Source: Acidiphilium acidophilum (lineage in GTDB: Bacteria; Pseudomonadota; Alphaproteobacteria; Acetobacterales; Acetobacteraceae). Taken from it: a stretch of DNA of 64,000 nt. The stretch's first letter is position 1, and each line of letters opens with the position of its first letter. The notes below the pieces were generated by a model. It ran no database searches. It saw nothing but the letters and a program-made list of their open reading frames with translations, and had not been told where the DNA came from. The stretch spans positions 558,001 through 622,000 of the forward strand of contig NZ_JAWXYB010000018.1 of NCBI RefSeq assembly GCF_033842475.1, read 5' to 3'. Made by a program: the position numbers and the translations under genes. Shown here one piece after another: positions 1-64,000 of this stretch.

Positions 1-1
1 G

Positions 2-2056
2 CTGAACACGCTGGTCAACATCGTGAAAAAGCCGTTTACCGCGCTGTTCTCCGAATTCGGCGGCGAGAGCTTCAAGCCCGATGCCGTCCAGGGCTCCGGC
101 GACGTCAAATACCACCTCGGCACATCGACCGATGTGATGATCGCGGGGCATCAGGTCCATCTCTCGCTGCAACCCAATCCCTCCCACCTCGAAGCGGTCG
201 ATCCGGTCGTGGCCGGCAAGGTCCGCGCCCGGCAGGACAGCGCCGGCGACACCCGGGACCGCCGCTCGGTCATGGGCATTCTGATGCACGGGGACGCTGC
301 CTTCGCCGGCCAGGGCCTCGTGTACGAAACCCTCGCGATGAGCCAACTCATCGGCTACCGCACCGGCGGGACCATTCACATCGTGGTCAACAACCAGATC
401 GGCTTCACCACGCTCCCGGCACACGCCTATTCCGGCATGTACTGCACCGATGTTGCCAAATCGGTCCAGTCGCCGATCTTCCACGTCAATGGCGACGATC
501 CCGAAGCCGTGGTGTTCGTCGCGCGTCTGGCCACCGAATTCCGCCAGAAATTCGCGGTGGACGTCGTGATCGACCTCGTCTGCTACCGCCGCCACGGCCA
601 TAACGAGACCGACGAACCCGCCTTCACCCAGCCGCTGATGTATCAGGCGATCCGGGCGCTCAAGACCACCCGCAACCTCTACGCCGACCGGCTCGCCGCC
701 GAGGGCACGCTGAGCATCGCCGAGTCCGACCGGATGCATCAGGATTTCGTCGCAACGCTCGAAGCCGCCTATCAGCAGGCCAACGGCTACAAGCCGAACA
801 AGGCGGACTGGCTCGAAGGTCATTGGGCCGGCCTCAACGCCTCCCGCGATGAAGAGGGCGAGACCGAGGAACCCACCGCGATCCCGCTCGAAACCCTGCG
901 CGAGATCGGGCGGGCGCTGTCTACCCCGCCGGAAAACTTCGATCTCAACCCCAAAATCGCCCGCCAGCTCGACACCAAGCGCGACATGATCGAGTCCGGC
1001 ACCGGGATCGACTGGGCGACCGGCGAGGCGCTCGGGTTCGGCTCGCTCCTGCTCGAAGGCCACCGGGTTCGCCTGTCCGGCGAGGATTGCCAGCGTGGTA
1101 CCTTCAGTCAGCGCCACGCCGTCCTGATCGATCAGGTCAACCAGAACGAATACGTTCCGCTCAACAACGTGCGCGACGATCAGGCCCGGATCGAGATCTT
1201 CAACTCCCTGCTGTCCGAGGCCGGCGTGCTCGGTTTCGAATACGGCTACTCGGTGGCCGACCCGCGTACCCTCGTGCTGTGGGAAGGCCAGTTCGGCGAT
1301 TTCGCCAACGGCGCGCAGGTGATCATCGACCAGTTCATCGCGGCCGGCGAAAGCAAATGGCTCCGCATGTCGGGCCTCACGCTGCTGCTGCCGCATGGTT
1401 ACGAAGGGCAGGGGCCGGAACACTCCTCGGCCCGTCCCGAGCGGTTCCTGCAACTCTGCGCCGAAAACAACATGTCGGTCTGCAACATCACGACCCCGGC
1501 GAATTATTTTCACGCCCTGCGCCGTCAGATCAAGCGCAATTTCCGCAAGCCGCTGATCATCATGACCCCGAAATCGCTGCTGCGCCACAAGCTCGCGGTC
1601 TCCACCCTCGATGAAATGAGCAACGGTTCGGCGTTCCGCACCGTCATCGCCGAAATCGACCCGATCGCGCCTGCCGAACAGATCCGGCGTGTGGTGCTGT
1701 GCGCCGGCAAGGTCTATTACGATCTGCTGGCGGAACGGCGCGACCGCGGCATGACCGATGTCGCGATCGTCCGGCTCGAACAATTTTATCCGTTCCCCAA
1801 AAAGGCCCTGAAGGCGGCGATCGAGAGCTACACCAATGCCGAAATCATCTGGTGCCAGGAGGAGCCCGAGAATATGGGGGCCTGGCATTTCCTCGACCGG
1901 CGGATCGAGCAGGTGCTCGAGTGCACGGGGGGGACGATGACGGCAAAGCGCCCGGCCTATGTCGGGCGGAAATCGGCGGCGAGCCCGGCGACCGGGTTGG
2001 CACGTACCCACGCGGCCGAACAGGCGGCGCTGGTCAAGCAGGCGCTCGGCATCTGA
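2..2056 (+). CDS. sucA: 2-oxoglutarate dehydrogenase E1 component, 5'-truncated by window edge
   Basis: Thiamine-diphosphate E1 subunit that decarboxylates 2-oxoglutarate in the TCA cycle. The reading frame is already open at base 2 ([12 protein letters not shown]), so the true start lies outside; 684 residues remain of a family usually 930-990 long. Visible motifs are GDVKYHLG, the cofactor-site stretch [10 protein letters not shown] followed by [21 protein letters not shown], and [12 protein letters not shown] in the transketolase-like half. The C-terminal part ([21 protein letters not shown]) is typical of SucA. sucB starts 40 bases downstream and lpd follows, so this is the 3' part of a sucA-sucB-lpd operon. 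The stop codon lies inside a 15-bp tandem duplication. Confidence 0.96.
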
Positions 2057-2083
2057 AACTGAGACAGTTGAAACTGAGACAGT
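2054..2083 (+). repeat. 15-bp perfect tandem duplication spanning the sucA stop
   Basis: The unit TGAAACTGAGACAGT occurs twice back to back at 2054-2068 and 2069-2083. The first copy contains the sucA TGA stop. The duplication fills most of the sucA-sucB spacer and places the likely Shine-Dalgarno (AAAAAGG, 2084-2090) 6 bases before the sucB ATG. It looks like a recent slippage duplication; no function is evident. Confidence 0.85.
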
Positions 2084-2096
2084 AAAAAGGTCATAC

Positions 2097-3314
2097 ATGT
2101 CCACCGAAATCAAGGTTCCCACTCTGGGCGAAAGCGTGACCACGGCAACCGTCGCGCGCTGGATCAGGAAGGTCGGCGAACGGGTCGAGCGCGACGAAGC
2201 GCTCGTGGAACTGGAAACCGACAAGGTGACGGTGGAAGTCAACGCGCCCGAAGCCGGGACGATTGAGGCGATCGCGGCTGATGAGGGGGCCGAGGTCGAG
2301 GTCGGTGCCCTGCTCGGCACCATCGTCGCCGGTGGAACCGCGAGCGCCGCGCCGCCGGAGGCCAAGCCTGCAGCCATTCCCACAGCGGGCGTCAACCCAC
2401 CACCTTCGCCATCCGGCCCGGTCGCCCGCAGCGGCCACGCGCCGCTTCCCGCCGCGCAGAAGCTGATGACCGAGCAACAGCTCGAACCCGCCCAGATCGG
2501 CACCGGCTCGGGCAAGGATGGCAGGATCACCAAGGGCGACGTGCTCAGCGTCCTCGAAAAGCCGAAACCCGCAGCCGCCCCTGCGACCCCCAAGCCGCCC
2601 CGTACCGATGATGTCCGCGAGGAACGGGTGAAAATGACCCGGCTGCGCCGCACCATCGCCGCCCGGCTCAAGGAAGCCCAGAACAACGCGGCCATGCTGA
2701 CGACCTTCAACGAGGTCGACATGAGCGCCGTCATGGCGTTGCGCGCCGAGTACAAGGACGCGTTCGAAAAGAAGCACAAGGGTGTCCGCCTCGGCTTCAT
2801 GAGCTTTTTCGTCAAGGCTTGCGTCGCGGCCCTGCGCGAGTTTCCGGCGGTCAATGCCGAAATCGACGGCGATGACATCGTCTATAAAAATTTCGTCAAC
2901 ATGGGCATCGCGGTATCGAGCCCCAACGGCCTCGTCGTCCCGGTGCTGCGCGATGCCGACCAGATGAGCTTTCCTCAAATCGAAGCCGCCATCAGCGATT
3001 TCGGCAAGCGCGCCCGGGACGGCGCCTTGAAGCTCGACGAGTTGTCCGGCGGAACCTTCTCGATCACCAATGGCGGCGTATTCGGTTCGCTGATGTCGAC
3101 CCCGATCCTCAACCCGCCCCAGTCGGCCATCATGGGCATGCACAAAATCCAGGACCGCCCGATGGCGATCGGCGGCAAGGTCGAAATCCGTCCGATGATG
3201 TATCTCGCGGTCTCCTACGATCACCGGATCATCGACGGGCGCGAAGCCGTGTCGTTCCTCGTGCGGGTGAAGGAAAGTATCGAGGATCCGCGCCGGTTGA
3301 TGCTGGAAATCTAG
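2097..3314 (+). CDS. sucB: Dihydrolipoyllysine succinyltransferase, E2 of 2-oxoglutarate dehydrogenase
   Basis: Transfers the succinyl group from E1 to CoA and forms the core of the complex. The start is taken at ATG 2097 ([13 protein letters not shown]), preceded by AAAAAGG; the frame is open further upstream into sucA but that part is not homologous. The 405 residues show one lipoyl domain (about 1-75, ETDKVTVEV with the lipoylated Lys), a Pro/Ala linker, a peripheral subunit-binding domain (about 115-150, [12 protein letters not shown]), a second linker and the catalytic domain ending [16 protein letters not shown] with the HxxxDG active-site pattern. Length is normal for SucB. It is transcribed with sucA. 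Confidence 0.97.
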
Positions 3315-3376
3315 AAGGCAAGCTCCCGGCCGGTCGCGGTTGGATCAGGCGATGCCGGGGCGCGAATAGATAACAT

Positions 3377-3410
3377 GAAAGTTTTTTGGTTCTTTTTTAC
3401 AAAAAAGAAC
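3377..3410 (-). repeat. Dispersed A/T-stem hairpin element, copy A
   Basis: The perfect inverted repeat GTTCTTTTTT / AAAAAAGAAC (3389-3398 and 3401-3410) is preceded by AAAGTTTTTTG. Read on the minus strand it matches copies at 19783, 46606 and 53925: hairpin followed by CAAAAAACTTT. It sits between sucB and lpd, about 10 bases before the lpd ribosome-binding site, and could act as a terminator-like or processing hairpin there. Confidence 0.75.
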
Positions 3411-3432
3411 ATCTTCCTTGAAGGACCGCCCC

Positions 3433-4824
3433 ATGTCTGACCAGTTCGACCTCATCGTCATCGGCGCCGGCCCCGGCGGCTATGTCTGTGCCATCCGTGC
3501 CGCGCAACTCGGCATGAAGGTCGCCTGCGTCGAAAAACGCGCGACCCTCGGCGGCACCTGCCTCAATGTCGGGTGCATCCCGTCCAAGGCGTTGCTGCAA
3601 TCATCCGAGAATTATCACGCCGTCCGGCACGATTTCGCCGCACATGGCGTGATCGCCGGGGATGTCCGTTTCGACCTGCCCAAAATGATGGGCCACAAGG
3701 ACGAAGTCGTCACCGCGAACACCAGGGGCGTCGAATTCCTTTTCAAAAAAAACAAAGTCACCTGGCTCAAGGGCGAAGCCCGCTTCAAGACGGCGGATAC
3801 CATCACGGTCGGCACCGAAAGCTACACCGCGAGGTCCATCGTCATCGCCACCGGCAGCGAGAGCGTGCCGCTGCCCGGCGTCGCGATCGATGAAACCCGC
3901 ATCGTCACCTCAACCGGCGCCATCGCGCTCGCGCAGGTGCCGCAGCACCTCGTCGTCATCGGTGGCGGCTATATCGGGCTCGAACTCGGCAGCGTCTGGC
4001 GCCGTCTTGGAGCCGAAGTAACGGTCGTGGAGTTCCTCGACCGGCTCGTCCCGACGATGGATGGCGAAATCGCGGCCGCCTTCCAGAAAATCCTGACCAA
4101 ATCCGGCATGAAATTCCGCCTCGGCACCAAGGTAACCAAGGCGGACACCGCCGGTGAACGCGTCGCCCTCACTCTCGAACCCGCAGCAGGCGGCACGGCC
4201 GAGACCCTCACTGCGGACGTCGTGCTGGTGGCGATCGGTCGGCGCGCCCATACCGAAAATCTCGGACTCGACGCGATCGGGGTGAGCACGGACGCGCGCG
4301 GACGGGTCGTGACCGACGCGCATTTCGCGACCAACGTGAAGGGCATCTACGCCATCGGCGATGTGATCGCAGGCCCCATGCTCGCCCACAAGGCCGAGGA
4401 GGAAGGCGTCGCCCTCGCTGAAATTCTCGCCGGGCAGGCGGGTCACGTCAATTACGGCGCCATCCCGGGCGTGGTCTACACATGGCCGGAAATCGCCTCG
4501 GTTGGCCAGACCGAGGAGGAACTGAAAGCCGCCGGAATTGCTTATAAAGTGGGCAAATTCCCATTCATGGCCAATGGCCGCGCGCGGGCCATGGGCGATA
4601 CCGACGGTTTCGTGAAACTCCTGTCCGACAAGGCGACCGACCGTTTGCTCGGCGCCCACATCATCGGGCCGGACGCCGGCACGATCATCGCCGAACTGGT
4701 GATGGCCATCGAATTCGGTGCCTCCGCCGAAGATGTCGCCCGCACCAGCCACGCTCATCCCACCCTGAACGAAGCAGTCAAGGAGGCGGCGCTGGCCGTG
4801 GACGGGCGCGCTCTTCACATTTGA
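3433..4824 (+). CDS. lpd: Dihydrolipoyl dehydrogenase (E3)
   Basis: FAD flavoenzyme that reoxidises the dihydrolipoyl arm of 2-oxoacid dehydrogenase complexes with NAD+. ATG 3433 is chosen because GAAGGA (3420-3425) sits 7 bases before it and the protein begins directly with the FAD fold (MSDQFDLIVIGAGPGG); an in-frame TTG at 3418 is less likely. The 463 residues contain the redox disulfide motif GGTCLNVGCIPSK, the NAD-binding GGGYIGLELG, GIYAIGDV for FAD, and the C-terminal His-Glu pair in SHAHPTLNEAVKEAAL. It closes the sucAB-lpd cluster; a hairpin repeat lies in the 118-bp gap after sucB. Confidence 0.97.
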   Translation: MSDQFDLIVIGAGPGGYVCAIRAAQLGMKVACVEKRATLGGTCLNVGCIPSKALLQSSENYHAVRHDFAAHGVIAGDVRFDLPKMMGHKDEVVTANTRGVEFLFKKNKVTWLKGEARFKTADTITVGTESYTARSIVIATGSESVPLPGVAIDETRIVTSTGAIALAQVPQHLVVIGGGYIGLELGSVWRRLGAEVTVVEFLDRLVPTMDGEIAAAFQKILTKSGMKFRLGTKVTKADTAGERVALTLEPAAGGTAETLTADVVLVAIGRRAHTENLGLDAIGVSTDARGRVVTDAHFATNVKGIYAIGDVIAGPMLAHKAEEEGVALAEILAGQAGHVNYGAIPGVVYTWPEIASVGQTEEELKAAGIAYKVGKFPFMANGRARAMGDTDGFVKLLSDKATDRLLGAHIIGPDAGTIIAELVMAIEFGASAEDVARTSHAHPTLNEAVKEAALAVDGRALHI

Positions 4825-5039
4825 AGGGTCGCGCCTCATCCGGGGATCAAGACCCCCTTGTAGTTACGTTTGCGGATCACCAAAATTTAATTCGAGAACA
4901 ACATTTCAGTTTCGTCCTCGTTACGGAATACTGTGATCTTGTTCCATTCATCTGCGGAGACCGCCTGACGTGATTTTCAAACCACCCGTCAACCAGGGAT
5001 GCGCTCGCCCCGTCGCCTCGAAGTCCGGCTCGGCGCCCC

Positions 5040-5807
5040 ATGGATTCTGATGTCGCCCGCCACAGCGATCTGCCCGGGGGCGTGGCGTTGGGCCAGTTCG
5101 AAAAGATGCTCGCCCTGAGCGAATTTGCCGGTGGCCTTGCGCATGACTTCAACAATCTGCTCGCCGGCATCATCGGCAACCTCGACATGGTCGCGGTTCG
5201 CCTCGCGCAGAACGACCATGCATCCGCGGCGTCCTACCTCGAAGGTGCGCGCAGCGCCTCCCGCCGGGCGGCGGGGTTGACCCAGCGCCTGCTCGGCTTT
5301 TCCGGCCGCCAGCAGGTCATGCCGGTGGCGATCGAACCGGCCCCGTTCCTCGCCGATGCCGCCGAACTGATCCGCCATGCAATCGGCCCGCATATCCTCG
5401 TCGCCACCGAGTGCCCCGAGGATATCTGGCAGATCCATTGCGATCAGGATCAGCTCGAAATCGCGCTGCTCAACCTCGCCTTCAACGCGCGTGACGCGAT
5501 GGACAATCAGGGCCGCATCCAGCTGCACGCCGCGAATGTCCGCCACGAACGCCCGACCCACAACAAAGTGGCGATCCCCGGTGATTACGTCGCGATCAGC
5601 GTGATCGATCACGGCACCGGCATGACCACGCATGTAGCTTCCCGCGCCTGCGAGCCGTTTTTTTCCACCAAGGTTAACGTCAAATCCAGCGGCCTCGGCC
5701 TCGCCACCGTGTTCGGATTCGCCATGCAATCGGGCGGCGACCTCGTGTTCGAAACCCGTGAAGGCCAGGGCACCACCGCAACCCTGCTCATCCCGCGCGC
5801 GGAATGA
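5040..5807 (+). CDS. Short histidine kinase lacking a sensor domain
   Basis: 255 residues that contain only the kinase core. The H-box GGLAHDFNNLL carries the candidate phospho-acceptor His35. The ATP-binding part has an N-box (NLAFNARDAM, Asn149), G1 (VIDHGTGM), F-box (EPFFSTK) and G2 (SGLGLATVFGF). There is no signal peptide, membrane segment, PAS/GAF or receiver domain, so input must come from a partner or the protein is soluble. No response regulator lies beside it. The ATG has no clear Shine-Dalgarno sequence. The 215 bases before it hold no gene I can support. The H-box type is the HisKA form common in alphaproteobacterial hybrid kinases; the signal is unknown. Confidence 0.85.
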   Translation: MDSDVARHSDLPGGVALGQFEKMLALSEFAGGLAHDFNNLLAGIIGNLDMVAVRLAQNDHASAASYLEGARSASRRAAGLTQRLLGFSGRQQVMPVAIEPAPFLADAAELIRHAIGPHILVATECPEDIWQIHCDQDQLEIALLNLAFNARDAMDNQGRIQLHAANVRHERPTHNKVAIPGDYVAISVIDHGTGMTTHVASRACEPFFSTKVNVKSSGLGLATVFGFAMQSGGDLVFETREGQGTTATLLIPRAE

Positions 5808-5817
5808 GCGGGCCGGT

Positions 5818-6234
5818 TCAGTCGTCGCGCTGAACCCGCTCCTGGCGTTCGTGGCGTTCCTGCGCTTCGATCGACAACGTGGCGATCGGTCGCGCCATCA
5901 GGCGTTTGAGCCCGATCGGCTCGCCGGTTTCCTCGCAATACCCGTAAGTGCCGTTCTCGATTCGCGCTGTCGCCTGATCGATTTTGCCGATCAGCTTGCG
6001 GGCACGGTCGCGCGTCCTCAATTCCAGCGCCCGGTCGGTCTCGACACTCGCGCGGTCGGTAATATCCGGCTCAAGTATTCCGCCTTCCGAAAGACTCGCC
6101 AAAGTCCCGTTGGCTTCCATCAGCAGATCATGCCGCCACCGTAACAGTCTCTGGCGGAAGTATTCGATCTGCATCGGGTTCATGAACTCTTCGTCTTCGC
6201 TCGGAACGTAATCCGGGGCGAGCGTAATCAACAT
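5818..6234 (-). CDS. dksA: DksA/TraR family transcription regulator, zinc-finger-degenerate form
   Basis: RNA-polymerase secondary-channel regulator related to stringent control. The start MLITLAPDYVPSEDEEFM at 6234 is preferred over an upstream ATG at 6264 because AGAGGAG lies 9 bases before it and alphaproteobacterial DksA proteins begin this way. The 138 residues have the N-terminal coiled-coil (RQRLLRWRHDLLMEAN) and the C-terminal globular part GTYGYCEETGEPIGLKRL. Only one cysteine of the classical four is present, as in other alphaproteobacterial homologues, so zinc is probably not bound. It lies downstream of fliX on the same strand. Confidence 0.93.
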   Translation of the reverse strand: MLITLAPDYVPSEDEEFMNPMQIEYFRQRLLRWRHDLLMEANGTLASLSEGGILEPDITDRASVETDRALELRTRDRARKLIGKIDQATARIENGTYGYCEETGEPIGLKRLMARPIATLSIEAQERHERQERVQRDD

Positions 6235-6355
6235 GAGAATGAGCTCCTCTTGCGAGCCGGCCATCAGGAGATCGCCTTGGGCCGCACGCTGGGCCGGCTT
6301 ATAGCTTCACCCAAAGCCCTCGCCAAGGCCCGGTGACGCTCAATTCACCGAGCCG

Positions 6356-6757
6356 TCACACCGGAGCGCCGATCGCCCGATACCGTGCCAGTTCCACCCG
6401 CGCGCGCAGCCGGATCGCGCCGATGATCCGGCGCAACGCGGGATCGTCCGGCTCGATCATCGCCCCCACCGCGTCGTGCAGGTGCGCCAGCGCCTGCCCA
6501 TCATTCCCGGCCATCGATGCGGCCTGCAACCCGCCGAGGGCGCCGAGCACCGTTTCGCCCGAGAGTTGCGCCGCCCGATCGCGTGTCTGGCTGCCGAAGA
6601 CTTCCTGCACCGCCAGCAGCCCGCCGAGCGGGCTGGTCGCGGCCAGCGGCAGGGCCGACCCCCCTTCAGCCACCCGAAATCCGCCCGCGACCGCCTGTGC
6701 AGTCCCCTTGGCGTTGCGGATCGCCGATATGCGGCCAAGGCCGGTGATGCGGGTCAT
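6356..6757 (-). CDS. fliX: Flagellar assembly regulator FliX
   Basis: 133-residue protein beginning MTRITGLGRISAIRNAKGTA and carrying the FliX-type middle (QEVFGSQTRDRA) and the C-terminal segment LRRIIGAIRLRARVELARYR. In alphaproteobacteria FliX links flagellar basal-body assembly to sigma54/FlbD-dependent gene expression. The assignment rests mostly on its position, divergent from flgI and upstream of dksA, which is the conserved order, together with size and sequence character. The 97-bp divergent spacer with flgI must hold both promoters; I could not place a convincing sigma54 or sigma28 motif in it. Confidence 0.8.
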   Translation of the reverse strand: MTRITGLGRISAIRNAKGTAQAVAGGFRVAEGGSALPLAATSPLGGLLAVQEVFGSQTRDRAAQLSGETVLGALGGLQAASMAGNDGQALAHLHDAVGAMIEPDDPALRRIIGAIRLRARVELARYRAIGAPV

Positions 6758-6884
6758 GCTGTTCTACCTTTCCTTCGACTAGCCGGAACGACGATCAGAT
6801 CCGAGACAGAATTTTCCCGACCGCAATCGACGATTTCCGAGCTTTAGCTGCAAAGTGTTAACTTTTGCCTGCGATACTTCGCCC

Positions 6885-8036
6885 GTGAGCAAAAAAATCT
6901 CTCCCTCATCGCCCCAAAACGGGTCGTTCAGCCGGATCATCCTGATCATGGCCCTGCTGTGCGGCAGCATCCTCGCCGCCTGCGCCCCTGCCAGCGCGCA
7001 GGTGCGCATCAAGGATATCACGGATATCCAGGGCATCCGGGATAACCAGTTGATCGGCTACGGGCTCGTGGTCGGGCTCAACGGCACCGGCGATTCGCTG
7101 AACAACGCGATCTTCACGCGCCAATCCCTGATCGGCATGCTCGAACGGCTCGGCGTCAACACCGAGGATCAAGCCGCGAGCCTGCAGACCAAGGATGTCG
7201 CCGCCGTGATGGTCACGGCCAACCTTCCCGCCTTCTCGCACAGCGGCGAACAGATCGATGTCACGGTCTCGGCCCTCGGAGACGCCAAGGACCTGACCGG
7301 CGGCACCCTCCTGGTCACGCCTCTGCTGGGTGCGGATGGTCAGGTCTACGCCGTCGCGCAGGGGTCGCTCGTCACCGGCGCGATCAAGGCGAGCGGTGCG
7401 AATTCGACCTTCACCCAAGGCGTGCCCACGGTCGGGCGCATCACCAACGGCGCCATCGTCGAACGATCGGTGAATTTCAACCTCGCTTCCGAAACCACGC
7501 CGAAGCTCGAATTGCGCAACCCGGATTTCACCACCGCCGAGCGAATCGCCGAGGCGATCAATGCCGATCTCGGTCCCGGTATCGCAACGATGGACGATCC
7601 CCGCACCATCACCCTCGATCTCAAAGGCCGCAACGTGGTGCAGGATCTCGCCGATATCGAGGATCTCCGGGTACAACCCTCGTCCCCGGCAACCGTCGTG
7701 GTCGATGAAGCGACAGGTACCATCGTCATGGGAGCGGATGTCCGGATCAGCACGGTCGCGATCGCTCAGGGCAATCTGACGGTGCAGGTCACCAATACGC
7801 CGGTGGTCAGCCAGCCTGCCCCGTTCTCGAACGGGCGAACCGTCTCGACCGCGCAGACAACGATTTCGGTCAACAAGGGCAAAGGCAAGAAAATGGACAT
7901 TCTTCACGGCAGCGTCAGCCTCAGGCAGTTGGTCTCCGGCCTGAATGCCCTCGGCGTCGCCCCGCACGACATGATCAGCATCCTCCAGGCGATCAAGGCG
8001 GCCGGCGCGCTGCAGGCCCAGTTGATCGTCCAATGA
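6885..8036 (+). CDS. flgI: Flagellar P-ring protein FlgI
   Basis: Periplasmic P-ring subunit of the flagellar bushing. The mature part starts QVRIKDITDIQGIRDNQLIG, the strongly conserved FlgI beginning, with GYGLVVGLNGTGDS following. A signal peptide with Lys/Arg n-region, hydrophobic core and ASA-Q cleavage site precedes it. The start is uncertain: GTG 6885 gives a normal signal peptide; GTG 6855 and ATG 6948 are in frame, and none has a good Shine-Dalgarno sequence. The C-terminus (HGSVSLRQLVSGLNALGVAP) is typical. About 383 residues, normal length. It overlaps the next gene by ATGA, so translation is coupled. Confidence 0.95.
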   Translation: MSKKISPSSPQNGSFSRIILIMALLCGSILAACAPASAQVRIKDITDIQGIRDNQLIGYGLVVGLNGTGDSLNNAIFTRQSLIGMLERLGVNTEDQAASLQTKDVAAVMVTANLPAFSHSGEQIDVTVSALGDAKDLTGGTLLVTPLLGADGQVYAVAQGSLVTGAIKASGANSTFTQGVPTVGRITNGAIVERSVNFNLASETTPKLELRNPDFTTAERIAEAINADLGPGIATMDDPRTITLDLKGRNVVQDLADIEDLRVQPSSPATVVVDEATGTIVMGADVRISTVAIAQGNLTVQVTNTPVVSQPAPFSNGRTVSTAQTTISVNKGKGKKMDILHGSVSLRQLVSGLNALGVAPHDMISILQAIKAAGALQAQLIVQ

Positions 8037-8395
8037 GCGGCACGATCCTGCCAGTCCCGATAGTGCCAACGGCGCAGGCCCCCAAGTTGATGCCGACAAC
8101 AGCGGGATCTGCCGCAGCGACCGCCGACAAATTCGAATCGATGGCGATCGCGGCCTTCCTCAAACCGATCTTCGCCACCATGGGCAAGGCAGATGCCCCC
8201 TTCGGCGGCGGGTCGGTCGAAAAGCATTTCCAGCCCTTCCTGATCGATGCGATCGCGAAATCGATGGAAGCGCGCGGTGGTCTCGGCCTCAAACCGATGA
8301 TCGAATCAGCGCTCGCCGCACCGAAGGCCGCTTCGTCCGCCGCGACGCCCAAACTGACCATGCACGCAACGACACCGACAGGAACCACGCGATGA
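8033..8395 (+). CDS. flgJ: FlgJ-type rod-binding protein, N-terminal domain only
   Basis: 120 residues. The core KFESMAIAAFLKPIFATMG ... FGGGSVEKHFQPFLIDAIAKSM is the rod-binding domain found at the N-terminus of enterobacterial FlgJ. The muramidase domain is absent, as is usual in alphaproteobacteria where a separate transglycosylase clears the wall. It overlaps flgI by ATGA upstream and the flgN-like gene by ATGA downstream, which places all three in one operon. The tail is rich in Ala/Thr/Pro and probably flexible. Confidence 0.82.
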   Translation: MSGTILPVPIVPTAQAPKLMPTTAGSAAATADKFESMAIAAFLKPIFATMGKADAPFGGGSVEKHFQPFLIDAIAKSMEARGGLGLKPMIESALAAPKAASSAATPKLTMHATTPTGTTR

Positions 8396-8802
8396 CTCCC
8401 GCCCCGAAACCCGACCCTGCCATCCTCACCGCTCTGGCCGCGCTGGCTGAAATCCTCGAAGAGGAAAATCTGGCCCTGTCGCGCTCCGATTTCCGGGCCA
8501 GCGGCGACCTCGCCGCCCGCAAGCGCGCGGCCATCGGGACGGTCGAAGTCTGCGCCAGTGAGGTCTCTGCGAAAGCCGGTCGCGACCATGCCCGATTTGC
8601 CGGCGTCCGACGGCGGCTCGACCGCGCGATCGACCAAAACCGGATGTTGCTCCAGCAGGCGATCGGCACCCAGCAACGCGTCATCTCCACCATCGTCCAG
8701 GCGCTCGAACCGTGCCCCGACGGCACTCCTTATCGCGGGCGGAGCGGCAGCACCGGCTATGGCCGAGCCACGACTCCAATGGCGCTTGCCGTCCGTGCAT
8801 GA
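8392..8802 (+). CDS. FlgN-like flagellar export chaperone (probable)
   Basis: 136-residue, largely helical protein beginning ILTALAALAEILEEENLALSR, which resembles the N-terminal helix of FlgN-type chaperones for hook-filament junction proteins. Arg/Gln-rich helices (GVRRRLDRAIDQNRMLLQQ) follow and the C-terminus is unstructured. The call depends on operon position after flgI and the flgJ-type gene and on helix pattern; sequence identity to FlgN is not strong enough to be sure. Its ATG overlaps the upstream stop (ATGA). Confidence 0.6.
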   Translation: MTPAPKPDPAILTALAALAEILEEENLALSRSDFRASGDLAARKRAAIGTVEVCASEVSAKAGRDHARFAGVRRRLDRAIDQNRMLLQQAIGTQQRVISTIVQALEPCPDGTPYRGRSGSTGYGRATTPMALAVRA

Positions 8803-8858
8803 CCCGGCCACGCCGGCCGCGCTGGTCACCGGCGGCAGGCTATGGCATTCCCGACACC

Positions 8859-9875
8859 ATGCGTCTCGTTCTGATCACGGCCGCCCCGTTCGAAGCGGTA
8901 TCCGGTGCCTCGTTCTATCACCGTCGCCTGCTCGCCGCATGGCAGGATATGGGTGGCGAGGCTGAGGTGATCGCGCTGGAAACACCGGCGAAGGCCGCAC
9001 TGGCGGACCGGTTCGATGACGCGGCAGCCATCCTCGTCGAAGGTTCCGCCTTCGAACTGGCTCTGGCCGCGCTGCCCGGCCTTCAGGCGCGCGGTGCGCT
9101 GGCCCTGATCCACCACCCGACCGCGCTGGAACCCGGCACGCCGGAAGCGCGGCGCAATCAGCTCAAGCAACTCGAAACAACGATGCTGCCAAAATTTCGC
9201 GGTGTCATCGCGGCGAGCACCCCGATCGCGGAGCGGCTGTCGAGCGAATTCGGCGTGCTGGCGAGCAGGATCCACGTGCTGGTCCCCGGCACCGATCATC
9301 AGCCCCAGGTCGCGATCGACGCCGATGCACCCTTCGGTGCTCCCTGCACCATCCTCAGCCTCGGCACCCTGACCTACCGCAAGGGTTACGATGTGCTGCT
9401 GCGCGCCCTCGCGCTGCTGCCCGATCTCAACTGGCACCTGATCCTCGCGGGCGAGCCGCGCGATCCCGCCTATGCCGCCGAAATCGTCGATCTGATCGAC
9501 CGGCTGGGTCTCACCGATCGGGTCGAGCGCCATGGTGCCGCCGCCGGTGCCGAACTCGCCGCGCTATGGGCGCGAACCGACCTGTTCGCATCTGCCACCC
9601 GTTTCGAAGGCTTCGGCATGGCGATCGCCGAAGCCATGGCCCGTGGCCTTCCGGTCGCGATCACCGATGGCGGGGCCGCCGGCGATCTGGTCGTGGTCGG
9701 TGCCGGAATCGTCGCCCCGGTCGACGATGTCGCCCAGTTCTCGAAGGCGCTGCGCCGCCTGATCTTCAGCCCGGCCCTGCGCGCCGAAATGGGCGCCATC
9801 GCCTGGAACCACGCGCGCAGCCTGCCGCAATGGCCCGAACAGGCCGCAGCACTCGAACGCATCCTTCGCCACTGA
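8859..9875 (+). CDS. GT-B glycosyltransferase, family 4 type
   Basis: 338-residue retaining glycosyltransferase of the group-1 type. The start at ATG 8859 (MRLVLITAAPFEAVSGASFY) gives a typical first beta strand; the frame is open upstream within the flgN-like gene but is not homologous there. The C-terminal donor-binding half shows LSLGTLTYRKGYDVLL, LILAGEPRD and the EX7E-like motif in FEGFGMAIAEAMARGLPV. Sugar donor and acceptor cannot be read from sequence. It follows the flagellar genes with a 56-bp gap, so a role in flagellin glycosylation is possible but unproven; surface polysaccharide synthesis is equally likely. Confidence 0.87.
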   Translation: MRLVLITAAPFEAVSGASFYHRRLLAAWQDMGGEAEVIALETPAKAALADRFDDAAAILVEGSAFELALAALPGLQARGALALIHHPTALEPGTPEARRNQLKQLETTMLPKFRGVIAASTPIAERLSSEFGVLASRIHVLVPGTDHQPQVAIDADAPFGAPCTILSLGTLTYRKGYDVLLRALALLPDLNWHLILAGEPRDPAYAAEIVDLIDRLGLTDRVERHGAAAGAELAALWARTDLFASATRFEGFGMAIAEAMARGLPVAITDGGAAGDLVVVGAGIVAPVDDVAQFSKALRRLIFSPALRAEMGAIAWNHARSLPQWPEQAAALERILRH

Positions 9876-9886
9876 ACCACCGGCAC

Positions 9887-13569
<3,683 letters not shown>

Positions 13570-13585
13570 GACCGCGGCGCGCGGC

Positions 13586-14536
13586 TCAGAGCAGCCCGAA
13601 CAGGAACCCGCCGGATTTACGCGGTGGGGTGGCCCCGTTCAGTAGATGATGCACGCCGAGCTTGTCGTAGGCGAGCTTGTACCAGTGCGAGCCAGGATAA
13701 TTATACCCCAGCACCGCCGCCGCTCGCCGCGCCTCCGGCACCAGCCCGAGGTCGAGATCGCATTCCACCAGCCGCTCCAGCGCCTCGGGCACGAAGGTCG
13801 TGGTCTGATATTGCTGGATCACGATCTGAAACTGATGGATCGCGGCAGGATACAGGTTCTGCCGCTCATAGAACCGCCCGATCGCCATTTCATGCCCGGC
13901 GAGCCGGTTCTGCGCCAGCCGCAGTTTCACCCTGGCATCCCGCGCATAGGCACTGTCGGGGAAGCGGGTGACCACATCCTGCAGCGCCTGCACTGCTTCG
14001 AGCGTGAAGGTCTGGTCGTGATGCACGCCCTCGATCTGCTCATAGAAGCAGAGCGCCTTCAGATAATACGCATAGGCCGCATCGGGGCTTGCCGGATGCA
14101 ATTCGATGAAGCGGTTGAGCGCCCCCACCGCGGAATCGAAATTCTGCCGGCGGAATTCGGCATAGCCATGCAGCAATTCCGCATGGGTCGCCCAGGTCGA
14201 ATAGGGGTAATTGGTCTCGACCGCGTTGAACGCCTCGGACGCTTTCTTGTTCTCGCCCTTCTGCAGATAGGCGAGCCCGTTGGAATAGAGTGTCCCGGCC
14301 GACGCGAGCGGCTTGGCTTCCTTGCCCTTGCCGCCCTTGCCGGTATGGGCCGACCCGCCGAACAGCCCGCAGCCGCCCAGCGCCAGGGGCACGAGCAAGG
14401 CAAGACTCATCCAGCGGGGAGACCGGCCTCGGCCAGACTGGCATGGCGCAGACTGGCATGGGGCAGACTGGCCTCGGGGCGACCCGATTGCGGGGTGCGA
14501 AGCGGGCGGAATCGTCTGGGGGTGCGCGTGCGTCAT
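13586..14536 (-). CDS. bamD: Outer-membrane assembly lipoprotein BamD
   Basis: TPR lipoprotein of the BAM complex that inserts beta-barrel proteins. ATG 14536 gives 316 residues; a second ATG at 14410 (MSLALLVPLALGGC) would start directly at the lipoprotein signal and may be the real start, since the 42 residues between are Pro/Ser/Gln-rich and encoded by a tandem repeat. The lipobox LGGC sets the lipidated cysteine. TPR-like repeats follow (LYSNGLAYLQKGENKKASEAF, HPASPDAAYAYYLKALC, RFPDSAYARDARVKL). First gene of bamD-recN-ligA and divergent from rpsA. Confidence 0.93.
   Translation of the reverse strand: MTHAHPQTIPPASHPAIGSPRGQSAPCQSAPCQSGRGRSPRWMSLALLVPLALGGCGLFGGSAHTGKGGKGKEAKPLASAGTLYSNGLAYLQKGENKKASEAFNAVETNYPYSTWATHAELLHGYAEFRRQNFDSAVGALNRFIELHPASPDAAYAYYLKALCFYEQIEGVHHDQTFTLEAVQALQDVVTRFPDSAYARDARVKLRLAQNRLAGHEMAIGRFYERQNLYPAAIHQFQIVIQQYQTTTFVPEALERLVECDLDLGLVPEARRAAAVLGYNYPGSHWYKLAYDKLGVHHLLNGATPPRKSGGFLFGLL
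14432..14472 (-). repeat. Short triplicated unit in the bamD leader
   Basis: The 9-base unit CAGACTGGC appears three times on the plus strand at roughly 15-bp spacing, within a 14-16-bp period that includes ATGGCG or ATGGGG. In the minus-strand bamD frame it encodes PCQSAPCQSGR. The repetition lies only between the two candidate start codons, which supports the downstream start at 14410. Confidence 0.6.
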
Positions 14537-14845
14537 CGGGCCGGGCTTATAGCATGTGATTCGGTGGCGCGAAGCCTCTGCGCCGGTCCCGCGCGGGAAA
14601 ACCCCCTGAACATCGCAAACCGCGTGAAAAACCCTGCCGGAACCGCCGGAAATCGGCCCGCGGCGCTTGCGCCTTGCTGCGGATGTGCGTATCTCTCCCA
14701 TCAGCTGCGGGCGTTCTGTCCGCGGCTCGTTCCCACTACCGGAACGCCCAGCAATCCACCCGGTCCCCCGGGCAGTCGAGGCTTCATCGCCCGCATACCA
14801 AACCGGCCGCGCAAGTGGTCTCGTTTCAAGGATTTAAACCGCTTC

Positions 14846-16573
14846 ATGGGTTCAATCGCAACCGTTGCGCGCCAGCACGGCGCAGACCAATACACCGGCA
14901 CTGACGATTTCGCCGCGCTGCTCGACAGCACGCTCGGCAGCAACACCGGCTTCGAAGGCTCGGTGGTGTCAGGCCGCGTCTCCCGCATCGACGACGAATT
15001 CGTCGTGGTCGATGTCGGTCTCAAGAGCGAAGGCCGGGTTCCGCTCAAGGAATTCGGCGGCCAGGAAGTCAAGCCGGGCGATGTGTTCGACCTCTTCATC
15101 GAACGCTACGAGGACAAGGATGGCTCGATCGTCCTCTCCCGTGAAAAGGCCCGCCGCGAGGAAGCATGGACCGCGCTCGAACGCGCGCATGAGGCACAGA
15201 CCCGCGTCAACGGCATCATCCATGGCCGCGTCAAGGGCGGGTTCACCGTCGATCTCGGCGGCGCGACCGCGTTCCTGCCGGGCAGCCAGGTCGATATCCG
15301 GCCGGTGCGCGACGTTACCCCGCTGATGGGCATGTCCCAGCCGTTCCAGATCCTGAAAATGGATCGCGCGCGCGGCAACATCGTCGTCTCCCGCCGCGCG
15401 GTCCTCGAAGAGACCCGCGCCGAACAGCGTTCGGAGCTGATCCAGGGCCTCAAGGAAGGCCAGATCCTCGACGGCGTGGTCAAGAACATCACCGATTACG
15501 GTGCGTTCGTCGATCTCGGCGGCGTCGATGGCCTGCTCCACGTGACCGATATCGCATGGCGCCGGATCAACCACCCGGCCGAGGCGCTGACCATCGGTCA
15601 GCCGGTCCGCGTGCAGGTGATCCGCTTCAATTCGGACACCCAGCGCATCAGCCTCGGCATGAAGCAGCTTGAGACCGATCCGTGGGAAGGCGTTGACGTC
15701 AAATATCCGCCCGGCATCAAGGTCACCGGCCGCGTCACCAACATCACCGATTACGGTGCGTTCGTGGAGCTCGAACCGGGCGTCGAAGGCCTGGTCCACG
15801 TTTCCGAAATGTCCTGGACCAAAAAGAACGCCCACCCCGGCAAGATCGTGGCGACCAGCCAGGAAGTCGAGGTCATGGTGCTCGACGTCGATGCCAGCAA
15901 GCGGCGGATTTCGCTCGGCCTCAAACAGGTCTCGCGCAACCCGTGGGAACAGTTCATGGACGAACATCCCGTGGGCTCGCTGGTCGAAGGCGAGATCCGC
16001 AACATGACCGAGTTCGGCCTGTTCATCGGCCTCGCCCCGGAAATCGACGGCATGGTCCACATGTCCGACCTCTCGTGGGACGAGCCGGGCGAACTGGCGA
16101 TGGCGAAGTTCAACAAGGGCGATATCGTCAAGGCCAAGGTGCTCGATGTCGATGTCGAGAAAGAGCGCATCAGCCTCGGCGTGAAGCAACTCGAGGAAGA
16201 CCCCGCCGCCGGCGTGCTCGATCGGGTCCACAAAGGCATGATCGTCACCTGTGTCATCACCGCGGTCCAGACCAACGGGCTCGAAGTGAAGGTGGACGAC
16301 GTTCTGACCGGCTTCATCCGCCGTGCCGAACTGGCCCGCGACAAAGGCGATCAGCGCCCCGATAAATTCGCCGTCGGCGAAAAGATCGACGCCAAGATCA
16401 CCGCAGTCGACCGCGCCTCGCGCAAGCTGCAGCTCACGGTCAAGGGCAAGGAGATCGACGAGGACAAGCAGGCGATGGCCGATTTCGGTTCGTCGGATTC
16501 GGGTGCCTCGCTCGGCGACATCCTGGGTGCCGCGATCCGTCGCCGCAACCAGCAGGCTCAGGGCGAAAACTGA
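14846..16573 (+). CDS. rpsA: 30S ribosomal protein S1
   Basis: Binds mRNA on the small subunit and helps initiation of leaders with weak Shine-Dalgarno sequences. ATG 14846 (MGSIATVARQHGADQY) is chosen by homology and by AAGGA about 12 bases upstream; the frame stays open for 1.2 kb further upstream, antisense to bamD, which is a G+C artefact. The 575 residues hold six S1 domains (about 36-100, 120-185, 205-275, 290-360, 377-447, 464-535), with repeated signatures such as ITDYGAFVDLGGVDGLLHV and RISLGLKQ. A strong hairpin terminator follows. Confidence 0.97.
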   Translation: MGSIATVARQHGADQYTGTDDFAALLDSTLGSNTGFEGSVVSGRVSRIDDEFVVVDVGLKSEGRVPLKEFGGQEVKPGDVFDLFIERYEDKDGSIVLSREKARREEAWTALERAHEAQTRVNGIIHGRVKGGFTVDLGGATAFLPGSQVDIRPVRDVTPLMGMSQPFQILKMDRARGNIVVSRRAVLEETRAEQRSELIQGLKEGQILDGVVKNITDYGAFVDLGGVDGLLHVTDIAWRRINHPAEALTIGQPVRVQVIRFNSDTQRISLGMKQLETDPWEGVDVKYPPGIKVTGRVTNITDYGAFVELEPGVEGLVHVSEMSWTKKNAHPGKIVATSQEVEVMVLDVDASKRRISLGLKQVSRNPWEQFMDEHPVGSLVEGEIRNMTEFGLFIGLAPEIDGMVHMSDLSWDEPGELAMAKFNKGDIVKAKVLDVDVEKERISLGVKQLEEDPAAGVLDRVHKGMIVTCVITAVQTNGLEVKVDDVLTGFIRRAELARDKGDQRPDKFAVGEKIDAKITAVDRASRKLQLTVKGKEIDEDKQAMADFGSSDSGASLGDILGAAIRRRNQQAQGEN

Positions 16574-16597
16574 GACTGACGATCATCGTATCAGAGA

Positions 16598-16626
16598 AAC
16601 GCCGTCCTTCGGGGCGGCGTTTTTTT
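16598..16626 (+). terminator. Rho-independent terminator of rpsA
   Basis: A 10-bp stem, AACGCCGTCC (16598-16607) paired with GGGCGGCGTT (16612-16621) including one G-T pair, closes a TTCG tetraloop and is followed by a run of T. It lies 25 bases after the rpsA stop. Confidence 0.93.
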
Positions 16627-16781
16627 AGTTGGCCGGGCCGATCATATTCGGCACGCAATGGCAGACATTGCCCACCCCGCCACAGATGCAATGGCCGATT
16701 CGCAAGCGCCGCCACACTGACTTATACGTGAATGATGACAGATATCACGGCGCGTGACCGTTTTCGGGCGATGAACTCACC

Positions 16782-17243
16782 ATGATCGGCCCGCGCCCCA
16801 ATCCCCGGATCGACCAGCGGCTCGACCATGCCGCCGCCGCCTGCACCCGGCGCGGCACCCAGTTCACCGCCCAGCGCCGCGCCGTGTTCGGCCTGATCCT
16901 CGAAGCGAACAAGCCGGTCACCGCCTACGAATTACTCGACCGGTTCCGCGCCACCCACAAGGCCGCGACCCCCGCCACCATCTACCGCGCCCTCGAATTC
17001 CTGCTCGCGAACGATCTGATCCACAAGGTCGAAAGCCTCAGCGCCTTCATCCCCTGCATCGAGGCCGATCATCACGACCACGCCGCCCAGTTCTATATCT
17101 GCCGTCGCTGCGGCGCGGTCGCCGAGCGGGACGATCACGCCGTGGTCCACGCCCTCGAAGCCGCCGCCAGCGCACTCGGCTTCAAACCGGAATCGATCAT
17201 CGTCGAAGTCACCGGCCTGTGCGCCATTTGCGCCGCGGCCTGA
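16782..17243 (+). CDS. zur: Fur-family zinc uptake regulator Zur
   Basis: 153-residue Fur-family repressor. The N-terminal winged helix includes GTQFTAQRRAVFGLILEA and PATIYRALEFLLANDLIHKVE. The dimerisation part has a metal-binding stretch HHDHAAQFYICRRCGAV and a C-terminal CAIC, the two CxxC pairs of the structural zinc site. Fur-family members differ in metal; Zur is chosen because it points toward a zinc-type ABC importer (convergent, 14 bases from the last gene) and because a large palindrome sits in the znuA leader. Manganese or iron response cannot be excluded from sequence. Confidence 0.87.
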   Translation: MIGPRPNPRIDQRLDHAAAACTRRGTQFTAQRRAVFGLILEANKPVTAYELLDRFRATHKAATPATIYRALEFLLANDLIHKVESLSAFIPCIEADHHDHAAQFYICRRCGAVAERDDHAVVHALEAAASALGFKPESIIVEVTGLCAICAAA

Positions 17244-17257
17244 CCCGCGCCGCCTGA

Positions 17258-18061
17258 TCAGGCCCTCACGGACCCGACCACCCCGAACCGCAGCCCCGAC
17301 CGGCCGAGCGCATAAGCCACCGCCCCGAACCCGCCGACGAAAAACCCGACCGGCCAGTTGGTGACATAGGAAAGCGCAATCGCCGCCCACCCGATGATCA
17401 GCGACAGCATCACCGAAAGCCCAAGCGCAAGTCCCGGCCGATCGGTCAGGTTCCGCGCCGCCGAAGCCGGCCCCACCATCAGGCTGAACACCAGCAGCGC
17501 CCCCACCACCGGCAGCGCCACCGCCGAGGCCATCGCGAGAATGATCAGAAACGCGAGATCGAGCCGTCCCGGTGCCGCCCCGCGCGCCTGCGCCAGCTCC
17601 CGCGAGACCGAGCCGAGCAGCAACGGGCGGAATAGCAGCACGATCGCCCCGGCGGCCAGCGCACAGACCACGGCGATCGGCGCGATATCCCGTGCCCCGA
17701 TCCCCAGGATCTGCCCGAACAGCAGGCCATAGACCTCCTGCGAATATTCCGCGGTCTGGCTGAGAAACAGCGTCCCCAGCCCCAGCAGCAACACCAGCGT
17801 CAGCGCCGTCGCCACTTCCGGCCGGCCACGCCTGCTGAGCGCATCGATCCCGATCACCCCGAGCAGGGCGAATATCACCAGCCCCGCGATCTCGTTGATC
17901 CCGAGCCACGCCGCCGCCGCCGCACCCGGAAACGTGCTCAGCGGCAGCGCATGCGCCGCAAAGGACGAGCCGCGCACCACGACGAAAAACCCGACCAGCC
18001 CCGCCGTCGCCGCGACGATCGAAGCGACGATCCAGGTATTGACCATGAAGCTGGAAAACAT
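17258..18061 (-). CDS. znuB: Zinc/manganese-type ABC transporter permease, second subunit
   Basis: Integral membrane permease of the ABC-3 family (ZnuB/MntB type), 267 residues from ATG 18061 (MFSSFMVNTWIVASIVAA); the ATG lies one base after the upstream permease stop. Eight or so hydrophobic segments are visible, with the family pattern GFFVVVRGSSFAAHALPLSTFPGAA near the N-terminus and VVGALLVFSLMVGPASAA later. It is the last gene of znuA-znuC-permease-permease. Two different permeases suggest a heterodimeric channel rather than the ZnuB homodimer of E. coli. Confidence 0.88.
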   Translation of the reverse strand: MFSSFMVNTWIVASIVAATAGLVGFFVVVRGSSFAAHALPLSTFPGAAAAAWLGINEIAGLVIFALLGVIGIDALSRRGRPEVATALTLVLLLGLGTLFLSQTAEYSQEVYGLLFGQILGIGARDIAPIAVVCALAAGAIVLLFRPLLLGSVSRELAQARGAAPGRLDLAFLIILAMASAVALPVVGALLVFSLMVGPASAARNLTDRPGLALGLSVMLSLIIGWAAIALSYVTNWPVGFFVGGFGAVAYALGRSGLRFGVVGSVRA

Positions 18062-18062
18062 C

Positions 18063-18956
18063 TTAGCCGCCCGGCTCGAAACCGGAGACCGGAGCGGGCA
18101 GGGCGGTCGCGCGCCGCCTGGCCAGCGCGCCGCCGACCGGCCCGGCCGCCGCATAACTCGCAACCACGATCACCACCACGAAAAAACTCACCGGCCAGCC
18201 ATGCCCGGGCGTCCAGTAGAAACTGTCATAGGCCAGCGCGATTCCGCCCCAGGTCGCGACCAGACCGATCGTCACCGCCAGAACGATCGCCCAGACCGGC
18301 CGCGTCGCCACCCGCAGCGCCGCCGCCGCCGGCCCGATCAGCAGCGCCGTCGAAAGAATCGCCCCGATCGTCATGGCCGACAGTGCCACCGCAACCGCCA
18401 GCACCAGCAGATGCAGCAGCCCCAGCAGCCGCGCGTTAACACCCCGGATCGCCGCCAGATCGGGATCGATCGCAATCAGCAGCAGGGGCCGGTACAACAC
18501 CACGCTCACCGCCAGCGCCAGCGCCCCCACACCCAGCGCAAACGGAACGGTGCCAGGTGCGATCGCGAACATCGAGCCGAACATCACGGTATTCGCCGCC
18601 CCGCTCGCACTCGTCGTGCTGATATCGAGGTACAGGAACAGCGCGGTCAACCCGAGCCCCGCCCCGAGCACGATGCCGGTGACCAGATCCCGCTCGCGGA
18701 TCTGCCGCGCGCCGATCATCTCCATCCCGCCCGCGCCCAGTGCCGCCATCGCCAGAAATCCCGCCAGAGCCGGAATGCCGAGCAGCAGCGAGGCCGAGCC
18801 GCCGGCACTGCTGATATCCGCCAGCGCATGCCCCGCGAAAGACTGCCCGCGCATCACGGTGAACACCCCCACCACCGCTGAAACCACCGCCGCCCCGCCG
18901 CCGATCAGCAGCGCCACCTGCACCGGCCCATTGCCGAAAAATCCACCCCCGATCAT
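18063..18956 (-). CDS. znuB: Zinc/manganese-type ABC transporter permease, first subunit
   Basis: 297-residue ABC-3 family permease with repeated hydrophobic segments. The N-terminal signature VFTVMRGQSFAGHALADISSAGG parallels the other permease, and the coupling region TIGAILSTALLIGPAAAA is the cytoplasmic loop that contacts the ATPase. It follows znuC by 20 bases and is almost fused to the next permease. It is clearly a paralogue of, not a duplicate of, its neighbour: only the family signature positions agree. Substrate is assigned from context with zur and znuA. Confidence 0.88.
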   Translation of the reverse strand: MIGGGFFGNGPVQVALLIGGGAAVVSAVVGVFTVMRGQSFAGHALADISSAGGSASLLLGIPALAGFLAMAALGAGGMEMIGARQIRERDLVTGIVLGAGLGLTALFLYLDISTTSASGAANTVMFGSMFAIAPGTVPFALGVGALALAVSVVLYRPLLLIAIDPDLAAIRGVNARLLGLLHLLVLAVAVALSAMTIGAILSTALLIGPAAAALRVATRPVWAIVLAVTIGLVATWGGIALAYDSFYWTPGHGWPVSFFVVVIVVASYAAAGPVGGALARRRATALPAPVSGFEPGG

Positions 18957-18976
18957 CCGCCCTCCCTCAGCCGCAT

Positions 18977-19768
18977 TCAGGGGATCTGCGCCACATGCAC
19001 CGGCGCACAGGCGATATCCGCATCCAGCCCGTTCTCGCCCCCGGCAGCCACCACCAGAACCCGCCCATGTACGCTGATCACGTCGATATGATAGCCATAC
19101 AGCCGGCTCAACACCGAACCCCGCACAACCTCACCCACGCTGCCGCTCACCGAGCGCCCGTTGGCGAGATACACGATCCGGTCCATCACCGGCAGCAGCG
19201 GGTTCATGTCGTGCGCCGACAGCAACACCGTGATCCGCTGCTCGAACGACAACCGGTGCAACAGCGCCACCACTTCCGCCACGCTGCGCAGATCGAGATT
19301 GGCGAGCGGCTCGTCCAGCAACAGCAGCTTCGGCCCGCGCACCAGCGCATGCGCGATCATGATCCGCTGCTGCTGCCCGCCCGACAAATCCCCCACCCGC
19401 CGGTCGGCAAAACCGGTCGCATCCACCGCCGCCAGCATCGCATCCACCGCGCGCCGTCGCGCAAGTGAGGGCAGCGGCAACCCGAACCGGTGCCCGTCCA
19501 TCCCCAGCGCCACCACATCCCGTGCCCGCAGCGGCATGAACGGATCGAGCTGGATCTTCTGCGGCACATATCCAACCTCGCCCCCACCGGTCGCCACCGT
19601 GCCACCCTCAGGCTTCACCAGGCCGAGAATACTCCGCAACAAGGTCGTCTTGCCCGAACCGTTCGAGCCGATCAGCCCGCAGAACGACCCCTGCGGCAGG
19701 CTGAACCCGACCTGATCGAGCACTTTGCGGCCCGAAAAACTGACCGAGAGGGAGTTTACGTTGAGCAT
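18977..19768 (-). CDS. znuC: Zinc-type ABC transporter ATP-binding protein
   Basis: 263-residue ATPase that powers the importer. Walker A is GSNGSGKTTLL, the ABC signature LSGGQQQRI, Walker B KLLLLDEPLANLD, and the switch His is in LSAHDMNPLL. The C-terminus (from about residue 215) is longer than a minimal ATPase domain and could be regulatory. It lies 114 bases after znuA, a gap that holds a dispersed hairpin repeat, and 20 bases before the first permease. Consistent with ZnuC/MntA-type proteins. Confidence 0.9.
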   Translation of the reverse strand: MLNVNSLSVSFSGRKVLDQVGFSLPQGSFCGLIGSNGSGKTTLLRSILGLVKPEGGTVATGGGEVGYVPQKIQLDPFMPLRARDVVALGMDGHRFGLPLPSLARRRAVDAMLAAVDATGFADRRVGDLSGGQQQRIMIAHALVRGPKLLLLDEPLANLDLRSVAEVVALLHRLSFEQRITVLLSAHDMNPLLPVMDRIVYLANGRSVSGSVGEVVRGSVLSRLYGYHIDVISVHGRVLVVAAGGENGLDADIACAPVHVAQIP

Positions 19769-19782
19769 GGTTAAGGAAGACC

Positions 19783-19882
19783 TACTTTTTTGAAAAAAGT
19801 AACAAAAAACTTTCGCTGGTTCGGGTCATGGGCGCTCTATGGCCGTCGCCTCCTGACCTGAGGAGCGCAAAAAAAGAACCCT
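19783..19882 (+). repeat. Dispersed A/T-stem hairpin element, copy B (paired form)
   Basis: The perfect stem TACTTTTTT / AAAAAAGTA (19783-19791, 19793-19801) is followed by CAAAAAACTTTC. About 55 bases further a second partial unit GCAAAAAAAGAACCCTT (19867-19883) matches the right arm of the copy at 53925 read on the other strand. The pair lies between znuA and znuC, so it is transcribed within the operon and could lower expression of downstream genes relative to znuA. Confidence 0.7.
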
Positions 19883-20806
19883 TCACTTGCCGCCCAGCAA
19901 CGACTGGGTTGAAATCCCCGCCGTCACCGCCCGTTGCAGGGCCTGAACTTCCGCCAGCATCCATGACTGATAGTCATACCCCGGTGTCGGCATCGTCTCA
20001 TAGACCCCCACGACCGGGATATGATCTTTCCGCGCCAGGTCCAGAAACGAGGCGGTCAGCGGGTCGGTCACCTGCTGGTTATAGACGAACACCTTGACCT
20101 TATGCGCGTTGAACAGCGCATTCTGCGTCGCGACATCCTGCGGCGAGGGATCGGTCCCGTTCATGATCGCGGCCTGAAGGCTGAACGGCGTCTCGATATC
20201 CGCCCCCGCCGCCTCAAGCATATAATCCCCGACCGGCTCGGTCACCGCCACCGGCGTGCCGCCATACCGCGCCTTGAACGCGGCAATCGCCGCATACCAC
20301 GGCTTCAGCGACGCATCGAACCTCGCCACATTCGCCTCGAAATACGCCGCATGCCCCGGCGCCATCCGCCCCAGCGCCGCCGCCACCGCCTTCGCGACCA
20401 CCGGCATCGTGGTCGGAGCATACCATAAATGCGGATTCGGCGTGGCATTCGGCAGACCCAGCAGATGCTGCACATTGATCACGACGCGGTGCGGATCGGG
20501 TGCCGCGGCAATGATCTTGTCCGCCCAGCTATCGTACCCCACGCCGTTTTCGACCACCAGCGCCGCTCCCGCGATCTGCTGCGCGACGCGCGGGCTCGCC
20601 TCGAAACTATGCGGATCGGTGTTGGGATTGGATTCGATCGCACTGGCCGCAACATACCGCCGGCCGATCTGCTGGATCACATTGGCATATTCATTCTCAA
20701 TCCCGACCGCCCTGATCGGCCCATCCTTGATCGGCCCGGAGGCCAGAGCACACCCAGTGCCCGCCACCAAAACCGCCAGCACCAGCGCCGCCCGAAAATC
20801 CGCCAT
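19883..20806 (-). CDS. znuA: Zinc ABC transporter periplasmic binding protein
   Basis: Captures the metal in the periplasm and hands it to the permeases. The start at 20806 (MADFRAALVLAVLVAGTGCALA) gives a hydrophobic export signal; an upstream in-frame ATG at 20851 would place the start inside the operator-like palindrome. The 307-residue protein has metal-site candidates in NTDPHSFEASP, NPHLWYAPTTM and the late GVYETMPTPGYDYQSWM. The His/Asp-rich loop of E. coli ZnuA is missing. The gene heads znuA-znuC-permease-permease. It resembles the general metal-binding family, so manganese is an alternative substrate. Confidence 0.88.
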   Translation of the reverse strand: MADFRAALVLAVLVAGTGCALASGPIKDGPIRAVGIENEYANVIQQIGRRYVAASAIESNPNTDPHSFEASPRVAQQIAGAALVVENGVGYDSWADKIIAAAPDPHRVVINVQHLLGLPNATPNPHLWYAPTTMPVVAKAVAAALGRMAPGHAAYFEANVARFDASLKPWYAAIAAFKARYGGTPVAVTEPVGDYMLEAAGADIETPFSLQAAIMNGTDPSPQDVATQNALFNAHKVKVFVYNQQVTDPLTASFLDLARKDHIPVVGVYETMPTPGYDYQSWMLAEVQALQRAVTAGISTQSLLGGK

Positions 20807-20830
20807 ACCCCACGCCCCGAAATGATCCGA

Positions 20831-20860
20831 ACGGATGATATGACATATCATATCATCCGT
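20831..20860. promoter_or_regulatory. Candidate Zur operator in the znuA leader
   Basis: A perfect inverted repeat with 13-base arms, ACGGATGATATGA (20831-20843) and TCATATCATCCGT (20848-20860), is separated by CATA. Inside it a second, overlapping palindrome ATGATATG-A-CATATCAT (20835-20851) has 8-base arms. It ends 24 bases before the znuA start codon. Fur-family operators are AT-rich palindromes with this kind of overlapping symmetry, and zur is in the same cluster. Direct Zur binding is inferred. Confidence 0.8.
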
Positions 20861-20894
20861 CCAGACCCTTCCGCAGGGCGCGGGGTGGGTAGGC

Positions 20895-22499
20895 TCAGCC
20901 CTTGTAGTTCGGATTGATGTCGTGCAGCGGCAGCGCGTTCACCCAATCCCACGAATTGCCGAGAAACACCGTCCCACCAATGATCGCCGGGCTCACGATC
21001 CCGAACCGCCCCCCAACGTGCACGCTGTGGATCTCCTTGCCCGTCTTGGGATCGAGCGCGTAAACGCTCGGCCCGGTCGAGACATAGAGCGTGCCCTTGT
21101 AATAGGTCGGCGCCCCGCGCGCCGCACCCGCCGGACCCGCATTCGGCACATTCCAGCGCCAGAGCTGCTTGCCGGTCTTGAGGTTGAGCGCAACATAATC
21201 CGAAGTCACCGGGCTGCCGACATAAACCACGCCGTCATGCACCATCGGCACACCGCCCTTGAACGCCGGAACTTTCGGCCCCCGGCCCATCTTGTCGGTC
21301 CACAACACCTTGCCGGTCTTCGCGTTCCAGGCGCGCACGGTGGTGTTCATCGTGCCCTTGCCGTTGGTCGTCCGCACGTCGGAAACCGCGTCCTGCACCA
21401 CCACACCGTCGGAAACAACGGGCGAAACATCGCCCATCCCGGTATTGGCCGCCTTCGGAATCGTGCCCTTCCAGGCCACTTTCCCGGTCTTGGCATCGAG
21501 GCTGTAGAGATACGGCTTCACCGACATCGCAACGAATACATGGCCCTTGTAAACCGCCGGGCTCGACATGTTGGCAATCCCGCCGAGGTGGTTCTTCCAC
21601 ACCTGCTTGCCGGTCTCGGCGTCGATCGCATAGGCGTTGCCGGTGCCGGTCGTGATGAACAGCTTGCCATTGTCATAGGCCGGCGTCGGCATCGCTTCGC
21701 CGCGCGTCGCGAAATACCATTTCAGCTTGCCGGTCTTGCGACTCACCGCATAAACCCCGTTATACGAAATATCGAGCCCGCGCGCCGCCTTCGAGGGGTC
21801 GTTCTTGAACGCCACCACATTGGCGAAATTGAAGCTCACGCTGCCCGCCGAAAGATAGACCAGCTTCTTCACGACAACCGGATTGCCCATCAGGTAGTTG
21901 CCCACCGGGCTGGTGCGCCAGATCAGCTTGCCGGTCTGGGCATTGATCGCATAGGCGAACATGTCGTCGCTCTCAGCATAGACCACGCCCTTGGCGAACG
22001 CCACGCCGAGCGCATTGCCATAAAACTGGGTCTGCACCGGCAGCGCCTCGCGAATTCCGTAAATCTTCGCCCCGTAAGGCTCATTGTCGGAAAGCGGCCA
22101 CGCCCGCGCTTCGGGAAAATTCCACTTCACCCCGTTCCTGATCCAGGCCGGCGCGCTGGCAGGCACCGGAAACGCGGCATTGTGCGAAGGCTTGCCGTAC
22201 GCATGAGTCCAGCCATCCGGCGGGATCTGCGCATCCGCCCCGGTCGGCGCGTTCTGCGGAATGTAAAGCCGCGCATAGGGATTGTTCGGATCGAGCGCCG
22301 CCTCCTGCTTGTTGGCGGCGGCTGACGGGGTGGTGCCCTGCGAAGTCCCCAATGTCGGCTTCGGCGTCGTGCTGTCCTTGTCCGGATGGCTGCCGCTTGC
22401 GGCATACCCGATCCCCGTGCTCGACATCACCAGCGCAAGCACAATCGCAGAACATGCGAGACCAGACCGCGGCAGCGGCAGATATCTTGGCTTGTCCAT
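20895..22499 (-). CDS. Secreted PQQ-type beta-propeller protein, candidate tetrathionate hydrolase
   Basis: 534 residues from ATG 22499, which has GGAGGAA 8 bases upstream. An export signal (SGLACSAIVLALVMSSTGIGYAA) is followed by a low-complexity stretch, then repeated propeller blades of the form YAINAQTGKLIWR, YAVSRKTGKLKWY, YAIDAETGKQVWK, YSLDAKTGKVAWK, ALNLKTGKQLWRW and YALDPKTGKEIHS. No c-type haem CxxCH is present and the usual PQQ disulfide is not evident. Size, propeller pattern and the segment TGMGDVSPVVSDGVVVQDAV recall acidophile tetrathionate hydrolases; Asp357 in GMGD may correspond to the catalytic Asp reported for that enzyme. A BamB-like or alcohol-dehydrogenase-like role is less likely. 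Its promoter region faces cobC. Confidence 0.72.
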   Translation of the reverse strand: MDKPRYLPLPRSGLACSAIVLALVMSSTGIGYAASGSHPDKDSTTPKPTLGTSQGTTPSAAANKQEAALDPNNPYARLYIPQNAPTGADAQIPPDGWTHAYGKPSHNAAFPVPASAPAWIRNGVKWNFPEARAWPLSDNEPYGAKIYGIREALPVQTQFYGNALGVAFAKGVVYAESDDMFAYAINAQTGKLIWRTSPVGNYLMGNPVVVKKLVYLSAGSVSFNFANVVAFKNDPSKAARGLDISYNGVYAVSRKTGKLKWYFATRGEAMPTPAYDNGKLFITTGTGNAYAIDAETGKQVWKNHLGGIANMSSPAVYKGHVFVAMSVKPYLYSLDAKTGKVAWKGTIPKAANTGMGDVSPVVSDGVVVQDAVSDVRTTNGKGTMNTTVRAWNAKTGKVLWTDKMGRGPKVPAFKGGVPMVHDGVVYVGSPVTSDYVALNLKTGKQLWRWNVPNAGPAGAARGAPTYYKGTLYVSTGPSVYALDPKTGKEIHSVHVGGRFGIVSPAIIGGTVFLGNSWDWVNALPLHDINPNYKG

Positions 22500-22654
22500 A
22501 GACACTTCCTCCAATTTACAAATATTTACACAGCAAGAGCAGATTATCACGAAATACCGACGCCGAAACCAAAGTCGCGGTTCTGATACCGATACAAGTG
22601 AACTAGTCCTCCACCTGTTATTCATGAAGGAGAATATTTTGGCAACTGCCCGTC

Positions 22655-22676
22655 ATCACGAACAATTGTTCATGAT
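22655..22676. repeat. 22-bp near-perfect palindrome between cobC and the propeller gene
   Basis: The arms ATCACGAACA and TGTTCATGAT flank the centre AT, with one mismatch (C against A), and the core GAACAATTGTTC is perfect. It abuts the cobC stop codon and is about 155 bases upstream of the propeller-gene start. It could be a regulator site for that gene; it lacks a T-run and so is not a typical terminator. Confidence 0.5.
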
Positions 22677-23720
22677 TCAACCCTTGTATTGCTGCAATGC
22701 GTCATCCAACCGGTTCCATTCGCCGGTATCTGCCGGAATCCCGAACCGCAGCCACGCCGTCTGCCGCTCGAACCCCCGCACCAGTATCCCCTGCGCCGCC
22801 AGATGCTCGAACCACCGTCCCGCCGTCTCCGATGCCGCCAGCCGGAACAGCAGCGTCCCGCCGATGATATCGAACCCAGCGCGTTCCAACATCGCATCCA
22901 GCCGCGCCACCCCGCGCCCAAGCGCCTCCCGCGACGCCGCAAGCCAGGCCCGATCCCCCAGCGCCAGCGTCCCCACCGCAATCGCCGGCCCGGAAACCGC
23001 CCAGGGCCCGAGCGCCGCCCGCACCCGCCCGACCATTGCGGGTGCCGCAAGCGCGAACCCGAGCCGCACCCCCGCCAGTCCATAGGTCTTGCCGAACGAG
23101 CGCAGCACCACGATCGCCGGATGCGGCAGGGCAGGGGCCAACCCCACCCCATCGGCCAGATCGGCGAACGCCTCATCCACCACCAGCCAGCCGCCGCGCA
23201 CCGCCATCGCATCGGCGAGCGCCATCAACGCCCCGCGCGGCACGACCCGCCCATCCGGATTGTTCGGCTGGCACACCACCACCACCTCGGCATCCCCCGC
23301 CTCGTCGAGCGCGGAAATCTCGCGCACCACACGCCCCGCCCGCGCCCAGGACGCCGCATGTTCGGCGTAGGTCGGCCCCACCACCGCAACGCGCCGCGCC
23401 GCAATCAACCTTGGCAGCAGATCGATCAGACTCTGCGTCCCCGGCGCCGCCGCCACCATCGCCGCATCCGCCACGCCATAGGCGCGCGCCGCCACCGCTT
23501 CGAGCCGCAGCACCGCCTCCACCTCCGGCAGCCGGGCGAAACAGGACGGCGGCAATTCGGGCACCGGATACCCCACCGGATTGATCCCGGTCGACAGATC
23601 GATCCACGGCAACCGCGCCGCCGGATACCGCATCGCCGCCGCCTCAAGCCGGCCGCCATGCAGTATCGCCCCGCCGATCCCCTCGGCGCCCGATGTGTTA
23701 TCACCGCCCAATGACCCCAT
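22677..23720 (-). CDS. cobC: Threonine-phosphate decarboxylase / CobC-type PLP enzyme
   Basis: Makes the (R)-1-amino-2-propanol O-phosphate arm of cobalamin. The PLP aminotransferase fold is clear: WIDLSTGINPVGYP near the N-terminus, APGTQSLIDLLPRLI, CQPNNPDGRVV, VVDEAFADL, and the Schiff-base lysine in RSFGKTYGLAGVRLGF. ATG 23720 gives 347 residues starting before ILHGGRLEAAAMRYP, where family members begin; ATG 23747 is an alternative that overlaps the start of divergent cobD. It belongs to the cobalamin cluster with cobD, cobQ, cobO and cobU. Confidence 0.9.
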   Translation of the reverse strand: MGSLGGDNTSGAEGIGGAILHGGRLEAAAMRYPAARLPWIDLSTGINPVGYPVPELPPSCFARLPEVEAVLRLEAVAARAYGVADAAMVAAAPGTQSLIDLLPRLIAARRVAVVGPTYAEHAASWARAGRVVREISALDEAGDAEVVVVCQPNNPDGRVVPRGALMALADAMAVRGGWLVVDEAFADLADGVGLAPALPHPAIVVLRSFGKTYGLAGVRLGFALAAPAMVGRVRAALGPWAVSGPAIAVGTLALGDRAWLAASREALGRGVARLDAMLERAGFDIIGGTLLFRLAASETAGRWFEHLAAQGILVRGFERQTAWLRFGIPADTGEWNRLDDALQQYKG

Positions 23721-23745
23721 CTCCTCGTCCCCGCCGCCCCTGTCC

Positions 23746-24729
23746 ATGATATTACCGATCACCGTGCCGCTCGCGGCGCTCTCCCTCACCATCGAGGCGA
23801 TCACCGGCTACCCCGACCCGATCTTCCGCCTGATCGGCCATCCCGTGATCTGGATCGGCAGCCTGATCGCCCGGCTCGATCACCGCCTGAACCACCCCTC
23901 CGCCCCGCCCGCAACCCGCCGCCTCATGGGTGCCTTCGCCCTCATCCTGATCCTGCTCGCCGCCATCCTGCCCGCCGCCGTCCTTCAGGCCGCCAGCCTC
24001 GTCCTGCTGCCCCGCGCCCTCGCCCTGCTCCTGATCGCTCTGCTCGCCAGCGCCCTGCTCGCCTCGCGCAGCCTCGCCACCCATGTCCGCGCCGTCGAAC
24101 GCGGCCTCGCCCGCAGCCTCGCCGATGGCCGCGCCGCCGTTTCCCACATCGTCGGCCGCGCCCCCGAAAGCCTCGATCATGCCGGCGTCGCCCGCGCCGC
24201 GATCGAAAGCCTCGCGGAAAACTTTTCCGATGGCGTGATCGCCCCGATCCTGTGGTGCGCCCTGCTCGGCCTGCCCGGACTCGCCGCCTACAAGGCCGCC
24301 AACACCGCCGACAGCATGATCGGCCATCGCACCCCGCGCCACGAAGCCTTCGGCTGGGCCGCCGCGCGGTTCGACGATCTCATCAACCTCCCCGCCTCGC
24401 GCCTCGCCGCCCTCCTCATCATCGCCGCCGCCGCCCTGCATCCCGGCACCGATGCCGCCGCCGCCCTCCGCGCGGTCCGCCGCGACGCCGCGAGCCACCG
24501 CTCGCCCAACGCCGGCTGGCCCGAGGCCGCCATGGCCGGTGCCCTCGGCCTGCGCCTCGCCGGCCCGCGCACCTACGGCACGGTCACCATCGACGATGCC
24601 TGGATGGGCAGCGGCACGCCGGACGCCACCGCCGACGACATCGCCCGCGCCCTCGCCTTGTTCCGCCGCGCCACAATCCTGCAAATCCTCCTGCTCTGGC
24701 TCCTCACCCTGATCATCTGGCGAGCGTAA
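23746..24729 (+). CDS. cobD: Adenosylcobinamide-phosphate synthase
   Basis: Membrane enzyme (CobD/CbiB) that attaches the aminopropanol-phosphate arm to adenosylcobyric acid. The 327 residues begin [20 protein letters not shown] and have several hydrophobic helices plus conserved stretches [49 protein letters not shown] and [16 protein letters not shown]. The start codon lies next to the divergent cobC start and has no obvious Shine-Dalgarno sequence. The 3' end overlaps cobQ by 17 bases in the convergent orientation. Confidence 0.94.
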
Positions 24730-26191
24730 GCAAACCCGCGATATCGACATGCGCCTCCAGATGATCCGCCAGCGCATCGAGCGCATCCTCGATCTCGCGC
24801 CGATGATCCCGCGCCCCCGCCACCGCTCCGAACCGCCGCAGCATCGCCGCCCGCGCGCCATCAGCACCGAACAGCCCGTGCACATAAGTCCCGCTCACCA
24901 GCCCATCGCCCGATCGCGCCCCATCGACCCGGCCATCGTCGAACCGAACGAAGGGTGCGCCCACCCCCGGCCCGAAACTGCGCCCGCCATGCATTTCATA
25001 CCCCGCGACCACCGCATCATCCGCGCCCACCAGCCTGCCGCGCACCGCCGTCAACCGCTTGTCCCCGGTCAGCACGGTCTCGATATCGAGCAATCCGAGC
25101 CCCGCCACCTCCGATGCCACGACCTCGATCCCGTCGGGATCGGCAATCCGCCGCCCCAGCATCTGATACCCGCCGCACAGGCCAAGCACATGTCCCCCGC
25201 GCCGGACATGCGCCAGAATATCCGCCTCCCACCCGAACGCCCGCAACGCCGCCAGATCCGCAATCGTCGCCTTCGATCCGGCCAGCACCACGAGGTCGGT
25301 CGCCACCGGCAGCGCCGCCCCGTCCCGCAGAAATGTCAGCTCGACCTCGCTCTCCCCGAACAACGGATCGAGATCGTCGAAATTCGCGATATACGGCAGC
25401 ACCGGCACCGCAATCCGCAGCGCTTTCCCCGCCCGCACCGGTGCCATCCGCGCAGCCAGATCCGCCGCATCCTCCGCCGGCAACGCCCGCACCCGCTCGA
25501 AATGCGGCACCAACCCAAGCGCGCGCCACCCGGTCCGCGCCGCGATCAGCGCCATCCCCTCGGCGAACAACCCCGCATCGCCCCGCATCCGGTTCACGAT
25601 GAACCCCACGATGCATGCGGCATCCGCCGGATCGAGCACCACCTGCGTCCCGACCAGGCTGGCAATCACCCCGCCCCGGTCGATATCCCCGATCACCACG
25701 ACCGGCACGTCGCCCGCACGGGCAAATCCCATATTGGCAATGTCGTTCGCCCGCAGGTTCACCTCGGATGCACTGCCCGCCCCCTCGACCAGAACGATAT
25801 CCGCCCGCCCCCGCAGCCGCGCGAAACTCTCCATCACATACGGCAGCAATTGCGGCTTCATCGCCTGATAGTCCCGCGCCCGCGCCGTGCCGAACACCCG
25901 CCCCTGCACGATCACCTGCGACCCCACCTCGCTCTGCGGCTTCAGCAACACCGGATTCATATCCACATGCGGATCGACCCCGCACGCCAGCGCCTGCAAC
26001 GCCTGCGCCCGCCCGATCTCGCCACCCTCCGGCGTCACCGCCGCATTGTTGGACATGTTCTGCGGCTTGAACGGCAACACCAGCAGCCCGCGGCGCGTCA
26101 GCGCCCGCGCGAGGCCGGCCACCAGCGTCGATTTCCCCACGCTCGATCCGGTGCCCTGAAACATCAGAGACGCACCGCCGCGTAAAGCCAT
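24713..26191 (-). CDS. cobQ: Cobyric acid synthase (glutamine-hydrolysing)
   Basis: Amidates four carboxyl groups of adenosylcobyrinic a,c-diamide. The 492 residues have an N-terminal dethiobiotin-synthetase-like ATPase domain ([45 protein letters not shown]) and a C-terminal glutaminase-like domain with the nucleophile Cys in [14 protein letters not shown] and a late catalytic His region GTYVHGLFG. Length is normal. The ATG overlaps the cobO stop by one base (TGATG), so the two are translationally coupled. Confidence 0.97.
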
Positions 26192-26793
26192 CAGAATTCG
26201 ATACCCTCCTGCGCCTTCACCCCGGAGGCGAAATGATGCTTCACCGCAGCCATCTCGGTCACCAGATCCGCTGCCGCAACCATCTCCGGCTTCGCATTCC
26301 GCCCGGTCACCACCACGTGCATCGCCGCGGGCCGCGCCGCAATCGCCGCCAGCACCTCATCGACCGCCAGATAATCATAACGCAGCGCGATGTTCAGCTC
26401 ATCGAAAATCACCAGCGCAATATCGTCCCGTGCCAGCAACCCCGCCGCCACCTCCCACGCACGCCGGCACGAGGCCACATCCCGCGCCCGATCCTGCGTC
26501 TCCCAGGTGAACCCTTCGCCCATGGTGTGAAACTCGATCATCTCGCCGAACCGCGCCAGCGCCGCCCGCTCGCCACTCGCCCACGCCCCCTTGATGAACT
26601 GCACCACCGCCACCCGCCGCCCATATCCCAGCATCCGCAACGCCAGCCCGAACGCCGCGGTCGATTTACCCTTGCCCTTGCCGGTATTGACGATCAACAA
26701 ACCTTTCTCGATCGTCTTGCCCGCCACCTCCTCATCCTGCACGGCCTTGCGCTTCGCCATCTTCTCCCGATGCCGCACCTCGTCCTCGCTCAT
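26191..26793 (-). CDS. cobO: Cob(I)yrinic acid a,c-diamide adenosyltransferase
   Basis: ATP:corrinoid adenosyltransferase of the CobA/CobO type, 200 residues. It has the P-loop [19 protein letters not shown] and the family segments [25 protein letters not shown] and [16 protein letters not shown]. The N-terminus is Lys/Glu-rich. It adds the upper adenosyl ligand before the cobQ step and is the middle gene of cobU-cobO-cobQ; it starts 7 bases after cobU ends. Confidence 0.97.
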
Positions 26794-26800
26794 GCCGCCC

Positions 26801-27307
26801 TCACTTCACCACCAGCGGCAATCCCGCCACCATGAAAACCACCCGATCCGCCCGCGCCGCCACGCGCTGATGCAACACCCCCGCCGCATCCCGAAACCGG
26901 CGCCCCAATGCAGTCTCCGGCACGATCCCCAACCCGACCTCGCTCGCCACCAGCACCGTCGCCGCAAGCCGCGCCGCTAGCGCCGCCTCCAACCCGCCAA
27001 ACGCCGCCTCGATGTCGAAATCCCCCAGCATCAGATTGGTCAGCCACAACGTCAGGCAATCCACCAGCACGGGCGCATCCCCCGCCGCCGCCAACGCCGC
27101 CGCCAGTTCCACCGGCGCCTCCACCGTCCGCCACCGCTCATCCCGCCGCGCCCGATGCACCGCAATCCGCTCGCGCATCTCATCGTCGAACGCCTGCGCC
27201 GTCGCCACATACCACCACGGCGATGCCAAACCGCCAATCACCCCCTCACCATACCGGCTCTTGCCCGACCGCGCGCCTCCCAGAACAAACGTCAATGATC
27301 GGCTCAT
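26801..27307 (-). CDS. cobU: Adenosylcobinamide kinase / adenosylcobinamide-phosphate guanylyltransferase
   Basis: Bifunctional enzyme (CobU/CobP) of nucleotide-loop assembly, 168 residues. The N-terminal P-loop is VLGGARSGKSRYGE. VATAQAFDDEMRERIAVHRARR carries the His that is guanylylated in this family, followed by DCLTLWLTNLML and the C-terminal VFMVAGLPLVVK. First gene of the cobU-cobO-cobQ run. The 135-bp upstream space to recA is filled by a GC-rich hairpin repeat; no cobalamin riboswitch was recognised there. Confidence 0.95.
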   Translation of the reverse strand: MSRSLTFVLGGARSGKSRYGEGVIGGLASPWWYVATAQAFDDEMRERIAVHRARRDERWRTVEAPVELAAALAAAGDAPVLVDCLTLWLTNLMLGDFDIEAAFGGLEAALAARLAATVLVASEVGLGIVPETALGRRFRDAAGVLHQRVAARADRVVFMVAGLPLVVK

Positions 27308-27346
27308 CGGATACTCCGAAGGTGGGGCGGGTGGGGTAAGGAAGGC

Positions 27347-27432
27347 GAGGGGCGCTGCCCCTCGACCCCGCCAAAGGCGGAGCCTTTGGAATCCCTCAGC
27401 CCAAACTAAAGGGTTCTAGGGGCAGCGCCCCC
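27347..27432. repeat. GC-rich nested hairpin repeat between cobU and recA
   Basis: Outer arms GGGGCGCTGCCCC (27349-27361) and GGGGCAGCGCCCC (27419-27431) are exact reverse complements. The left one is itself part of the hairpin GAGGGGC-GCT-GCCCCTC (27347-27363). CCGCC-AAA-GGCGG (27368-27380) and AAAGGCGGAGCCTTT lie inside. The layout resembles extragenic palindromic repeats of Acetobacteraceae; a related but different one lies at 62582. Confidence 0.7.
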
Positions 27433-27442
27433 CGGCCTTGCC

Positions 27443-28483
27443 TCACTCAGCCGCCTCAGCCGTCTCGGTCTCGGTCGGTGCGACCATCATGGCTTTTTCG
27501 ACCACGGCGGCCTGCTCGCGGATGCGTTTTTCGATGGCGGCGGCCATATCCGGGTGATCGCGCAGGAACTGCTTGGCGTTTTCCCGTCCCTGACCCACGC
27601 GCACGCTGTCATAGCTGAACCAGGCGCCGGATTTCTCGACGATTCCCGCCTTCACGCCGAGATCGATGAGTTCCCCGACCTTCGATATGCCTTCGCCGTA
27701 CATGATATCGAATTCGACCTGCCGGAACGGCGGCGCGAGTTTGTTTTTCACCACTTTCACGCGGGTCTGATTACCGGTGACTTCCTCACGATCCTTGATC
27801 GCGCCGATCCGGCGGATTTCCATGCGGACCGAGGCATAGAATTTCAACGCGTTGCCGCCGGTCGTGGTTTCCGGATTGCCGAACATCACCCCGATCTTCA
27901 ACCGGATCTGGTTGAGAAAGATCATCATGGTCTTCGAGCGCGAGATCGACCCGGTCAGTTTCCGCAGTGCCTGGCTCATCAACCGCGCGTGGAGCCCGAC
28001 ATGCGAATCCCCCATCTCGCCCTCCAGTTCCGCGCGCGGCACGAGGGCCGCGACCGAATCGATCACCAACACGTCGATCGCGCCGGAGCGCACCAGCGTA
28101 TCGGCGATCTCCAACCCCTGTTCGCCGGTATCCGGCTGCGAAATCAACAGGTTATCGACATCGACGCCGAGTTTCCGGGCATAGATCGGATCGAGCGCGT
28201 GCTCCGCATCGATGAAGGCGCAGGTACCGCCGCGTTTCTGGGCTTCGGCGATGGCATGGAGCGCCAAAGTCGTCTTGCCCGAGGATTCCGGCCCGTAGAT
28301 TTCGATCACCCGCCCGCGCGGAAACCCGCCGATCCCGAGCGCAAGGTCCAGCCCAAGCGAACCCGACGGAATCGTATCGATTTCCTCATTCCCCGGCCGC
28401 GCCCCCATCCGCATGATCGAGCCCTTGCCGAACGCCCGCTCGATCTGCACCAGGGCGGCGTCGAGAGCCTTGTTCTTTTCCAT
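27443..28483 (-). CDS. recA: Recombinase A
   Basis: Strand-exchange ATPase and LexA co-protease. ATG 28483 ([21 protein letters not shown]) has GAGGAG 7 bases upstream; a TTG immediately before it is in frame but unlikely. The 346 residues include Walker [15 protein letters not shown], the hydrolysis region [18 protein letters not shown], loop-2 residues [20 protein letters not shown] and the C-terminal acidic tail. Length is normal. It is monocistronic: the gene upstream (galM) runs the same way but ends 155 bases before, and a GC-rich repeat follows the stop. Confidence 0.99.
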
Positions 28484-28637
28484 CAATCAACTCCTCAAGC
28501 GTGTGGGAAACGCAACTTTAACGCGAAGTTACTCTAATCGCCGAATCGCGACTCGTCGAGTATAAGTTTTGCATGAAGAGAACAGAACAGCAACGCATCA
28601 GGAAAGGATTTATTAACTATTTGTTCCCGTCATGTTC

Positions 28638-29705
28638 TCAGGCACTGATGCCGAACCGCCAGATCGTGGTCGAGCGGAATTCCTCCCCGGGATCGAGCCG
28701 CGTCGAGGGAAAATGTGGCCGGTTCGGCGCATCGGGAAAATGCTGGGTCTCGAACGCCATCCCGTCACCTGCCCGGATCAACGCGCCATGGCTGCCCGGT
28801 ATCGTCCCATCCAGCTTGTTCCCGGTATAAAACTGCACCGCAGGCTGGTCGGTCTCGATCGTCAGCACCCGCCCCGAACCCGCATCCCGCACTTGTGCCG
28901 CCAGTCCCATCGCCGCCCCCGGCTTGTCGAGCACGAAGCAGTGATCATACCCGCCCGCCAGCACGATCTGCTCGAATTCATCCCGTATCCGCGCCCCCGC
29001 CACCTGAGGCGTGCGAAAATCCATCGGCGTTCCCGCCACCGAAAGCAGAATCCCGGTCGGAATCTGCGCCGCATCGGTCGGCAGAAAATGCCCCGCCGGG
29101 ATCATCACCTCATGATCCAGCGCGCTGCCCGATCCCGCCAGATTGAAATAAGTGTGGTTGGACAAATTGAGCACCGTCGCCCGCCCCTCGACCCGCGCGG
29201 CGTAATCGATCCGCAACGCATCCTCCGCCCCCAGCGTATAGGTGACCTCGACGGTCAACGTCCCCGGAAACCCGTTATCGCCATCCGCACTTACCAGCCG
29301 CAGCGTCACCGCCTGCGCCTCGGCGCGCACGATCTCCCACACGCGATGCGCGAAATTCGGCGTCGCCCCGGTCTTCGGCCCGCCATGCAGGGTATTCGCC
29401 CCGTTATTCGCGGGCAGATGAAACACCTCGCCATCCAGGCTGAATTTCGCCCCCGCAATCCGGTTGGCATACCGCCCGAGCAGCGCCCCGAAATACGAGC
29501 TCTTCGTCTGATAATCCCCGATATTGCTGCACCCGAGCACCACATTGCCCATCACGCCATTGCGGTCCGGCACGTTCACATCCGTGATCACCCCGCCATA
29601 ATCGAGCACGCCGACGCTCATCCCCCGCGCATTGCGCAGCACCATCCGGCGCACCATCACCCCATCCCGGGTGGCGCCGTAATCGGCAATCTCGGCTTGG
29701 CTCAT
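28638..29705 (-). CDS. galM: Aldose 1-epimerase (mutarotase)
   Basis: Interconverts alpha and beta anomers of aldoses, feeding sugar catabolism. ATG 29705 (MSQAEIADYGATRDG) is chosen; an upstream open frame overlaps aidB and is not homologous. The 355 residues contain LDYGGVITDVNVPDRNG, ALLGRYANRIAGAKF, the substrate-site segment NTLHGG, LSNHTYFNLAGS with the conserved catalytic His, and GYDHCFVLD. The start is 11 bases after the aidB stop, so the two are probably cotranscribed, although they have no obvious metabolic link. Confidence 0.94.
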   Translation of the reverse strand: MSQAEIADYGATRDGVMVRRMVLRNARGMSVGVLDYGGVITDVNVPDRNGVMGNVVLGCSNIGDYQTKSSYFGALLGRYANRIAGAKFSLDGEVFHLPANNGANTLHGGPKTGATPNFAHRVWEIVRAEAQAVTLRLVSADGDNGFPGTLTVEVTYTLGAEDALRIDYAARVEGRATVLNLSNHTYFNLAGSGSALDHEVMIPAGHFLPTDAAQIPTGILLSVAGTPMDFRTPQVAGARIRDEFEQIVLAGGYDHCFVLDKPGAAMGLAAQVRDAGSGRVLTIETDQPAVQFYTGNKLDGTIPGSHGALIRAGDGMAFETQHFPDAPNRPHFPSTRLDPGEEFRSTTIWRFGISA

Positions 29706-29715
29706 CGCTTGATCC

Positions 29716-31341
29716 TCAATCGGTCGGAATGATCGCCGCACGGCGCAGAATATCGCCGAGCGGCACATCGGGCGGCAGCGCGCCATAAGCAAGTCCCCGC
29801 CCCCCGATCCGCGCCCGGATGAACGCCTCCGCCACCCTCGGCGCATGAACCACCATCAGCGTCGCACTCAGCGCCAGCGCGATCTGCTCGACCAACCCGC
29901 GCGCCCGCACCTCATCGACCGGTGCGCCCACCGCCGCCCCGATCGCCGCAATCATCTCATCGAGCGCCCGATCCACCCCACGCCCCGGCGCCAGCGCCGC
30001 CATCAGCGCCTCACCTGCCCCCGGCGTCCGCCCGAGCGCGCGCAGCACATCAAGGCAGATGATCGTCCCCGCCCCCTCCCACAGCCCGTTCAGCGGCGCC
30101 TCGCGATAGAGCCGCGCGATCGGATGCTCCTCGATGAACCCATTGCCCCCGTGGCACTCCAGCGCCTCCGCCACCAACCCCGGCGCCCGCTTGCCGTTCC
30201 AGTATTTCGCAACCGGCACGATCACCCGCGCCAGCGCCGCCTCGCTCGCCTCGGTGCCCGCCGCATCCACCGCAGCCGCCGCCCGCATCGCCAGCCACAG
30301 TGCCGCCTCGGCCTCCAGCGCCATATCCGCGAGCACCGCTCGCATCACCGGCTGATCCACCAGCGCCCGCTGAAACGCCCGCCGCCGCGTCGCATGAAAC
30401 ACCGCGAGCGACGTCGCGTGCCGCATCAGCGCCGCCGCCCCGATCGCGCATTCCAGCCGGGTCAGATGCGCCATCTCGATAATGGTCGGAATCCCCCGCC
30501 CATCCTCGCCGATCATCACCGCCTCCAGCCCGTCGAACTCGACCTCGGCGGATGCGTTCGACCGATTGCCGCATTTCTCCTTGAGCCGCTGGATCATCAC
30601 CCCGTTGCGCGCCCCGTCATCGCGCCAGCCCTGCGCCAGAAAACAGCTCACCCCCGCCCCGGTCCGTGCCAGCGTCAGAAACAGATCGCTCGCGGGGACC
30701 GAAAAGAACCATTTATGCCCGGTGATCGCCCACCGCCCTCCCAGCGGCCGCGCCACCGTCTGGGTCTGCCGCAGATCCGAACCGCCCTGCTTCTCGGTCA
30801 TCGCCATACCGACGCTCAGTGCCAGCTTCTCCCCCGGCGGCGCCGGTCGCGGATCATACCCCGATGACAGAACCCCCGCGCGAAACCGCGCCATCACCTC
30901 CGGCGCATGGCGCAGCGCCGCGAAGGAAGCATAGGTCATCGCCTGCGGACAGCACACGCCCGGCTCGCCCTGACCCCATAAATAAGCCACTGCCGCCCGC
31001 GCCACCTGCGCGCCCGGCCGCCCGGCGGTCCACGCCAGCGCATGATACCCATCCGCGCGGATCATTCCCATCAATTCGTGCCACGCCGGATGATAGGCGA
31101 CCTCGTCGATCCGGTTGCCGAACCGGTCGAAGCCCCGCAATTCCGGCGTGTAGCGGTTGGCCTCATACGCCCGCGCCCGTATATGCCCCGAGCCGATCCG
31201 CCCCCCGCATCGGGTCAAATCCGCCAACGCCCAGCCCGCCCCGAACGCCGCGACCGCCGAACCCAGCGCCGCATCCCGCCCGAACGCGTCGTAATCGGGT
31301 GGCTCGCCCGCCTGATTCAGAACCTCGTGGGTACCGGCCAT
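29716..31341 (-). CDS. aidB: AidB-type acyl-CoA dehydrogenase
   Basis: 541-residue flavoprotein. The N-terminus THEVLNQAGEPPDYDAFGRD, the segments YHPAWHELMGMI and CCPQAMTYASFAALRHAPEV, and the FAD-binding MTEKQGGSDLRQTQTVA are the AidB pattern rather than that of ordinary short-chain acyl-CoA dehydrogenases. The C-terminal half has LECHGGNGFIEEHPIARLYREAP, where the acyl-CoA dehydrogenase family places its catalytic acid region, and GLWEGAGTIICLDVLRAL. E. coli AidB is induced by alkylation stress; whether this homologue is so controlled cannot be seen. galM follows after 10 bases. Confidence 0.92.
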   Translation of the reverse strand: MAGTHEVLNQAGEPPDYDAFGRDAALGSAVAAFGAGWALADLTRCGGRIGSGHIRARAYEANRYTPELRGFDRFGNRIDEVAYHPAWHELMGMIRADGYHALAWTAGRPGAQVARAAVAYLWGQGEPGVCCPQAMTYASFAALRHAPEVMARFRAGVLSSGYDPRPAPPGEKLALSVGMAMTEKQGGSDLRQTQTVARPLGGRWAITGHKWFFSVPASDLFLTLARTGAGVSCFLAQGWRDDGARNGVMIQRLKEKCGNRSNASAEVEFDGLEAVMIGEDGRGIPTIIEMAHLTRLECAIGAAALMRHATSLAVFHATRRRAFQRALVDQPVMRAVLADMALEAEAALWLAMRAAAAVDAAGTEASEAALARVIVPVAKYWNGKRAPGLVAEALECHGGNGFIEEHPIARLYREAPLNGLWEGAGTIICLDVLRALGRTPGAGEALMAALAPGRGVDRALDEMIAAIGAAVGAPVDEVRARGLVEQIALALSATLMVVHAPRVAEAFIRARIGGRGLAYGALPPDVPLGDILRRAAIIPTD

Positions 31342-31409
31342 CCCGGCATCATAAACCGAAGGGGCGGGCTTGTCGCGCCCGCCCCCGCAGCCTCACCTCA
31401 TCGTCGCCG

Positions 31410-31967
31410 TCAGTTCGGCAGTCCCGGCCCCTTCGGCGGGCAGTATTTGAAACTCGCCGGCACCGTCGGCACCAGATGCAGGAATCCGCCGAACGGCCCC
31501 ATATTCCGCATCGCCTCCAGCTTCGGCCCTTTGAAATTGAGCCGCCCGAACATCATCGCGGTCATTGGCGAGCCCATGTCCATCCAGTTCGCCGTCGTCG
31601 CCCACATCGAATAATCATGGCTATAGTCGAGCGATGTCGCGGTCAGCGCCCCGCCATAGATGCATTCCGCCAACCCGTTCTTCGGCGCGATCTTCAGTTC
31701 GATCGGCGCGCTCACCTTGCAGATCGAATCCGACAGCGTGATGATCTTGTAGCGCTTGGCCCCGGTATTTTGCGCCCAGCCGCCGCCCAGCCCCTTGGTC
31801 AGTTGCGGTGTCCGGTTCCAGGCGGTGCAAAGCTGCGTCGCCCATTGCGGCGACATGAACACCGGCTTCGCCGCCATTGCCGCAGGCGCCGTGCCCTGCG
31901 CGGCGGCAACGCCCATGGCACCGGCCATAAACAAGGCGGCACCCGTCACGAGGTGTGATCTCTCCAT
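31410..31967 (-). CDS. Exported SCP2-like small protein (probable lipid-binding)
   Basis: 185 residues from ATG 31967, with GGGAG 8 bases upstream. A signal peptide (HLVTGAALFMAGAMGVAAAQG) directs export. The mature part has four cysteines (QLCTAW, DSICKV, AECIYG, FKYCPP) that may form disulfides. The C-terminal stretch MGSPMTAMMFGRLNFKGPKLEAM resembles the sterol-carrier-protein-2 fold, where small lipids bind. The identification is tentative. It lies 101 bases downstream of the FadL-OmpA fusion gene, so a periplasmic carrier working with that outer-membrane channel is a reasonable guess. Confidence 0.6.
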   Translation of the reverse strand: MERSHLVTGAALFMAGAMGVAAAQGTAPAAMAAKPVFMSPQWATQLCTAWNRTPQLTKGLGGGWAQNTGAKRYKIITLSDSICKVSAPIELKIAPKNGLAECIYGGALTATSLDYSHDYSMWATTANWMDMGSPMTAMMFGRLNFKGPKLEAMRNMGPFGGFLHLVPTVPASFKYCPPKGPGLPN

Positions 31968-32068
31968 TTCAAACTCCCTGAAAAACGACCCTTTTGCGGG
32001 TCTTGTGGTGCAACCGGGATGCGGCACCAGCCGCATCCCGCAGATCAGATCAGTTCAGTGCAGCCAGT

Positions 32069-33742
32069 TCAGTGCAGAATGATCTCGACGCGCCGGTTCT
32101 GCGGCTCGCGCACACCGGGCCCGGTCGGCACCAGCAGATGCGTCTCGCCGAACCCCTTGATCACGATGTCGCTTTTCGCCACCCCGTCGCTCACCAGCTG
32201 CGCTGCCACGTTATCCGCGCGCCGGTAGGACAGCTTCATATTATAGCCCGGGCTGCCCGAGGTATCGGTATACCCGTTGACGTTCAGGCGCGTCACATGC
32301 GTGGTCCGCGAGGCATCGGCGGCTTCCGCGACGATCTGCGTCGCCCGCGGCGTCAGATCGGCCTTGTTCCAGTTGAAGAACACCAGATAGGTCCGCGCCG
32401 GTGCCGGGGCAGGGGCCGCAACCGGAACCGGCTCAGGTGCCGGTGCCGCAACAGATGCCGGTGCCCCGAAATGATGCAGGAACCCGATGCCGATGGAGTT
32501 TTCCTCCAGCGAAATCTTGTCGGTCCCGCCACCCGGCAGCAACGGGCTGGTCGGCCCGCTCACCGTGTTGTTGAACGCATGGAAATACGTCACGGTCACG
32601 TCGTTCTGCGGCGTCAAATGATAGGTCAACCCCGCCGAAGCCTGGTTCTCCACCACGCCGGGTGCCAGAATATTGAACGTCACGTTCTGGGACGTCACCG
32701 GATTCTGCGAATGGGTATAGCCGCCCATCACCGTGATCGCGGGCGTCACCGCGTATTTCACCCCGACCTTATAGACATTGATGCTCCGCCAGCCGAACCC
32801 CGGCCCGTTGGGCGAGCCCAGCGGTGCCTGCGCGAAGCTCTGATTTCCGATCGCGGGCACATTGGCATAGAAAATCCGCTGGTAATCCGCCGCCACCAGG
32901 AATTGCGGCGTCACATGATACCCGAACCCGACCGAATAATTCGCGGGCACGTTGAACTCGCCATTCCCCGCGAACAGCCCGGCATATTTCTTGAACCGCT
33001 CCATGTCCGCCTGCGGCGAATAGGTCGCGCCCAACGAGAGCTGCGGCGTCACCTGCCAGAATACACCGACCTTCACGCCGATCCCGAGCGAGCCGTCACC
33101 CCCGCGATCGGTCACCGAATTGGGATGGATCGACAGCGGCTGGAACGGCTGCAGCCCTTCCGCCGAAAACATCTGGTAAACGATCTGCGGCGACACCGCG
33201 ACGGCAAAATTCGGCGCGATCTTGTACGAAAGCGACGGTGCGATGATCAACTGTTCAAGGTTGACCCCGAGATGCCCCGACCCGCACAGAAGATTCCCCG
33301 GCCCGACCGCCCCGGTCACCGGGTTCGGGCATTTCAGCGTTCCGTCCGGATAATCCGTGTTCAGCCCGCCATTGCCGTAAATCGTGATCCCGAACGACCA
33401 GTTATCATTGATCGGCGCGTTGAACCCGATATCGGGCAGCAGGAAATTATCGTCCTTGCTGGTCGTCGCCCCGTTCAGCCCATAGGCATTCCCGATCCGG
33501 CTGGCGCTGCGATGCGGCACGAAAAACGTCCCGCCGATCGAAAAGCTCTCCCCGGCAAACGAAATGCTGGCCGGATTATCCGCCCCGCCCATCGCACCGG
33601 TCACGACACCGTCGGATGCCCCGCCCATCGCGACCACCTGCTGGCCATAACCGGTCTGGAAATACCCGTCAGTGGCGTAAGCGCTGCCCGACATGGCGAA
33701 AACAGCGACCGCAACACCGGCCATGAGTCTCGAACGATTCAT
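32069..33742 (-). CDS. FadL-family outer-membrane transporter fused to an OmpA peptidoglycan-binding domain
   Basis: 557 residues from ATG 33742, preceded by GGGAGGG. After a signal peptide (LMAGVAVAVFAMSGSAYA) the FadL/TodX pattern appears: TDGYFQTGYGQQVVAMGGA, GAMGGADNPASISF and many aromatic-ended beta strands to about residue 425. An Ala/Pro linker (PAPEPVPVAAPAPAPA) leads to a C-terminal OmpA-like domain: FFNWNKADLTPRA, NGYTDTSGS, YNMKLSYRRADNVAAQL, GETHLLVPTG and PQNRRVEI, with the conserved Asp and Arg that grip diaminopimelate. FadL proteins import hydrophobic molecules; the OmpA domain would tether the barrel to the wall. Confidence 0.85.
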   Translation of the reverse strand: MNRSRLMAGVAVAVFAMSGSAYATDGYFQTGYGQQVVAMGGASDGVVTGAMGGADNPASISFAGESFSIGGTFFVPHRSASRIGNAYGLNGATTSKDDNFLLPDIGFNAPINDNWSFGITIYGNGGLNTDYPDGTLKCPNPVTGAVGPGNLLCGSGHLGVNLEQLIIAPSLSYKIAPNFAVAVSPQIVYQMFSAEGLQPFQPLSIHPNSVTDRGGDGSLGIGVKVGVFWQVTPQLSLGATYSPQADMERFKKYAGLFAGNGEFNVPANYSVGFGYHVTPQFLVAADYQRIFYANVPAIGNQSFAQAPLGSPNGPGFGWRSINVYKVGVKYAVTPAITVMGGYTHSQNPVTSQNVTFNILAPGVVENQASAGLTYHLTPQNDVTVTYFHAFNNTVSGPTSPLLPGGGTDKISLEENSIGIGFLHHFGAPASVAAPAPEPVPVAAPAPAPARTYLVFFNWNKADLTPRATQIVAEAADASRTTHVTRLNVNGYTDTSGSPGYNMKLSYRRADNVAAQLVSDGVAKSDIVIKGFGETHLLVPTGPGVREPQNRRVEIILH

Positions 33743-34016
33743 CAAACCCTCCCCTGATCATCGCCCGGCTGGTGAATCGTGGGTGGCTCACAATGTCCAG
33801 GCGACATCCCGCACATTCGCCGAAACGCATGCATATGCAATCAAAATGTTCGGGCCATCGATGCTGCACTATCATCGTGGCAATGGAATAAGACTATGAA
33901 AACAAAAGGAGTTTTAAGTAACAATCGCAATAATCACGAATTTGGACGTCGTCGCTAAATTATGTCATGTTGCAAACATGTAACACTGCGCCCGCGCAAA
34001 CGCGCCGCTTGCCGCG

Positions 34017-34604
34017 TCAAACCCCCGCCGGCGCCTCGACCGGCAGATGCCCGCGCAGCGCCGCGTAAGCGAGGTTGATCGTCTTCAACCGTTCCTCGGA
34101 TTGCTTGTCCCCGCCATTGGCATCGGGATGATGCCGCTTGGCGAGTTCCTTGTAGCGCGACCGCGCCGCATCGCGTGAAACCGGCCAGTCCAGCCCCAGC
34201 ACCGCCAGCGCCTCGCGTATCTCCGGCGGTGCCCGTTCCGGCTCCGGCGTCGCCCGCGCCCGCCCGATCCCGGCGAACGCCGCCAGTTCCGCCTCCAGCG
34301 CCTCGCCGATCCCGCCATTCCGCCCGAGCGGCCAGGTCGGGCGCTGCCACCCGGTATCCGAGCGCAGATTGGCCTCGATCTCGCCCGGGCTCATGCCCTT
34401 GTAATAATCCCACCCGGAATTGTACGCCCGCACATGATCGAGGCAGAACCAGTAATAATCCCGCAGATGATCGCGCGATTTCGGCGCGCGGTAATCCCCC
34501 GCCTTGTGGCAGTCGGGAATATCGCATTCGCGCCCCGGCGCATCGGGGTCGGGCGCAAAGGCGCGCACGCGGCGGGTCGATCGGGAAAACGGCGGCGTCG
34601 GCAT
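34017..34604 (-). CDS. J-domain (DnaJ-like) protein
   Basis: Co-chaperone-type protein of 195 residues with a C-terminal J domain: ALAVLGLDWPVSRDAARSRY, KELAKRHHPDANGGDK (the HPD motif) and INLAYAALRGHL. The N-terminal half contains CDIPDCHKAGDYRAPK and YYWFCLDHVRAYNSGWDYYKGM, a conserved block with Cys/His that may bind zinc. ATG 34604 is favoured because AGGGG lies just upstream; ATG 34643 is the alternative. It is divergent from bolA with 63 bases between starts, a pairing common in alphaproteobacteria. Confidence 0.88.
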   Translation of the reverse strand: MPTPPFSRSTRRVRAFAPDPDAPGRECDIPDCHKAGDYRAPKSRDHLRDYYWFCLDHVRAYNSGWDYYKGMSPGEIEANLRSDTGWQRPTWPLGRNGGIGEALEAELAAFAGIGRARATPEPERAPPEIREALAVLGLDWPVSRDAARSRYKELAKRHHPDANGGDKQSEERLKTINLAYAALRGHLPVEAPAGV

Positions 34605-34667
34605 GACCCCTAATTTGCCCTTTGCCGCCGACTTGGCAACCATCCGCGATCAGCGCACATTCCACCC

Positions 34668-34958
34668 ATGACCACACGCACCGAACGCATCCACGCCATC
34701 CTCACCGCAGAATTCGCCCCCGAGGCGCTCGAACTGAAGGACGACAGCCACAAACACGCCAAACACGCCCACCGCATGGAACAGGTCGGCCACGCGCCCG
34801 ATGTCGGCGAAACCCATTACCGCCTCGCCATGGTCTCCGCCCGGTTCGCCGGGCAGACCCGCGTTGCCCGCTCCCGCGCGGTCCACGAAGCGCTCGATGC
34901 CGAATTCAAATCCGGCCTGCACGCCCTCGCGCTCGACCTCAAAGCCCCCGGGGAATAA
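34668..34958 (+). CDS. bolA: BolA-family protein
   Basis: 96-residue class II KH-like fold protein. The sequence MTTRTERIHAILTAEFAPEALELKDDSHKHAKH and the later THYRLAMVSARFAGQTRVARSR follow the BolA pattern, with His residues available for Fe-S ligation together with a monothiol glutaredoxin. BolA proteins take part in iron-sulfur handling and stress morphology. Divergent from the J-domain gene; the downstream carrier gene begins at or before its stop. Confidence 0.93.
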   Translation: MTTRTERIHAILTAEFAPEALELKDDSHKHAKHAHRMEQVGHAPDVGETHYRLAMVSARFAGQTRVARSRAVHEALDAEFKSGLHALALDLKAPGE

Positions 34959-34959
34959 A

Positions 34960-36180
34960 CTGACCGTCGCGCCGCGCGAAGGCCCGATCTCCCTGTTCCT
35001 GAGCCGTCGCTTCGCGCCGTTGTTCTGGTGTCAGGCCTTCGCCGCCTTCAACGACAATTTCCTCAAAACCGCCCTCGCGGTGCTCATCCTCTACCGGCTG
35101 CACGGCCAGTCCGCCCTCGTCGCCCTCGCCGGTGCCGCTTTCGTCGGCCCCTCGCTGTTCGTCTCCGGCATTTCCGGCCAACTCGCCGACCGGTTCGACA
35201 AGGCAGGCGTCGCCACAAGGGTGAAACTGGTCGAAATCGCCGCCGCCGGCCTCGCCGTCGCCGGGTTCCTGCTGCAATCCATCCCGATCCTGTTCGCCGC
35301 CCTGCTCGCCTTCGGCATCCTCGCCTCGCTGTTCGGCCCGGTGAAATACGGCCTGCTGCCCGACCTGCTGCCCACCCCCCAGCTCCCGCTCGCCAATGCC
35401 CTGGTCGATTTCGCAACCTTCGCCGCCATCCTGCTCGGCACCGCCGTGGGTGGCCTGCTCGGGGCCCGGGCGCCACTCGTGCTCGGCATCATCGTCATGG
35501 GCTTCGCCCTGCTCGCTTTCGGCGCCGCCGCCCTCATCCCGCGTCCCGGCGCCGCCCAGCCGAACCTCCGGCTGAACGCCAACCCCTACACCGCCGCGCG
35601 CGACCTGATCCGGGTTCTCCGCAGCACGCGCGATCTCTGGAACGCCGCCCTGGTCAACACCTGGTTCTGGTTCGCCGGGATCATCAGCCTCACCCTGCTC
35701 CCGGTGATCACCAAAACCGCCTTCCATCGCGGCCCGGACGCGGTCACCCTCGGCCTCACCATCTTCTGCATCGGCATCGGCGCGGGCAGTTTCCTCGCTG
35801 CCAAAATGATGCACGGCACCATCTCCCTCAAGCCCGCCCGCCTCGGTACCATCATGGTCGGCATCGGCGCGCTCGCGGTTGCCTCCCTCGCGACACCGGC
35901 GCATTTCATCGCCATGCTCGCCGTGCTGTTCGTCATCTCGGCGAGCGGCGGGCTGATCGCGGTGCCGAGCTTCGCCGCGGTTCAGGCCTGGTCCGCCTCC
36001 AACGCCCGCGCCCGCGCGGTTGCCGGCACCAACATCATCTCCGCGGCCGCCATGCTCGCGGCCAGCCTGCTCCTCACCGCGCTGCTCCATGCCGGCATCG
36101 GTGCCCGCGCGATCTTCGCGGGCCTCGGCGCTCTCGCTCTGGCCCTGGGCCTGATCGCGCCGCTCACGATCCGCCGTTGA
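34960..36180 (+). CDS. MFS transporter (LplT-like), start codon uncertain
   Basis: About 406 residues with 11-12 hydrophobic helices. The start FLSRRFAPLFWCQAFAAFNDNFLKTAL and the motif SGQLADRFDKAGV mark a major-facilitator protein close to the LplT/lysophospholipid-flippase-like group. Homology begins at about ISLFLSRRF, yet there is no ATG, GTG or TTG between the bolA stop and that point. CTG 34960 with GGGGAA upstream is the best-placed start, ATG 34897 inside bolA is possible, and TTG 35020 would remove part of helix 1. The 3' end overlaps the enoyl-CoA hydratase gene by 17 bases, convergent. Confidence 0.82.
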   Translation: MTVAPREGPISLFLSRRFAPLFWCQAFAAFNDNFLKTALAVLILYRLHGQSALVALAGAAFVGPSLFVSGISGQLADRFDKAGVATRVKLVEIAAAGLAVAGFLLQSIPILFAALLAFGILASLFGPVKYGLLPDLLPTPQLPLANALVDFATFAAILLGTAVGGLLGARAPLVLGIIVMGFALLAFGAAALIPRPGAAQPNLRLNANPYTAARDLIRVLRSTRDLWNAALVNTWFWFAGIISLTLLPVITKTAFHRGPDAVTLGLTIFCIGIGAGSFLAAKMMHGTISLKPARLGTIMVGIGALAVASLATPAHFIAMLAVLFVISASGGLIAVPSFAAVQAWSASNARARAVAGTNIISAAAMLAASLLLTALLHAGIGARAIFAGLGALALALGLIAPLTIRR

Positions 36181-36946
36181 AGCGGGCAGGGCGCTTCTCG
36201 GCAAAAGCCCGCACCCCTTCGGCAAAATCCGCCGTCCGCCCCAGACCACGCTGCAAATCCCGCTCAAGGTCGAGCTGCGCATCGAGCCCATTGGTGAACG
36301 CCGCGTTGAACGCCACCTTCATCGCCGCGATCGCCTGCGCCGGTTTCGCCGCCAGCGTCGCCGCCAGCGCCAGCGCCGCTTCGGCAAATCCCGCATCCGG
36401 CAGGCAGCGCCAGATCATCCCCATCGCCGCCGCCTCGCGCGCCGTCACGGTCTCGCCCAGCATCGCGAGCCCCCGCGCCCGCGCATCGCCCACCAGATGC
36501 GGCAGAAAAAACGTCCCCCCCGCATCCGGCATCAGCCCGATCCGGATGAACGCCTGCGTGAACGTCGCGGAGTCGCAGGCGACCACGATATCCGCCGCCA
36601 GCGCCAGATTGGCTCCCGCGCCCGCCGCCACCCCGTTCACCGCGGCTACCACCGGCTTGCCCAGCCCGCGCATCCGCCGCACCAGCGGATTGTAATGCGC
36701 ATCGATCGACGCGCCGAGATCCCGCATCTCCCCGCCAATATTCTGGCCAAGATCCGCCCCGGCACAGAACCCGCGCCCCGCCCCGGTCAGCAACACCGCC
36801 CGCACCGTCTCGTCCGCCTCGATCGCCGCGAACGCGCCAGCCAGCGCCTCATGCAGCGCCGGGTTCAACGCATTGAGCTTGTCGGGACGGTTGAGTGTCA
36901 GCACCCGCACCGCGCCCTCATGCGTGACCAGCAGATCGTCAGCCAT
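36164..36946 (-). CDS. Enoyl-CoA hydratase/isomerase family protein, PaaG-like
   Basis: 260-residue crotonase-fold enzyme. The oxyanion-hole segments are LTGAGRGFCAGADLGQN and AAVNGVAAGAGANLALAADI. The segment FIRIGLMPDAGGTFFLP has Asp where hydratases carry a catalytic Glu, which is the pattern of PaaG-type ring-opening isomerases. The C-terminal helix region (AKPAQAIAAMKVAFNAAF, FAEGVRAFAEKRPARFNG) is complete. No phenylacetate genes are nearby, so the exact substrate is unknown; a general acyl-CoA role is possible. Confidence 0.88.
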   Translation of the reverse strand: MADDLLVTHEGAVRVLTLNRPDKLNALNPALHEALAGAFAAIEADETVRAVLLTGAGRGFCAGADLGQNIGGEMRDLGASIDAHYNPLVRRMRGLGKPVVAAVNGVAAGAGANLALAADIVVACDSATFTQAFIRIGLMPDAGGTFFLPHLVGDARARGLAMLGETVTAREAAAMGMIWRCLPDAGFAEAALALAATLAAKPAQAIAAMKVAFNAAFTNGLDAQLDLERDLQRGLGRTADFAEGVRAFAEKRPARFNGGS

Positions 36947-37035
36947 GTCGCTCCCCCCATTGATTTCGCCGCCTCATTGTGGCGCAGCATGCCGCAAGCG
37001 GCAACCACGGCCGCGCCCCGATCAAGGAGGTTTTC

Positions 37036-38019
37036 ATGAGCATATCGATCGCGATCCACGGCGGCGCCGGCACCATGCGCGCCGCCGACCTCACCGAAGC
37101 CATGACCACCGCCCGCCACGACGGCCTCCGCCGCGCCCTCGCCGCCGGCTGGCGGGTCCTCCAATCCGGTGGCGCGGCGCTCGATGCCGTCACCGAAGCG
37201 GTCTGCGCGCTCGAAAACGATCCCCTGTTCAACGCCGGTCACGGCGCGGTCCTGACCGATGCCGGCACGATCGAGATGGATGCGGCGATCATGAACGGCG
37301 CCGATCGCCGGGCCGGCGCGGTCGCCGGCATCTGCGGCCCGCGCAACCCGGTCCGCGCCGCCCGCGCGGTGATGGAAACCACTTCCCATCTGCTGATGAT
37401 CGGCGAAGGTGCCCACCGCGTCGCGCGCGATGCCGGTCTCGCATTCGAATCCCCCGCCTGGTTCGAAACCCCGAACCGCCGCGCCGCTCTCGACCGCGAA
37501 CTCGCCCGCCGCGCCTCCGGCGCGCCCGATACAAGGTCGGACGCCGATCGCCACGGCACGGTCGGCGCCGTGGCGCGCGACGCCACCGGCCATCTCGCCG
37601 CCGCCACCTCGACCGGCGGCATGACCGGCAAACGCAGCGGGCGGGTCGGCGACACCCCGATCATCGGGGGCGGCACCTACGCCGACGATCTCTGCGCGAT
37701 CAGTTGCACCGGCACCGGCGAGGTTTTCATCCGCTACACCGCCGCCGCCGAAATCTCGGCCCGGATGCGCTACAAGGGCGAACCGATCGACATGGCGGCA
37801 GCCGATGTCATCGCCAGCCTCGCCGAACACGGCGGCGATGGCGGCCTGATCGCTCTGGGGGCAACCGGCGCCCCCACCCTGAATTTCAACTCATCGGGCA
37901 TGTATCGCGGCTACATCACCGCCGACGGCATCGCCCACACCGCGATCCACCGCGAAGCTTTCCGCGCCGCCCCGCTACAGGGCAGCGCGCCGGGTCAGCC
38001 CTTGGCCCGTTCGACGTAG
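37036..38019 (+). CDS. iaaA: Isoaspartyl peptidase / plant-type L-asparaginase
   Basis: Ntn-hydrolase that cleaves isoaspartyl dipeptides and asparagine and matures by self-cleavage. ATG 37036 has a perfect AAGGAGG 5 bases upstream. The 327 residues start SISIAIHGGAGTMR. NAGHGAVLTDAGTIEMDAAIM is conserved, and the autocleavage site is in DRHGTVGAVA, with Thr175 as the new N-terminal nucleophile. ATSTGGMTGKRSGRVGDTPI and GGGTYADD follow. The 3' end overlaps efp by 25 bases in the convergent orientation. Confidence 0.95.
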   Translation: MSISIAIHGGAGTMRAADLTEAMTTARHDGLRRALAAGWRVLQSGGAALDAVTEAVCALENDPLFNAGHGAVLTDAGTIEMDAAIMNGADRRAGAVAGICGPRNPVRAARAVMETTSHLLMIGEGAHRVARDAGLAFESPAWFETPNRRAALDRELARRASGAPDTRSDADRHGTVGAVARDATGHLAAATSTGGMTGKRSGRVGDTPIIGGGTYADDLCAISCTGTGEVFIRYTAAAEISARMRYKGEPIDMAAADVIASLAEHGGDGGLIALGATGAPTLNFNSSGMYRGYITADGIAHTAIHREAFRAAPLQGSAPGQPLARST

Positions 38020-38561
38020 CTGGCGTCCTCGGTCCGCACCACCACCCGCTCGCCGGCCTCGACGAAGGGCGGCACCATGGTCTTGACCCCGTTGGCGAGC
38101 TTCGCCGGCTTGTAGGACGACGAGGCGGTCTGCCCCTTCACCACCGGATCGGCCTCGACGATTTCGAGCGTCACCGTCGCGGGCAGATGCACCCCGACCG
38201 GATCGCCCTCGACCAGATCGACCACCACCGGCATGTTATCCTGCAAAAACGGCAACTGATCGCCGAGCAGATCCGCCGGCACCAGAAACTGCTCGAAGGT
38301 CTCGCCGTCCATCAGCACCAGATTGTCGCCATCGGTGTAGGAATAGGTGTAGTCACGATTATCCGTCATCAACCGCTCGACGGTATCGGCGGTGCGCCAG
38401 CGTTCGTTGGTCTTGTTGCCGGTCTTGAGATTGCGCATCTCGACCTGAATGAACGCGCCACCCTTGCCCGGCGTGATGATCTGCTGCTTGAGCACGGTCC
38501 AGCGATTGCCGTCATGCTCGATGACCTGGCCAGCGCGGATGAGATTCGCCTGCTGCTTCAT
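37995..38561 (-). CDS. efp: Elongation factor P
   Basis: Relieves ribosome stalling at polyproline. The 188 residues have the three beta-barrel layout: KOW-like N-domain with the modified-lysine loop TPGKGGAF (Lys33), the middle domain with DNRDYTYSYTDGDNLVLMD and the C-terminal OB domain ending VPPFVEAGERVVVRTEDASYVERAKG. A lysine at the loop tip implies an EpmA-type or related modification; no modification gene is in the window. Upstream, 117 bases separate it from an AT-rich gene on the other strand. Confidence 0.97.
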   Translation of the reverse strand: MKQQANLIRAGQVIEHDGNRWTVLKQQIITPGKGGAFIQVEMRNLKTGNKTNERWRTADTVERLMTDNRDYTYSYTDGDNLVLMDGETFEQFLVPADLLGDQLPFLQDNMPVVVDLVEGDPVGVHLPATVTLEIVEADPVVKGQTASSSYKPAKLANGVKTMVPPFVEAGERVVVRTEDASYVERAKG

Positions 38562-38678
38562 GAATACCCACTCGATCTACAAAAATGATGGCGCGCCTTA
38601 ACCCGCCGCGCGACGTTGGGCAAGAAGGGTGGCTCGAAGCTCTTTACGCATCCGGTAGCCGACCGCTAAAATGCGTGG

Positions 38679-39209
38679 ATGTCTATAATTATGAGATGCC
38701 CGTCGTGCGGTCTAGAGTTTCGGTCGCGTGCAATGCGGTTCGTAAATTCGACAAATGTTACAATCGAAAACTGTAGGGAGCCGTGCCCCCAGTGCGGCAA
38801 ATTAGCTAATTCTGTTGATGGCACATACGATTTCATTGGCGACGCTGTTTCCGCGTTCCGAGCGAGCAATGCAATCAACATCAACAAATTCAAGAATATT
38901 GCTGAGCAAGCAAAAAATGGACAAATTACCGCTGATGAAGCGACCGAAAAAGCAAATGAAATTGATCCATCATTTGCAAATATTATAAGCGTTGCGTTAA
39001 AATGGGGTATTCCCGCTCTTTTGGTTGCAATTATAAGCTTATATCTTCAGTATTGCGATATGGGTTCCTCGAATCGTGTCAACGTAGAAACTATGGCCAT
39101 GCAGGCGGCACGTAACCGTTCACACCCCCCGGGTCAGACCGCTACCTGGGCAGGGATTGTGGGCAGCAGATTGTTAGCTCGTGCGGCGGTGATGAGGGCG
39201 CAGGCATAG
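38679..39209 (+). pseudogene. N-terminal part of a zinc-ribbon membrane protein, split by an IS66-type element
   Basis: Native codons run from ATG 38679 (MSIIMRCPSCGLEF) to 39111; the rest of this frame reads into the insertion sequence. A zinc ribbon (CPSCG ... CPQCG, residues 7-41) is followed by an Ala/Asn-rich segment, a helical stretch (KFKNIAEQAKNGQITADEATEKA) and one membrane helix (GIPALLVAIISLYLQY). When 39112-40783 is removed the frame continues into the fragment at 40784-41016 to give 221 residues. Base composition is much more AT-rich than the flanking genes, which suggests transfer. Function unknown. Confidence 0.88.
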
Positions 39210-40775
39210 GCCCATGGATCAGTGCCACGCTTGCGGCAGGTGTCAATGACGCTGAGCGCGGCGGCATAGAACCGGCTCCCTTCATCGGATCGCGTGCCAA
39301 AGCTGATGCGCCTCGAGATCACCGCGTGGCGGAGCGCACGTTCGGCATCATTGTTGGTGGGCGGTAAATCCCGATCGGCGACGAAGGCGACCACTGCGTC
39401 CCAGTCATTGAGGATTTCACCTGCCAGCCCGCGAACTTTCGCATCGATCTCATGGCGATTGCATTGACAGTTCCATTTGATGCTCGCGGTCAGGCGCTTG
39501 ATGGCGGCGGGGTCGTCGCCGTCATGCACGCGCTCGATCAGGCGGCGCAGATCGCGGACCAGATCGCTGCCGAAGCCTGATCCCGCGCCGTAATGCCCCT
39601 CTGCCAGCGCGCGGGCCTTACGGATCAGGTGCGCCAGACATCTCTGGCGGCGTGGATGATCGCGATAGGCACCGTAACCGTCGGTGACGAGCCAACCCAG
39701 AAAGGCCTCGCCGATCAGCGCGGCCAATTCGCAGTGCTTGCGGCTGCCGATCCGATAGACGATCGTGGTTGCCGTCACCGCAACCCAGAGCCACAGCAGA
39801 CTTGCCTTTTGATACCACGGGGTTTCGTCGAGATGGACGATGTCAGCCGCACGCACATCTTCGATCAATTGCTCGACCACGGGTTCGCTCGCCAGACCGA
39901 ATTCGTGAATGCAGCGTTCGATGGTGGCAATCCCGAGCTCAACGCCCAGCCAGTCAGCCAGGAATTCAGCGATCTTGACGCGCGAGAGGCGGAAACGCAG
40001 CGACAGCGCCGCGATGAAGGTGGCGAGCATCGGGCCAACCAGGCAGCGCTCGCTCATCAGCAGGTCGCGCCGGCGCCCCTCGACATGTGAGCACAGTCCG
40101 GTTGCGGGGCGTGCGATGGTCTCGTGGCCACAGTCGCAGCGTATCGCCAGATAGCAATGTTTCGTGGCTGCGACATGAAGGCTCATGTCGCCGCGGGTGA
40201 GTTCAAAGCTCAGATGAGCGCTGACTTGGCGGCTTTGCGAGACGGTGGAAGATCCGAAAACTGCACGGCATGCGTCGCACGCTGTCGGCGCATGCAGGAG
40301 TTCACCGCTGACTATAATCGGCAACCGGCGCCAAAACCCTTTCGTCCCTGGCCGTTTGCCGGCCGGCTTGGGTCCAGGGTTGCCGGCGGAAGCGTTGCCG
40401 CCCGGCGCGGAACCACCACCCCCATCGGTTTTGTCGTCCCGGTCGGAGCGCTCAGAACTTTGCCCGCTCTTGGTGTTACGCCGGTAGGGATTGTCGCTGG
40501 AAGGCGGACGGGAACTGGTTGTTGAATCCTCGCCGGCATGGTTTGCCAGCGCTCGCGCCAATTCATGTAAATCCCAGGTCAGTTCTTCAAGCTCGACGCG
40601 CGACATCGCAGATAAATCAGTACGTTTAATGTCTTTCAGGCCGGGGATTCTCTGACGGGGCATCAGAATCGTAGAGTCCGGTTCGGGTGGAAAAGCAAGC
40701 CCAGCCTTTCGACATTTTACCGGCCGTTGGCTAACGCTTCATTCGAGGCAAGAAAGGGGGGGTGTGAATGGTTAC
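39112..40775 (-). mobile_element. IS66-family insertion sequence, 1664 bp, single-ORF type
   Basis: The ends are inverted repeats GTAACCGTTCACACCCCCC (39112-39130) and, on the other strand, GTAACCATTCACACCCCCC (40775-40757), one mismatch. Both flanks carry the exact 8-bp target duplication GGCGGCAC (39104-39111 and 40776-40783), the size expected for IS66. Only a tnpC transposase is present; tnpA and tnpB accessory genes are missing, as in the shorter single-gene IS66 subgroup. The perfect duplication suggests a recent insertion. Confidence 0.95.
39134..40663 (-). CDS. IS66-family transposase TnpC
   Basis: 509 residues. The N-terminus is a helical leader (LSAMSRVELEELTWDLHELARAL) followed by a Gly/Ser/Asp-rich linker typical of IS66 transposases (SSRPPSSDNPYRRN, PGGNASAGNPGPKPAGKRPG). 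A zinc-binding domain (ACDACRAVF ... IRCDCGHET) precedes the DDE catalytic core, with VHLDETPWYQ, VTDGYGAYRDHPRRQRCLAHLIRKAR and NNDAERALRHAVISRRISFGT. The frame is intact, so the element may be active. It occupies almost the whole element between the inverted repeats. Confidence 0.96.
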   Translation of the reverse strand: MPRQRIPGLKDIKRTDLSAMSRVELEELTWDLHELARALANHAGEDSTTSSRPPSSDNPYRRNTKSGQSSERSDRDDKTDGGGGSAPGGNASAGNPGPKPAGKRPGTKGFWRRLPIIVSGELLHAPTACDACRAVFGSSTVSQSRQVSAHLSFELTRGDMSLHVAATKHCYLAIRCDCGHETIARPATGLCSHVEGRRRDLLMSERCLVGPMLATFIAALSLRFRLSRVKIAEFLADWLGVELGIATIERCIHEFGLASEPVVEQLIEDVRAADIVHLDETPWYQKASLLWLWVAVTATTIVYRIGSRKHCELAALIGEAFLGWLVTDGYGAYRDHPRRQRCLAHLIRKARALAEGHYGAGSGFGSDLVRDLRRLIERVHDGDDPAAIKRLTASIKWNCQCNRHEIDAKVRGLAGEILNDWDAVVAFVADRDLPPTNNDAERALRHAVISRRISFGTRSDEGSRFYAAALSVIDTCRKRGTDPWAYACALITAARANNLLPTIPAQVAV

Positions 40776-41016
40776 GGCGGCACAATTAAATGCCCTCACA
40801 ACCATAGTACACGAAATTCAAGCGAAGACATCGACGGACGCTGAGATTCAATCCGAATTATCAAAACTCAATGAAGAGCAGAAAAAATATAAAAAAATAC
40901 TAAATTTGAAAGAAAAGCCAATACCCAACCAGAAGCGAACCCCCTACAAAAGTACGAAAAATGGGAATCGACACGAACGCCGGAGGGCTTCGGCTCTGGC
41001 AAAAAAGAAAGTTTAA
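40768..41016 (+). pseudogene. C-terminal part of the IS66-split zinc-ribbon membrane protein
   Basis: Native sequence starts after the right target duplication (40784). Joined to 39111 it reads QAAQLNALTTIVHEIQAK in the same frame and ends at 41016. This tail is charged and helical (EIQSELSKLNEEQKKYKKIL, then NRHERRRASALAKKK), likely a cytoplasmic coiled coil with a basic end. The ATG at 40768 lies in the insertion-sequence end and is probably not a natural start. AT-rich like the 5' part. Confidence 0.85.
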
Positions 41017-41059
41017 GCTTTTTAGGGACACTCATTAGAATTTTCATTCTTGCCCAACC

Positions 41060-41566
41060 CTACCCAAGCCCCGACAAAATAATCGCCACCCCATCCCTGT
41101 GCCAGCGCTGCACCGATTTATGATCGGCCCCCAGCACGCTGCCCAGCCGCCGCCACGGGAACAGATACCGCCCGGTCAGCGGATGGGTCAGCGCCCGCGC
41201 CCCCAATATCCGCCGCAGCACGAACCGCTCCTCGGGAATGATCGCGAGCCACCCCAGCGCCTCGTCCATCCGGTCGATCGCCGCCCCGGAAGGGTGTGCC
41301 GCGCGCACCCGCGCCGGTTCCCACCCGTAGGCATCGAGCGCGCTGTGCACCACCTCGTAGCGCGTCACCCGCAGATGCGGCGAATACCCGGTATTAGGCA
41401 TCGCCAGCAGGGTCGTCCCGGCCTCCTCCAGCCGCGCGATCAGCGCCGCCGCCGGCCGATCCGCCTGGCTCACGGCAGGGCAGGGGCGGATCGCCGCCCG
41501 CATCGTCACCCCCGACCCCAACACCGCCCCGACCGACTGCGCCCGCACCACATTCATCGCGCGCAC
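41060..41566 (-). CDS. DUF6362-like protein of unknown function
   Basis: 168 residues. The C-terminal two thirds contain HPSGAAIDRMDEALGWLAIIPEERFVLRRI, PLTGRYLFPWRRLGSVLGADHKSVQRWHRDG. The last part looks like a helix-turn-helix, and the whole matches my memory of the DUF6362 family in phage-like regions of alphaproteobacteria. A start at ATG 41557 is also possible. It overlaps the upstream HTH gene by 13 bases, so the two form a small operon. Their position next to an insertion sequence and an AT-rich gene fits an accessory or prophage-derived segment. Confidence 0.6.
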   Translation of the reverse strand: MRAMNVVRAQSVGAVLGSGVTMRAAIRPCPAVSQADRPAAALIARLEEAGTTLLAMPNTGYSPHLRVTRYEVVHSALDAYGWEPARVRAAHPSGAAIDRMDEALGWLAIIPEERFVLRRILGARALTHPLTGRYLFPWRRLGSVLGADHKSVQRWHRDGVAIILSGLG

Positions 41567-41871
41567 TCCCCGCCCTCATCGGCCAGCGGCACGAACGCCA
41601 CCCCCTCCAGCACCGTCCCGCGCGTCAGTATCCCCCACGAAATCGGATGCCCCGCCCGCAGCGGCTCGCGGTTCGGATCATCCTCCGGCAGCCGCACCGG
41701 CTTGCGCACCGGCACCGGCCCGCCCACCGCCTGAATCCGCCGCCCCCGCTCGATGATCGTATTGCGCGACAGCCCGAGCACATCCCCGATCGCCGCCCAC
41801 GTCGCCCCCCCGGCCCGCATCTGCCGGATCGTATTGTCAGCCGTCTCAGTCCAGTTGCGTCGCTCGCCCAT
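41554..41871 (-). CDS. Small helix-turn-helix protein, GcrA-like
   Basis: 105 residues. The N-terminal half NWTETADNTIRQMRAGGATWAAIGDVLGLSRNTIIERGRRI is a clear DNA-binding helix-turn-helix of the kind seen in GcrA and in resolvase-type homeodomain-like folds. The C-terminal half is Pro/Arg-rich and unremarkable. It overlaps the DUF6362-like gene. It lacks the C-terminal zinc-type region of true GcrA, so the cell-cycle role is not implied. The 88 bases before it and the next gene hold no further feature I can support. Confidence 0.62.
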   Translation of the reverse strand: MGERRNWTETADNTIRQMRAGGATWAAIGDVLGLSRNTIIERGRRIQAVGGPVPVRKPVRLPEDDPNREPLRAGHPISWGILTRGTVLEGVAFVPLADEGGECAR

Positions 41872-41959
41872 CGCTCATCTCCCAGGTTACGGGAGGAACG
41901 ATACGGGAACACTATCAGAATGTCAACATAACTAACTACCGGTCAGTCAGGTGGACTGG

Positions 41960-42304
41960 TTAGCGGCCCCCCTCAGCGGGCGGGTCCGTCTCGAAAAACC
42001 GCGCCATCGTCACCGCATCCCCCACCAGCGCCGCCCGCACCGCCGCCACCCCCGTCGTATCCGCGACAACCACGACCCGGGAAAACCACGGCACCACCCC
42101 GCGCGCCCGCGCCAGAAACAGCCGCCCCAGCGCCTCCGCCGCCGGCCCGCGCGGCGCGCAGCACGCGCACCCGATGCCGTGCAACGGGTTCGCCGCCAGC
42201 CGGAACCGCTCGCACGCCACCCCCTCCGTCACCGCCGCATCCCCCGCCACCAGCACCGCATCCCCCGGCGTCACCGCCCCGCCAACCACCACCCCGATCC
42301 GCAT
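41960..42304 (-). CDS. Uncharacterised 114-residue protein with a CxCC motif
   Basis: ATG 42304 (MRIGVVVGGAVTPGDAVLVAGD) has AGGGAGGG a few bases upstream. The protein has a beta-alpha character at the N-terminus, a cysteine cluster GIGCACCAPRG near residue 45, a helical segment (AEALGRLFLARARGVVPWF) and VVVVADTTGVAAVRAALVGD. The CxCC cluster could hold a metal. It is divergent from metH with a 61-bp spacer. A role near metal or cobalamin handling is only a guess from the neighbours. Confidence 0.6.
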   Translation of the reverse strand: MRIGVVVGGAVTPGDAVLVAGDAAVTEGVACERFRLAANPLHGIGCACCAPRGPAAEALGRLFLARARGVVPWFSRVVVVADTTGVAAVRAALVGDAVTMARFFETDPPAEGGR

Positions 42305-42365
42305 CCCACCCTCCCTGTTCATCGCCGATTGGAAATGTTCGCCTCTTCCTATATTACGAGACATC

Positions 42366-45848
<3,483 letters not shown>

Positions 45849-45963
45849 CAAACCAGCCTGCCTCATCTCCCTTCGCGATGTCGGATCGGCGGCAACCCAT
45901 CGATCCGACCGCGCGTCCCGCGTCTCACCTTGCTTGTTCTACGGATAAGCCGTATAAGTCACA

Positions 45964-46227
45964 ATGGATATCGAGTTCGACGATGCCAAGGACGCGGCAA
46001 ATATCGCCAAACACGGCATATCGCTCGCCCTTGGTGCCGTCATCCTCGAAAACGCCGTGGGCAAAACGATCGACGATCGACAGAACTACGGCGAAACCCG
46101 CGTCAACGCCTTCGGATTGATCGCCGGCCGTCTCTTTGTCTGCACCACCACGATGCGCGGCGAAACCTATAGGATCATCTCGGTTCGCAAGGCGAGCCGC
46201 CAGGAGCAACGCCTATGGCTATCGTAA
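45964..46227 (+). CDS. BrnT-type toxin
   Basis: 87 residues matching the BrnT RelE-like ribonuclease fold: MDIEFDDAKDAANIAKHGISL at the N-terminus (the W/D-x3-N-x2-K-H-G pattern), then FGLIAGRLFVCTTTMRGETYRIISVRKASRQEQRLW with the conserved Arg residues. Such toxins cleave RNA and are neutralised by an antitoxin encoded just downstream. Here the stop overlaps the next start by 13 bases, typical of toxin-antitoxin modules. The usual BrnA ribbon-helix-helix antitoxin is replaced by an XRE-type protein. Confidence 0.85.
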   Translation: MDIEFDDAKDAANIAKHGISLALGAVILENAVGKTIDDRQNYGETRVNAFGLIAGRLFVCTTTMRGETYRIISVRKASRQEQRLWLS

Positions 46228-46562
46228 AAGTCACCCAAGACCTGATCGAAACATCACTGCGCGCCATCGATTGGCCCGCGCAGGACGCCAAGACCGACAA
46301 CGATATCGCCCGGGAAATCGCCACCAACCCGGATGCCGCCCCGATCCTCTCCGCCGCCCAAACCGCCGCCGCCATCACCCGCCTGATCCGCCAGCGCCTC
46401 GGCATCACCCAAACCGAATTCGCCGCCCGCTACCAAATCCCGATCGGCACCCTGCGCGACTGGGAACAAAACCGCAAACAACCCGACGCCCCCGCCATGG
46501 CCTACCTGCGCGTCATAGCCCGCGAACCAGAAATCGTCGCCCGCGCCCTGATCCCCGCATGA
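46215..46562 (+). CDS. XRE-type helix-turn-helix antitoxin partner of BrnT
   Basis: 115 residues. The C-terminal half RLGITQTEFAARYQIPIGTLRDWEQNRKQPD is an XRE/HigA-like helix-turn-helix with the TQxEFA and LRDWEQ signatures. The N-terminal half (SLRAIDWPAQDAKTDNDIAREIATNPDA) is acidic and could wrap the toxin. It overlaps brnT by 13 bases, so the two are made together. The helix-turn-helix probably binds the module promoter for autoregulation; no operator could be assigned with certainty. Confidence 0.82.
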   Translation: MAIVKVTQDLIETSLRAIDWPAQDAKTDNDIAREIATNPDAAPILSAAQTAAAITRLIRQRLGITQTEFAARYQIPIGTLRDWEQNRKQPDAPAMAYLRVIAREPEIVARALIPA

Positions 46563-46605
46563 CCGCGGCGCTGATTCCGGCTCAAAATCAAGAAAAAGCA
46601 AAAGA

Positions 46606-46636
46606 CTTCTTTTTGCAAAAAGAAGCAAAAACTTTC
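46606..46636 (+). repeat. Dispersed A/T-stem hairpin element, copy C
   Basis: The stem CTTCTTTTT / AAAAAGAAG (46606-46614 and 46617-46625) has loop GC and is followed by CAAAAACTTTC, the same arrangement as the copies at 19783 and 53925. It lies 44 bases after the antitoxin stop, where it could terminate that transcript. Confidence 0.7.
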
Positions 46637-46654
46637 AATAATGCAACAACCGTA

Positions 46655-46680
46655 GGGCGGAAAAGCAAGCGTAATCCGCC
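46655..46680 (+). repeat. Short hairpin of the GTAGGGCGGA...TCCGCC type
   Basis: GGCGGA (46656-46661) pairs with TCCGCC (46675-46680) across AAAGCAAGCGTAA. A GTAGG lead-in and GCGTAA loop like this occur in many proteobacterial intergenic spaces. A second example with a different stem lies at 51615. Confidence 0.55.
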
Positions 46681-46734
46681 TTCCTTTTGTAATACTCAAG
46701 CAAGAACGTGTTTTATAAAATGAAGCAAAAATTA

Positions 46735-47229
46735 TTAATCGTCGCGCTTGGTCAATCCCGATATAACCGCCACCAGAATAAGACTTGCACCCCAACCAAA
46801 TAACGTCTCAAACCAAACACATATTTGCATGATTAGCCCCAGGTTCATTCGAAACCCATCCGCCTCGACAACCCTCGGCGTCATCGGCCCCCAACTTGAC
46901 TCTTGGCCTAGGTCTCCTACGGGCAACAATACGTTGAGCGAGTACATAGGTGGGAAAAACTCCGTATATTCCGGCGGCAGTGACTTGCACCGCGTCCAGA
47001 CAGGATTTTTATCCAGCGGCGGACGGCAGGACGCATAGGCCGGATTCTGAAAGACGATCGGATCGCTCGGTGCAAAGGCGCCGTTATTCGCCCCGACATA
47101 GTAAAACCCGGTGCAGATCAGCCAGACAAAAATTGAAATAAATACTAGTTTAAGTGGTCGATAGCCATAATCAACCAGACCGCCGTAGCAAGAATGAAGC
47201 TTGCCTATCCGTTTGACACCCACACCCAC
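46735..47229 (-). pseudogene. C-terminal fragment of an IS-split repeat membrane protein
   Basis: The native part ends at 47199, next to the insertion-sequence boundary; the codons before it (MGVGVKRIGKL) belong to the insertion end. It reads CYGGLVDYGYRPLKL, a membrane helix (LVFISIFVWLICTGFYYVG), a periplasmic-looking loop with four cysteines or so (ASCRPPLD, WTRCKSLPP), and a second helix (WFETLFGWGASLILVAVIS). Without the insertions it continues in frame from the middle fragment 48280-48467 and the N-terminal fragment at 51486-50398. The domain resembles the C-terminal membrane part of large pentapeptide-like proteins. Confidence 0.88.
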
Positions 47230-48279
47230 TAGATCTAGTTCCAGCCATGAATACCTTGGCTCGTGAAGATCTGCCTTTCCCCCAGTCTCTGCCGGAATTC
47301 CAGCGCATTTTCCCCGACGACGCGGCGTGCGCCGATTATCTCGAAAAGGCCCGGTGGAGTGATGGGTTTGCCTGCCCGTGGTGCGGCGTTATCGGCGAAC
47401 CATTCCGTTTCGCGGCGCGCCCCGGCGTGCTGCGCTGCCGAGCCTGTCGCAAAGACGTTGGCCTGATGGCCGGGACCGTTATGGAGCGCAGCCACACACC
47501 GTTGTCGATCTGGTTCTGGGCGGCTTATTTGATCGCCAGTCAAACGCCAGGAATGTCGGCGGTCCAATTTCAGCGGCAACTCGGCCTTTCGCGCTATGAG
47601 ACGGCCTTCGGCATCCTTCATAAGCTGCGCGCTGGGATGGTGCGCCCCGAGCGCGATAAGATTGGCGGCAAGCCGCAAGAACATGTTGAAGTGGATGAAA
47701 CCTGGGTCGGAGGACGAACCCGTGGCGCAGGCCGGGGCGTCCATCACAAGGTTCTCGTCTCTTGCGCCGTAGAGGTGCGCCACCGCAAGCCGGGAACCAA
47801 ACTCGACAGACGTAAAGACGGTCGCTACGCGGGACGTGTTCGTCTCGCTGTCGTCCCCGACCGTAGCGCTCATTCGCTCTGTGGATTCATCGAAAAGGCC
47901 GTCGCTCCTGGATCGCTGATCGTCACCGACGAATGGAGCGGATACACTAGCCTCGGAAAGCGGGGATTCGACCACCACGCAATTGCTGAATGCGCTGACC
48001 CGGAGGTCGCGGAAGAATTCCTGCCGATCATTCACTTGGTTTTCGCCAATCTGAAGACCTGGATCGACGGCATCCATCACGGGGTCAGCGCCAAGCATCT
48101 ACAAGCCTACCTCAACGAATTCACATTTCGGTTCAATCGACGCTTCTATCCCTTCAACGCGTTCCGCTCGCTGCTCGCAATCGCGGGCGGGGCAGCCGCT
48201 CCGACCTTTGACGGGCTGTATTCCGGGGAATGGGCCCACCCCACATTTAGTGGGTGTGGGTGACAACCGGATAGGCAAG
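47200..48279 (+). mobile_element. IS1595-family insertion sequence, 1080 bp
   Basis: The ends are CTTGCCTATCCGTTTGACAC (left, from 47200) and CTTGCCTATCCGGTTGTCAC (right, on the minus strand from 48279), both followed by CCACACCCACTA. Exact 8-bp target duplications GAATGAAG flank it (47192-47199 and 48280-48287), the size expected for IS1595. It carries one intact transposase gene. It sits inside the 576-codon membrane-protein gene. Confidence 0.95.
47247..48263 (+). CDS. IS1595-family transposase
   Basis: 338 residues. An N-terminal zinc ribbon (FACPWCG ... LRCRACRKDVGLMAGTVME) and the helix-turn-helix-like QLGLSRYETAFGILHKLR precede the ISXO2-type catalytic core: EVDETWVGGRTRG, LIVTDEWSGY and HLVFANLKTWIDGIHHGVSAKH, ending LNEFTFRFNRRFYP. 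These are the DDE/N positions of IS1595 transposases. The frame is complete and the stop falls just before the right inverted repeat, so the element could be active. Confidence 0.94.
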   Translation: MNTLAREDLPFPQSLPEFQRIFPDDAACADYLEKARWSDGFACPWCGVIGEPFRFAARPGVLRCRACRKDVGLMAGTVMERSHTPLSIWFWAAYLIASQTPGMSAVQFQRQLGLSRYETAFGILHKLRAGMVRPERDKIGGKPQEHVEVDETWVGGRTRGAGRGVHHKVLVSCAVEVRHRKPGTKLDRRKDGRYAGRVRLAVVPDRSAHSLCGFIEKAVAPGSLIVTDEWSGYTSLGKRGFDHHAIAECADPEVAEEFLPIIHLVFANLKTWIDGIHHGVSAKHLQAYLNEFTFRFNRRFYPFNAFRSLLAIAGGAAAPTFDGLYSGEWAHPTFSGCG

Positions 48280-48467
48280 GAATGAAGTACCTCGGATAAT
48301 CCCCGATAGATAAATCGGGCAGCCGGCCAGATCGGACGAGGACACCACCAAGCCGACGTCTTCGAGGTTCCACCGATCAAACCGCACTGCCGTTTGCGGC
48401 GCTCAAATCCAATGCCAATTTCGCGAGCAACTTCATAGTGCCCAGATGTCCGCAAAACGTTCCTAAG
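48280..48467 (-). pseudogene. Middle fragment of the IS-split repeat membrane protein
   Basis: 188 bases stranded between two insertion sequences. In the minus-strand frame they read LRNVLRTSGHYEVAREIGIG, FERRKRQCGLIGG and, at the other end, AARFIYRGLSEVLHS. This joins WLC of the N-terminal piece and CYGGLVDYGYRP of the C-terminal piece. After subtracting one copy of each target duplication the length keeps the frame on both sides (185 plus 457 bases, divisible by three). Confidence 0.82.
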
Positions 48468-50397
48468 ACCCAACTTCCACAGTGACGAAAAAAATAAAGT
48501 GATATTACAACGGGATAGAGGCCGTTTTGAGTTTTAGGCACCACAGGAATTCAGGTGGCGGGTTCACGTGATTTGGATGATGGCATCTCCTGGAACACGG
48601 GTGGCAGGCTCAACCCGACGGCACGGCAGACGGGATCGATGCTGGCGCGTGGGGCAGTTCGAAGCCGGGCTCGACGACCGTCCTGTTCGACGTCGACGAC
48701 GCTGAGATCGGCGAGGTCATCGATGATCTGCTGCCATTCTGGCATGGGGTCTTTGCGTTTCGCGAGACGCGCAAGCAGTTCATGCCGGAGAATGAGGGCG
48801 AGAAACGTGCAGAAAATATGCCCGCGGATCGCAGCGTCGGTGCGGTGGTAAACCGGGCGGGTAGCCATCAAGGTCTTGCTGGCCAGGAAGCTTTGCTCGA
48901 CCGAGAGGAGCTGGCGATAACGCAGGACCACCGCGAGCGGCGAGAGCTTCATGTTGGTTCTCAGCACGAACAGCCCGTCGAAGGCAGCGTCTGCCTCGAC
49001 CTTTGCCGGATCGATGGCAAAGCCGGCGCCGTCGGGAGCGACAAGGAACCGTCGATACCCGCTGTTGCCGACGAGGGCCTTGTCACCCTGGGATAATTTG
49101 CGGGTGAGATCGCTCAGCAGCTTGGCACGTGTTTCAGCATCTTTGCGCGCCTCCTCGGGATTGCGGCAGACGATGTAGCGGCGACCGGCGATCTTCACCT
49201 CCTTCACGGCCAATTCGGTTGCCCCTTTCTGACGCGGGATGATCAGCGGCACGCTGACCCCGTCATCATTCAGAACCGTGTCGCGGATCTCCTTGCTGGA
49301 CCGTTCGCGGGCCCCGAGGATGTAGTCGATACCCTGCGCCTCGAGTTGGGCGATCGTCGCCGCGCTGATCATGCCGCGATCCGCGACGACGCAGGCGCGG
49401 TTGATGCCGAAGCGCGATCGCAGCCGTTCGACCACGGGGAGCAGCGTGGTGACATCGGTCGTGTTGCCTGGCCACAGGAACGAGGTGATCGGCCGATCGT
49501 TCTCGTCGAGCACGATCCCCAGCACGACCTGATTGAGTTGCGGGCGATAATCCTTCGAGTGACCGCGTTGCCCGAGTGTCGCACCACCACGCCCTTCGAA
49601 ATACAGCGAGGTGGTGTCGAAGAATGCGACGACCGCCGCGCCGAACAACGCTCGTCGATGTGCGTACAGCGCCTCCTCGATCACCTCCGCCTGGTATCTC
49701 TCCCGGGCATCATCCGGTGTGACCGGGGCGATCGGCTCACCGAGCCAGGCCATCGCCTTGTAGGCGTGATCGAGGGTGATCCCGTCTGCGCCGGGCACCT
49801 CGATGGTTTCCCGCCATGACGCGGCACGGCGGTCGGATCCCGATACCATCAGCCGATGCAGGACGGTGAGATAGACTGCGCGCTCGACATCAAAGCCGAA
49901 ATGCCGATCAGCGAGGTGCTGGCGTAGACTCCCGGCACACCCCGTTTCCTGCCAAAGTCGGCCGAACACCAGATCGGGGCCGATACTGCGTCGTCGCAGT
50001 TCTGCCAATTCGCCCCGGTAGAACCGCGACAGCACGATCGACCGCCGCGAATGTCTGGCGGCCGACGCGATCAGGCCATCGAGCAAGCCAGAGTTTTCGA
50101 CATCGTCGCGCCGACCAAGCGTGCTGATGACCTTCTGAACGTGGCGACCACCCTCGCGGACGTTCTGGACAAGGTAGAGATACTCGTACTGACCGATCTT
50201 CTTGACACGGATGAACATGGCTGCTGACCTACGATAAGGCAGAGCACCATGCCGAATCGGCATGAGTCAAGAAAAAATCATCAACCTATTCCTGCCAACC
50301 TCACGTGTTTAGCACCACATTTTGTCTGGCCGTTCAAAAACTCGCGGAATTCTGCGACTTTTTCACGCGCGTGAAGGGCAAAGTGTCGAAGTTGGGT
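48468..50397 (-). mobile_element. IS1634-type (IS4 superfamily) insertion sequence, about 1930 bp
   Basis: Terminal inverted repeats are ACCCAACTTCCACA at 48468 and, on the minus strand from 50397, ACCCAACTTCGACA. AAG occurs directly at both outer edges (48465-48467 and 50398-50400). Only a 3-bp duplication is visible, shorter than the 5-6 bp usual for the family, so the outer boundary may be off by a few bases. Excising the element plus one AAG restores the interrupted frame exactly. Confidence 0.85.
48551..50218 (-). CDS. IS1634-family transposase
   Basis: 555 residues from ATG 50218 (MFIRVKKIGQYEYLYLVQNV), the normal family start; an upstream frame extension is not homologous. The catalytic core shows VVAFFDTTSLYFEGRG (first Asp), NRACVVADRGMISAATIAQL (second Asp) and, near the C-terminus, RYRQLLSVEQSFLASKTLMATRPVYHR (Glu). 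A region IDYILGARERSSKEIRD lies between. The gene is intact and fills the element. Confidence 0.94.
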   Translation of the reverse strand: MFIRVKKIGQYEYLYLVQNVREGGRHVQKVISTLGRRDDVENSGLLDGLIASAARHSRRSIVLSRFYRGELAELRRRSIGPDLVFGRLWQETGCAGSLRQHLADRHFGFDVERAVYLTVLHRLMVSGSDRRAASWRETIEVPGADGITLDHAYKAMAWLGEPIAPVTPDDARERYQAEVIEEALYAHRRALFGAAVVAFFDTTSLYFEGRGGATLGQRGHSKDYRPQLNQVVLGIVLDENDRPITSFLWPGNTTDVTTLLPVVERLRSRFGINRACVVADRGMISAATIAQLEAQGIDYILGARERSSKEIRDTVLNDDGVSVPLIIPRQKGATELAVKEVKIAGRRYIVCRNPEEARKDAETRAKLLSDLTRKLSQGDKALVGNSGYRRFLVAPDGAGFAIDPAKVEADAAFDGLFVLRTNMKLSPLAVVLRYRQLLSVEQSFLASKTLMATRPVYHRTDAAIRGHIFCTFLALILRHELLARLAKRKDPMPEWQQIIDDLADLSVVDVEQDGRRARLRTAPRASIDPVCRAVGLSLPPVFQEMPSSKSREPAT

Positions 50398-51486
50398 AAG
50401 ACACAGCCATGGTTGAGGTCTAAAAGTCGTCGCTAAATTAATTTGCGGATTGTCAACGACAATTTGTGTCTCAAGCCACCTGATGCATGCATCAGCGTCC
50501 GAGGATCGGGGACTTTCAAGTGTGGAATAGGTAAATCCATCAATGATTCTTTGGGTCGTCGCGGAATTATTATCGTCTGAAAATGTGCGTACAGCCGCTT
50601 GGCCCAAAAAAATGATGCCGTTCGGCACGCGTATTTCATCCAAGAACAAAATTCCGTTGACACGCATGGACTGGCAATTTAGCGCAATACCCGCGGATTT
50701 AAAAAAACCAAGTCTGCAAGACAAATCACCTTGAATATGAGCCCCTAGTAATCTTACTTCTCCTGCTGCCACAAATTCTTGGTCGATATCGACGTTACGC
50801 CTAACATTAATTCCGTCCATAGCTAATTGATTATTAAAAACACCCCGTCTGCAGGAAACACTTCCACCAATCTTGGCACTTAGGAGCCGGACAGCACCTG
50901 CAGCAACGAAACCATCATCAAAATATATAGAACCGCTAACGTCAATTCCGTCAGCGTTGATCGAAATGCCGGTTGGACCTTCGATAAAAAATCCGTGTCG
51001 GCAGTTAAAGTCGCCGACTATATGTGCGCCTAATAGACGGACTTCTCCCCTCGAAAGGAAACCATTGCGCAGGAACAGGCCAGCAGAGCACCTGATTCTA
51101 TCAGCTTTCAATCCCGCTATACTACTTCCTTGAAAATTCAACAGTCCAACGACAGTCGAATCATTAAGAATAATTTCTTCAAATATGCGGCAGTTTAGCA
51201 ATAAAATGCCAAAATTTATTGATGTACATTGGAGGTCAAGAAGCCCTATGATACAGCCACCAGAAATACAGATTCCCTTCTCATGAATGGGAGTATTTTC
51301 ATCGCCGCCAACTGCAAGAAATCTTATGTATTCGGCACGAATAGTATTCGTTTCGTCAGATAATATAGGAAGCGCGGTTTCAAATTGCGCAATCTCACCG
51401 GCCGCAACAGCAGTTAGTAGTTTGCGCTCAGCGGTTCCGAGGGGTAAAAATTCTGCAAGCGTTGTCCCCCTTGGTCGCTGGCTCAT
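50281..51486 (-). pseudogene. N-terminal fragment of the IS-split repeat membrane protein
   Basis: Native codons run from ATG 51486 to 50398 (363 codons); the remaining codons read into the insertion sequence. The N-terminus LAEFLPLGTAERKLLTAVAAGE is followed by about six repeats of roughly 40 residues, for example GEVRLLGAHIVGDFNCRHGF, GAVRLLSAKIGGSVSCRRGV and GEVRLLGAHIQGDLSCRLGF. The alternating Leu/Ala/Gly pattern suggests a beta-helix-like solenoid as in pentapeptide proteins. The full restored protein (576 residues) would be a solenoid followed by a helical linker and a two-helix membrane anchor. AT-richer than surrounding genes; function unknown. Confidence 0.88.
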
Positions 51487-51948
51487 TTATTGATTATGAC
51501 ATCCGAAGCGTTATGCGGCAATATCGGCGTCCGGCCTCTAACGACATAAAAAAAATAGGAGCAACCGGTCCTCGTCCAACGTCCATCTCTTCACAACCCG
51601 ATACATGTCCAGCAAGCGTAGGTTGGGCAGAGCCCTTGCGAAGCCCAACAATCTCATCCGACCAATGCGTCCAATCCGCTGATCCCGCCATCACGCAACG
51701 GATCGCCACGCCGCCGGCCCAACTCCTCAAAAACCTCGAAGCCTCCCCGTTACGGAAAACCCCCAGCCTCAAACCCCCGCCGCCGTCTCCAAGATCGCAT
51801 CCGGCATGACCTCGACCCGCGTCCATCGCCATCGTCCCCGCCACATGTAAAAACCTGTAAATCCCACCCCCACCAACCCCCTCTCACCTTCCTGTGACCC
51901 CACCCCATCGATATAGCCGCCGAGGAATATCGAAACAGGAAGCTTCAC
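51487..51948. other. 462-bp non-coding stretch
   Basis: No open frame here looks like a gene. It contains a hairpin repeat at 51615-51650 and, at its right end, the promoter-proximal part and Shine-Dalgarno (AGGAAG) of the outer-membrane gene that starts at 51949. The left end is the 5' side of the split membrane-protein gene. Confidence 0.7.
51615..51650 (+). repeat. Hairpin repeat of the GTAGGTTGGGC...GCCCAAC type
   Basis: GTTGGGC (51622-51628) pairs with GCCCAAC (51643-51649) across AGAGCCCTTGCGAA, preceded by AGCGTAG. Such GTAGGTTGGGC hairpins are widespread small intergenic repeats in proteobacteria. Confidence 0.6.
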
Positions 51949-53184
51949 ATGCAAAAAACCACCTCAGGCCCGCGCCTCGCAACCCTCATGGCGACCGGCG
52001 CCGCCCTCCTCATGCTCCACCCCGCAACCGCCGCCGCCCTCAACGGCCCGTCCTGGCAGAACATCGATGGCGGCCCCCTCGGTCCCCTGCAAATCTCCGC
52101 CGGCATCGATGGCTATTTTTACGGCCAATCCGGCACCGCCACCGACTCCGGCCAAAGCGTCGCCGGCACCAAATCGGTCGGCGCGGAAATCGACGATTTC
52201 ATGATCGAGATGCGCAAGCCCACCGGACTCATCCAGTTCACCCTGCAGGCCGCCGAATATACCAACATCAACCTCGGCACCAATCGGCCCAAGGAAATCA
52301 ACGGCAACGCCTACACCACCGGCCCCATCCGCGCCGCCTTCATCACCCTCGCCCCGAGCAAAGCCTTCAACATCTCGGTCGGGCAGGTCAACTCGGTCGA
52401 AGGCTACGAATCGGCCTTCGCCTGGAACAACCCGGTCGCCCTGCGCACCGTCATCGCCGCCGTCCAGAACAGCGAAAGCCGCGGCATCTCCGCCGTCTAC
52501 AACCACGGCAAATTCAGCGGCACCATCGTCTTCGGCGACGGCTACGACACCGGCGTGTTCAACTACCTCCAATTCCTCCTCACCGAGACTTTCGACGCCA
52601 GCAACAGCCTGAACCTCTACGGCGGCGTCGCCCTCGGCGTCACCGGCCCCAACGCCTTCGCCTACGGCAGCGGCGGTGAAAGCGCAGGCGGCGCCAACGG
52701 CGTCGGCGGTCAGGGCCAGTTGGCTGCCGTCAATTCCAACCTGATCGGCGCATGGTACACATGGAGCCACGGCGGCCTCTCGCTCACCCCGGAAGCCCAA
52801 TACCAATACGCCAAACCCCTCCACCGCTACGAATTCGCCACCTCCGGCGGCGTGTCGGACGATATCCCCAAAACCACCAGCAACTTCGCAACCGCCGTCT
52901 TCGCCGACTACCAATTCGCCAAATCGCCCTATTCGCTCGGTGCCTGGGTCGAATACGCCACCAGCAAAGGCTCCGCCGCGCAGGATGCCTGGTTCGTCGC
53001 CCCCAACGCCCAGCTCGTCGGCCTCGCCATCGCCCCCACCTGGCAGCACCGCAACCTCTACGCCCGGCTCAACATGGGCTACGTCCACCTGCTCGACCAG
53101 GGCACCCCCGCCGCCGGCTTCGGCAATGCCGGGCAAGGCACCAACCAGGTCGTCGCCACCATGGAATTCGGGCTGGTCTTCTAA
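51949..53184 (+). CDS. Outer-membrane beta-barrel (porin-like) protein
   Basis: 411 residues with AGGAAG 8 bases upstream of the ATG. A signal peptide (LATLMATGAALLMLHPATAAA) is followed by amphipathic beta strands typical of a 16-18-strand barrel: LQISAGIDGYFYGQSG, GLIQFTLQAAEYTNINLG, NISVGQVNSVEGYESAF, SLNLYGGVALGVTG, SPYSLGAWVEYATSK, and a C-terminal VVATMEFGLVF ending in Phe, the signal for BAM insertion. It resembles the outer-membrane-beta-barrel (BBP2-like) group. Substrate cannot be predicted; neighbours give no clue. Confidence 0.85.
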   Translation: MQKTTSGPRLATLMATGAALLMLHPATAAALNGPSWQNIDGGPLGPLQISAGIDGYFYGQSGTATDSGQSVAGTKSVGAEIDDFMIEMRKPTGLIQFTLQAAEYTNINLGTNRPKEINGNAYTTGPIRAAFITLAPSKAFNISVGQVNSVEGYESAFAWNNPVALRTVIAAVQNSESRGISAVYNHGKFSGTIVFGDGYDTGVFNYLQFLLTETFDASNSLNLYGGVALGVTGPNAFAYGSGGESAGGANGVGGQGQLAAVNSNLIGAWYTWSHGGLSLTPEAQYQYAKPLHRYEFATSGGVSDDIPKTTSNFATAVFADYQFAKSPYSLGAWVEYATSKGSAAQDAWFVAPNAQLVGLAIAPTWQHRNLYARLNMGYVHLLDQGTPAAGFGNAGQGTNQVVATMEFGLVF

Positions 53185-53218
53185 CCCCACAGCGCCGGGG
53201 GAAGGGTATCCCGAAACC

Positions 53219-53848
53219 CTATCCCCCCGCCGCCCGCAAAAACCCCGCCACATCCCCGCTCAACATCAGCGGCACGAACCGCTCGATCCGCTCATCCGGC
53301 CAATCCCACCACGCCAGCGCCTGCAACCGCGCAATCGTCTCCGCCTCGAACCGATACCGCACCAGCCGCGCCGGGTTCCCCGCCACAATCCCATAAGCCG
53401 GCACATCCCGCGTCACCACCGCCCGCGCCCCGATCACCGCCCCATTGCCGATCGTCACGCCGGACATGATCACAACATCCATCCCCACCCACACATCATG
53501 CCCGATCACCACATCCCCCTTCGATCGCGGATGCCCCGCAATCCCCCAGGCCGAACGCAGCCTCACATTGAACGGATACGTCGTCACCCAATCGGCCCGA
53601 TGCTCGCCCCCCAGCAATATCTGCACCCCTTCCGCAATCGAACAGAACTGCCCGACCACCAGCACACCCCCCTCATCCTCGAACTGAACCGAAGGATTGC
53701 CATAACTCCCCCGCCCGATCGCATAACGCGGCAACACCCGCCGCAACTCATTCCGCTCCAACCAAGCGAGATCACGCTCCTTGCGCTCATCCCGGCCTGC
53801 CACTTTGTGCAACCTCCGCCTGACGCGCTGAAGCCATCCCCACATCAT
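53219..53848 (-). CDS. CatB-type xenobiotic/antibiotic O-acetyltransferase (hexapeptide repeat)
   Basis: 209 residues, start at the double ATG 53848/53845 with AAGGAG upstream. The left-handed beta-helix signature is clear: VVIGHDVWVGMDVVIMSGVTIGNGAVIGARAVVTRDVPAYGIVAGNPARLVRYRF. GQFCSIAEGVQILLGGEHRADWVTTYPF matches the CatB/Vat substrate-loop region. Members acetylate chloramphenicol, streptogramins or sugars; the chromosomal copy of an environmental bacterium may modify a surface sugar instead. Confidence 0.9.
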   Translation of the reverse strand: MMWGWLQRVRRRLHKVAGRDERKERDLAWLERNELRRVLPRYAIGRGSYGNPSVQFEDEGGVLVVGQFCSIAEGVQILLGGEHRADWVTTYPFNVRLRSAWGIAGHPRSKGDVVIGHDVWVGMDVVIMSGVTIGNGAVIGARAVVTRDVPAYGIVAGNPARLVRYRFEAETIARLQALAWWDWPDERIERFVPLMLSGDVAGFLRAAGG

Positions 53849-53924
53849 ATTAACTCCTTCTAACGAGGCCCTGCGTTATTGCGGGGAGGGAAGCAATTGA
53901 GGGAGGGTAAGGCAAGGGAAAAAA

Positions 53925-53960
53925 GGGTTCTTTTTTGCAAAAAAGAACCAAAAAACTCTC
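53925..53960 (+). repeat. Dispersed A/T-stem hairpin element, copy D1
   Basis: The stem GGTTCTTTTTT / AAAAAAGAACC (53926-53936 and 53939-53949) has loop GC and is followed by AAAAAACTCTC. It forms the left half of a head-to-head pair with D2, 45 bases away. Confidence 0.78.
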
Positions 53961-54005
53961 TGAATCTGAGCCCGTGCCCTCTGAAACACCCGTGCCCCAA
54001 CTAAC

Positions 54006-54040
54006 AAAAGTTTTTTGCTACTTTTTTTCAAAAAAGTAGC
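54006..54040 (-). repeat. Dispersed A/T-stem hairpin element, copy D2 (inverted)
   Basis: The stem GCTACTTTTTT / AAAAAAGTAGC (54017-54027 and 54030-54040) is preceded by AAAAGTTTTTT. Read on the minus strand it has the same order as D1: hairpin, then AAAAAACTTTT. It shares the TACTTTTTT arms with copy B. Confidence 0.78.
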
Positions 54041-54583
54041 CCTTCTTCCCTTCACTACGCTTTCTCACCCCCCACCCCCTGTGATGAATAGGGTGCGTGT
54101 CCAGCAATGCGCCGTCTCACCCTCTTACCCATGCCGATGTGATCGGCCGGATCATCGAGATCCTCGAAGGACTCCTCGCGGTTCTCGCGGCGCAATACCC
54201 TGACGGCAACCTGACGACCGGCGTGCTCAACCTCACCTGCCGCCGCCTCGCAGCCTACCGTGCCAGCAACGACAACCCCATCTCACGCACCCCCGCGCCG
54301 ATTTCCCCGCCGCGCAGTGTCGGGCAGGGGAAACCGCGCGTGCCGTTCCCCACCCCGCGCAACCACGCTCCCCACAGTCCCGCGCACCCTCCTCACCGCA
54401 TCCCGGTCGAACGCCGTTCCGCCGCCGCACCCCCGCCGGAAAATCAAAAATCACGCCCCACACCCACGCTTTCGCACGCCCATATCGTTACGATAACAAA
54501 ACGAATAGCAGGGATCGCAAGCATTCGCTTCACCCGCCCCACCCGCTCTGATATCGTCCCGCCATGCCGCGCCCGCGCCTCTG

Positions 54584-55438
54584 ATGATCCACGCCGCAAT
54601 CCCCGTCGAGGCATTGGGCGCAGTCCTGATCGGTGCGGCCCTCCACGCCGCCTGGAATGTCGGCATCCGCGGCGGGGCGGACCGTCGGGCGGCAACCGTC
54701 GCGGTTCTCCTCGGGGCCGCACTGTGCGGCGCGATCTTCCTGCCCTTTCTGGCAGTACCGGCGCGCGCCTCCTGGTCCCATCTCGCGGTCTCCGCCGCCT
54801 TCCATCTGCTCTATTATTATCTCATCGCCGAAGCCTACACCGCCGGTGCCGTCAGCCTTGCCTACCCGATCATGCGCGGCACCGCCCCAGCCCTCACCGC
54901 CGCCGTTGCCGCCCTGGCCTTCGGCGAACGCCTCGGCTGGCATGGCTGGATCGGCCTGCTCGCCATCTCCGCCGGCGTCATCCTCCTCGCCCAGCCGCGC
55001 GGCGAACCCGGCGAACGCCGCGCGGTCCTGTTCGCCCTCGCCAACGCGGCCATCATCGCCGGCTACACCTTGAACGACGGTTACGGCGCCCGCCTCTCCC
55101 ACGCGCCGATTTCCTATGCGCTCTGGACCTTCGTCCTCCCCGCAATCCCATCGGCCCTCATCCTGCTGAAATTCCGCCTCGGCCGCCTGTTCCGCCTCGG
55201 CCCCAAAGCCCTGATCTTGCGCGGCCTCGGCGGCGGCGCCTGCTCGGTCACCTCCTACGCCCTCGCCCTGTGGGCAATGACCCAGACCACCATCGGCAGC
55301 ATCGCCGCCCTGCGCGAAACCGCGCTGCTGTTCGGCGTTCTGTTCGCGTGGTGGTTCCTCGGTGAAAATCCCGGCCGGCGCGGCCTCCTCGCCATCGGCA
55401 TCGTCGCCTGCGGCGCCGCCGTCATCCAGCTCGGGTGA
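54584..55438 (+). CDS. EamA/DMT-family transporter
   Basis: 284 residues with ten predicted hydrophobic helices arranged as two five-helix EamA repeats. Repeat one includes GAVLIGAALHAAWNVGIRGG and AGAVSLAYPIMRGTAPALTAAVAALAFGERL. Repeat two includes ALANAAIIAGYTLNDGYGAR and TTIGSIAALRETALLFGVLFAWWFLGENPG. The conserved Pro and the final ALRETALLF of this family are visible. Substrate is unknown; drug, amino-acid or other metabolite export is typical. It is convergent with the GNAT gene, whose stop overlaps it by 17 bases. Confidence 0.92.
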   Translation: MIHAAIPVEALGAVLIGAALHAAWNVGIRGGADRRAATVAVLLGAALCGAIFLPFLAVPARASWSHLAVSAAFHLLYYYLIAEAYTAGAVSLAYPIMRGTAPALTAAVAALAFGERLGWHGWIGLLAISAGVILLAQPRGEPGERRAVLFALANAAIIAGYTLNDGYGARLSHAPISYALWTFVLPAIPSALILLKFRLGRLFRLGPKALILRGLGGGACSVTSYALALWAMTQTTIGSIAALRETALLFGVLFAWWFLGENPGRRGLLAIGIVACGAAVIQLG

Positions 55439-56015
55439 GCAACCGTTCCGGCACCACGAACCCCAACCGGCGCGGAATATCCCACACCTCGTTGATCTGG
55501 CGGATAATGCGAAATCCCGCCCGCTGATAATTCGGCAAGGCCCGGGCATGATCCGCCGTGCAGGTATTCACTGTCATCCCCCGCACCGGCCCGGCAAACA
55601 CCCGCTCGATCGCGGCACCGAGCAACGAAAACCCGACCCCCTTGCCGATCGCCCAGGGCAGCAACCCGAAATAACTCAAATTCACATCGGGCCACGAGGT
55701 GGCATCGAGCTCGAAAAACCCCGCCTCGACGCCATCGAGCGTCAGAACATAAATGGCCACCGCCGGATCGGCGAGCAGCCGCGCCAGCATATCGTCCGGC
55801 ATCATCCGCCGCAGCCACCACAGCCAGTTCTGCCCGACCCGATCGTAAAGGTCGCGATACCGCGCCACATCGATCGGGCGAACCAGCTCGATCGCCGCCC
55901 CCTCGGGCAATGGCGCCCACACCACCGGCGGCTTGCGATCGAGCCGCATGAACGTCACCGTCACGATCGTGCGGTCCACCGCCTCACCGGGTCGTGCCTG
56001 GGCATAATCGAGCAT
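55422..56015 (-). CDS. GNAT-family N-acetyltransferase
   Basis: 197 residues. The acetyl-CoA fold is visible in VAIYVLTLDGVEAGFFELD, the splayed strand VNLSYFGLLPWAIGKGVGFSLLGAAI with the G-x-G-x-G-like pyrophosphate loop, TVNTCTADHARALPNYQRAGFR and the final IINEVWDIP-type strand. Substrate unknown. It starts 10 bases after rpoD and may be read from the same transcript, which is common for this small gene in alphaproteobacteria. Confidence 0.9.
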   Translation of the reverse strand: MLDYAQARPGEAVDRTIVTVTFMRLDRKPPVVWAPLPEGAAIELVRPIDVARYRDLYDRVGQNWLWWLRRMMPDDMLARLLADPAVAIYVLTLDGVEAGFFELDATSWPDVNLSYFGLLPWAIGKGVGFSLLGAAIERVFAGPVRGMTVNTCTADHARALPNYQRAGFRIIRQINEVWDIPRRLGFVVPERLLTRAG

Positions 56016-56024
56016 GGCGCGCCC

Positions 56025-57941
<1,917 letters not shown>

Positions 57942-57986
57942 TATGCATCAGTCTCCAAGGCGAGAGATAAATCGCAGATCATTCGG

Positions 57987-59789
57987 TTAAAAAACGGCAT
58001 CGCTGTCGGCTTCGCCGCGTTCGGCCCGTTTCAGGGCGCGCGTCAGCGAAACCAGGCGATTCCAGACTTCGGGTTCCGGCTCCTCTTGCCAGCGTCGGCT
58101 CTGCTCGGCGCATTGTTCGCGCAACCAGCCAAGGTTCATGAGCCCGTAAATCCCGTACCAAGATGCTTCCAACTCGGCCATCGCAGCCGGGTCGGTCTCG
58201 GGGGTGTGCTGCGGAAAGAGCGATATCACCCGATCCGCCACATCTCGAAGACCCGACGAAGTCAAATGGTTGAGCAGATCGGCAGAGTCAAGGGCCTCGG
58301 CACCATGAAACCACTCGGACATCGAATCGCGCAGCCGTGCGCAATCATCGGGAAGGGTGAGCAGACCGAATGCTTCTTCTAGATCGGGCAACATCGATGG
58401 ATAGCAAAGTAAAATTGCGGTGAGCAGCCGTGCGCGGCGCCCGACCGTCGTTTCGGTGTCGATCGCCGGTCGCGGAAGCGAAACATGGGGGGATTTCTGG
58501 CGCGATGATTTGCCCGGACCGGCTTTCTGGAATCCCTGGCGTCGCTCGGCATACAGGCGATCGATCATGGCCGCGCGGTATTCCCCTGCCAGTGACTTGT
58601 CCTCGATACTGCGGGCCACGGCTTCGAGGCGTTTGCGGAACGCGGCCCTACCCTCGGGCGTCGCCCGATCGGCCCCGTCGGCCAGCATGTCGAACAGGGT
58701 CTGCGCGAGGTGCGGAACCGTCTCGATCCGCGCCTTGAACGCCTGCGCGCCCTCGCGGCGGATCAGACTGTCGGGGTCGTCCCGGTCGGGCAGCGCCAGA
58801 ACCGCGAGACCGCGATCCGGCGCGAGCGCCCTGATCGCCAGTTCGGTCGAACGCAACGCCGCCCGCCGCCCCGCGGCATCGCCATCGAAACACAGGAGCG
58901 GGCGAGGCGAGATCCGCCATAATTCGGCGAGGTGCTGCTCGGTCAGCGCGGTGCCCAGCGGGGCGACCGCACCGGAAAATCCGGCCTGATGCAGGGCGAT
59001 GACATCCATATACCCTTCGACCACGATGAGAGTGGCGCCGCTGCGCACGGCGGATCGCGCGAGATCGATGCCGTAGAGGGTCTGACGTTTGGAAAACAGG
59101 TCGGTCTCGGGGCCGTTGAGATATTTCGGCTGGCCGTCGCCGAGCACCCGGCCACCGAAACTGATGATCCGGCCCCTGCGGTCGCGGATCGGGAACATCA
59201 CGCGGGCGAAAAAATAATCGACCGGACCGCGCTCGGTGGCTTTCAGCAGCCCGGCCTCGATCATCCGGCCCGGCGTGATGCCCTGGCGGCCAAGCGCCTC
59301 GGTGATCACCCCCCGCCCTTCGCCGGACCAGCCGAGACCGAACTGCTCGATCGTCGCGTCACTCAGCCCCCGCCCGCGCAGATAGGCGAGAGCAGACGCG
59401 CCCTGCGGCAGGCGAAGCAGGCGGCGATATTCGGCGGCGGCGGCGGCCAGAACCTCGGACAGATCGGCCTCGCGCCGCTCGGCCTCGGCGGCCTGGGGGG
59501 TGGGCTTGGGCACCTGCATCCCGGCTTCGGCGGCAAGGCGCTCGACGGCTTCCATGAAGCCCGCCCCATCGTTCTGCATGACGAAACTGATCGCATCGCC
59601 ATGCGCGCCACAGCCGAAACAATGATAATGATCGTCATAGACATAAAACGACGGCGATTTCTCGTTGTGGAACGGGCAGCACCCCTTCTGGTCGCGGCCG
59701 GAACGCGCCAGCCGGACCTTGCGCGCGATCAGCGGGGCCAGCGGGGTGCGGGCGCGCAGTTCATCGAGAAAATTGGGCGGCAGGCTCAT
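57987..59789 (-). CDS. dnaG: DNA primase
   Basis: 600 residues that make RNA primers at the replication fork. The N-terminal CHC2 zinc finger is GCCPFHNEKSPSF ... DHYHCFGCGAHGD. The catalytic TOPRIM region includes LFSKRQTLYGIDLA, LIVVEGYMDVIALHQAGF, TALTEQHLAELW and LLCFDGDAAGRRAA with the metal-binding acidic residues. The C-terminal helicase-binding part is less conserved. It overlaps yqeY by ATGA and lies before rpoD. Confidence 0.98.
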   Translation of the reverse strand: MSLPPNFLDELRARTPLAPLIARKVRLARSGRDQKGCCPFHNEKSPSFYVYDDHYHCFGCGAHGDAISFVMQNDGAGFMEAVERLAAEAGMQVPKPTPQAAEAERREADLSEVLAAAAAEYRRLLRLPQGASALAYLRGRGLSDATIEQFGLGWSGEGRGVITEALGRQGITPGRMIEAGLLKATERGPVDYFFARVMFPIRDRRGRIISFGGRVLGDGQPKYLNGPETDLFSKRQTLYGIDLARSAVRSGATLIVVEGYMDVIALHQAGFSGAVAPLGTALTEQHLAELWRISPRPLLCFDGDAAGRRAALRSTELAIRALAPDRGLAVLALPDRDDPDSLIRREGAQAFKARIETVPHLAQTLFDMLADGADRATPEGRAAFRKRLEAVARSIEDKSLAGEYRAAMIDRLYAERRQGFQKAGPGKSSRQKSPHVSLPRPAIDTETTVGRRARLLTAILLCYPSMLPDLEEAFGLLTLPDDCARLRDSMSEWFHGAEALDSADLLNHLTSSGLRDVADRVISLFPQHTPETDPAAMAELEASWYGIYGLMNLGWLREQCAEQSRRWQEEPEPEVWNRLVSLTRALKRAERGEADSDAVF

Positions 59790-60271
59790 AGGGCGGCGAG
59801 TTTCGCCTTCACCGCCGCCGAGGCGGAGGCCATGTCGAGTGCGGTGCCGTGAGCCGATTTCAGCGCGGCGATGACTTTGCCCATGTCCCTCGCCGAGGCG
59901 GCACCGCTCGCCGCGATGGCCCGATCGATCGCGGCATCGAGCGCCGAGCCGTGCAGGGTCTGGGGCAGGTAGGTTTCGAGAATGGCGATTTCGGCGGCTT
60001 CCTGGTCCGCGAGGTCGGGGCGGTTGCCTTGGCGGTATTGGGATTCCGACTCGCGGCGGGTTTTGACCATGCCGCGCAGCATCGCAATGATCTCGTCATC
60101 CGGCACCGCCTCGATGCCTTTCGGGCGGGCTGCGATGTCGGTATCCTTCAGTTTGGCGGCGGCCATGCGCAGTTTGGCGGCGGCCATGCGCAGTGTGGAG
60201 ACGGTCAAAGCCTGCCGGGCGAGCATGGCGGTTTTGAGGTCGGCCTGAAGGCGGGCACGTAATTCACTCAT
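59786..60271 (-). CDS. YqeY/GatB-like domain protein
   Basis: 161-residue helical protein of the GatB/YqeY tRNA-amidase-tail family: LRARLQADLKTAMLARQALTVSTLRM, VKTRRESESQYRQGNRPDLADQEAAEIAILE, YLPQTL and VIAALKSAHG. The region normally holding one LRMAAAK unit has two in tandem (LRMAAAKLRMAAAK), from a 21-bp duplication. It heads the yqeY-dnaG-rpoD transcript; the ATGA overlap couples it to dnaG. The divergent start of carA is 100 bases away. Confidence 0.93.
   Translation of the reverse strand: MSELRARLQADLKTAMLARQALTVSTLRMAAAKLRMAAAKLKDTDIAARPKGIEAVPDDEIIAMLRGMVKTRRESESQYRQGNRPDLADQEAAEIAILETYLPQTLHGSALDAAIDRAIAASGAASARDMGKVIAALKSAHGTALDMASASAAVKAKLAAL
60156..60197 (-). repeat. 21-bp in-frame tandem duplication inside yqeY
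   Basis: The plus-strand unit TTTGGCGGCGGCCATGCGCAG is duplicated almost exactly, adding seven residues (LRMAAAK). It keeps the frame and lengthens one helix by about two turns. Confidence 0.8.
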
Positions 60272-60371
60272 CGCAATATCCTTTCAGGGTCCGGAAATAA
60301 ATTCCGGCATAGCATCGTCGGGACATTTTTCGGTTGATCCCGGATTTAATTTCCGGCACTACCGCAAAATC

Positions 60372-61718
60372 ATGCCAAAATCCATTGCTGAACTGATCGA
60401 TCGTCTGGGCGGGGCCGAGGCCGCAGCCCGGCTTACCATGGTTTCGACCGAGGCGGTCCGCAAATGGCGCAGTGCCGGTGCGATTCCGGCCCGTCACTGG
60501 CCCGCGGTGCTGGCGGCGACCGGGTTGACCTTGCACGATCTGCCGGGCGGCTCGGCACCCGATGCAGTGTCCGCGCGGCCCGAGGCGGCGACGGCGGCGC
60601 TGGTACTGGGTGATGGGCGGGTGTTCTGGGGCCGCGGCTTCGGGGCATTCAGCGACGGGATGCCAGCGGAACTGTGTTTTTCGACCGGGATGACCGGGTA
60701 TCAGGAAACCCTGACCGATCCGTCGTTTGCCGGGCAGATCATCACCTTCACCTTTCCGCATATCGGCAATGTTGGGGCGAACGGGGCCGATGTCGAGGCG
60801 ACTACCGCCTTTGCGCGCGGGCTGGTGATCAACCGGGACATCACGGTACCGTCGAGCTGGCGGGCGGCGGAAGGGCTGGCGCGCTGGTGCCAGCGCATGG
60901 GGCTGGTCGGGATTGCCGGGGTCGATACCAGGGGATTGACCCGCGCGATCCGCGATGACGGGCCGCCGAACGCGTTGATCGCGTTTCCACAGGATGGCCA
61001 GTTCGATCTCGATGCGCTGGTTGCGCGGGCGCGGGCGTGGCCGGGTCTGGCCGGGATGGATCTGGCGCGTGAGGTCTCGTGCACCCAGAGTTACGAGTGG
61101 ACCGAGACGGTCTGGGACCGGGTGCAGGGGTTCGGCCGGCAGTCCGCACCGCGCCATACCGTGGTGGCGGTCGATTTCGGGGCGAAGCGCAATATTTTCC
61201 GCAATCTGGCGAGCGCGGGGTGCCGGGTGATCGTGGTGCCGGCGACGGCCTCCGCCGAGGATATTCTACGCCATCGGCCGGATGGGGTGTTTTTGTCGAA
61301 CGGTCCGGGCGATCCGGCGGCGACGGCGGCTTATGCGGTACCGGCGATCTGTGGCGTGCTCGATGCCGGGGTGCCGCTGTTTGGTATTTGCCTCGGGCAT
61401 CAGTTGCTCGCCCATGCGCTGGGGGGGACGACGTACAAGCTGGCGCGCGGGCATCGGGGGGCTAATCAACCGGTGCAGGAGATTGCGACCGGCAAGGTTG
61501 AGATCACCAGCCAGAATCATGGGTTTGCGGTTGATGAGGCCTCCTTGCCGGAAGGCGTTGTGGTGACGCATCGGAGCCTGTTCGATGGTTCGAACGAGGG
61601 GATTGCGTGCGTCGGGAAGCGTTGTTTTTCAGTGCAGTATCACCCGGAGGCGAGTCCGGGACCGTCCGATGCGGGGCATTTGTTCGGGCGATTCACGGCG
61701 ATGATGGAGGAAGTATAG
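60372..61718 (+). CDS. carA: Carbamoyl-phosphate synthase small subunit with N-terminal HTH-like extension
   Basis: 448 residues. Residues 1-60 (MPKSIAELIDRLGGAEAAARL, VSTEAVRKWRSAGAIPARHWP) form a YdaS/Cro-like helix-turn-helix domain absent from most CarA proteins. From about 72 the normal small subunit begins (AALVLGDGRVFWGRGFG, CFSTGMTGYQETLTDPSFAGQ). The glutaminase domain from about 245 has the nucleophile Cys340 in FGICLGHQLLAHALGG and SVQYHPEASPGP with His and Glu. The extension is in the same frame with no stop. It may be the carph-isopro domain I recall from fused CarA proteins. carB follows after an unusual 939-bp interruption. Confidence 0.94.
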   Translation: MPKSIAELIDRLGGAEAAARLTMVSTEAVRKWRSAGAIPARHWPAVLAATGLTLHDLPGGSAPDAVSARPEAATAALVLGDGRVFWGRGFGAFSDGMPAELCFSTGMTGYQETLTDPSFAGQIITFTFPHIGNVGANGADVEATTAFARGLVINRDITVPSSWRAAEGLARWCQRMGLVGIAGVDTRGLTRAIRDDGPPNALIAFPQDGQFDLDALVARARAWPGLAGMDLAREVSCTQSYEWTETVWDRVQGFGRQSAPRHTVVAVDFGAKRNIFRNLASAGCRVIVVPATASAEDILRHRPDGVFLSNGPGDPAATAAYAVPAICGVLDAGVPLFGICLGHQLLAHALGGTTYKLARGHRGANQPVQEIATGKVEITSQNHGFAVDEASLPEGVVVTHRSLFDGSNEGIACVGKRCFSVQYHPEASPGPSDAGHLFGRFTAMMEEV

Positions 61719-61721
61719 GGA

Positions 61722-61763
61722 GTTTACGGGGTTATACGGAGATTTGTGTATAACCGGGTAAAC
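61722..61763. repeat. Hairpin after carA
   Basis: GTTTAC...GTTATAC and GTATAAC...GTAAAC form an imperfect inverted repeat (three central mismatches) around GGAGATTTGT, followed by TTTGTATAAC. It starts 4 bases after the carA stop and could be a terminator or a regulator site of the AT-rich gene downstream. Confidence 0.5.
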
Positions 61764-61914
61764 TTTGTATAACTTGATCATGAATTTTGTTACGGACATT
61801 TTTGCATTCGTTGCCGTAGATACGCGGTTTAGCTGCCTATTCGTGATGATACCTAAGTTCTGCGTTCTTGTAACGTTAGATATACCATAAGAAATACTGT
61901 CATAAAGGCAAACC

Positions 61915-62559
61915 ATGTCACCATTATATGATGAAGAGACCGGCGAGCCAAATTATGAGTTAACATCTCTTGAACGTGAAGTTTTTAAAGCCCTAACAAT
62001 TTTTACTAAAGAACAAAATCTTGATGCCATAATTGCATCTCACTTGACTTCGTACAATATTGGTGATTTCAGTCCAGCGATTATAAAAGCTAAACTAAAG
62101 AGCTTTGAAAAAATAGGCCTGATAACTAAGGAGTTTGACGACGAAGGGAGGTCGGCTTGGTGGGAGTTTACGCCCGATGGTGCCGAATTCGCGTATTCGT
62201 TAATTAATTCGAGCAAAGTTCTTGATGTAAAACAGTTTCTGACCATTGATCAAAATCTACAGGAAGTTAAAGAAGCGGAGCAAGCACTTGCTATTTTATC
62301 AGATGAAATTAAAAAGTCGAACAGTTTATTTGCAAATCGAGAAGAGCGTATGCAAGTCTCCAAAGAAATTGATTACATTAGAGATCTGATTTTAGGTCCG
62401 CGGCTACACGTATCTAGTTTTATTGAAATTGCACAGAATAATAAGACCATCAGATTTCTAGTTACCCAAATTGCAAGTGAAGTAGTAAAATTAGCCGCCT
62501 CTAATGTCATTGAAAAATTGGGGCCGGTAATTCGATTTGTTCGTTCCATGATGAGTTGA
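61915..62559 (+). CDS. AT-rich winged-helix-like protein of unknown function between carA and carB
   Basis: 214 residues, AAAGG 6-7 bases before the ATG. The N-terminal half (SLEREVFKALTIFTKEQNLDA, then FEKIGLITKEFDDEGRSAWWEF and TPDGAEFAYSLI) has a winged-helix look. A charged helical segment (EVKEAEQALAILSDEIKKSN) may be a coiled coil. The C-terminus is helical and hydrophobic (FLVTQIASEVVKLAASNVIEKL) and could sit at a membrane. G+C is much lower than in both neighbours, which normally form one operon. I recognise no family; a transferred cargo gene, possibly defensive or regulatory, is the best reading. Confidence 0.8.
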   Translation: MSPLYDEETGEPNYELTSLEREVFKALTIFTKEQNLDAIIASHLTSYNIGDFSPAIIKAKLKSFEKIGLITKEFDDEGRSAWWEFTPDGAEFAYSLINSSKVLDVKQFLTIDQNLQEVKEAEQALAILSDEIKKSNSLFANREERMQVSKEIDYIRDLILGPRLHVSSFIEIAQNNKTIRFLVTQIASEVVKLAASNVIEKLGPVIRFVRSMMS

Positions 62560-62581
62560 AATATCCTCAAACTAATGGGGT

Positions 62582-62622
62582 CTGGGGCCTAAGGCCCCAG
62601 CGGGTGCAGGGCAGAGCCCTGC
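62582..62622 (+). repeat. Double GC-rich hairpin repeat before carB
   Basis: CTGGGGCC-TAA-GGCCCCAG (62582-62600) and GCAGGGC-AGA-GCCCTGC (62606-62622) are perfect palindromes placed after the AT-rich gene and 36 bases before carB. The GGGGTCTGGGGCCTAAGGCC type of sequence is a common extragenic repeat in Acetobacteraceae and may have marked the insertion point. Confidence 0.75.
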
Positions 62623-62657
62623 TGCTTATCTTCATCGTCTAACTCAAGGACTAACCA

Positions 62658-64000
<1,343 letters not shown>

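Follow-up and report, generated by a model that had tools for sequence, protein, structure and literature searches.

An accessory gene interrupted by two insertion sequences in Acidiphilium acidophilum and its family of putative solenoid-tethered, channel-like membrane proteins

The window, a stretch of 64,000 nucleotides from the genome of Acidiphilium acidophilum (4.16 Mb in 21 contigs), contains one accessory gene that lies in three pieces on the minus strand, broken by the insertion of an IS1634-type and an IS1595-type element. As judged from sequence comparison, the proteins of the family to which this gene belongs are probably channel-like, derived from a channel and tethered by a solenoid. 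The interest of the locus is the family behind the broken gene, which is known from Acetobacteraceae, Hyphomicrobiales, Streptomyces, Rhodococcus and one cyanobacterium; no curated model of it was found and some of its records are misnamed, and it deserves a model and a better name.

One accessory gene broken into three pieces by two insertion sequences

The pieces, both elements with their target duplications and the neighbouring genes are listed in Table 1. No stop codon was present ahead of the proper end in the translations of the three pieces, which would suit recent insertions. The frame of piece 1 continues today into the insertion sequence to give an ORF of 401 amino acids (50281-51486). 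The G+C content was 0.449 for piece 1, 0.54 for piece 2 and 0.51 for piece 3, compared with 0.638 over the whole window; the deviation is smaller in the two intact relatives described below (0.593 and 0.586).

Table 1. Features of the interrupted gene and its surroundings (positions are those of the window).
Feature	Position	Strand	Basis or remark
metH-like neighbour, conserved locus anchor	42174..45848	+	C-terminal part matched in 13/13 genus genomes
BrnT-like ORF, slot flank	45964-46227	+	PF04365, E 5.2e-20
HTH ORF, overlaps BrnT-like ORF; slot flank	46215-46562	+	PF01381, E 5.2e-6
Piece 3	46735..47199	-	Two-helix membrane domain, loop motif, stop codon; matches P0004, P0005
Target duplication GAATGAAG, copy beside piece 3	47192..47199	.	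Flank comparison
IS1595-type insertion sequence, complete, 1080 bp	47200..48279	+	NF033547, inverted ends, 8-bp duplication
IS1595-type transposase ORF	47247-48263	+	NF033547, E 1.9e-59
Piece 2	48280..48468	-	Helical linker; matches P0004, P0005
Target duplication GAATGAAG, copy beside piece 2	48280..48287	.	Flank comparison
Target duplication TAAGA, copy beside piece 2	48464..48468	.	Flank comparison
IS1634-type insertion sequence, complete, 1928 bp	48469..50396	-	NF033559, inverted ends, duplication TAAGA
IS1634-type transposase ORF	48551-50263	-	NF033559, E 3e-100
Target duplication TAAGA, copy beside piece 1	50397..50401	.	Flank comparison
Piece 1	50397..51486	-	N-terminal helices and beta-solenoid, with the start codon; matches P0004, P0005
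Porin-like gene, other slot flank	51949..53184	+	PF07642, E 3.9e-23; flank common to G857

Each element shares with its family the transposase model, inverted ends and a target duplication (of 8 bp in the IS1595 family), and nothing unusual was seen in either. The inverted ends of the IS1634-type element comprise 14 nt (48468-48481 and 50384-50397, 93% complementary) and those of the IS1595-type element 35 nt (47200-47234 and 48245-48279, 91% complementary). Two further 99% copies of the former are present elsewhere in the genome, and the latter is the sole full copy found. The interruption of the gene is real and is ordinary genome decay.

A preliminary description of this DNA had proposed that two insertion sequences interrupt a single membrane-protein gene, and the three open pieces are present where it had placed them. 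Its frame arithmetic holds, the lengths from its coordinates adding up by hand calculation to 1731 nt (1089 + 185 + 457), that is, 577 codons including the stop. The proposal was borne out by two relatives from the same genus in which the gene is a single ORF across both junctions, P0004 (genome G008, 579 amino acids) and P0005 (G001, 643 amino acids). Piece 1 matched the G008 ORF with E 7.9e-78 (43% identity) and the G001 ORF with E 5.0e-52 (45%); the pairwise E values to P0004 and P0005 were 1e-15 and 3e-19 for piece 2, and 8e-44 and 4e-59 for piece 3, respectively. As sequence matches these are far beyond chance. The description had also suggested a search for homologues across the junctions and for an uninterrupted locus in a relative. 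Compared apart, without splicing, the pieces fell consecutively on the single intact ORFs, and in a five-row alignment they lie end to end and in order on P0004 and P0005; the intact G008 copy occupies the corresponding position and, like the broken gene of the window, is convergent with the metH-like gene. Of the residues conserved in the family, piece 3 has the motif of the loop and the glycine in the second helix (YSLNVLLPVGDLGQ and FGWGASLILVAVISGL).

The same description had named fragments that are separate genes in relatives as an observation that would speak against it. Two annotated ORFs of Roseomonas gilardii (L013) do meet near the first junction of the window, and L009, L013 and L014 each consist of two ORFs in their own records. 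However, in P0004 and P0005 both junctions lie within one ORF, and both insertions have target duplications, so that three separate genes are hardly conceivable; this reading was rejected as already contradicted by the intact relatives. The split in L013 is probably a separate break in that record: its first ORF ends in what looks like a frame-shifted tail, and neither P0004 nor P0005 is divided at this place.

Location, distribution and annotation of the family

The gene is variable, accessory cargo and was perhaps acquired. Piece 1 was matched in three of the 13 genus genomes (G000, G001 and G008), several of the 13 being incomplete (78-100%), and in five of 60 genomes, its own included (the same three, G026 and G051). 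In G857, a genome of the same species (83% complete), the flanks match window positions 45376-46685 at 97.1% and 51611-53735 at 97.7%, separated by 1066 bp of different sequence, which carries an ORF of 248 amino acids (G+C 0.416) with one weak match to uracil-DNA glycosylase (E 0.0028, below the cut-off). In all six further genus genomes compared, matches of window positions 45000-54500 to the 10-kb region beside the anchor gene, which we take to be metH, were confined to the metH end and to short repeats.

A tblastn search with P0004 matched 33 of 72,556 plasmid records (17 from Streptomyces, eight from Rhodococcus, two from Rhizobium and one each from six others) and none of 50,697 phage records, and three scans of viral contigs revealed no relative. 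The scan of genome contigs, which returned a single locus, relied on only two peptide patterns, and this is the probable reason for the low yield. With a profile of the linker and membrane part at a cut-off of E<=0.001, the genomes matched numbered 15 out of 200 for the bacterial family, 12 out of 289 for the class and 26 out of 398 for the phylum, the own genome being included in these tallies. The 26 matches of the phylum comprise 12 members of the protein family (among them the divergent L030), 10 pentapeptide channels, another pentapeptide protein (L038) and three marginal matches.

No Pfam or NCBIfam model reached its cut-off for the pieces, nor did any Pfam model for P0004 and P0005. In the accessible parts of the literature within the scope searched, no description of the family or of pentapeptide-repeat bacterial channels was found, and the family is poorly known, as the preliminary description had supposed. 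Among the Streptomyces plasmid proteins, H14-H16 are labelled 'membrane-associated oxidoreductase' and H7, H10 and H13 'oxidoreductase'. These proteins are homologous to the window family (with P0004 as tblastn query, 91-98% of its length is covered in these six, and identity is 24.7-26.0%) and differ from it in name only, support for an enzyme activity not having been found. That the family is an enzyme of this kind, as those labels would have it, is very improbable in view of the Pfam and NCBIfam results and of other records that read 'hypothetical protein'; the oxidoreductase was rejected as a label only.

The neighbouring genes give only hints to function. In a survey of 29 loci with a crude gene finder an anchor was present in 27, and 138 of 157 neighbour genes were scanned with Pfam, the 19 omitted being mostly short or doubtful ORFs and one of them a piece of a family gene. 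M20 peptidase was found in 7 of the 138, related peptidase models in 5-6, and other families at most three times each among the first 25 of 220 matched; since several of the loci are close relatives, no functional link is claimed. The copy of Rhizobium sp. SL42 is adjoined by Mrp-type antiporter genes, and that of Shinella has NhaC, RND efflux and urease accessory genes nearby. The Acaryochloris plasmid copy is overlapped by a CU044_2847-family gene and has a caspase-family gene nearby, which, together with the patchy, accessory distribution and the variable slot, would suit an anti-phage or conflict effector acting at the membrane. Such a role is nevertheless improbable: no PADLOC model matched the pieces or the intact P0004 and P0005, no defence neighbour recurred in the first 25 Pfam families listed for the 138 neighbour genes, and the family was absent from the phage records. 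A known defence family was rejected or left weak for lack of a PADLOC match.

Architecture and relation to pentapeptide-repeat K+ channels

In the intact members a beta-solenoid with units of 45-50 residues is followed by a helical linker and then by a pair of membrane helices, which are joined by a loop carrying a conserved motif. In the AlphaFold2 model of P0005, 10-residue blocks reached pLDDT values of 88-98 over residues 21-360, which form N-terminal helices followed by the beta-solenoid; the membrane part had pLDDT <50, and a separate model of the C-terminal part a mean of 43. The repeat lag was 49 residues in P0005 (55% identity) and 45 and 50 residues in piece 1 (21% and 18%), and the length of the solenoid varies widely between members. 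The solenoid and two-helix membrane domain of the preliminary description are thus in agreement with the P0005 model and the two hydrophobic helices, and its repeats of about 40 residues are corrected to the 45-50-residue unit by the lags. Its suggestion of a surface or defence-related family found no support in PADLOC or in the positive-inside count, which favoured neither topology clearly (29 of 51 membrane parts); the relation to pentapeptide-repeat K+ channels is absent from it.

A Foldseek search of the PDB with the whole P0005 model gave no match at E<=0.001, the best being a beta-helix lyase (E 0.029), with the pentapeptide protein QnrB1 at E 0.20. A sequence search of the PDB with the C-terminal profile gave seven weak matches, the best to a designed helical protein (E 0.0024); MthK was matched with E 8.2 over the region of the first helix.

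Membrane parts were collected from 51 distinct ORFs passing E<=1e-11 and reaching the end of the profile, window piece 3 included, and 46 of them, with a membrane part of <=165 residues, were used in the profile. The motif of the loop is YSLDxLLPxxxLGQxxxWxP-like, with Pro in 45/46, Asp in 38/46 and Gln in 32/46 of the rows, and the glycine of the second helix is present in all 46. At least two Cys residues occur in the loop of 32 of the 51, and a GYG-like filter in none of them.

The profile of linker and membrane part, run over the 398 genomes, retrieved 10 channels of 317-346 amino acids with E values from 1.8e-7 to 3.6e-4 (L031-L037 and L039-L041; PF00805 + PF07885). All 10 have pentapeptide repeats, a 2TM channel domain and the sequence TTLGYGD, and the three scanned passed the Pfam cut-offs for both Pentapeptide and Ion_trans_2. 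Common to these channels and the family are the order of solenoid, helical linker, a GYG.P motif before helix 1, loop and helix 2; unlike them, the family has a longer solenoid of 45-50-residue units that remains below the cut-off of the Pentapeptide model, and it is without the GYG filter.

Profile-profile comparison of the linker and first helix with the pentapeptide channels gave E 6.1e-7 (probability 92). The membrane domain alone gave E 4.8e-5 (probability 68) with 25 rows, over the first helix only, and E 1.1e-5 (probability 82) with 46 rows, through the pore loop; in the latter alignment YSLDVLLPVASIGQ of the family stands opposite YYSVVTFTTLGYGD of the channels, with a three-residue gap. 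Reversed-profile controls in six comparisons gave E values of 0.04-0.3, the generic Ion_trans_2 profile 0.011, not far from the 0.04 of its own reversed controls, and a profile of generic mixed with pentapeptide channels 0.0011 (probability 21), and the positive control, pentapeptide against generic channels, 5.5e-14. When single pentapeptide channels were aligned to the family profile with hhalign, all 10 had E<0.01 and seven E<0.001; at E<0.01 there was no match among 127 control hairpins, which came from 46 neighbour proteins and gave 0.039 at best, or among 29 generic Ion_trans_2 channels. Among the five best single-channel alignments, four were confined to the region of the first helix and one covered the pore loop. 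Since pentapeptide channels match the profile and generic channels and controls do not, the relation is specific to the former. Shared ancestry of the linker and membrane domain with those of the pentapeptide-repeat K+ channels is thus supported, with evidence that is good over the linker and first helix, fair over the pore loop and weak over the second helix.

Ion_trans_2 was not matched above its Pfam cut-off, the pieces giving no match to it at E<=1, and it was not among the families listed for 15 C-terminal parts at E<=10. Pentapeptide did not exceed its cut-off in any of the four relatives scanned, Pentapeptide_3 remaining below its cut-off of 27 bits in three of them (26.8, 25.9 and 16.6) and giving no match in P0004. 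The family fails the definition of a K+ channel, since the GYG-type selectivity filter is absent, and what is claimed here is the relation and a likely mode of work, not membership among K+ channels.

Proposed mode of action

The absent GYG filter would also suit a membrane-anchored solenoid scaffold in which the helices, derived from or resembling those of a channel, enclose no pore and the solenoid serves to bind partners at the membrane. The comparison statistics are strongest at the linker and first helix, possibly a shared tether, and the wide variation in solenoid length points the same way. However, the inter-helix loop is among the best conserved parts (by its Pro and Asp), which a mere anchor would not need, and the profile alignment continues through the pore loop; the scaffold is a possible but rather unlikely explanation.

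According to the channel-like reading, which we hold to be the probable one, the intact members would be tethered by the solenoid and probably tetrameric. The solenoid would probably lie in the cytoplasm and either bind a partner or sense a state; by way of the linker the signal would reach the membrane domain, in which the loop motif may line a pore with a selectivity other than for K+ or may form a closed sensor. In the window strain the gene would give at most the solenoid without the membrane part, as the 401-residue ORF, and since the membrane part is absent the function of the intact gene would be lost.

More tentatively still, the conserved Pro/Gln filter (LPxxxLGQ) might replace the K+ filter, the family then being a large class of bacterial P-loop channels with a selectivity for something other than K+, in which a beta-solenoid that varies in length acts as the gate; labels such as 'oxidoreductase' and 'hypothetical protein' would have kept the class from notice. 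We regard this as doubtful. If the proteins conduct, ion channels would gain a class that has a new filter and is gated by a solenoid; if they do not, a channel module would have turned into a sensor or an anchor.

The distant member L005 has an N-terminus that by eye is signal-like and would place its solenoid outside.

The variable slot and its edges

The variable slot occupied by the broken gene has edges that lie within or adjoin short recurring sequences (see the table), which were found repeatedly beside metH in related genomes and are possibly dispersed repeats acting as recombination points. On the metH-like side, the BrnT-like toxin ORF matched PF04365 with an E value of 5.2e-20, and the overlapping antitoxin-like ORF matched PF01381 and, weakly, MqsA. 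The same-species genome (G857) also has this pair; in G008, a same-genus genome with an intact relative, no such pair was found between the family gene and metH by script gene calls. Screening of the low-GC ORF occupying the slot in G857 with the PADLOC models gave no match, and its sole match was a weak one to uracil-DNA-glycosylase (E 0.0028).

Features of the slot, the IS1634 element and the family
Feature	Position	Remarks
BrnT-like toxin and overlapping HTH antitoxin-like ORFs	window 45964-46562	PF04365, PF01381
Variable-slot edges	window 46596-46687 and 51610-51785	in or adjoining short recurring sequences
248-aa low-GC ORF	L125:1608-2354	G857, same species; fills slot of the broken gene
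IS1634 copy	G000:C18:5981-7908	99% identical to window copy
IS1634 copy	G000:C18:3612813-3614740	99% identical to window copy
Distant family member	L005:997-2877	signal-like N-terminus by eye; long loop without the cysteines
Split relative, Roseomonas gilardii	L013:6983-8670	two ORFs in its record
Split relative, Microvirga lotononidis	L009:6710-8651	two ORFs in its record
Family copy, Acaryochloris plasmid pMB04	L014:5702-8338	recorded as two hypothetical ORFs
485-aa protein	L038:529-1983	four Pentapeptide_3 stretches, E 3.4e-32

Possible recent element activity and recurrent decay of the family gene

The two further IS1634 copies in the same genome (G000), nearly identical to that of the window, suggest recent activity of this element. 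Since the Roseomonas and Microvirga relatives are split at different places, decay of the family gene may recur.

Variation and gene surroundings

The N-terminus and cysteine-free long loop of the distant member indicate that topology may differ from branch to branch. The L038 protein, whose membrane part is devoid of the GYG filter and which was weakly matched by the linker profile, is a possible further branch. The start of the plasmid-borne copy overlaps a CU044_2847-family gene, and nearby are another member of that gene family and one of the caspase family; these surroundings resemble those of conflict systems.
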